36,023 bases of DNA from Bdellovibrionales bacterium (GTDB lineage: Bacteria; Bdellovibrionota; Bdellovibrionia; Bdellovibrionales; UBA1609): positions 1 through 36,023 of the forward strand of contig JADZEO010000024.1 of assembly GCA_020850475.1 (NCBI GenBank), read 5' to 3'. The notes beneath the pieces are model-generated. The model ran no database searches. It saw nothing but the letters and a program-made list of their open reading frames with translations, and was not told where the DNA came from. Each line of letters opens with the position of its first letter. The stretch's first letter is position 1. Shown one piece after another: positions 1-36,023 of the stretch. The translations under genes were made by a program, and so were the position numbers.

Positions 1-1
1 G

Positions 2-850
2 ATTCAAACTCAGAATTTGAATCTGACCCAAATCCCCACCAAGGGCACCAAAGACGCTAAGTGCCTGGATGTTCCAACTCTGCTAAAGGCTTTGCGAGAT
101 AAAAAAACTTGGTTTATCCAACTGCACTTTGAAGATCTGGCCCTATATGCCAGAGAGTCCAACTTTGTTACGGGTGAATACAGGACCGCCAATTACTCTC
201 CGGCTGATTTTACCCAACTCAAAGAAGAGGGGCTCGATTTTGAAGTCGGCTTTACCAAGGATCTTGATTCTAAGTGGCTGCGCTTTCCGGCCGTTCAAGA
301 AGACTGTCAGACGATCAAACTTGCCGCTCGCGACGTTCGCACTGAGCCGAACCGTCCCACCAACCCGCTGACTCCGCCGAACAACGAGGAGTTTGAGGTT
401 TTCAAGATCGTGAAGGCGGACGCCGGTTCTATCACTTACGAAAATTCCGCTACACAGGTTCGTCACACGATCAAGGTTGAGGGCGCGAGTTCACTCCTAA
501 TGACCACCGAGACCGTCCAAGAGATCTCTGACTACTGCAACCGTAAGGACGAGTACTTTTCAGTAATGAAAACACGGGTGAGCTGGGGTGAAGACCAAGT
601 GCCCACCACGCTGACCATTTCCTCGCAGCTGATTCAGCGACTTGAGCGGATCTTGACTCTCCCCAATAAACTCAAAGCCTCAATTGCTCAGATCAAAAAA
701 GAATCGGGTAAGGCTTCGACTTTGCGGATTCCAATTCAGACCTATTTGTTACTTAAAGAAACTCTGTCCAAACCTGCTGATCTTTCCCGTCCAGAATGTC
801 CCACTCAACCCGTTCCACCGCCGGCACCGGCATCAGGGGCTAGTCGATAA
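2..850 (+). CDS. Hypothetical protein, 5'-truncated by window edge
   Basis: The reading frame is open from base 2, so the true start probably lies outside the window; a TTG at 17 is the first possible start inside it but has no visible ribosome binding site. About 280 residues are visible, with no membrane segment and no motif I recognise. The protein is rich in charged and beta-prone residues, and the C-terminal 20 residues are a Pro/Ala-rich tail. The stop codon overlaps the ATG of the next gene (TAATG at 848-852), so the two are probably translationally coupled. Function unknown. Confidence 0.75.
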   Translation: MQTQNLNLTQIPTKGTKDAKCLDVPTLLKALRDKKTWFIQLHFEDLALYARESNFVTGEYRTANYSPADFTQLKEEGLDFEVGFTKDLDSKWLRFPAVQEDCQTIKLAARDVRTEPNRPTNPLTPPNNEEFEVFKIVKADAGSITYENSATQVRHTIKVEGASSLLMTTETVQEISDYCNRKDEYFSVMKTRVSWGEDQVPTTLTISSQLIQRLERILTLPNKLKASIAQIKKESGKASTLRIPIQTYLLLKETLSKPADLSRPECPTQPVPPPAPASGASR

Positions 851-1230
851 TGGTAGTTAATGCGCTCAACTTTTTAATTCTGCTTTTGTTCCTCTACGGC
901 CGACAGTTGGCGCACAAAGATAAAGTCCTCCACGCCAAAGTGATGCTGGCGGTAATGGCTGGGGACCTGGGACTTCTCCTGTTTTTGACTTTTTTCCGCG
1001 AAGCTTTAGGGGCCGTTAAACTCACCATGCCTTGGATCCTGATTGTGCACATCATTCTAGCGCTGATTACGATGGGCGCTTATATCATGGCCTTAATTAA
1101 CGGCATCCGCTTGCTTAGGGGTAATGGACAGGTCAAATCACAAATGCGGATGATTGATCGTGTGGCCCTGCCGGGACGGATTTTAGTGTTCGTCACAAGC
1201 GTCATGCTCTATTTATCTAAGGCTTCTTGA
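850..1230 (+). CDS. Small four-helix membrane protein (possibly DUF420-like)
   Basis: A 126-residue hydrophobic protein with about four predicted membrane segments (roughly residues 3-17, 29-52, 59-85 and 104-121) and short charged loops. Histidines lie at the membrane borders (around residues 21, 28 and 66). The pattern of a histidine followed by a Met/Leu-rich helix loosely recalls DUF420 membrane proteins, which are often found with heme-copper oxidase genes; ctaA and ctaB are 2-3 kb away. That assignment is tentative. The start codon overlaps the stop of the upstream gene, indicating coupled translation. Confidence 0.7.
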   Translation: MVVNALNFLILLLFLYGRQLAHKDKVLHAKVMLAVMAGDLGLLLFLTFFREALGAVKLTMPWILIVHIILALITMGAYIMALINGIRLLRGNGQVKSQMRMIDRVALPGRILVFVTSVMLYLSKAS

Positions 1231-1256
1231 GAATTTCAGCTCGGGAACCCAATGGC

Positions 1257-2243
1257 TCAAACGTCGCGCTTGGTAACCTTCTGGTAAATTGTCCCAAAGA
1301 GATTGTGGCCGTTCTGGTCTTTCATCTCGATACGCACCGTATCTCCAACTTTCATAAACGGAGTCTTAAACGCGCCTTCGTGGATTTTTTCAAGCATGCG
1401 CTTTTCAACCAAGCAGCTTGAGCCCCGACTGCGCTCCTCGTTGGATACTGTCCCACTGCCAATGACAGTTCCAGCCGCCAAATCGCGCGTTCGCGCCAAA
1501 TGCGCAATGAGCTGCCCAAAATGAAAGTGCATTTGCCCTGCATCGGCATTGCCAAAGAACTCTCCGTTGTAGTCGACTAGCAAGGGCAAGTGGACTCGAC
1601 CCTCGACCCACGCCGAACCCAGTTCATCTGGCGTTAGCGCAAACGGAGATAAGGCTGATGCGGGTTTGCTTTGCAAAAACCCAAAGCCCTGAGCCAATTC
1701 CTCGGCCGTCAAACCGCGCAACGAAACGTCATTCACCAAAACGAGCAAAATGATGTGCGCCAAAGCACGCTCAGGCGTTACGCCCATCGGCACGTCGTCA
1801 ACAATGACCGCCACTTCGCCTTCAAAGTCCGTCCCATGCCCAAAATCAACCTGAGGAATCGGCTCCGTGGGGGCGAGAAAAATATCACTTGCTCCCTGGT
1901 ACATAAGAGGAACGGTGAGCATATTTTCCGGAAGGGGGGCGTTGCGAGACTGCCTGACCAGCTTTACGTGGTGAAGAAACGCCGAACCGTCAGCCCATTG
2001 GAAGGCGCGGGGAAGCGCTGAATGCATTTGTTCTTCTTCAATGGCAAAAGCTCCCTTGGCCTCACCATTGTTCAATTGCCGAGACAACTCCTGCAACTTT
2101 CTGCTGGTCGCCGACCAGTTTTCGACGGCCTCACGCAGACTCGGGGCGATGTGGCCGGCAAGAACTCCGGTGCGATTGTCGCGACTCACAACGATGAGCT
2201 CACCATCTCGTGACGTTTTAGACTTCAGGCTTCCTAGCTTCAT
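1257..2243 (-). CDS. Fumarylacetoacetate hydrolase family protein
   Basis: A 328-residue protein of the FAH superfamily, which cleaves C-C bonds in acylpyruvates. The true fumarylacetoacetase reaction gives fumarate and acetoacetate as the last step of tyrosine/homogentisate breakdown. The C-terminal two thirds carry the fold: the metal-site segment DFEGEVAVIVDD (about residues 139-150), a QSKPASAL segment near 190, and GTVIGSGTVSNEERSRGSS near 260-280. The N-terminal about 110 residues form the cap region seen in the 330-residue class. It lies divergent from a maleylacetoacetate isomerase gene, the preceding pathway step, which supports a role in homogentisate catabolism. The upstream enzymes (HppD, HmgA) are not in the window. 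Confidence 0.88.
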   Translation of the reverse strand: MKLGSLKSKTSRDGELIVVSRDNRTGVLAGHIAPSLREAVENWSATSRKLQELSRQLNNGEAKGAFAIEEEQMHSALPRAFQWADGSAFLHHVKLVRQSRNAPLPENMLTVPLMYQGASDIFLAPTEPIPQVDFGHGTDFEGEVAVIVDDVPMGVTPERALAHIILLVLVNDVSLRGLTAEELAQGFGFLQSKPASALSPFALTPDELGSAWVEGRVHLPLLVDYNGEFFGNADAGQMHFHFGQLIAHLARTRDLAAGTVIGSGTVSNEERSRGSSCLVEKRMLEKIHEGAFKTPFMKVGDTVRIEMKDQNGHNLFGTIYQKVTKRDV

Positions 2244-2384
2244 GACTCACTCCAAAGATCAAAACACTATACAAAACCTTTTTTGCTTTCGCACGGTTCA
2301 CCGCAAGAAACCCGCAAATTCCTGGTGCCGGCTACTTGCCCGATGGCTTTTATTCAAGCTACTCTCCTCTGAACGGAGGTGTCC

Positions 2385-3050
2385 ATGAGTCCCCTCAAAC
2401 TCTATAGCTACTATCGGAGCTCGTGCTCTTATCGAGTTCGAATTGTACTCAACTTAAAGGACCTCAAGTACGAATACCTCCCGGTGCACCTTCTCAATGG
2501 TGGCGGAGAGCAACACCTGCCTGCCTATCGCACCCTCAATCCCAAGCGCGAAGTGCCGACTCTGGTACATGATTCTTATGTCCTTCCTCAGTCGATGGCC
2601 ATTATTGATTATCTTGACCAGCTCAAGCCTTCGCCGCGGATGTTTCCAGCTGACGCTCAGGCACGCGGAAAAGTGATGCAGTTTTGTGAAATCATTAATA
2701 GCGGCATCCAGCCCTTGCAAAACCTCAGTCTCCTTCAGGAACTCAAAAGCCGCTTCGAGGCCTCCGAGAGTGACATCCAAAGCTGGTGTCGCGATTGGAT
2801 AACTCGAGGATTTGAAAGTCTTGAAATCTTACTTAAAGACAGCGCCGGCAGTCATTGCTTTGGCGGAAGTCTCACTGCGGCCGACGCCTTCCTCGTACCG
2901 CAAGTTTACAATGCTCATCGTTTTGGGGTCGAGATGGCTCGCTTTCCGATCATCGACCGCCTTTATCAAACGGCTAGCCAAATTGAGGCTTTTCAACGAG
3001 CTGCTCCCGAGCGCCAGGTAGATGCGCCACCGGCTTCGCCCAAATCATGA
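2385..3050 (+). CDS. maiA: Maleylacetoacetate isomerase (zeta-class glutathione S-transferase)
   Basis: A 221-residue GST-fold enzyme that isomerises maleylacetoacetate to fumarylacetoacetate using glutathione as cofactor. The zeta-class signature SSCSYRVR is at residues 12-19 (family form SSCxWRVR), and the thioredoxin-like cis-Pro/QS motif (REVPTLVHD, then LPQSMAI) is clear. The C-terminal half contains the helical domain with LTAADAFLVPQ. ATG 2385 is preferred over GTG 2379 because GGAGG at 2375-2379 is 5 nt upstream. It is divergent from the FAH-family gene, forming a two-step module. Its 3' end overlaps the convergent ctaA gene by 77 bp, an unusually long antisense overlap of two coding ends. 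Confidence 0.92.
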   Translation: MSPLKLYSYYRSSCSYRVRIVLNLKDLKYEYLPVHLLNGGGEQHLPAYRTLNPKREVPTLVHDSYVLPQSMAIIDYLDQLKPSPRMFPADAQARGKVMQFCEIINSGIQPLQNLSLLQELKSRFEASESDIQSWCRDWITRGFESLEILLKDSAGSHCFGGSLTAADAFLVPQVYNAHRFGVEMARFPIIDRLYQTASQIEAFQRAAPERQVDAPPASPKS

Positions 3051-3912
3051 GGTAGCTTACTCGCAAGGTTGCGCCCAAGAGATAGGTGGCCACCGCCAAG
3101 TGCAACACCGTGATGAGCGGGGGGATGACAAACAACACGTTGGCGATGCCCAAACCCACTTGAAGAAGGACGGCAATCATGGCACGACCAGCCCACTTTC
3201 GGAAATTGGGATCAGCCTTAGTTTTCAACAGACTTAACCACAAAACAAAAATCACGGCGATACAAAGATACGCCACCAACCGATGAATGACCTGTAATCC
3301 CACCAGCCCCGACAAAGTTGGAATGAGCTTGCCGTGGCACAAGGGAAACGAGGGGCAGGCCATTCCGGCATAGTTGGAGGCCACTAATCCACCGATTAAG
3401 ATTTGCAGCCACACAACTCCTACCACGACAATGGACAAGGTCTTTTGCCACAACGGAGCCGAGGCTGTCGTTGGGGCCACTGCAACTCGACGCAAATCCC
3501 AGTAGATCCAAAGTACGCTCGCAAACAAAACAGTCGCCAAAACCAAATGTGCGGCAACGACACTTTCGTGAAGCAACATTAGTACCGTCAGACCACCAAG
3601 AACAATTTGGGCAAGGACTGCTACCATTGATACGCCACTGAGCACTTTAACGAGAGTTGAAACGCCCTTTTTGAAGATCAAATAAAAACCCAAGCCCGCA
3701 ACCAGCAGGCCGACGGTTCCAGCTAAAACTCGGTGAATAAACTCGAAGTAAACTTGAATATGAAAGTCGGGAATATATTGGCCAAAACACAGCGGCCAGT
3801 CGGGACACGCCAGACCTGCGTCCATCGCTCTCACCGACCCTCCGAAGGCAATTAGAAACAGGACTTCGTAGCACAAAAACCGATACGCCCTTAAAAATCG
3901 CTCCGAGACCAT
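2974..3912 (-). CDS. ctaA: Heme A synthase (COX15/CtaA)
   Basis: Polytopic membrane enzyme that oxidises the C8 methyl of heme O to give heme A for cytochrome oxidase. There are about eight membrane helices in two four-helix halves. Each half has a Cys pair loop (ACPDWPLCFG and ACPSFPLCHG) and conserved His ligands (EFIHRVLAG, LHESVVAAH, QVIHRLVAY, VLHLAVAT). ATG 3912 is chosen because GGGAG lies 7-8 nt upstream. A longer GTG start at 3948 would run into ctaB and has no ribosome binding site. From ATG 3912 the protein is 312 residues, normal for the family. It follows ctaB by 17 nt in the same operon. Confidence 0.94.
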   Translation of the reverse strand: MVSERFLRAYRFLCYEVLFLIAFGGSVRAMDAGLACPDWPLCFGQYIPDFHIQVYFEFIHRVLAGTVGLLVAGLGFYLIFKKGVSTLVKVLSGVSMVAVLAQIVLGGLTVLMLLHESVVAAHLVLATVLFASVLWIYWDLRRVAVAPTTASAPLWQKTLSIVVVGVVWLQILIGGLVASNYAGMACPSFPLCHGKLIPTLSGLVGLQVIHRLVAYLCIAVIFVLWLSLLKTKADPNFRKWAGRAMIAVLLQVGLGIANVLFVIPPLITVLHLAVATYLLGATLRVSYLMIWAKPVAHLPGAREQLVEKPQFG

Positions 3913-3929
3913 TCGACGACTCCCACTTC

Positions 3930-4805
3930 CTAAAGGCCACTCGCCCACGCCGCGATCATGCGGTCAAACACCGGGGCACCAATAAAGGCCAGCAAGCTGA
4001 AGTTGACCCACAGGAAAAACCTCAGCCAACTTCCTTTGGCTTCTTGTTGGTAATAAAGAAAAAACTCCCACAGGACTTTGAGTGCAAAAGGCACGACCAA
4101 AAACAAATACAGAACATGGGTCTTCAAAAACCACGGCGACAACAAAGCCACGCCGACATAGACAAACACATAAAGGCCGATATGAAACAGCGTCTTGTCG
4201 ACCCCTAATACCGCCGCCAAAACCGGGAATCCGCCGCGCTCGTAATCATCTTTGTAACGAATCGCCAAACACCAGAAGTGCGGCATTTGCCACAAGAACA
4301 TGATCAAAAAGAGATAAAGGCACTCGGGCGCCAGCAAATCCACCGAGAACACAGAATATCCGATAACTGCTGGCATCGCGCCCGGTATGGCTCCTGGTAC
4401 CGCCCCAAATGCCCACTTGCGCTTCCAAAACAAAGTGTAAAAGACGTTGTACAGCAGAACCGTGAGCAGCCCCAGCGCCGCGGCCAAAGGCTCAATTACG
4501 TAAAGCAACAGGGAACCAACACCAACGTAACTAAATCCCAGAGCCCAAGCTTGCCAAGATTTCATGACCCCGCGAGGAAGCGGGCGCTTTTTGGTTCTTT
4601 CCATCACGGCATCGCGCTGCCACTCTTGTGCTTGGTTGAGAGCAAAACTTCCCGCGCTCACCATGTAGAGCCCAAGAATGAAAAGCGCAAAGTGCGACCA
4701 TTCGAGTGGATTGCCCGAGGGGCGCGCGATGAAATAGCCCGCAGCTGCACTCAACAGCACGAAGACGACGATTCCCGTTTTAGTCAGATCAAGGTAAGAC
4801 CTCAT
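3930..4805 (-). CDS. ctaB: Protoheme IX farnesyltransferase (heme O synthase)
   Basis: Integral membrane prenyltransferase of the UbiA superfamily that farnesylates protoheme to heme O, the substrate of CtaA. The first Asp-rich site is the NQxxExxxDxxMxRTxxRPLP block (about residues 77-96 of the 291-residue form). The second is YKDDYERGGFPVLAAVLG (about 205-222). Seven to nine hydrophobic helices are visible. ATG 4805 overlaps the TGA of the upstream small gene (ATGA), which fixes the start and implies coupling; the longer open frame to 4859 is not needed. It lies between the COX2-like mini-gene and ctaA. Confidence 0.94.
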   Translation of the reverse strand: MRSYLDLTKTGIVVFVLLSAAAGYFIARPSGNPLEWSHFALFILGLYMVSAGSFALNQAQEWQRDAVMERTKKRPLPRGVMKSWQAWALGFSYVGVGSLLLYVIEPLAAALGLLTVLLYNVFYTLFWKRKWAFGAVPGAIPGAMPAVIGYSVFSVDLLAPECLYLFLIMFLWQMPHFWCLAIRYKDDYERGGFPVLAAVLGVDKTLFHIGLYVFVYVGVALLSPWFLKTHVLYLFLVVPFALKVLWEFFLYYQQEAKGSWLRFFLWVNFSLLAFIGAPVFDRMIAAWASGL

Positions 4806-5044
4806 CGCCAACCCCAAACAAAAACCCCTAACAAAATAGCGAAGGGCAAAGAGCTCCACAGCAACTCACTGATCGGCAAGTGCCAACGCCGCGAGCCCAC
4901 GCGGGCTTTGGCTTCGCGGCTGCGGTAGTGACCAACAAAAACCACCAGCCCCACCAAGATCAAAAATCCAACAATGAAGTTCGTGCGCACCAAGACGCCG
5001 TAGAGTGTTTCGATCCATTGTGCCAGTTGACCCGTATTACTCAT
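4802..5044 (-). CDS. Mini-protein resembling the COX subunit II transmembrane domain
   Basis: An 80-residue protein with two membrane helices (about residues 20-38 and 60-79) joined by a basic loop. The layout is that of the N-terminal COX2_TM domain of cytochrome c oxidase subunit II. A first helix is followed by a basic YRSREAKAR stretch, a His, and then ISELLWSSLPFAILLG, which matches the family pattern ExxWxxxPxxIL leading into helix 2. It stops right after the second helix, so the CuA cupredoxin domain is absent. Downstream ctaB starts inside its stop codon; upstream, 33 nt away, is a membrane-anchored cytochrome c. Homology is judged by eye from a short protein, so moderate confidence. 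Confidence 0.7.
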   Translation of the reverse strand: MSNTGQLAQWIETLYGVLVRTNFIVGFLILVGLVVFVGHYRSREAKARVGSRRWHLPISELLWSSLPFAILLGVFVWGWR

Positions 5045-5077
5045 CTCAAATCATCTCCATCACGAGCCCCTTTGGGC

Positions 5078-5608
5078 TCAATCCCCTTCAGCCAGGGCAA
5101 ACTTTTCTAAGGCCTCGGCGTTGTCAGCCGGTCGGTCGGTCGTCACGGACCGAATAAAATGGACCAGGGCCCACCGCTCTTGCTTGGAAATTTGCGGAAA
5201 ACCGGGCATGGACGTCCCGGCAATCCCCTTCTTCAGAGTGACAAAAAGTTCCTGAGTCGTTCCACCCTGCTTCCACTTACCATCAACTAAATTTCTGGGT
5301 GGGGGCACCAGGCCCTTGGCCGCTGGCCCATCGCCCTTGCCTTCCTTACCATGGCAAACCGCACAGTTGCGTTGAAAAGCCTCTTGGCCCTTGCCAACAA
5401 GTTCGGCGCTAGACAACCAGAGTTTTTCTGGCGTGGCGGGTTCGGGCGCCGCCGCGGTTCCCGCTGCCGCCGAGTCCTTCACTTCGGTAATTGCTGGCGT
5501 GGGTTCCGCCGAGTCGTCAGAATAGAGGTGCAAAAAATAAAGGACCACGGCAAGTGCTACTACACCGAACACAATCGCCGACTTAAAAGCTGAACTCTTT
5601 TGCGACAT
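5078..5608 (-). CDS. Membrane-anchored monoheme cytochrome c
   Basis: 176 residues. An N-terminal membrane anchor (about residues 9-28) is followed by an Ala/Pro/Glu-rich linker and a class I cytochrome c domain. The heme site is CAVCH, followed by GKEGKGDGPAAKG, and the likely axial Met is in GTSMPGFP. It would carry electrons on the periplasmic face, probably to a terminal oxidase given the ctaB/ctaA and COX2-like genes downstream. ATG 5608 has AGGA 8 nt upstream; the ATG at 5617 abuts that site and longer starts are less likely. First gene of the apparent operon. Confidence 0.88.
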   Translation of the reverse strand: MSQKSSAFKSAIVFGVVALAVVLYFLHLYSDDSAEPTPAITEVKDSAAAGTAAAPEPATPEKLWLSSAELVGKGQEAFQRNCAVCHGKEGKGDGPAAKGLVPPPRNLVDGKWKQGGTTQELFVTLKKGIAGTSMPGFPQISKQERWALVHFIRSVTTDRPADNAEALEKFALAEGD

Positions 5609-5960
5609 TTCGCTCATTCCTAAAATTGGCCCCCAGTTACAGCTCGCCACCCCACCGCGAAAGCGGGTTATTCTCAATATTTAGGTCTATGACACAACCA
5701 GGAATAATGAAACTCGCCTCGACTGGCAACCATTAAGAGAAAGATTCCCTGTTTTACCCGCCAATTTGCCCCTATATGGGCTTGGGCTAACCCATAGGAA
5801 GTGGTAGATCCCACCCGAGGGTTTTGTTGGGGTTTCCGTGTATCAATTTGAGATGCCCCCTCCCCGCCGGAGCGATTCCGGCCTAAAATGAGAAATAACG
5901 ACAGGATAGCCCAGGGTTTGTCCCTTGAAATGTCTTGAGAGCTTGGCGAGGAGATCAATC
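5609..5960. other. Intergenic region between divergent genes
   Basis: About 350 bp with no convincing gene, holding the promoters of the cytochrome c gene (leftward) and the BamE-like lipoprotein gene (rightward). It contains a perfect inverted repeat, GCCGGA-5 nt-TCCGGC at 5866-5882, with no following T-tract, so an operator or leader hairpin is more likely than a terminator. I could not pick a convincing -35/-10 pair for either gene. Confidence 0.5.
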
Positions 5961-6386
5961 ATGAAATTGCGACCTCTGGTTTCATTTCTTTTGGTGTCTT
6001 GCGGTTTGGTCTTAATGCCGAGCTGCTCGACCCCTCCCCACGTCGCCTTCGAGAGAGTCCAATTGGGTGATGAAAAGGCCGATGTTCTCGAGGTCATGGG
6101 ATCCCCTCAACGCACCCGCCGCTCGAAGGGACAAGACGAATGGATTTATATCTTTCGTTCCGGCCAAGAGATGGTCGAGCGTGAAGTCCTCTTTCAGGAT
6201 GGAAAGGTCGTGGCCGTCCAAAACTCAAAGGGGCAAAGCTCCACTGAGCAAAAGGTTCGCAGTGCCGAAAGTTTGGATCAACTCAATGCTGTTGGCCAGG
6301 AGTCCGCTTCGCCCGCCGGCAACAAGGGCTTCAAAGACCTCGATGCTGAGGGCGCATCGTCAGACGAACCCAAGAGCAGTAATTAG
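5961..6386 (+). CDS. SmpA/BamE-fold outer-membrane lipoprotein
   Basis: 141 residues. A lipoprotein signal with Cys candidates at 14 (LVSC) and 22 (MPSC) is followed by a BamE/SmpA-like domain of about 45 residues. The pattern is the family's: VQLGDEKADVLEVMGSPQRTRR, then WIYIF. In BamE this fold sits in the beta-barrel assembly complex; here the C-terminal half is a low-complexity polar tail rich in Ser, Glu and Asp, so a different role is possible. ATG 5961 has GAGGAG upstream. It is monocistronic and convergent with lepB, 27 bp apart. Confidence 0.78.
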   Translation: MKLRPLVSFLLVSCGLVLMPSCSTPPHVAFERVQLGDEKADVLEVMGSPQRTRRSKGQDEWIYIFRSGQEMVEREVLFQDGKVVAVQNSKGQSSTEQKVRSAESLDQLNAVGQESASPAGNKGFKDLDAEGASSDEPKSSN

Positions 6387-6413
6387 CGTCGGTCGGGCCC
6401 AGCCCACCCGTGG

Positions 6414-7109
6414 CTAGTGTTTATCTGATGTCTGATAAAGATTGCGGCCTGTTCGGTCCCACTGAAACCGTGGAATAAAACCGTCAAAGACCATCGAGTA
6501 AAGAACCCGTGACGCTCGTCCCTTTAGCAAATCCCGCGGCACCACTCCCCACGCGCGGCTGTCATTGCTGTTGTCGCGGTTGTCGCCCATAAAAAAGAAG
6601 TGGTCGTCAGGAACCTTGAGTTTCTTTTCGCCAAACTGGCGGGGCAGTGGCAGGCGCTGAACCGTGTATTGGTGTCCAGACATCTGTTCGTGGTAGTGCA
6701 GTCCTTGATCATTGAGGCGCGCTTCACGCAGTAATTCTTGCGGATCCTGGTCGGCGAAAAAAGTCTCACCGTTAACCCGAATGAATCCGTCATCAATTTC
6801 AAGATAGTCACCAGGCAACCCGATGAGGCGCTTGATCATGACGGTATGGTCCCCGGGTTTTTCAAAAACCACAATATCTCCGCGCACCGGCTCCCCAAGC
6901 CGAACCAGTACGAGGTTGGTGAAGGGGATCTTCAAGTGAAAGACGGTCTTGTTAACAAGCACCCGATCGCCGATCGCAATTGTCGGCTCCATAGAGCCCG
7001 AGGGAACGTGGTATTGATCGGCAATCGTCACTCGAAAGAGGATGATAAAGGCTAGGAAGCCTATAAAGACCTTATTCGAATCCCAAAATCTTTGCCAGCG
7101 CTCGCGCAT
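6414..7109 (-). CDS. lepB: Signal peptidase I
   Basis: Serine-lysine protease of the inner membrane that removes signal peptides from exported proteins. 231 residues with one N-terminal membrane helix (about 13-30). The nucleophile is Ser39 in PSGSMEPT and the general base Lys93 in MIKRLIGLPGD. The family box GDNRDNSNDSRxWGxVP is near residues 178-194. ATG 7109 is chosen over GTG 7130 because AAGG lies 8 nt upstream. A candidate promoter lies at 7133-7161. A single gene copy in the secretory neighbourhood of secA. Confidence 0.95.
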   Translation of the reverse strand: MRERWQRFWDSNKVFIGFLAFIILFRVTIADQYHVPSGSMEPTIAIGDRVLVNKTVFHLKIPFTNLVLVRLGEPVRGDIVVFEKPGDHTVMIKRLIGLPGDYLEIDDGFIRVNGETFFADQDPQELLREARLNDQGLHYHEQMSGHQYTVQRLPLPRQFGEKKLKVPDDHFFFMGDNRDNSNDSRAWGVVPRDLLKGRASRVLYSMVFDGFIPRFQWDRTGRNLYQTSDKH

Positions 7110-7132
7110 ATAACACACCTTAGAGAGCACTC

Positions 7133-7161
7133 ATCCTACTCCCTGGGCTGCACTCTCTCAA
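7133..7161 (-). promoter_or_regulatory. Candidate sigma70-type promoter for lepB
   Basis: On the minus strand, TTGAGA (7156-7161) and TAGGAT (7133-7138) are separated by 17 bp, ending 24 bp upstream of the lepB ATG. The -35 matches the consensus at 5 of 6 positions and the -10 at 4 of 6. Prediction by eye only. Confidence 0.45.
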
Positions 7162-7187
7162 GAGCAAAAGCTTAGACTTGGGGGTTT

Positions 7188-7736
7188 TTAGCGTACCAGC
7201 TGAAGGCGCTCTTCTTCTTTTTGCTTTTCATCTCGCTTGCGCTTTTTGGTATCGACCTCTTCAATGACCTGAAGGTTGTCTCCTCGCTCTTCGCGCTCAC
7301 GTTTTTTGGCTTCATCGACCAGCGGTGCGTATTTTTTATCCACCCGGCCTTTGGCCGCTGACAAAACCGCATCAAGACCCATTTCCTTTTCGATTTGCTC
7401 TAAACTTCGACTTCGCATTGGTAGGTATTTGCGTTCAGAGTCGTCGTCCTTTTGCGGGTACTTGTAATTGAGTTCCTTGACGACCTCGTTATAGTCCTGA
7501 ATGGCTTTTTGCATTCCGGTGTGGACGGTCTTCATCTCTTCGACGACTTGACTCCTGGTCGCCGGATCGGTGGTGCCGTTCTTGCGCCGAATGAGCTCTT
7601 CGAGAGCCTTTTGCTGTTCTGAAATTTGCACTTCGAGATTGAGCTTTTTCGACTTTTTCTGAGTGTACTCGGGGCCTCGCAAGCCCCACGCCGTGAGCGC
7701 CAAAAGCAAAGTCATTCCGATTAATACTTTCTTCAT
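7188..7736 (-). CDS. Exported coiled-coil protein of unknown function
   Basis: 182 residues. An N-terminal signal sequence (about residues 1-17, no lipobox) is followed by a very charged, helix-prone body with heptad-like spacing at about 32-90 and again at 108-180. The C-terminus is Lys/Glu/Arg-rich and ends the protein without a recognisable domain. It starts 18 nt after the zinc-ribbon gene and is the last gene of the secA-led run, so it is probably co-transcribed with it. I do not recognise the family. Confidence 0.75.
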   Translation of the reverse strand: MKKVLIGMTLLLALTAWGLRGPEYTQKKSKKLNLEVQISEQQKALEELIRRKNGTTDPATRSQVVEEMKTVHTGMQKAIQDYNEVVKELNYKYPQKDDDSERKYLPMRSRSLEQIEKEMGLDAVLSAAKGRVDKKYAPLVDEAKKREREERGDNLQVIEEVDTKKRKRDEKQKEEERLQLVR

Positions 7737-7754
7737 AACTCTCTCGAACTCCCG

Positions 7755-8672
7755 TCAAGGCTGGGTTATGGCGAACTGCTCCCAGGATATATCGAGCGGC
7801 ATCCCCTTAATTCGTTCAATCAAAATCGCGGCTTTGAGTGGGGTCGCGTTAGGTATCACGAGAACCCCTCGGTCAATCGACCTCATCATTTCCTCGGTAT
7901 CCCAAAGGAATTTTTTATCCGTCAAGGCCGCGCGAAGCTCTTCACGAATCTCAGGGCTGTCAATTCCTGCCACCCGAACTTTCACTCGCAACGGTCCGGC
8001 CCGGCCCTGAGATTCTTCGGAATTTCCATACTTGGCCAAGTTGGACATATCTTCGAGATTTTCTGCTGCCGGCGGCACGTAGTCGGAGGGGGCCGGCGCT
8101 TCGGAGAAACTCAGGTCCCCCGCTTCATCCTGCTCCTGTGGCAAAGGCACGGTAGGGCTGTCCTCGCCCTCTTTGGGCTGAAAAAAATTGACCGTGGGAA
8201 TTAAGCTCTGTCCCGTGAGCATGTCGGTCTTATCCTGCGCACTCGTTTTGTCAGAGGCCGTGGTCTTGTCGGCCGCAGATGTTTTTTCCTCGGCCTTTAA
8301 CCCTGGAGGTTCTCTTTTTTCAGGCACCGCGCCCCAATCGAGCTTGGACTCAGAAAAATCCTCGTCATCATCATCCTGGTCGGTCTCGGGGCCGATGTCC
8401 GCGGCGTTGAAGGTGGGTGGGTCCGCAAGTGGTGGATCATCGTCCCACTGCAACTCAATGGCCCCATCTAAGTCTTCGTCGGCGGGCTCTTCTTCCGCAA
8501 GTTTCATTGTGGAGTTGATCGCTTCCGGAGGTTCGTCGCTCACTTCGCCAAGTTCATAAGCGCGAACATTGCCGTCCATCTCAATAAACAGCGAGGCCCC
8601 ACACTTTGGGCAGTTGATCAGGCCAAAGTCATCAGCAATTGCGCCTTGGCACTTGGGGCATTGGGACGCCAT
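7755..8672 (-). CDS. Zinc-ribbon protein with acidic linker and small C-terminal domain
   Basis: 305 residues in three parts. Residues 4-24 hold a zinc ribbon (CPKC and CPKC, 17 residues apart). Residues about 40-220 are a strongly acidic, low-complexity linker with repeated Asp/Glu and Thr/Ser/Asp-Lys runs. Residues about 230-305 form a compact alpha/beta domain (RVKVRVAG..., then GVLVIPNATPLKAAILIERIKGMP). The start at 8672 has GAGGAG just upstream. The N-terminal ribbon plus disordered linker resembles regulatory or signalling proteins of deltaproteobacteria, but I cannot name the C-terminal domain. It lies 63 nt downstream of secA. Confidence 0.78.
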   Translation of the reverse strand: MASQCPKCQGAIADDFGLINCPKCGASLFIEMDGNVRAYELGEVSDEPPEAINSTMKLAEEEPADEDLDGAIELQWDDDPPLADPPTFNAADIGPETDQDDDDEDFSESKLDWGAVPEKREPPGLKAEEKTSAADKTTASDKTSAQDKTDMLTGQSLIPTVNFFQPKEGEDSPTVPLPQEQDEAGDLSFSEAPAPSDYVPPAAENLEDMSNLAKYGNSEESQGRAGPLRVKVRVAGIDSPEIREELRAALTDKKFLWDTEEMMRSIDRGVLVIPNATPLKAAILIERIKGMPLDISWEQFAITQP

Positions 8673-8735
8673 GAGTCTCCTCGGCCACCCCGATAAGGTG
8701 GGCCCGCTCTCTCTGCATTTTATCCCAAAATCACA

Positions 8736-11453
8736 CTAGATTTTAAGTTTCTTCTTAGACTTCTTTTCGAGTTGCCGTCGTTGGGCGCGGTTGGGCTTAT
8801 GGCTCGACCCAGGACCTGGACCTCGGGACAAGAACATTTCCTGGCCCTCGGCCGAGGCCGACTCCGCCTCTGGCGGTCGCGCCAGCGGCAGACCCTGCTT
8901 GCCGCCAAAAAAGCCCGTCTGGCCTTCGTCAGCTCCGGCATAGTCGAAATCCCGCTCCTCAAGAGCTTGCTCCTGTTGAGCTTGCATTTCACTGGCCGCT
9001 TGCTCCGGCGCCACGATCTGAACTTTCAAAAGTTTTTCGATCGTCTCGCTTTGCACGATGTGATTCATTACTTCGAAGGCTCGAAAGGCCTCTTTCTTAT
9101 ATTCAATCAACGGATCCTTTTGAGCATACGCCCGCAGATTAATACCTTCTTTGAGGTGGTCGATCATCTGCAGGTGCTCTTTCCACTTTTGATCAATCGT
9201 CTGCAGCAAAACCATTTTGGAGATTTGTTCGAAGTAAGGGCCCAAGCTCGCCTTTTGGCGATCGAACACTTCTTTAACCGCACGACTCACCAGATCGGTA
9301 ATTTGGTCACCTGTCAGATTTACTAAATCAGGAAACTGAATCGTCAAGCCAAACTGCTGGCGAAGAGCCGTGTTCATGCCCTCGAGATCCCAGTCCTTAA
9401 CCTTGACTTCGGAGTGGGCATGCGAATCGAGAATCTTAGAGGTCACTTCTCCAAGGAAGTCGAGAACCGTTCGCTCGATGCCTTCGCCGCCAAGCAGTTG
9501 GCGGCGTTGCGTGTAAACGGCCGTGCGTTGCTTATTCATAACATCGTCAAAGTCCAACAGGTGTTTACGAATATCAAAGTTATGGCCTTCCACTTTGCGT
9601 TGCGCACCCTCGATCGCGCGGCTCACCATGCCCGCAACAATGGGCTCGTCCTCGGGGACCTTCAAGGTATTCATGATTTTTTGAATTCGTTCACCGTTAA
9701 AGATCCGCATGAGGTTGTCTTCAAGGGAAAGGTAAAAGCGAGATTCCCCGGGGTCTCCTTGGCGACCGGAGCGGCCTCGCAGCTGATTGTCGATACGGCG
9801 AGATTCGTGGCGCTCAGTTCCGACAATGTAAAGCCCGCCAGCCGCCAAAACCTCTTCCTTTTCCCTCTTACACTGATCAACCGCCTTGCTTAAGGTCTCT
9901 TGATATTGCGCTGACCCCTCGTCAGAATTTGTTCGCCTCGCCATGAACTCGGCATTACCGCCGAGTACAATGTCAGTTCCACGACCGGCCATGTTGGTGG
10001 CAATGGTAATCGCGCCTTTTCTTCCGGCCTGAGCAACAATCTCCGCCTCGCGCTCGTGGTGTTTGGCATTTAAGACATTGTGAGTGACTCCCAGCTTTTT
10101 CAACAAATTGCTCAGTGCCTCACTTTTTTCAATGCTCACGGTACCCACCAGAACAGGTTGCCCTTTTTCGTTCCGGCCCTTGATGTCGTCGGCGATAGCT
10201 TTAAACTTTGCCCGCTCGGTTTTATAAACGACATCGTCCTCATCTTGACGACGGATCGGCTTATTGGTGGGGATTACTGCCACATCTAAGTTGTAGATTT
10301 TTTTGAACTCGACCGCTTCCGTTTCGGCAGTTCCGGTCATCCCGGCTAGTTTTTGATACATCCTAAAATAATTTTGGAAGGTAATGGTCGCTAGCGTTTG
10401 GTTTTCACTCTTAACTTTGACCCCTTCCTTCGCCTCGATCGCCTGGTGGAGGCCATCACTCCAGCGTCGACCCGGCATCAAACGTCCGGTGAACTCGTCA
10501 ACGATGACCACCTCACCGTCTTTGATCATGTACTCGACGTCCAGCTTATAGAGGTAGTGTGCCTTTAGGCCCTGGTAAATGTGGTGCAAAATTGCAATAT
10601 TGCGAGGGTCGTAAAGGTTATCGATGCCGAGGAGCTCTTCAACCTGCGCATTCCCTTCTTCGGTCAATGACGCCGTCTTTGATTTTTCCTCCATCGTAAA
10701 ATGAACATCACGCTTAAGGTGCGGGATGATTTTATTGATTTCATAATACTTATCGGTGGAGTCTTCGGACGGACCTGAGATAATCAACGGAGTTCGCGCT
10801 TCATCAATCAAAATCGAGTCGCACTCGTCTACAATGGCATAATTGAGCGGCCGTTGAACGTAGTCACGAAGATCAAACTTCATGTTGTCGCGGAGATAAT
10901 CAAAACCAAACTCATTATTGGTACCATAGGTAATGTCGGCACCGTAGCTCGCCTGGCGTTGACGATCGGTCAAATCGTGAATGATCGTACCGGTGGTTAA
11001 ACCCAGCCACTTGTAAAGCCGACCCATCCACTCTTCGTCGCGAGTGGCAAGGTAGTCGTTAACGGTTACGACGTGGACGCCCTTACCCGTCAGACCGTTG
11101 AGATAAACCGGCAGCGTCGCCACCAGGGTCTTTCCTTCTCCTGTTTTCATCTCGGCGATTTGCCCCCGGTGCAGGGTCATTCCACCGATGAGCTGCACGT
11201 CATAATGGCGCATGCCTAAGACCCGTCGGGAACCTTCTCGACAAACCGCAAACGCTTCGGGAAGGAGACTGTCCAGTGGTTCGCCGTTAGCTAGGCGTTG
11301 GCGAAAGGCCGGGGTCATCCCCTTCAGTTGGTCATCGGTGAGCGCCTTCATCTTGTCTTCCATGCCGTTGATTTGATCTATCAAGGGCTGGAGACGTTTC
11401 ATGTCGCGTTCGTGTTTGGTGCCAAAGAGTTTCGACAAAGTCTTAGAAATCAT
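8736..11453 (-). CDS. secA: Preprotein translocase ATPase SecA
   Basis: 905-residue motor that drives proteins through SecYEG by ATP hydrolysis. Walker A GEGKT is at residues 105-109. The Walker B/DEAD motif reads [20 protein letters not shown], with DECD where most SecAs have DEVD or DEAD. The helicase C-half motifs ([27 protein letters not shown]) and the scaffold/wing domains are complete. The extreme C-terminus has no Cys-rich zinc/SecB-binding motif; it ends in a Pro/Gly/Ser linker and a basic [15 protein letters not shown] tail. A candidate promoter sits just upstream (11490-11518). Downstream genes follow on the same strand. Confidence 0.97.
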
Positions 11454-11489
11454 AGTCTAGGTCCTAACGGCTGGGGGACAATCCTCTAT

Positions 11490-11518
11490 ATTATGTGGAC
11501 GCCATCGGGGGTTGGCAA
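11490..11518 (-). promoter_or_regulatory. Candidate sigma70-type promoter for secA
   Basis: On the minus strand TTGCCA (11513-11518) and CATAAT (11490-11495) are 17 bp apart, each matching the consensus at 5 of 6 positions, 36 bp upstream of the secA ATG. It sits in the 69-bp gap after trmL, so secA can be expressed independently of the upstream pair. Confidence 0.55.
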
Positions 11519-11522
11519 GCCA

Positions 11523-12005
11523 TCAAAATGCAGGCGTTGTGTCGATTTGCCGCATGCCCTCGTAGAGAACAACGGCCACGGCCGTAGCAAGGTTCAGGCT
11601 GCGTATAGGTCCCCGCATTGGAATCGAATAGGTTTGTTCGGAAAACTTTTCAATGACCTCTGGACCCAGACCCTTTGTTTCCCGTCCAAACACCAACCAA
11701 TCGCCAGGTTTCAGCCGAGCTTGATAAACTGGGCGTGCGGTCTTAGTCGTAAAAAAGAATACCCTCGAGGGGTCGGTCACCTGGCTCCACCAGCTATGCC
11801 AATTGTCGTAGCGTCGAACTTCAAGGTGCGGCCAATAATCGAGCCCAGCTCGCTTGAGCTGGCGGTCGGAAATCTCAAAGCCAAGGGGCCCGACTAAATG
11901 CAAAACAGAGTGGGCACCCACGCAGGTGCGTCCGATGTTACCCGTATTTTGGGGAATTTCGGGCTCGATGAGTACAACATTAAATAAGACTTCCGGGTAC
12001 TTCAT
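11523..12005 (-). CDS. trmL: tRNA (cytidine(34)-2'-O)-methyltransferase TrmL-like, SPOUT family
   Basis: 160 residues, the usual size of TrmL (YibK), which methylates the wobble-position ribose of leucine tRNAs. SPOUT knot motifs are present: PEIPQNTGNIGR at residues 15-26, LVFGRETKGLG near 104-114, and IPMRGPIRSLNLATAVAVVLYE near 127-148, which forms the S-adenosylmethionine site. It starts 16 nt after the gamma-glutamylcyclotransferase-like gene, so the two form a short operon. Confidence 0.92.
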   Translation of the reverse strand: MKYPEVLFNVVLIEPEIPQNTGNIGRTCVGAHSVLHLVGPLGFEISDRQLKRAGLDYWPHLEVRRYDNWHSWWSQVTDPSRVFFFTTKTARPVYQARLKPGDWLVFGRETKGLGPEVIEKFSEQTYSIPMRGPIRSLNLATAVAVVLYEGMRQIDTTPAF

Positions 12006-12021
12006 TGAGCTCTTGATATCA

Positions 12022-12621
12022 TCAAGTCAGGTACCGGTAAACCTCGCGGCCTAATTTGCTCAAGGCCAGCCGCCGACCCTTATCGACGATGAGATCAAGC
12101 TTCATCAGCTCCCGGTAAAGATCGAGATTGATAGGAATGATCTCTCGCCCGGTGGAAGAGCCAAGGCGACGAACATATTCAGCTTGGCGATCGGTCAATT
12201 GGGTTACAAACGCGGGTTCCCGCTCCATCTCCGCCAGCCAGTTACCACCATCGATTCGCTTGGCGTTCGCCGGAACCTTGCTCGGATTCACTACGTAAAC
12301 CGCCGCAGACTCTAAAGCGCCCTCACAGTCGACGGCGATTTCCTTTCTAAAAAACAAACTCTTGGCCGGAAAGGTCGGCATGACACCATGAAATTCATCT
12401 AGAAGTGTAAAGAGAATGGCCGGGGCTTCGAGCTCCAAGAGCTGGCCAGATACACCGTCGTTGCCCTCGTCGCTAAACACGGGATAGCCAACGGGAAGCC
12501 GGTACACCGAGCCCCGCGCGACCGCTGGCCTGCAGGATTTAACGTAGTTGGCCACTCGATCAAAATGAACCATGCCTCGGCAAAAAGACCCGTACACGAA
12601 TATGTTCACAGTACTGGACAC
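12022..12621 (-). CDS. Gamma-glutamylcyclotransferase-like (AIG2/GGCT fold) protein
   Basis: About 199 residues. The N-terminal signature NIFVYGSFCRG (family VYGSLxxG) begins at residue 6, and a later GLLE-type segment (VSGQLLELEAPAILFTLLDEFHG) gives the fold's catalytic region. The C-terminal about 80 residues, including a winged-helix-like end (LDLIVDKGRRLALSKLGREVYRYL), are an extension beyond the basic fold. The open frame continues to 13014, but that part is antisense to glnB. GTG 12621, preceded by GGGGGTGGG, is my preferred start; ATG 12657 is an alternative. The substrate is unknown. Confidence 0.72.
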   Translation of the reverse strand: MSSTVNIFVYGSFCRGMVHFDRVANYVKSCRPAVARGSVYRLPVGYPVFSDEGNDGVSGQLLELEAPAILFTLLDEFHGVMPTFPAKSLFFRKEIAVDCEGALESAAVYVVNPSKVPANAKRIDGGNWLAEMEREPAFVTQLTDRQAEYVRRLGSSTGREIIPINLDLYRELMKLDLIVDKGRRLALSKLGREVYRYLT

Positions 12622-13225
<604 letters not shown>

Positions 13226-13305
13226 GGGTTATCGTTTGAATTGTTTGTTAGCCAAAGTTTTTAATAGCCAGCCAACACCCCAACCAATTATCCAAAGGAG
13301 CGCAA

Positions 13306-14715
13306 ATGAGACCAGAAGAGGTTCTTAAGTTCGCCAAAGAGCGCGGCTGCAAGATGGTGGATTTTAAATTCACTGATCTGCCCGGCATGTGGCAACACTT
13401 TACAATCCCCCTAAGCGAATTAACCGTTGATACTTTCGAAGATGGCCTGGGGTTCGACGGCAGCTCCATTCGTGGCTGGCGTAGCATCCATGAGTCGGAC
13501 ATGGTCGTAAAACCTGATCCGAAGACTGCGATCGTTGACCCCTTTATGGAAGTTCCGACGCTCTCATTGACTTGCGATGTGGTCATGCCCTCTGGCGAAG
13601 CTTATGATCGTGATCCTCGCAACCTCATTAAACGCGCCAACGCCTATTTGTTGTCAACCGGCGTAGCTGATACAGCCTACTTCGGTCCCGAAGCGGAGTT
13701 CTTTATTTTTGATGACGTCCGCTATGAGCAAACAGCCTACGGCGGTTTTTATCAAGTCGACTCCGATGAGGCCTCGTGGAACTCTGGCCGCGACGAGGGC
13801 AAGAACTTGGGATATAAACCACGCCACAAAGAGGGCTATTTCCCGGCGCTACCTTCGGATTCACATCACGACTTGCGCACGGAAATCTGTCTTGAGCTTG
13901 AGCGCTGTGGAATGATCGTTGAGCGGCAACATCACGAAGTGGCAACTGCTGGTCAGGGCGAAATCGACATCCGCTTCGATTCGATGATTGAGATGGCGGA
14001 CAAGATGCAGTGGTTTAAGTATATCGTCAAAAACGTCGCGCGCCGCCACGGCAAATCCGCCACCTTCATGCCCAAACCGCTTTTTGGTGACAATGGTTCC
14101 GGGATGCACACGCACGTCTCTCTTTGGAAAGACGGCGAGCCGCTCTTTGCGGGGGACAAGTACGCTGGCCTGAGCCAGATGGGACTTTATTTTATCGGTG
14201 GTATTCTCAAACACGCCTCGGCTCTTTGCGCATTTACGAACCCCACTACGAACTCTTATAAGCGCTTGGTGCCTGGATTTGAGGCCCCCATTAAGTTGGC
14301 TTACAGCTTCAGTAACCGCTCCGCTGCGATTCGGATTCCGAACTCTGGCCCCAACCCCAAGGCCAAGCGACTTGAGTTCCGAACTCCAGATCCTGCCAGC
14401 AACGTGTACTTGGCTCTGTCCTGCATCTTGATGGCCGGCCTCGATGGTGTCCTCAACAAGATTCATCCCGGAGACCCCTTAGATAAAGATATTTACGGTC
14501 TTCCCCCGGAAGAAGCGGCCAAAGTTCCGAGCGTTCCGGCCACTCTGGATCGCTCCCTGATGGCGCTTGAGCAGGACCATGAGTTTCTCCTCAAGGGCGA
14601 TGTCTTTACCAAGGATTTCATCAAATCTTGGATTGAGTACAAGTACGAGCGCGAGATTATCCCGACCTATCAACGGCCCTCACCATTTGAGTTCTACCTG
14701 TACTACGATCTCTAA
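13306..14715 (+). CDS. glnA: Glutamine synthetase, type I
   Basis: 469 residues; makes glutamine from glutamate, ammonia and ATP. Characteristic segments are [10 protein letters not shown] near 49-58, [11 protein letters not shown] (metal ligands), the [21 protein letters not shown] region, the NRSAAIRIP box, and RLEFRTPDP. Tyr397 lies in [10 protein letters not shown], the position adenylylated by GlnE in E. coli, so the enzyme belongs to the I-beta class. With Tyr51 of the neighbouring P-II protein this suggests a GlnD/GlnE cascade. GGAG (13297-13300) precedes the ATG. A strong intrinsic terminator follows. Confidence 0.97.
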
Positions 14716-14737
14716 TGCGTTGCCAAAATTGCGACTC

Positions 14738-14775
14738 AAAAAAAGCCGATCCTACCTGGATCGGCTTTTTTATTT
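14738..14775 (+). terminator. Intrinsic terminator after glnA
   Basis: Stem GCCGATCC (14745-14752) pairs with GGATCGGC (14758-14765) around a 5-nt loop and is followed by six T. An A-run before the stem extends the pairing and may let it work on the other strand as well. Confidence 0.92.
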
Positions 14776-14803
14776 TGGCCTAGATGCCCCGGTTTGTTAT
14801 ACC
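14775..14803 (+). promoter_or_regulatory. Candidate promoter for the GcvH-like gene
   Basis: TTGGCC (14775-14780) and TATACC (14798-14803) with a 17-bp spacer, directly after the glnA terminator and 38 bp before the ATG. Each hexamer matches the consensus at 4 of 6 positions, so support is moderate. Confidence 0.4.
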
Positions 14804-14841
14804 ATTGAACCATCGTTGGTAAGACGAGCGAGGTTTTGCGA

Positions 14842-15246
14842 ATGGATGATTTGATCACATATATGGGCTACGAGTGGGTACAGGCGGAAGATGGCGTCAT
14901 TACCATTGGCATCAATGACGACGGGCTGGAGGAATTTTCCGAGGTCGCAAGCGCCAATTTGCCCAGTGAGGGCGAAGAAGTTTCGGGCGACGAGGTTTGC
15001 GGAGAGCTTGAAACCGACCAAGGGCCCATGAATATCTATTCGCCAGTTAAAGGCAAAATTGTCGAGGTCAACGAAGCCGTGATGGAGAACCCTAATCTGA
15101 TCTTGGAAGATTGCTATGGCGATGGCTGGCTCATTCGAGTTGAAGCCGATCGGCAGGAAGATGTGGACCGCCTGGCTCGGGCCGGATCCTCGGACGACGA
15201 AGATGATGAACGCGAAAGTGATCTCCAGGAAGACGAAGAAGGGTAA
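14842..15246 (+). CDS. GcvH-like protein lacking the lipoyl lysine
   Basis: 134 residues with the H-protein fold of the glycine cleavage system: GVITIGINDDGLEEF near 18-32, YSPVKGKIVEVNEAV near 66-80, and NPNLILEDCYGDGWLIRVE near 84-102. In H-protein the lipoylated lysine sits in ESVKAASDxYSPV; here the aligned stretch is ETDQGPMNIYSPV, so position 60 is Gln (CAA, 15019-15021). It cannot carry lipoate there. The last about 25 residues are an acidic tail (Asp/Glu runs) not typical of GcvH. No gcvT or gcvP is near. ATG 14842 has AGG 8 nt upstream. A role outside glycine cleavage is likely. Confidence 0.87.
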   Translation: MDDLITYMGYEWVQAEDGVITIGINDDGLEEFSEVASANLPSEGEEVSGDEVCGELETDQGPMNIYSPVKGKIVEVNEAVMENPNLILEDCYGDGWLIRVEADRQEDVDRLARAGSSDDEDDERESDLQEDEEG

Positions 15247-15285
15247 CTCTTCTTCCGCTGATCAACGCCCACGCACGGGCGCTAA

Positions 15286-16809
15286 TTAACTATTTCCGTC
15301 ACCAACCGGCAAATCTGAAAGTAAAATCGACTTTATCTCTTTACCGTCGAAGGACACAATTCGGCGCTCAGAATCCAGCACTGTGGCCAGGTTCACGGGA
15401 CGCTGCCAAATCTTGTACAGGTTTTTCATTGTGGCCTGCATATAATCGGGCTGCATTTCGATCCCTTCAAACATGTGGGCCAAAAGCAACTCCCCGCGAT
15501 TTTCGAAATTGGCATCGATAACATTAATGATCGGCTGTCCGAAGTTGGTCAGCTGAAACAAAAACTTCGCTTTAATGGCCTTGAAATCGCGCGTATCAAC
15601 CTCAAACTGGCCGGTGCGCTTGTTAAACTTGTAAACAAACATGCGGTTTTGAATGCAAAACTCTTCGGTCAAGAATTCATCGATAAAGGTGACGTCATTG
15701 TAATTGCGCCGGACCTCAAAGATCTTTTCCCGACCTCGCATCTCTTTCGTGTCCCAGGTCTGCCGAGCACTCATGTCCTGGCATTCGTCCCACTCTTTGC
15801 CATAACGACCCTTGTTCCACCGACTCTCGATGTCGCGAAATAACTCGATGCCAACCTTATAGGGATTAAAGCCCGAAGGGGACATCGCCATGGTGCCGCT
15901 ATGACGATCGGCAAAATCAATAATTTCTGCCGCGGTCGCAATTTTTTCGGTCATCAATTTAGAGTGCCAGTAGGACGCCCAGCCCTCGTTCATGATTTTG
16001 GTCATTCCCTGAGGGGCAAAATAGTAAGCTTCTTCGCGAACGATCGAAATCACGTCCTGCTGCCAAGATTCCAGAGGAGCATAGTTGAGCAAAAAATTAA
16101 GGACGTCACGAACGGGTTCCGGCGGGAAGTGTCGTCGTTCAAACTTTTGTCTTTCGGCGGCCTCAGCCTTTGCCTGAGCGATCAGTTCAGGAGGGTTAAT
16201 GAATTTCTCCATGTAGTCGCGGTGGACTTTGAGACGAAATCCATCCGTTTTTTCAATTTCGACGACCTCTTTTTTATTGGGGTCTTCTTTGATCACGTCC
16301 ATTACGTAAGGACTATGTCGGTCGATTAGGTTTTCAAGACTCAGGCAAACGTCGATGAAGTCCTCGACCACTTCAACCCCGTAACGGTCCATATAACGAC
16401 GTATACGAGTGCCGTGATTGGCCATCGCATCCATCATCTTGCGATTGGTGGGGGAAAACCATTGGTTGTTTTTGAAGAAGTCGCAGTGGCCAAAGACGTG
16501 GGCCATCACCAACTTTTGGTCGACGATATCGTTGCCCTCCATGAGGTACGCATAACAGGGATCGTTATTGATCACCAACTCATAGATTTTTGAGAGCCCG
16601 TATTCATAACTCTTCGAAAGTTGTTCGTACTCCATGCCGAATCGCCAGTGCGGGTACCGAACCGGAAAACCACCGTAGGCCGCGATTTGATTCATTTGGT
16701 TGTAGTTGACGATTTCAAAGATCGTGTCAAAAAAATCGAGACCTTGCTCCTTAGCGAGCCGACATATTTTTTGGCGTTCGCGCTCCAACTCGGGAGTTAG
16801 ATTGCTCAT
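15286..16809 (-). CDS. SpoVR family protein
   Basis: 507 residues, full length for the family. The conserved N-terminal block (YGGFPVRYPHWRFGMEYEQL near 45-64) and the HVFGHCDFFKNN box near 104-115 are intact, as is the C-terminal LLAHMFEGIEMQPDYMQATMKNLYKIW region. The biochemical role is unknown; in sporeformers it affects cortex formation, and in many non-sporeformers it is co-transcribed with prkA and yeaH. Here it begins 3 nt after the yeaH stop as the last gene of that operon and ends 39 bp from the convergent GcvH-like gene. Confidence 0.94.
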   Translation of the reverse strand: MSNLTPELERERQKICRLAKEQGLDFFDTIFEIVNYNQMNQIAAYGGFPVRYPHWRFGMEYEQLSKSYEYGLSKIYELVINNDPCYAYLMEGNDIVDQKLVMAHVFGHCDFFKNNQWFSPTNRKMMDAMANHGTRIRRYMDRYGVEVVEDFIDVCLSLENLIDRHSPYVMDVIKEDPNKKEVVEIEKTDGFRLKVHRDYMEKFINPPELIAQAKAEAAERQKFERRHFPPEPVRDVLNFLLNYAPLESWQQDVISIVREEAYYFAPQGMTKIMNEGWASYWHSKLMTEKIATAAEIIDFADRHSGTMAMSPSGFNPYKVGIELFRDIESRWNKGRYGKEWDECQDMSARQTWDTKEMRGREKIFEVRRNYNDVTFIDEFLTEEFCIQNRMFVYKFNKRTGQFEVDTRDFKAIKAKFLFQLTNFGQPIINVIDANFENRGELLLAHMFEGIEMQPDYMQATMKNLYKIWQRPVNLATVLDSERRIVSFDGKEIKSILLSDLPVGDGNS

Positions 16810-16812
16810 TGA

Positions 16813-17907
16813 CTATTTTCCTTTTCCCAAAAAGTCCTTGATCGACTGAAGAATCTTTTCCTTATTCTCAATCTTGCTGATCACTAACTTGTCTTCGCTC
16901 GGGAAAGTCTTCTCCAGATCCTTTAAGAACTGACCACTGCCGTATTTACTTTCAACCTGACCATAGCCGAACATGTTGACTCGCGGAAAAAAGAATTTCT
17001 GGAGCAGACTGAGGCACATCCGCGTGTCTTCCCCACTCCAATTGTCACCGTCACTAAAGTGGAAGGGGTAAATGTTCCAGGCCTCCAGCGGATAATCTTC
17101 TTCGATCATTTTCTGACAAAGCTTGTAAGCCGAGCTGATCAGGGTGCCGCCCGACTCACTGGTGCTGAAAAATGTTTTTTCGTCGACTTCCTTGGCGGCC
17201 GCATCGTGAATGATAAATCTTGTCTCTAATCCCTTGTAGTTGCGGCGCAACCAGGCGTTGATCCAAAAACTCTCCATCCGCACAATTTCTTTTTGCTCGT
17301 CTCCCATCGACCCCGAAACGTCCATCATATAAATCACGACCGCATTGGCTTGCGGCTTAACGACTTTTCGATAAGTCTTGTAACGAAGGTCGCGTCGAAT
17401 CGGAACCACAAAGGGCTCATCGGGATCATAGGTTCCGCTGGCGATGGAGCGCTTGAGCGCTTCCTTGTAGGAAGCTTTGAAGTGTCTTAACCCCTCCGGG
17501 CCTACTGGTGAGCGACCGGAGTACTTGTAGGTCGTCACATCGGTATTCTTATTCCCTTTGGGTTCAATTCGCGGCAAGGCCAGCTCTTCGCCTAAGATAT
17601 CCGCCAGCTCATCGATGGTCACATCGACTTCAAGAAAATGCTCCCCGGGGTTCTCCCCTGCCTGACCCTGGCCCGGCTGATCGCCGTCGACCGCCTCACC
17701 GGCTTGACCGGTACCTTGTCCGACCCCGCCCTGTTGCTTGGGGCCGTACTTAAACCGCGGAATATCAATTGAGGGAATGGGGATTTTTACGTAATCTTTT
17801 TCGCGTTTTCCAACCATTTCGCCGTGGGTGACGTATTTTTTGAAGTTCTGTTTGATCCGACCTCGGACAATGTCGCGAAATCGGTTGTTGTCTTCCTGAA
17901 TACCCAC
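16813..17907 (-). CDS. yeaH: YeaH/DUF444 von Willebrand factor A-like protein
   Basis: 364 residues. The N-terminal DUF444 region ([12 protein letters not shown]..., then [15 protein letters not shown]) is followed by a Gly/Gln-rich stretch (57-90) and a VWA-like domain with the metal-site motif DVSGSM at 196-201. In enterobacteria YeaH works with the kinase YeaG (PrkA). The start is GTG 17907, with GGAAGG and AAGG sequences upstream. It lies 24 nt after prkA and 3 nt before spoVR, so the three form one operon. Confidence 0.93.
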
Positions 17908-17931
17908 GGCCTTACTACCTTCCTAATGCGA

Positions 17932-20016
17932 CTACTTCTTCTCCTTCACATCGCCGCGAGCAAAAATGCTTGCTACGTAGTGGAGTACATCGGTCGCGGA
18001 GATCTCGTCATAGCCAAATTCCTTGATCAAGCGGGTCTTAACGATGTCGATTTTCTCCTGGGTGTCTTTATCGATCACCGAGGAAACGAGCGACGTCAGT
18101 TTGATACTGTCCTTTTGATCCTCAAATAATTTGAGCTCCAAAGCCTTATGTAAACGCTCGTTGGTTTTGTAATCAAACTTTTTACCATCCAGCGACAAGG
18201 CCCCGATGTAATTCATGATCTCACGCCTAAAGTCGTCTTTGCGTGACTCATTGATCTCGATTTTTTCTTCAATCGAGCGCATCAGCCGCTCATCCGGCTC
18301 CTCATCTTGCCCAGTGAATTGATTCTTTACCTTTTGCTTCTGGGTATAGGCTTTGAGGTTGTCGATGTAGTTTCCGCACAAGCGGCCCAGGGCGCCCTCA
18401 TCGGCACTAATGGCTCTTTGCACTTCGGCTTTAATGATCTCTTCGTACTCTTGCTTGATGACGCTCAAGAGCTCCCGATAGTCCTGCTTGATTTCTTCTG
18501 AAGAAATCAATGAGTGGTGGCGAAGACCGCCGTCGAGTTCGTTGATGATCATAAAGGGGTTTACTGAACCGCGATTCGACTGCTGCGCGCGAACCACGGC
18601 ATTGGACAGTTTATCCTGAACGTAGCGAGGGGAAATTCCATCCAGACCTTCGCGCTTGGCCTCTTTGCGCAGCTCTTTGATGTTGTCCTCGGTATAACTC
18701 GGCAGACTCTTACCATCATAAAGCTTGAGCTTTTGAATTCGGGTGAGATTCGCCTTTTTCGGCTTTTCCAAACGCGTGAGGACGGCCCACATTGCCGCCA
18801 TTTCGACGGTATGAGGCGCAATGCTCACTCCGCGCAGCTTTTGGGAGTTAAAGTCCTTCTTGTAGATGTTGATCTCGTCCTTCCACTTGGTGATATAAGG
18901 AATGTCGATCTTCACCGTGCGGTCCCGAAGTGCTTCCATAAATTCGTTGTCTTGAAGCTTGCGATACTCGGGTTCGTTCGTGTGACCAATAATCACTTCA
19001 TCAATAAAGGTCTGGGCGAACTTCTTCGGCTTCACACGATGTTCCTGGGAGGCGCCCAACAGGTCGTACAAGAACGCGACATCCAGCTTCAACACCTCGA
19101 CAAACTCAATCATTCCGCGGGTGGCAATGTTAAATTCGCCGTCGAAGTTAAAGGCTCGCGGATCTGAATCTGAACCATACTCCGCAATCTTGCGATAGTT
19201 CAAATCGCCGGTGAGCTCGGTGCTATCCTGGTTCTTTTCATCTTTGGGCTGGAATGTCCCCACGCCAATACGATCCGCTTCATTCAGGACCAGTCGGCGC
19301 ACGCGCACGTGATCCAAAACTCGCGTGAGATCACCTTTATATTTTTCCAGCAATTGGCGAAAAATGTAACGACTCGGGGGACACAACTCTCCCTCGATCT
19401 TGATCTTAAACTCCGAACGGTTGCCGCGATTGAGTTCTTCGCAAATCTTGGGCCGCAACTCTTCCGGCACCAACAACAGGGGCTCTTCATGCATGGGGCT
19501 TGCGAAAACCCTGACGCCTTTGCCGAAAATGTCTTCATGCTGTCCAGACTCATCAACCCACTCGAAGGTGTAGAGCGCTCCCTCGTCCCGCTTGGAGTAA
19601 TTTTCAATTCCCCTCTTAAGCAGACGACAAATTGTAGATTTAGAACTTCCGACCGGGCCGTGGAGGAGGATCACCCGCTTTTCAGTCCCATATCCAAGGG
19701 CGGCTGAGCGAAGGACGTTCACCAACTTCATCAGGGCGATATCTAAGCCAAAAACCGCATCACGACCACCGTTGCCTTCATCATCAAAAAATCTGTAGTG
19801 CGTAATTTGCTTTTTAACATCGACGTAGTCTTTAACACCCGCTTCGATGATCATGTCGTACATCCGCTGGAAGGCATTGCGAGTGACCTTGGGATTTTCT
19901 TTGATTACTGCGAGATAATCGTCAAACGATCCCGACCAAGTGAGATCCCGGTACTGGCCTGATTTGTAGTGACTCTTAATGAGATCGTTGATTGAAAACT
20001 TGCTATCTGTCGACAT
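17932..20016 (-). CDS. prkA: PrkA-type serine protein kinase (YeaG)
   Basis: 694 residues. The N-terminal AAA-type ATPase region has Walker [10 protein letters not shown] at 120-128 and a [11 protein letters not shown] segment. The C-terminal half carries the PrkA domain with [23 protein letters not shown] near 530-550. In E. coli the homologue is linked to sustained nitrogen starvation and stationary phase. ATG 20016 has a very strong GGAGGGGGAG just upstream, and a candidate promoter lies at 20085-20113. It heads the prkA-yeaH-spoVR operon, which sits 3-7 kb from glnB-glnA. Confidence 0.95.
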
Positions 20017-20375
20017 TTGCTCCCCCTCCAGTGGATGAGACCGGTCGAACGGGCTGAGTTGCTACACTCTCGGCCCCTTAGATTATTATGCCGGAGCGTG
20101 GTCTAAACCTCAATGAACTCTCGAGAAATAAAAGTTCGCGTGAATCAAAAAGCCATTAACCATTAAACCCTTCGTCTGGGTCTATAGCGGCTCTATTTTG
20201 GTTACCAAATCCAAGGCAACAAGACTCACACACTCTGAACTGAGTCACTCTCGTAAGAGTGCTTTTGGCTACCCATAAGAATGGGTGATCTCAATTTGAT
20301 ATGAAGTCCCATCTCGCTAAAAGTCCAGGAGAGCGCTCACAAATTGGGGTGCCCTGAAGCAAGGGGGCCCTACTT
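20017..20375. other. Intergenic region upstream of prkA
   Basis: A 359-bp spacer without a gene. It carries the candidate prkA promoter and two adjacent perfect hairpins, CACTCT-CGTA-AGAGTG (20246-20261) and ACCCAT-AAGA-ATGGGT (20271-20286), both with 6-bp stems and 4-nt loops. The first is followed on the plus strand by CTTTT, but no plus-strand gene precedes it; on the minus strand they could lie downstream of the LolB-like gene. Confidence 0.5.
20085..20113 (-). promoter_or_regulatory. Candidate sigma70-type promoter for prkA
   Basis: On the minus strand TTGAGG (20108-20113) and CATAAT (20085-20090) are 17 bp apart, about 70 bp upstream of the prkA ATG. The -10 matches the consensus at 5 of 6 and the -35 at 4 of 6 positions. 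Confidence 0.45.
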
Positions 20376-21053
20376 CTAACGTAAACGGATAACCTGAAAA
20401 TCCTTTGGCGCGTCCAGACTAAACAGGTTCTTCTTCTGCTGAACTTGGCTCTCGTAGGTGACAAAGTTCATCTGGAGGTGGGCCTTGGGATGATCAATGT
20501 GGACGATTTTTCGGTCCATCACCCGGTCGGAGAACTTCATACTAATTTGTTCTTTTTCGCTGTGGCAGCTTGATAAGAATTCATCGGCTGACTTTTGACA
20601 TGCCCAACCATCTTGCGCGATGGGCTTGTCAAAAAGAATATTGTAAAGCAGCACGGGATCAAGCGGGATTGAAATCAACGGCTGCAGCGCGGTTGGCGTG
20701 GGCTTTCCTAAGAAAAACTTTTTTTGCTTCAGCAGAAGGTACTTCACTTCATCATCGCTCAACACCAAGCTGGCCAAATGCCCACCGATGGGAGTGGTCA
20801 CATCAAGACGAAGGCTCTCGCCCATCACGGCATTCATATCCACGTGGACAATGTAGGATTTATTTTGCCGCTTATCTTTGATTAGGACCTTGGATTGCCA
20901 GTATCCCTCTTTTTTGTCGTCATACCGAATGGGTTTGGTCTGGCAGGACCACAGGAACAAGGAGACCAATAGCAAAAGGATCAGGGCACGATTATTTCCC
21001 CGTACGGCTGGAAGCGGGAGTGCGAGTCTTGGCTTCTTCGATTTGGCGGTCAA
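20376..21053 (-). CDS. LolB-like outer-membrane lipoprotein
   Basis: About 225 residues. A signal with a basic n-region, a Leu-rich core and a WSC Cys is followed by a mature domain resembling LolB. LolB takes lipoproteins from the carrier LolA and inserts them in the outer membrane. The matching pattern is ESLRLDVTTPIGGHLASLVLSDDEVKYLLL, then PLDPVLLYNILFD. No ATG is available near the signal; TTG 21053, 6 nt after AAGGTGG, gives a complete signal peptide, while the open frame to 21104 adds residues antisense to nothing but overlapping the TPR gene. It overlaps the end of the TPR gene by 62 bp in another frame. Confidence 0.68.
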   Translation of the reverse strand: MTAKSKKPRLALPLPAVRGNNRALILLLLVSLFLWSCQTKPIRYDDKKEGYWQSKVLIKDKRQNKSYIVHVDMNAVMGESLRLDVTTPIGGHLASLVLSDDEVKYLLLKQKKFFLGKPTPTALQPLISIPLDPVLLYNILFDKPIAQDGWACQKSADEFLSSCHSEKEQISMKFSDRVMDRKIVHIDHPKAHLQMNFVTYESQVQQKKNLFSLDAPKDFQVIRLR

Positions 21054-22842
21054 TGGACACCACCTTATCGCGAAGTTTTTTAGCTTTTTGTTCGTCCGTC
21101 TCAATGTCCGCCGCCTTCATGTACATCTTACGAGCTTTTTCGACGAGCTCGTACTTATAATAAGCATCTCCGAGATGTTCTGCAATAATGCTTTCGTTCG
21201 ACTTTTCATTAAAGGCCGCCTCAAGCGTCGAAATGGCCTCGGCAACGCGGTTTTGCTTAAACAAGATCCACCCCAAAGTATCAAGAATGTATCCGTCTTT
21301 GGGCTGGAAGCTGAGGGCCTTGCGCGCCAAACTCTCGGCCTCGCCCAAGTTTTGATTCTGCTCGGCATAGGTATAGGCCAAGTAATTGAGCGCCTGAACG
21401 TGATTCTCGTCGATCTCAATGACCTTTTTCATTTTGGCAATTGTTTCGTCGGTATTGCCCAAACGATCTTGCATCGATCCCAAGAAAAACAAGAGTTGCG
21501 TATGGGTCGGAAATTTCTCGACCGCCGAGGTCAGCATTTTAACCGCTTTTGAATAGGCTTTTTTATCATCAAGTAAGGAGGCGTAAAAGGCGTAAAACTG
21601 CGGAACATCGTCTCGCTGAGCGATCGCCTGTTCCATCACCGAAATTGCTTGATCGAACTTGGCCTTTAGCTTGAGCAAGTAGGCCGCGTGGATGGTTGCG
21701 TCAGCAAAGAAACTGCTGCTCGGCGGAACCTGCTGGAAGTGACCAATGGCCTCGTCGTAGCGTTTTAGCTCTTCATACACCGCCGCCAGATAAAATCGCG
21801 AACGATCAGAATCCGGCTCAACCTCTAAGACCTTTTCAAATTTCTCTATGGCCTTCTCAAAATCCTTCATCTCGACATACAACAAGCCAAGACGAAATTT
21901 AACGCTAACATCATCGGGCTCATAACCCTCAAGATACTCCAGCTGCTTGGTTGCGGCCCGATAATTGTTGTCCTCGAGATAAACGTTGGCCAGTTGTTGC
22001 GCGACCCTGGCGTTGGGTCCGAATTTCTCTTGAAAGGACTCGAGCAATTCAACCAACTTTTTGGTTTTTTCCTGAGTTTCATACACCTTGGCGAGAGCTA
22101 AAACGGTCTCGACATCTTTGGGGTTCAGACTCAAGGCCTTGGTAAAAGACTTCTCCGCTGCCACTTGGTTTTCAGCTCCGCCTTGTTCTGAGCGAATGCG
22201 GCCAATGTAGTAATACGCCTGATATTTTTTATCGGGCGGCGAAAGCGTGGCCAGCTCTTCGAAGATCCGAATGGATTCGGCGTACTTCTTCTGTTCCGCA
22301 AGAATCGCCCCGATGTACACCCGAGCTTCTTCGTGCTTGGCTTCAAACTCCAAAATCGCTTGGTACTGCTTGAGAGCTTCTTCGTACATTTTTAAGGAAG
22401 AGTACAGCCCGCCCAATAGCAATCGCCCTTCGGTCGTCTGCGGTTCCATCTTCACTGCGAGCTCAGCATGCTCTATCGCCTCACTCATAAGACCCTGGCG
22501 CACATACTCCACGGCGAGGCGCAAACGAACGTTGACCGAGTTGGGATCGTAAATGAGTGTGAGCTTAAACTCCTCGATGGCTCGCTCGGAGTTGCCCTCT
22601 AGGCTAAAGGCTTCTCCCAAAGTGTAATGAAAGTCAGACTGGGTCTGCAAATACACTGAGTCGATGACGGGATTTTCTGTACTGCCCATGTCCGGGGGCT
22701 GAAAGGCCTCCGGTGCTGGGTTAAGGTTCGAGAGCTCAGAGTCGCGATAGCTGCCCTCTCCTCCGTGCCGCTGAAAACTTCCGCAAGAAGCCACCAATGA
22801 GGCAAGTAGGACCAGGATACCGATATTCTTTACCGTGACCAT
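20992..22842 (-). CDS. TPR-repeat outer-membrane/periplasmic lipoprotein
   Basis: 616 residues. A lipoprotein signal with lipobox LVASC (Cys20) is followed by a Pro-rich spacer and then about a dozen tetratricopeptide repeats spanning roughly 70-600 (for example ALSFQPKDGYILDTLGWILFKQNRVAEAI). TPRs are protein-binding scaffolds; periplasmic TPR lipoproteins commonly take part in envelope assembly. AAGGGTG precedes ATG 22842. The stop lies inside the LolB-like gene, so the two are probably co-expressed and may work together in envelope biogenesis (inference). Confidence 0.92.
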   Translation of the reverse strand: MVTVKNIGILVLLASLVASCGSFQRHGGEGSYRDSELSNLNPAPEAFQPPDMGSTENPVIDSVYLQTQSDFHYTLGEAFSLEGNSERAIEEFKLTLIYDPNSVNVRLRLAVEYVRQGLMSEAIEHAELAVKMEPQTTEGRLLLGGLYSSLKMYEEALKQYQAILEFEAKHEEARVYIGAILAEQKKYAESIRIFEELATLSPPDKKYQAYYYIGRIRSEQGGAENQVAAEKSFTKALSLNPKDVETVLALAKVYETQEKTKKLVELLESFQEKFGPNARVAQQLANVYLEDNNYRAATKQLEYLEGYEPDDVSVKFRLGLLYVEMKDFEKAIEKFEKVLEVEPDSDRSRFYLAAVYEELKRYDEAIGHFQQVPPSSSFFADATIHAAYLLKLKAKFDQAISVMEQAIAQRDDVPQFYAFYASLLDDKKAYSKAVKMLTSAVEKFPTHTQLLFFLGSMQDRLGNTDETIAKMKKVIEIDENHVQALNYLAYTYAEQNQNLGEAESLARKALSFQPKDGYILDTLGWILFKQNRVAEAISTLEAAFNEKSNESIIAEHLGDAYYKYELVEKARKMYMKAADIETDEQKAKKLRDKVVSIDRQIEEAKTRTPASSRTGK

Positions 22843-22974
22843 GTCACCCTTTCAAACCAACCCTCGCTCGGGTTCTTTCAATACATGTCGGTATCTTGAG
22901 AGGCGGGCTTGACGCCCAATCCTGAACGATGAGGCCCTGATGAAAGATCTAGACCAATAGACAGCACCACGAGC

Positions 22975-23469
22975 TTAATAAATGCGCTTGAAGTAGCCCA
23001 AATCATCGCCCCGAAAGACGACCTTGGGATTTCCTTGGTAAAGGCGATTCACATTCAGGCCGTCTTCGCTGTCGTTGCGGGCGTTCGGTCCGTTCGACCA
23101 AACCAGGACGTAGGCCGCATGCGGTTTTTTTATCTCAACGATTTGGAAGCGATACGCTTGACCCCAGGGATCAACGCCAATAACCCCTTCTTTACCAAGT
23201 GGGAACTGAGCGGCGAGGGATGCCATCTCGCGCTGGCCATCGCCAGTTTGGAGATCACTAGCCCGACTTTGGTCAACAAGTCCTGATTGATTCCAGCCCA
23301 TAACCTGCCCGACCAAAGCCTCGAGGTCGCGCTGTGCCTTGCGGGAGGTCGGGTCTTCCAGGCTATTCCCTACAATCCCGACGAAGATCATGGTAACGGC
23401 CGTCATTAAAGACAACACAAGCATCATGTCTTTTGTTTTAAACTCTTGATTGTTATCAGGTTTTTTCAA
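22975..23469 (-). CDS. Membrane-anchored GspG-like (pseudopilin C-domain) protein
   Basis: 164 residues. One N-terminal membrane helix (about 15-35) is followed by a helix and a C-terminal T2SSG-type domain. The pattern is DPWGQAYRFQI, then YVLVWSNGPNA and DSEDGLN, as in the calcium-binding loop of major pseudopilins. The prepilin-peptidase signature (Gly-Phe-Thr-Leu-x-Glu) is absent, so it is probably not processed like a pilin. It stands alone with no other type II secretion genes nearby. The start is uncertain: TTG 23469 gives a natural Lys-rich N-terminus; ATG 23427 or 23424 are alternatives. Confidence 0.72.
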   Translation of the reverse strand: MKKPDNNQEFKTKDMMLVLSLMTAVTMIFVGIVGNSLEDPTSRKAQRDLEALVGQVMGWNQSGLVDQSRASDLQTGDGQREMASLAAQFPLGKEGVIGVDPWGQAYRFQIVEIKKPHAAYVLVWSNGPNARNDSEDGLNVNRLYQGNPKVVFRGDDLGYFKRIY

Positions 23470-23835
23470 ACTATCGAAGCCCCTATTTTGCGCTTTGGTC
23501 GCTCATTTCGCATATCGGTATTTGGTCGTAATTTCTTGAGACAGTTCATAAAAATTAACCTTTTTGCACGGCGTCCAACTCGTGTAATAAGGGAATGGTG
23601 CGTGGCGTCTTTAGTGCTTGAATTTATTTGAGAAAGCACTTTGGGTAGGCTTGACAGGCCGTGGCGCCCAGGGCTATGTTTCCGCCCGTTGATACGGTCC
23701 GTCTTGATTACTTTGTGAGCAGTCAGCGTTGGTAGCGAAGATGGTAACAGGGACCGTAACCGGTAAGAACAACCGGGTAGGATGAAGAATCCTAGTTGAA
23801 ATGGGGACAGAAAATTTTCAGAGGGAGGCAGTCTG
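23470..23835. other. Intergenic region with phaR promoter and structured leader
   Basis: A 366-bp divergent spacer. Near phaR it holds a promoter candidate (23651-23680). The following leader of about 150 nt has an 8-bp long-range stem, TACGGTCC (23693-23700) with GGACCGTA (23751-23758), and a hairpin TAGGAT-5 nt-ATCCTA (23778-23794), then a strong ribosome binding site. I see no gene in it. Confidence 0.55.
23651..23680 (+). promoter_or_regulatory. Candidate sigma70-type promoter for phaR
   Basis: TTGACA (23651-23656) matches the -35 consensus exactly; TATGTT (23675-23680) is 18 bp downstream. It implies a long leader of about 150 nt before the GTG start. Confidence 0.45.
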
Positions 23836-24366
23836 GTGAACCAAGAAGTCATGTCTACAAAGGCAAATAACAGGACAAAAATCATCAAGCGGTACCAAAA
23901 CCGTAAACTCTACGACACTCAGCAGAGCTGTTACGTCACTTTGGACGATATCGCTAAAATGATTCGCAACAGCGAAGATGTCATGGTGATCGATAATAAG
24001 ACCAAGAACGACATCACTGCTGCAACGCTTACACAGATCATTTTTGAAGCCGAGAAAAAAGCTTCTCAATATGCTCCGCTGTTCACGTTGCGCGAAATTA
24101 TTCAAAATGGAAACGGCAGCATTTCTGCGTACCTTGCGAAGTTGGGAGCTTTCCCGAAAGACTACGCTCAACCCCAACCTGTTCCAGTTTTTTCTGAGAA
24201 GGTTGAGTTGGCAGAGCCCGCTCGTGCTTCTACTGATGATGTTAAGCAGTCACTGGAAGAGCGTGTCGCTACGGCCGCTCACGCCGCTCGCGAAGGCAGC
24301 ACTTACGGTGGTGCAAACGAAGTGACCCCCGACCTGCCCAATTCAAACAAGAGCTTGAATTCTTAA
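23836..24366 (+). CDS. phaR: PHA accumulation regulator PhaR-like DNA-binding protein
   Basis: 176 residues. The N-terminal PHB/PHA-accumulation regulator DNA-binding domain is at about 15-75: IIKRYQNRKLYDTQQSCYVTLDDIAKMI, then VIDNKTKNDITAATLTQIIFE. In PHA producers this protein senses polyhydroxyalkanoate and represses phasin genes, but PhaR-domain proteins occur widely in bacteria without obvious PHA genes. The second half is Ala/Pro/Glu/Ser-rich, probably disordered. GTG 23836 is favoured because GGGAGG is 7 nt upstream; ATG 23851 is the alternative. No phaC, phaB or phasin gene lies in the window. Confidence 0.88.
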   Translation: MNQEVMSTKANNRTKIIKRYQNRKLYDTQQSCYVTLDDIAKMIRNSEDVMVIDNKTKNDITAATLTQIIFEAEKKASQYAPLFTLREIIQNGNGSISAYLAKLGAFPKDYAQPQPVPVFSEKVELAEPARASTDDVKQSLEERVATAAHAAREGSTYGGANEVTPDLPNSNKSLNS

Positions 24367-24374
24367 TTGAGTTC

Positions 24375-24394
24375 TATCAAGTACTCGCTTGATA
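24375..24394 (+). repeat. Perfect inverted repeat upstream of the phaR terminator
   Basis: TATCAAG and CTTGATA, 7-bp arms with a 6-nt loop, start 9 nt after the phaR stop and lie just before the terminator stem. It may be an extra 3'-end hairpin protecting the mRNA. Confidence 0.5.
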
Positions 24395-24430
24395 AAGAAA
24401 GCCCGGCCGAGAGCCGGGCTTTTTGTTTTT
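24395..24430. terminator. Intrinsic terminator between convergent phaR and COG3014 gene
   Basis: AGCCCGGC (24400-24407) pairs with GCCGGGCT (24413-24420), loop of 5 nt, followed by TTTTT. The A-rich left flank gives a T-rich tail on the minus strand, so it may serve both converging genes. Confidence 0.92.
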
Positions 24431-24462
24431 AAATTCGCCTTGTTCCTAGCTCTGATTCGTTA

Positions 24463-25722
24463 CTAGCGAACTGACCGCCACGTCACAAAGGTCTTCTTTC
24501 CTGGCTTAACTTTAATTTCAATAGGCTCCATGTCCTCTCCAGAGGACGCGCCCTGGTCGCTCAGTCCTTCGGCGCGGATTTTATAGGTGCCGGCGGGAAG
24601 ATACATTCGCGCGAGCTGAAAGGTCTCGGGCAGGGTCGACCACTGGCGAGTGTCCGCTCGATCGGCCAAATTCATTCCAATCCAAGCAAGCTGACCGAGG
24701 GTTTCGTTTTTCTGGCGGATCTGATCGGCAACGACCGCCTTAGTGGCAATGCCCGCCACACGCTTGGCAACGAGGGCCGCGTACTGATCGGTGAGCGTTT
24801 TGATTGCCGTGACCTCGACCGAATAGAGAAACTCCGTTCTAACTTCGCCGGCCCCTTCAACCACTAACTTGGCTTTGTCGGTATGTGAATAGATGGGAAA
24901 AAGCTTCGGCAGACGCGGCGACTCTGGGTCTGGGCGCTTACGTGGCCCCCAACCTTGCTGGTAAATAAACACCAACTCCCCGGCCTTCTTGTCTTTCCAC
25001 TCGGGCTTGGCTTTGACTTCGGGAAACTGCTCCTGCCATTTTTTTAAATCCTCTTCGCGACCCGAGGCCGAAGCCAACCGGACCAAGTCCTCCTTAAGGG
25101 GCGCATACTGAGGAAATAGCTCATAGGCTTTTTTATAGTCGATGTAGGCATCGTCGAATTTGCGATCGGCTTCCCAAATCATCCCCGCCAAATAGTGGGC
25201 GAAGGGATTTTGTTCGTACGGTCGCTTGGCTTCGAACTTATATTGATAGAGTTTGCGGTTGAGCTTGCGAGTTTCAACCAGGGCCGAATCGTATTCGCCC
25301 ATCATCAAAAAGTTGAGCGCCAGAACCGCATTGACGATTACTTTTTCATAGTCGTCGCCCTTGTACTGAACCATTCCCTCGTTGAGTAACAGCGACCCCG
25401 CGATCCGACTCAAGCTGTGGTAGTCCTTTACCTCAGAAAGTTTGTCGGCCAGGATGAGAGCGCGGTTACTTTCAGCATAATTTCCGGCAATATGAGCGGC
25501 CATGCCGTAATCAAACAAATAAACCAGTTGATCGTCGGACTCTTTCCAGGCCTTTTCCTTATATTGGGCCAACACCTGATCGGCTTTACGATTGCGAATC
25601 AGAGTTCGGGCCTGATCCGCCTGGTGGTCGAAGGTTGCACAGCCGAGAGCCACAAGACCAAAAAATAAAATGGCGAGCGTACGGATTGCGCTCGCCGCTG
25701 ACTTCATCGAATTGATATTCAT
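24463..25722 (-). CDS. COG3014-family lipoprotein
   Basis: 419 residues. A lipoprotein signal with lipobox VALGC is followed by a helical, TPR-like N-terminal half (GNYAESNRALILADKLSEV, then NFLMMGEYDSALVETRKLN) and a C-terminal beta-rich region with TAGLPAGTYKIRAEG-like patterns (here YLPAGTYKIRAEG). In gamma-proteobacteria members of this family occur next to LpoB, and the same pairing is seen here: the LpoB-like gene ends 20 nt upstream. The role is unknown, presumably in cell-wall control. ATG 25722 is preferred over GTG 25734; ATG 25707 has no ribosome binding site. Confidence 0.82.
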   Translation of the reverse strand: MNINSMKSAASAIRTLAILFFGLVALGCATFDHQADQARTLIRNRKADQVLAQYKEKAWKESDDQLVYLFDYGMAAHIAGNYAESNRALILADKLSEVKDYHSLSRIAGSLLLNEGMVQYKGDDYEKVIVNAVLALNFLMMGEYDSALVETRKLNRKLYQYKFEAKRPYEQNPFAHYLAGMIWEADRKFDDAYIDYKKAYELFPQYAPLKEDLVRLASASGREEDLKKWQEQFPEVKAKPEWKDKKAGELVFIYQQGWGPRKRPDPESPRLPKLFPIYSHTDKAKLVVEGAGEVRTEFLYSVEVTAIKTLTDQYAALVAKRVAGIATKAVVADQIRQKNETLGQLAWIGMNLADRADTRQWSTLPETFQLARMYLPAGTYKIRAEGLSDQGASSGEDMEPIEIKVKPGKKTFVTWRSVR

Positions 25723-25742
25723 TCGAAATCTCACTCGAAAAA

Positions 25743-26345
25743 TTACGCACCAACTCGTTGTTTACGGAACTTCTTGCGAATCTGCTTGTAATCAGACCAC
25801 ACAATAATGCCGGTCTTGAGATTCGTCATGTTCAAGGTCAACTTGTAGTAAACCGTTTTGTCTTTGCCGGCCTGCTGAACGATGGCGTCGAGGCGACCGT
25901 TAATAATAAAGTCTGCACCGACTTGGCCGCCGGCACCTTTTTTGGATTCGCGCTCAACCATTCCTGAGTCCTGGTACTCGTATTCTTCTTTAATGTCCTC
26001 ACGAGCTTCTTTGTCGACAAAGGAAACTCGACCGCCGCGCCCCAACTCCACGCGGACCATGTCCATAATGCTTTGGGTGTCGATATGCTCTTCGGTTTTG
26101 TTTTGCAACTTAGTTACCATCACGATGGGCGGGCGCTTAGAACTCGTGATCGAATAGTGACCGGTTGCACTGCCGACGAGATCGCGGACAGCATTTTGCA
26201 TATCCGATTCCGACCATTGATCGTTCAACAGATTCGTGCTGTTGACGTCCTCATCATAGGAACCTTTAACAAAGGCCTTCGGGCCACAAGATGACAACAG
26301 AGCCACAGATACCAACGCTAACAAAAATCCAAAATTTTTCTTCAT
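25743..26345 (-). CDS. LpoB-like penicillin-binding protein activator lipoprotein
   Basis: 200 residues. A lipobox (LLSSC) is followed by a domain that matches LpoB: DVNSTNLLNDQWSESDMQNAVRDLV, then PPIVMVTKLQNKTEEHIDTQSI, and VGADFIINGRLDAIVQQ. In E. coli LpoB, anchored in the outer membrane, activates the peptidoglycan synthase PBP1B. ATG 26345 has GAGGAGAGG just upstream; upstream in-frame residues are not needed. The promoter candidate is at 26371-26399. It is followed by the COG3014 gene, a pairing known from other proteobacteria. Confidence 0.88.
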   Translation of the reverse strand: MKKNFGFLLALVSVALLSSCGPKAFVKGSYDEDVNSTNLLNDQWSESDMQNAVRDLVGSATGHYSITSSKRPPIVMVTKLQNKTEEHIDTQSIMDMVRVELGRGGRVSFVDKEAREDIKEEYEYQDSGMVERESKKGAGGQVGADFIINGRLDAIVQQAGKDKTVYYKLTLNMTNLKTGIIVWSDYKQIRKKFRKQRVGA

Positions 26346-26370
26346 AAACCTCTCCTCACAAAGAATTTTT

Positions 26371-26399
26371 ATTCTAAGGAGCAAAAGTCCCTTTAGCAA
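26371..26399 (-). promoter_or_regulatory. Candidate sigma70-type promoter for the LpoB-like gene
   Basis: On the minus strand TTGCTA (26394-26399) and TAGAAT (26371-26376) are 17 bp apart, ending 26 nt before the ATG. The -10 matches the consensus at 5 of 6 and the -35 at 4 of 6 positions. Confidence 0.5.
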
Positions 26400-26513
26400 G
26401 CACTCACGCCGCATCGACCAAGGGGCAGGCGCGACCCTTCGTGGTGTCCGCCTCGGACTAGCCAGAAGCCCGAAAGTTGCTTGCATTGCATCTGAGGCGG
26501 TGTGCCAGCTTGC

Positions 26514-26526
26514 AGGGAATTTCCCT
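26514..26526. promoter_or_regulatory. Operator-like palindrome upstream of short radC
   Basis: AGGGAA-T-TTCCCT, arms of 6 bp with a single central base, 31 bp before the GTG of the RadC-like gene. It has the size of a small repressor site; no regulator can be named. Confidence 0.3.
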
Positions 26527-26556
26527 CGCCTTAACCCTCTACATTAAGGGACCCTT

Positions 26557-26949
26557 GTGACCATTGCCTCCACTCATCGCGCCGTCGAACTCTTGCGTCC
26601 GGTAATGAGCTTGACGGTTGAAGAGTTTTGGGCTGTTGCGCTCACCTCAAGCAAAAGTTTAATCTCCATGCGCTGTTTGTTTCGCGGCACTGTTGACCTG
26701 TGTTTGGTACATCCGCGGGATTTGGTCCGCTTCGCCTGTACTAATAATGCTTCTGCGGTGCTGGTGGCCCACAATCACCCGAGCGGTCAGTGCTTGCCCT
26801 CTGTTGAAGACATTCGACTCACTCATCGTCTCAAACAAACTTGTGAACTGATCGAAGTCCCAATGGTGGATCATCTGATTCTTACCGAAGATGATCACTT
26901 CAGTTTTTTGGAAGCGCGATGGTTACTCGATCACCGAGAGCCCGAATAA
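26557..26949 (+). CDS. Short RadC-like JAB domain protein
   Basis: 130 residues, only the C-terminal JAB/MPN+ domain of RadC (UPF0758); the usual N-terminal helix-hairpin-helix region is missing. The metal-site motif is complete: Glu near 22-23, His72 and His74 in AHNHPSG, Ser82 and Asp85 in PSVED (HxH-x7-SxxD). The family was named from a radiation phenotype that was later reassigned; its activity is unsettled. GTG 26557 has AAGGG upstream. It overlaps the convergent unknown gene by 19 bp. Confidence 0.85.
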   Translation: MTIASTHRAVELLRPVMSLTVEEFWAVALTSSKSLISMRCLFRGTVDLCLVHPRDLVRFACTNNASAVLVAHNHPSGQCLPSVEDIRLTHRLKQTCELIEVPMVDHLILTEDDHFSFLEARWLLDHREPE

Positions 26950-27656
26950 CCGGACTCCAAGGGCGAGCGACTGGGGCTCGGTACTGAGGCGCCCCGGCGG
27001 GACGGGAGATTCAGCGGGTTATGCTTAGGCAAGCGCTGAACGCGAACCACTTCCAGCTGATCGTTAAGTTGAATGGCATAGCCCTCGCGACGAGCGTTCT
27101 CAAGAAACTGACGAACATACTCTTCACGCAGGGACCGGTCATACTCGTTGACAAACTTGCGACGGGCCATCAGCGCCTGAATTTTCACGTCGGGATGACC
27201 TTCGTAGGCATAGCGATCGGCGGGCACGAGATCTTGCAGAACTTGTCCTTCGCGGTTTTCGACTTCCTCATGTGGAAAGCCTCGATAAGAGTCATAGGGC
27301 GTCCGCTGTAGGAGCCCGATGCGGGTTTCATCGATTGCCGGAGCAAGCTTCGCATTATCAAGCAGGGCTCGAGACTCGTTCATCTCAGAGCGGGTGGCGA
27401 CATCTTGGAGTGCGCGGTCCATGTAGAGTTCGGCCTCGGGCGTGCCCGGGGCAAAAGAGGCCTTCGGCTTACTTGCCACCCTCGCCGCAGGAGTGGTCGA
27501 GGTGTTCACCAAAAACAGCAAGCCCAAGAGCACCAACGCAATAAGAACCACGTATTGTTTGGCCGTGTCGGCCTCAAAGCGCGGCAACCCGAGCGTCAAC
27601 ATGGTGGTACGCTCTTCGTTGCGAATCGATGTTTGTAGAGAGGTTTTCTCTCTCAT
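26931..27656 (-). CDS. Single-pass membrane protein of unknown function
   Basis: 241 residues. There is one membrane helix at about 35-50, a Pro/Ala/Ser spacer, then a charged, mostly helical region (about 75-210) with the segments FVNEDRSLREEYVRQFLENA-like (here EYDRSLREEYVRQFL) and a Ser/Pro/Arg-rich tail. The domain would face the periplasm if the N-terminal Arg/Lys-rich part is inside. I do not recognise the family. GAGGAG lies upstream of ATG 27656. A 175-bp spacer separates it from the histidine kinase gene upstream. Confidence 0.68.
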   Translation of the reverse strand: MREKTSLQTSIRNEERTTMLTLGLPRFEADTAKQYVVLIALVLLGLLFLVNTSTTPAARVASKPKASFAPGTPEAELYMDRALQDVATRSEMNESRALLDNAKLAPAIDETRIGLLQRTPYDSYRGFPHEEVENREGQVLQDLVPADRYAYEGHPDVKIQALMARRKFVNEYDRSLREEYVRQFLENARREGYAIQLNDQLEVVRVQRLPKHNPLNLPSRRGASVPSPSRSPLESGYSGSR

Positions 27657-27831
27657 GGGCTCTTCTCCTCTCTCCTAAGTGTTGCAAAAAGGCGGCCATG
27701 GGGGGTGGAGTAAGTACCTGTAATTATTAGTGTCTTGTAGTGAGATTGACCCCTCTGCGCTGCGACCCCAGACAGACGTCAAACTTGTGATCAACTGAGT
27801 CGCTGGCGACTGCTGGTGACGTGGCGAGCGC

Positions 27832-29799
27832 TTAGGCCTTGGCCGAGGCGGGAGGACCCGCGATGGGCAGGATGATTTTGAATTGTGTGCCGCTGCCGGG
27901 CTCGGACTCCACTTGAATTTCGCCGCCGTGCTTTTCGACAATTCCATAGGAGATGCTGAGACCCAATCCCGTTCCGCGCCCCAGGGATTTGGTGGTGAAA
28001 AATGGATCGAATATTTTCTCGATGGTGGCCTGAGACATTCCTTTGCCGGAGTCGCGAATCGCCACAAAGACGCGGTCGGCATCGACGACTCCAGTGGTGA
28101 TTCGGATTTCTCCTTCTCCTTCGATCGCTTGCCCGGCGTTGGAGAGAATATTCATGAAAACTTGATTGAGTTGACTGGGATAGCAATTGATCAGCGGAAC
28201 TTCGGCAAAGTCTTTGGTGATTTTAATTCGATTTTTGAACTCGCCCGTGAGCAATTTTAAGGTGTCCTCGAGACCCTCGCGCACGTCGACCTCTTTGATT
28301 TGGGCTTCCTCCAACCGCGAAAAGCTCCGCAAGCCCACGACGATGTCCCGGGTTCTGCGTGCGCCGTCTTCGCACGAACGAATGAGTTTGGGTAGATCTT
28401 CGACGATGTATTCAAAATCCACCTTCGCCATTTCTTCTTTGAGCCTTTGGGGAGATTTCTCGGCGGTCTGCACCAACCCCACCAGCTTGTTTGAGTAGTC
28501 ACTCAAGTGGCTCATGTTGCTATAGATAAAACCAATCGGATTATTCAGCTCGTGCGCGATGCCGGCTACCAGCTGACCCAAGCTGGCCATTTTGGCCGTG
28601 TGAACCAGCTTGGTCTGGGTGTCGCGAATCTCGAGATTGGCTTTTTCCAACTCATCGACTTTGGCTTTGAGCTCAGATTGAGCCCGGTAAACCCGTTGAG
28701 ACATGTCGTTAAAGCTCTCGGCCAGCAATCCCAATTCCGTATCGCCCGCATTTTGGATTTCGATATTTCCCTTGTTAACATCCATCGACTGCAAGGCATC
28801 CAGCAACTCGTAAAGTGGGCGCAGCATGATTTTTGATGAAATCAAACTCAGCACAACCAGCAGCAGAATGATCGCGCCCACGACCGAAAAAAAGGCGTAG
28901 TTTACATTTTGCAAAATGGCCCGCGCCGCACTCTTAGAGGCGCCAATACCAATGTAAAATTCAATATCACCCCAAGTAATGGGATGAATCCGAAAGCCGT
29001 GGGGGACATCTTGAATCACCAGATCGAAGTACGCCGAGGTCCCGCCTTCGAGAAGATTGCGGAAGAAGTTGGCCTTGTACATTTTTAAATCTTGATTACT
29101 TGAAAAGACTTCGTCGCCCGCTTTTTCTATAAAGAAAACCTCTAGGTTCAGACGGTTCTTGAGCCCGAGCCGAAAACCTTCGTCTAATGAAATGACCTCT
29201 TCGAGGTAGCCAACGGTCCGCCCCTTTGAGTTTTTAAGCGTCAGGAACACCGTGAGATCCACGCTTTGGGTGACGACTTTGCCTTCTCCGTCTTTTTGTG
29301 ACCTGAAGTCCACCAAAGTGAGGACTTCTTTCGCCTGGGCCTTTTCGAGAAATTCGCCTTTGAGTTCGACGGGGCCGCCCTCGATGTTGGGACGGCGTTG
29401 GATTTTTCCTTCTTCATCGCGGTAAAGCGCGACTTCGAGCCGGCCATCGCGATTGTGCAGCCACAGGCGATGGGCATAGTGGGAACGCATACGCTCCTCG
29501 GCGAGTTGGCGCGCAGCTGAAAACTCATTCTTAGACATGTGAAAGATGAGGTTGCTGTCATTGGCTAGCTGCCGGGCCTGGGCCAGCAGTCCCGACTGAA
29601 AATCGCCGATGATGACGCCGATTTCTCGACTGTTGGCTTTGAGCCTTTGACTCAGCTCTTGGTCGATGGCCTGTTGATACTTGACCAGAGAATAGCCGGT
29701 GATGAAGGCGAGCGGCACCACCGAGAAGAGCAAAAACCATAGCATGAGAAGCGTACGGAGAGATTTTTTGGGCTTCCGTCGTCGTTGATTCATCGGCAC
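27832..29799 (-). CDS. Sensor histidine kinase
   Basis: 655 residues. Membrane helix 1 (about 16-38), an extracytoplasmic sensor region of about 260 residues (dCACHE/PAS-like by size), helix 2 (about 302-325), a HAMP region (RPLYELLDAL, about 328-380), a coiled coil, then HisKA with His416 in AGIAHELNNPIG. The ATPase domain shows the N box (LNQVFMNILSNAGQAI), G1 (RDSGKGM) and G2 (GRGTGLGLSISYGIV). The HELNNP form is that of NtrB-like/HPK4 kinases. No response regulator is next to it. It starts 21 nt after the anti-sigma-like gene; the GTG at 29799 has GGAAG 7 nt upstream, and ATG 29793 is the alternative. Confidence 0.93.
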   Translation of the reverse strand: MPMNQRRRKPKKSLRTLLMLWFLLFSVVPLAFITGYSLVKYQQAIDQELSQRLKANSREIGVIIGDFQSGLLAQARQLANDSNLIFHMSKNEFSAARQLAEERMRSHYAHRLWLHNRDGRLEVALYRDEEGKIQRRPNIEGGPVELKGEFLEKAQAKEVLTLVDFRSQKDGEGKVVTQSVDLTVFLTLKNSKGRTVGYLEEVISLDEGFRLGLKNRLNLEVFFIEKAGDEVFSSNQDLKMYKANFFRNLLEGGTSAYFDLVIQDVPHGFRIHPITWGDIEFYIGIGASKSAARAILQNVNYAFFSVVGAIILLLVVLSLISSKIMLRPLYELLDALQSMDVNKGNIEIQNAGDTELGLLAESFNDMSQRVYRAQSELKAKVDELEKANLEIRDTQTKLVHTAKMASLGQLVAGIAHELNNPIGFIYSNMSHLSDYSNKLVGLVQTAEKSPQRLKEEMAKVDFEYIVEDLPKLIRSCEDGARRTRDIVVGLRSFSRLEEAQIKEVDVREGLEDTLKLLTGEFKNRIKITKDFAEVPLINCYPSQLNQVFMNILSNAGQAIEGEGEIRITTGVVDADRVFVAIRDSGKGMSQATIEKIFDPFFTTKSLGRGTGLGLSISYGIVEKHGGEIQVESEPGSGTQFKIILPIAGPPASAKA

Positions 29800-29820
29800 T
29801 CGTGGGCTTCCGTCAATCCC

Positions 29821-30855
29821 TTACGGTTGACTCTTAGTTTCCTCAACCCACAGAATAAAACGAATTTTCCCCTCGGGCATCACTCGCCAGTGAGGGTCCT
29901 TGTAGATCCGGACTGGACCAAAGTTACGCAGCAGCTTTACCACTTCCTCGTAATTAGACTCTGGTAGTGAAAAGTGGAAGTAGCTCCCCTTGGCTTTGCG
30001 CCAACCCAACTCCACCTGACCGGCTTTGGTGCCGCCGAGAGCTTGAAGGCCTTGGGTGATTTCACCGGTTTTGCCATCAACTCCTTCGACGGTCATGAAC
30101 GCCCGGTACACGTAGCCCTTCATTGGCTTGCGATCGGCACCGGCCGCCGGTGCGCTGGACTCGTCACCCGTGACCTCGGAAGTTTCGGCACCCGCTGGAG
30201 GAGTGGCGTTTTCCGTCGGTGCTTTTGCGGGCGCTTTGACTTCAGCCGTGGGTTTGGTCTCCGCAACTTTTTCCGTTGGTTTTTTGCCCTCGGGCGGAGG
30301 GACGGCCTCGGTGTTGTCGGGAACTTCGGGGGCCACCGGGGGGACACTTCGACCGTCGGCGATCGCGGTTTGATCCGCTTCGGTGTCACCCGGTCCTGGC
30401 TTGGTTTTTACTTCTTTGTTGACCTCAACTAACACGAATTGATTGCTGGCTTTGGGCAAAAAGTGAGAGATGCGCTTCCAAGGAATGACCATCGCAACCC
30501 CAGCTGCTACCACCGAAATCACCAGGGCCTCGATTCCCCACTTGACGGCATCTGGCCAGGATCGCCACAGGTGGCCTTCTTTGACTCGAACCCAAAAGCT
30601 TTTGTAATCGCGAATTTCCTGAAGCAAGGGAACCGAAATTCGAGTCTCGCCCAAGCGCGAACAGTATCCAAGGCCTTCGCGCAAATTTTCGAGCTCTTGC
30701 TGGGTTTCGAAGTCCGTGGGGAGAAACTCGTCCACGGCTTTTCGGCGAGCGTGATCGAGATTGTTGGAGACAAAATCGTAAAGCATTTCTCGACACAAAA
30801 ACCGGCTCAGTTGCCGTTTGGGAGTCAGAGTTTGGTCGTGCTCTTGGTTGATCAT
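29821..30855 (-). CDS. Anti-sigma-factor-like membrane protein
   Basis: 344 residues. The cytoplasmic N-terminus (about 1-100; CREMLYDFVSNNLDHARRKAVDEFL) resembles the zinc-finger-like domain of anti-sigma factors but lacks the canonical HxxxCxxC. One membrane helix spans 107-125. A Pro/Ala/Glu/Lys-rich linker spans about 145-245. The C-terminal domain (HFSLPESNYEEVVKLLRNFGPVRI) resembles the DUF4349-type domains seen in anti-sigma proteins. Its start overlaps the stop of the sigma-like gene by 4 nt, and co-translation with that partner supports the assignment. The topology is typical for a transmembrane regulator. Confidence 0.7.
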   Translation of the reverse strand: MINQEHDQTLTPKRQLSRFLCREMLYDFVSNNLDHARRKAVDEFLPTDFETQQELENLREGLGYCSRLGETRISVPLLQEIRDYKSFWVRVKEGHLWRSWPDAVKWGIEALVISVVAAGVAMVIPWKRISHFLPKASNQFVLVEVNKEVKTKPGPGDTEADQTAIADGRSVPPVAPEVPDNTEAVPPPEGKKPTEKVAETKPTAEVKAPAKAPTENATPPAGAETSEVTGDESSAPAAGADRKPMKGYVYRAFMTVEGVDGKTGEITQGLQALGGTKAGQVELGWRKAKGSYFHFSLPESNYEEVVKLLRNFGPVRIYKDPHWRVMPEGKIRFILWVEETKSQP

Positions 30856-31307
30856 CGGCGGCGATCTCCCCGCTTAACTGACCCGAGAATGTGCAGGCCG
30901 CGGCCCACGCGATGGCGAACGGTGCCGGCACTCACCCCGAGACCCTCGGAGATGGCTTCATCGGAGATCCCTAAAACGCGCGACCAGAGTACGGCCAAAA
31001 ACTCATCGAGGTCCGCTTCCTTTTGAAATTCCATCCAGGGTCCCAGGTCGACTCCCTCGGGTAAAATCCATCCGGCCTCATAAGAAATCGCCGCCGGAAG
31101 ACGTTTGGACTGTTTGAGTTTGTTAAAGAATGAGTTGGTTACGTCAACAATGACCGCGGGCCATTTTTCATCTCGATTGCCCAGACTTTTGACTCGCTGT
31201 CGGCACTTACGCAGGGCTTTGATCGCTGCGGACTGGGCAAAACGCTCGTCGAGTGCGGCAAAAAAAAAGAAGAGTGCCAGCAATCGAATTCGAGCTTCTT
31301 CTGTCAT
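30852..31307 (-). CDS. Sigma-factor region-4-like regulator
   Basis: 151 residues. The C-terminal part (about 98-142: LDEFLAVLWSRVLGISDEAISEGLGVSAGTVRHRVGRGLHILG) matches a sigma-70 region 4 / ECF-type helix-turn-helix. The N-terminal about 95 residues do not show a clear region 2, although an RLLALFFFFAALDERFAQSAAIKALR stretch sits where it would be. A 9-A run (31260-31268 on the plus strand) encodes part of the Phe run. It lies 3 nt after mreB and overlaps the anti-sigma-like gene, arranged as sigma/anti-sigma pairs usually are. Confidence 0.68.
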   Translation of the reverse strand: MTEEARIRLLALFFFFAALDERFAQSAAIKALRKCRQRVKSLGNRDEKWPAVIVDVTNSFFNKLKQSKRLPAAISYEAGWILPEGVDLGPWMEFQKEADLDEFLAVLWSRVLGISDEAISEGLGVSAGTVRHRVGRGLHILGSVKRGDRRR

Positions 31308-31310
31308 TGA

Positions 31311-32366
<1,056 letters not shown>

Positions 32367-32405
32367 TTAATGATAGCTGATCAAACGTCCAGAAGCTTTC
32401 CCACT

Positions 32406-32435
32406 ACTCTAGGCTACAGTTAAAACGGGAGTCAA
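32406..32435 (-). promoter_or_regulatory. Candidate sigma70-type promoter for the mreB operon
   Basis: On the minus strand TTGACT (32430-32435) and TAGAGT (32406-32411) are 18 bp apart, about 50 bp before the mreB ATG. The -35 matches at 5 of 6 and the -10 at 4 of 6 positions. Confidence 0.42.
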
Positions 32436-32542
32436 TACAGGAAGTTACTATGCTGTGTTGAGATTCTTGGTCGAACGCAAAAGAAAATTGCAGACGACTT
32501 CGGGACCGCGAGATAAATTACTCGTCCAACGCGGAGGGTGCC

Positions 32543-33004
32543 GTGTCTACAGCAGAAGCATTTCAAGTTGTTCACACTTTTTTTACGACCAAACCTGCTC
32601 CAAAGGACGCTCTCCGGCATTTAAAGCGTGGCCACGAAATTCGCTTATTGCTTGAAGGCCGCACCGAGTGCGCCCTGTTGTTTGAGGCGGGGCAAGTGGT
32701 GGTTGAGCAACGACCTTGCTCCAAGGCCGATGTCGAATTCACGATAGGGTCCGAATCCATCCGGCTCCTTACCAGCCACCCCGGGGACAGTGTTGGGCAA
32801 CTCGGTGTTGATATTGTTAAAGAAATTATCGCGGGCAACGTAAAGGTTCGGGTCTGCGGCTCGATTTTAAATGTTCTGAGCGGCGGTTATTTGGGGATTA
32901 TTGGCTCTGGCGGGCCGGAGTTTATGACTTACTTGGCCAGTCATGGGCTGACGAGCCTTGGCAAAATTACGGCGCTGATCCGATCACTCAAAGGGCGAAA
33001 CTGA
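32543..33004 (+). CDS. SCP2-like (sterol carrier protein-like) protein
   Basis: 153 residues. The pattern of an amphipathic N-terminus, LLFEAGQVVVEQRPCSKADVEFTIGSESIRLL and a GNVKVRVCGSILNVL stretch fits the SCP2-like fold, which binds lipids or fatty acids in a hydrophobic tunnel. No enzymatic domain is attached. GTG 32543 has GGAGG 6 nt upstream. It is divergent from mreB and overlaps the end of convergent glpD by 21 bp. The ligand cannot be told. Confidence 0.6.
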   Translation: MSTAEAFQVVHTFFTTKPAPKDALRHLKRGHEIRLLLEGRTECALLFEAGQVVVEQRPCSKADVEFTIGSESIRLLTSHPGDSVGQLGVDIVKEIIAGNVKVRVCGSILNVLSGGYLGIIGSGGPEFMTYLASHGLTSLGKITALIRSLKGRN

Positions 33005-34654
33005 CTTCTTCCAACCCAGCTCTCGACGCGCATGGGCAAACAGCCTTTCCTTTTCCTCGCGCTGTCTTGCATCGCTCCATCCATATAGGCTCGCCATGGC
33101 TTCAAGCACGCCCGGCAGAAACTTGGCGCCGTTTTTTTCTGAAGCAAGAAACAGTGGGCTTCGTCGCAAATAAAAATCGGACAAATGAAGGCACATCGTA
33201 TTTTTAATCGCAAAAATCGCTTCCGCCTGCCAAAAGCGGACTTCTTCTGAAAAGTGATCCGGGAGCTGAGTAAATATCTCCATTAGTCGAAGCCCTTCCT
33301 GGCCATGCCGCTCTAGCCAAGCACTAATCAGTTTGGGCGTGATGCCCGTTTCACGCGCCAGCTGGGGCACCAGCCGCTCGCGTTTTCCGTAGGACTCTTG
33401 GTCCACCAACGGATTTAAGGGCTCCTTCGTTCGATTGCGTGCAAAGCGGGCTTGGTCCTCGGTGGGATAAAAACCGAGAATTGCTTCCACGGCTTGTTGA
33501 GACATGTGCCGGTAAGTCGTGTACTTGCCGCCCGTCACAAAGGTGATGTTTCTGGGATCGTGGAGGATCAGATGTTCGCGGCTAGTTCCGCTCTCTGACA
33601 TCGAGTCGTCATGGACCAGAGGACGCACGCCAGAATAGCTGCTGATCACATCCTCTTCTTTGAGATCCGCTCCCGGAAAATACTCGCGCAAGATTTTGAG
33701 CAGATAGTTGACGTCTTCTTGTTGCGTGCAAACCTCTGCCGGATTGCCAGGGTAATCGGTGTCGGTCGTGCCAACGATCACCATCTCGTGACGCGGAATT
33801 AGAAAGATGATGCGCTTTTGGCTATCCGCTCCCATAACGACCGCACTGGAAACTGGAACCCGCTCGCGAGGTAAGGTCAGGTGGATTCCCTTTGAGGGGC
33901 GCATGAGCTTGTGCCAGGTCCCAAGTAACTCCTGGCCCACCAGGTCGGTCCAGGGCCCGACGGTGCTGACAAAATGGCGGGCGCGTATTTCAACTTTCGT
34001 TTTGGCAATTTGGTCTTCAGCAAGAATTGCGGCCACTTGTTGGCCCTCGAACCGCGCACCGGTCGCTCGCACATAGTTGACACAGGTCGCGCCCATCGCG
34101 GCGGCCGACCTTAAGGTCTCAATCGTCAGACGGTCATCGTCCATGTAGGCATCCGAGTAGGCATAGGCCCCCCTCAGACCCTTGGCTTTCAGAAATGGTA
34201 AGCGCGCCACGGCTTCGGTGGGGCTCAGTCGCTCATGCATCTCGGGTGACTCAAAAAGCGCAAGGATGTCATATAACCACATCCCCATCCCAATGAGTCC
34301 CATCGAGAACCGACTGTCATCATAAAGGGGAAAGACAAAGCGCAAAGGATGAACCAGATGAGGTGCCATTTCAAATAATCGGCGCCGCTCGGACAAGGCC
34401 TCGAAGACCAGGCCGAATTCCTTGTTTTCGAGATATCGAATTCCCCCATGAACGAGCTTGCTCGATCGAGAGCTGGTGCCAAAGGCGAAATCGTTGGCTT
34501 CGATCAGGGCCACTTTCATTCCTCGCGAAGCCGCGTCACGAGCAACTCCCGCACCCGTAATTCCCCCGCCAATAATGGCCAGGTCAAAGACTTGTTGGCC
34601 CAACTTCTGAATGTTTTTTTCCCGATCAGCACTCGAAAAGCTCACCTCTGCCAA
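32984..34654 (-). CDS. glpD: Glycerol-3-phosphate dehydrogenase (FAD, GlpD type)
   Basis: About 556 residues. Membrane-associated flavoenzyme oxidising sn-glycerol 3-phosphate to dihydroxyacetone phosphate. The FAD-binding LAIIGGGITGAG lies near the N-terminus, then GTSSRSSKLVHGGIRYLE and the late GGKYTTYRHM segment typical of the family; the C-terminal cap (DAxxREEKERLFAHARRELGW-type) is complete. TTG 34654 is favoured because AAGGAG is 7 nt upstream; TTG 34681 and GTG 34645 are alternatives. Glycerol kinase or transporter genes are not in view. It lies divergent from the HAD phosphatase gene. Confidence 0.93.
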   Translation of the reverse strand: MAEVSFSSADREKNIQKLGQQVFDLAIIGGGITGAGVARDAASRGMKVALIEANDFAFGTSSRSSKLVHGGIRYLENKEFGLVFEALSERRRLFEMAPHLVHPLRFVFPLYDDSRFSMGLIGMGMWLYDILALFESPEMHERLSPTEAVARLPFLKAKGLRGAYAYSDAYMDDDRLTIETLRSAAAMGATCVNYVRATGARFEGQQVAAILAEDQIAKTKVEIRARHFVSTVGPWTDLVGQELLGTWHKLMRPSKGIHLTLPRERVPVSSAVVMGADSQKRIIFLIPRHEMVIVGTTDTDYPGNPAEVCTQQEDVNYLLKILREYFPGADLKEEDVISSYSGVRPLVHDDSMSESGTSREHLILHDPRNITFVTGGKYTTYRHMSQQAVEAILGFYPTEDQARFARNRTKEPLNPLVDQESYGKRERLVPQLARETGITPKLISAWLERHGQEGLRLMEIFTQLPDHFSEEVRFWQAEAIFAIKNTMCLHLSDFYLRRSPLFLASEKNGAKFLPGVLEAMASLYGWSDARQREEKERLFAHARRELGWKKSVSPFE

Positions 34655-34738
34655 GACACCACTCCTTTGCTGATGACACAAAAGCTGAATTTGATATTTT
34701 GGTTACATCGCGAACTTCAGACTGAACCGAGGTCCACC

Positions 34739-35497
34739 ATGAAAGAAATGCCGCAAGCCCTTATCGATAACGTTAAGTCCGCAATCGATAGGGCCGTTGC
34801 CGAAATTTCTACGCCCAAAATTGCTGCCTTCGATGCTGATGGTACCTTATGGGATACTGATATGGGAGAAAATTTCTTTCTGTATCAGATCAACAAAAAA
34901 CTTTTAGCCGGACTCCCGCAAGACCCCTGGGAACACTACCATCGCATGAAAAAGGAGATCTCGCCCAAGGTCGCTTATCTGTGGTTGGCGCAAATCAATC
35001 AGGGCCAACCCCTGGACCAGGTTCGGCGGTGGAGTGAAGACTGTTTGCGAGCGCAGCAGCCGGTGCCCACTTTTGCCGGACAAAAGCAGATTATCGACCA
35101 CCTACATCATCATGGTGTGAAGGTTTTTGTCGTCACTGCGAGTATCAAATGGAGTGTCGAACCCGCCGCCGCCCTGTACGGTATTCCTCAACAAAATGTG
35201 TTGGGAATCACGACCAAGATCAAGAATGGCCACGTCACTGACGAGCAAGACGGTCCTATCACTTGGCGCGAGGGAAAGGTGACGGGTTTACTGGAGGCCA
35301 CGGGCGGAGCCCCTCCGCTTTTTGCCTCAGGCAACACCCCCGGTGATCTGGCGCTTTTGGAAAGTGCCACCCATGTGCGCTTGGCCATGGCCGCTTCGGA
35401 CCAAAAATCAGAACTTTTTGCTGATGAACTCCGCCTGGTCGATATCGCCCGCAAGCGCGGCTGGTTTTATTTTCTCCCCCCAAGCCACCCAAGCTAA
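34739..35497 (+). CDS. HAD-superfamily phosphatase, subfamily IB-like
   Basis: 252 residues. The nucleophile motif is AFDADGTLWDTD (Asp32, Asp34), motif II is VFVVTAS near 126-132 and the acidic motif is SGNTPGDLALL near 202-212, so all catalytic motifs of the HAD fold are present. The cap is of the PSP type. Substrate prediction is not possible; with divergent glpD a phosphorylated glycerol-type compound is a possibility (inference). The ATG at 34739 has GAGG 6 nt upstream; the longer frame from 34448 overlaps glpD and is rejected. Confidence 0.88.
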   Translation: MKEMPQALIDNVKSAIDRAVAEISTPKIAAFDADGTLWDTDMGENFFLYQINKKLLAGLPQDPWEHYHRMKKEISPKVAYLWLAQINQGQPLDQVRRWSEDCLRAQQPVPTFAGQKQIIDHLHHHGVKVFVVTASIKWSVEPAAALYGIPQQNVLGITTKIKNGHVTDEQDGPITWREGKVTGLLEATGGAPPLFASGNTPGDLALLESATHVRLAMAASDQKSELFADELRLVDIARKRGWFYFLPPSHPS

Positions 35498-35530
35498 TTG
35501 ATTCGCCTTTGGCCGTGGCCCGCCACCTTT

Positions 35531-35560
35531 GGCCCGATTGCCAGAAGGGCCGATGCCCGA
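35531..35560 (+). repeat. 30-bp hairpin repeat, copy 1
   Basis: Starts GGCCCGATTGCCAGAAGGGC; matches copy 2 (35685-35714) at 28 of 30 positions, 154 bp apart. GGCCC and GGGCC arms give a hairpin. It lies 33 bp after the HAD gene, left of the hexamer array. Confidence 0.75.
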
Positions 35561-35596
35561 AACTCATCGCGAGAAGCCCTCTTTCCCTTGAAGCTC

Positions 35597-35655
35597 CGTC
35601 CGTGTCAGAGTCCGTGTCCGCGTCGGTGTCGGAGTCCGAGTCGGTGTCGGAGTCC
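35597..35655. repeat. Imperfect hexanucleotide tandem array
   Basis: About ten 6-bp units of the types GTGTCG, GAGTCC and GTGTCC over 59 bp. On the minus strand it can be read as an Asp/Ser/Thr repeat, but no supported gene reads through it. It lies between the two 30-bp hairpin repeats. Confidence 0.75.
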
Positions 35656-35681
35656 AGAAGCACCCACTGCAATCCGTGACC

Positions 35682-35714
35682 ATCGGCCCGACTGCCAGAA
35701 GGGCCGATACCCGA
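35682..35714 (+). repeat. 30-bp hairpin repeat, copy 2
   Basis: Copy 2 at 35685-35714. Including three flanking bases it forms a perfect 8-bp stem, ATCGGCCC (35682-35689) with GGGCCGAT (35701-35708), around an 11-nt loop. It ends 7 bp before the stop of the four-helix-bundle gene and could act as its 3' hairpin. Confidence 0.72.
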
Positions 35715-35720
35715 GCCCGA

Positions 35721-36023
35721 TTAAAGAGCACCTTCATCCCGCAGACTGCGGCACAGACAATAAGCACTGGCCGCGAGTTGATCCGTGAGTTTGCGAATTT
35801 CTTTAAGATCAAGAATTTCAATTAAGGTTTGAGTTTCGCGAATACTTCCGAGAGCGATCTCATAGAAACGCCGGCGATCGCGCTTAGACTCTCGCGAACT
35901 ACCTTCGCTCAGGTTGAGCGCGATACTTAAAACCGCGCGGTCGAATTGATTTTTGTATGGCCCGCTCAGTCTAATCTGGCGGCAGAGTTTGGCGAGCTCA
36001 AGAGCGAGTTGGTAGGTTCTAAA
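35721..36023 (-). CDS. Four-helix-bundle protein (23S rRNA IVP family), truncated by window edge
   Basis: The last 100 codons of a minus-strand gene whose start lies beyond the window. The hallmark of the family is clear: FDRAVLSIALNLSEGSSRES, then RRRFYEIALGSIRETQTLIEIL, and a terminal helix ending EGAL. These small proteins (about 115-130 residues) were first seen encoded in intervening sequences of spirochaete 23S rRNA genes and are now widespread; their function is unknown. The stop TAA is at 35721-35723, 7 bp from the hairpin repeat. Confidence 0.87.
   Translation of the reverse strand, partial: FRTYQLALELAKLCRQIRLSGPYKNQFDRAVLSIALNLSEGSSRESKRDRRRFYEIALGSIRETQTLIEILDLKEIRKLTDQLAASAYCLCRSLRDEGAL

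Follow-up and report, generated by a model that had tools for sequence, protein, structure and literature searches.

A GcvH-like protein family without the lipoyl lysine in Bdellovibrionia, and its possible reuse as a small acidic interaction subunit

Introduction

Paralogues of the glycine cleavage H-protein (GcvH) that perform other jobs are already known, GcvH-L and LbpA among them. GcvH-L is lipoylated. It is an H-like protein of the SirTM/LplA2 system, with a role outside glycine cleavage (PDB 5a35; PMC4518038). LbpA is the lipoate-binding protein of the sHdr sulfur-oxidation system, and the lysine is strictly conserved in 95 LbpAs (PMC6067878). Of a lysine-less GcvH family we have found no account: the literature covered, which takes in few subscription papers, yielded no paper about a GcvH without the lysine, nor any about GcvH in Bdellovibrio.

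Here we describe such a family of lysine-less GcvH-like proteins, to which we give the name HLP, from a gene in a stretch of 36,023 nucleotides of Bdellovibrionales DNA (contig JADZEO010000024.1), referred to below as the window.

Results

The HLP gene of the window (14842-15246, forward strand) encodes a protein of 134 residues, with the translation MDDLITYMGYEW...GELETDQGPMNIYSPVKG..., of which residues 10-115 match Pfam GCV_H (8.5e-27; 93.9 bits, above the cut-off of 22.2). A gap-free alignment with the canonical GcvH of the same genome places Gln60 (codon CAA, 15019-15021, forward strand) opposite the lysine of the motif ESVKAAND, so that the window HLP has Gln60 where a functional GcvH carries the lipoyl lysine at the tip of a hairpin. 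An AlphaFold2 model, for which the input alignment combined the window protein with sequences from related loci, predicts an H-protein fold (mean pLDDT 80.9) in which the hairpin 52-58/61-66 has residues 59-60 at its tip, and the best matches of the model among solved structures in Foldseek were all GcvH (e.g. 1onl; 2.9e-11, TM 0.78/0.82). Model confidence is low from about residue 111 and falls below 50 at 117-122; the acidic C-terminal tail (15190-15243, forward strand) is predicted to be disordered from its low pLDDT. Across the family, these tails are about 47% Asp or Glu, and the median net charge of the core is -24, compared with -16 in GcvH of Bdellovibrionota. The preliminary description of this DNA had recognized a GcvH homolog with an acidic tail and with Gln60 in place of the lipoyl lysine, and Pfam, fold, alignment and charge all confirm it.

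Among 44 aligned HLP sequences, comprising the window's own and those of its relatives, the residue at the lipoyl site is Gln (14), Asp (14), Glu (7), Ser (4), Asn (3), Gly (1) or Thr (1). Gln is therefore merely one of several polar choices, and the conservation of Gln across the clade that the preliminary description had considered is not seen. Lys, which that description had named as the residue to look for in close homologs, stands at the site in none of the 44 rows, and this excludes a sequencing error or chance as the source of Gln60; that lipoate cannot be carried at the normal site is likewise borne out. Nor is an alternative attachment lysine conserved: where the window protein has K70 and K72, its relatives mostly have other residues. 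The residue after the site is nearly always Gly (G61, 39/44), nearby hairpin positions are kept (T58 in 31, N64 in 30 and E75 in 42 of the 44 rows), and the conserved segment around the site reads D-E-x-C-G-E-x-E-T-D-x-G-P-L-N-L-Y-S-P-V. Judged from this alignment, the conserved feature of HLP is the loss of Lys together with Gly61 and the surrounding segment, rather than Gln itself, and we consider it very probable that HLP is free of cofactor at the lipoyl site. The HLP equivalents of Ser12, Glu14 and Asp67, which we take to be the aminomethyl-binding residues of the pea H-protein, are mostly changed. W12, G23, P68, G71, N77 and W96 are invariant, identity is about 45-68% over many genera, and no stop codon interrupts the matched core; conservation across the family suggests purifying selection.

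In a search of the phylum with a family profile built from HLP, HLPs scored at least 115 bits and canonical GcvH no more than about 111. Of 120 Bdellovibrionia genomes, all at least 85% complete, about 100 carry HLP, and a true GcvH accompanies it in nearly all of them; three HLP genomes (family f11) belong outside the order of the window. The window's own genome (3.9 Mb) has one further GCV_H gene besides HLP, with the canonical ESVKAAND and directly downstream of gcvT, so the separate lysine-bearing gcvH about which the preliminary description had wondered is present. HLP is kept across a class beside true GcvH, at a fixed locus, and some species do without it. Almost all genomes of the large family f12 have a single match, which scores at the canonical level.

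In a quick tree (96 rows, 107 columns), whose inner order is poorly resolved, every HLP, those of families f25 and f21 included, fell into one group apart from every GcvH (SH-aLRT 100). Family f25, a second lineage of the phylum, has H-proteins of its own that lack the lysine, with N, Q, R, L, H, Y or, in one case, K at the site, usually followed by Gly. Members of this clade lack the lysine and have Gly after the site, except for three rows of family f21, whose similar H-proteins have K followed by Q; the K of f21 counts against the explanation that we propose below. In these three f21 proteins, the K lies within an unusual loop, IEGEKQNFE. A third GcvH-like paralogue, which we call group K3, was also observed in Bdellovibrionaceae-like genomes (f8) and in one further genome (G043). 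Its lipoyl site is K, R or L (ESVK, ESVR, ESIL), and in it the lysine has been lost separately and in part, outside the clade of the HLPs.

The order of genes at the locus is secA-trmL-GGACT-(glnB-glnA)-HLP, convergent with spoVR-yeaH-prkA. In the window, glnB (PII protein; 12851-13225; Pfam P-II, 2.3e-31) and glnA (class-I glutamine synthetase; 13306-14715; TIGR00653, 651 bits), a neighbor that is not required, lie on the forward strand; spoVR (15286-16809; Pfam SpoVR, 6.7e-141), yeaH/yhbH (DUF444; 16813-17907; Pfam, 2.1e-84) and prkA/yeaG (17932-20016; Pfam AAA_PrkA and PrkA) lie on the reverse strand. The listed GGACT frame (12022-13225) overlaps glnB on the other strand and probably begins further in than listed; GGACT is missing in many relatives that retain trmL. 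A PhaR-type regulator of PHB accumulation (23836-24366; PHB_acc_N, 6.8e-29) is conserved near prkA-TPR in relatives.

Discussion

HLP is very probably a GcvH paralogue that gave up its cofactor while keeping the H-protein fold. The lipoyl turn has become a plain Asp-x-Gly turn, which leaves HLP neither lipoylatable at the normal site nor capable of aminomethyl shuttling. The hairpin that once presented lipoate has probably kept its shape while the cofactor position was freed from constraint, and the combination fits a binding surface rather than a transfer function. We propose that HLP now acts as a small acidic subunit, with an interaction or regulatory role, whose still-conserved hairpin docks onto a partner. 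To this reuse of a cofactor-free H-domain, for which any partner is a candidate only, we give about an even chance of being right.

The best positional candidates for a partner in Bdellovibrionia are SpoVR, YeaH and PrkA. A specific form of our explanation would make HLP a member of this starvation module, perhaps as an adaptor of the AAA+ protein PrkA, and the yeaG and yeaH genes of E. coli function under sustained nitrogen starvation (PMC4664914). Consistent with such membership, spoVR is convergent to HLP in 27/38 loci, lying within 3 kb in 18, and 11 mostly small genomes lack both HLP and SpoVR. Genome reduction explains the joint absence equally well, however, and we set co-loss aside as evidence of partnership on account of this confounding. 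Since the genes are convergent, HLP and spoVR are not one transcript; moreover, three genomes have HLP without a full SpoVR, seven or eight have SpoVR without HLP, and SpoVR lies tens of kilobases from HLP in Bdellovibrio-like genomes. The fixed order of the genes may itself be only ancestral. The stress role at which the preliminary description had hinted from these neighbors is compatible with the convergent placement and goes no further than that, and we regard membership of the module as possible but, on balance, rather unlikely.

A role for HLP in nitrogen control, as a regulator of the glutamine synthetase or the PII protein encoded beside it, is harder to reconcile with the comparative evidence. 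Although glnA lies directly upstream of HLP, on the same strand and within 1.5 kb, in 23/41 loci, and a scan of the gap between the two genes turned up nothing promoter-like, that gap contains a perfect 8-bp hairpin followed by a T-run (GCCGATCC-TACCT-GGATCGGC; 14745-14765, forward strand). The hairpin, located by script and missing from the list of a consensus scan, is likely the glnA terminator, and with it in between, glnA and HLP may be separate transcripts; thus, the gene adjoins glnA as first described, but beyond this hairpin. In addition, 13 genomes hold HLP in the same place without a match to class-I GlnA (most of them having only a GlnA type of roughly 750 residues), and six others possess a class-I GlnA and lack HLP, a pattern of presence and absence that rules out HLP as a dedicated GlnA partner and, together with the hairpin, makes a dedicated GlnA role unlikely. 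Two of these six genomes, G039 and G046, lack HLP between glnA and spoVR; in G039, an opposite-strand open frame of 344 residues occupies the gap. Furthermore, glnBA was not found in the HLP locus of two class members outside the order, and among the 32 loci with room upstream, glnA is found in 20 as against 31 for trmL or secA. The nitrogen role suggested earlier from the proximity of glnA is accordingly weak, and we hold regulation of glutamine synthetase or PII to be improbable.

The preliminary description had also offered a decoy, and HLP might indeed take the place of GcvH on GcvP, GcvT or the lipoylation enzymes and so damp flux, given its predicted GcvH fold and the true GcvH that coexists with it in nearly all genomes. 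This competitive modulation is disfavored by G201 (94% complete) and G159 (85%), two incomplete genomes that keep HLP and in which neither GcvP nor a canonical GcvH (any other GCV_H match) was found. The absence in G201 may be an assembly gap, because gcvP and gcvH lie close together in two other genomes (G196 and G042) and a gene that flanks gcvP in relatives is missing from G201 too. G159 does have the left flank, and no gcv genes come after it in the part of the sequence that was read. The mostly changed aminomethyl-site residues also count against a decoy, as does the fact that linkage of HLP to gcvT or gcvP was never seen in the loci read, and we give it only a small chance. That HLP is a functionless relic, as its loss in several species and its variable former cofactor site might suggest, can practically be dismissed given its identity over many genera, its six invariant residues, its uninterrupted core and its retention over a class.

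For the reading that we prefer, of HLP as a cofactor-free interaction or regulatory subunit, family f25 provides a concrete and testable route to function through its pairing with a degenerate histidine kinase. In 12 genomes of this family, HLP and a gene encoding a HisKA protein overlap or lie end to end (for example, at 8705-10298 of locus L148). This kinase-like protein matches Pfam HisKA (5e-13), its histidine box SHEL-[KR]TPL is conserved in 9/9 aligned rows, and no HATPase domain was matched in Pfam at an E-value of 0.05. By eye, the rest of the protein resembles a degenerate ATPase with a GGDEF-like tail. The partner of HLP in f25 is likely this degenerate histidine-kinase-like protein encoded directly downstream. 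A search of 40 Bdellovibrionia genomes gave no match to it at 1e-20, so the partner is not shared between the two lineages, and we rejected the HisKA protein as common to both.

It is tempting to go one step further and envisage cofactor-free H-domain signaling adaptors throughout the phylum, in which a dead lipoyl hairpin serves for docking to degenerate kinases or to AAA+ modules of the stress response. We consider this a doubtful extension, though a possible one; if true, a carrier protein would have been turned into a regulator. The lipoyl lysine is the reason for GcvH to exist, and a lineage that keeps a lysine-less HLP over a class therefore implies that the H-domain is useful without its cofactor. 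There is also a practical side, as automatic annotation probably calls HLP genes gcvH, and metabolic models built for predatory bacteria would be led astray by that name.

How, then, does HLP compare with the described relatives of GcvH? With GcvH itself (TIGR00527, PF01597) it shares the fold and most of the structural residues (Trp12, Gly23, Pro68, Gly71, Asn77 and Trp96), but it lacks both the lipoyl lysine and linkage to gcv genes, and it falls below the cut-off of the TIGR00527 equivalog (79.3 versus 115.85 bits). HLP also falls short of the models for two named GcvH relatives from other lineages, scoring 43.6 bits against a cut-off of 144.05 for TIGR03077 (not_gcvH) and 33 against 150 for NF045810 (GcvH_rel_desulf). 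GcvH-L (5a35) is a weaker structural match to HLP (1.9e-7) than is GcvH. LbpA, like HLP, is a GcvH paralogue, and its job lies outside glycine cleavage (PMC6067878); the lysine that LbpA strictly conserves is, however, absent from HLP (0/44), and the recognized neighbors of HLP are trmL-secA, glnBA and spoVR-yeaH-prkA.
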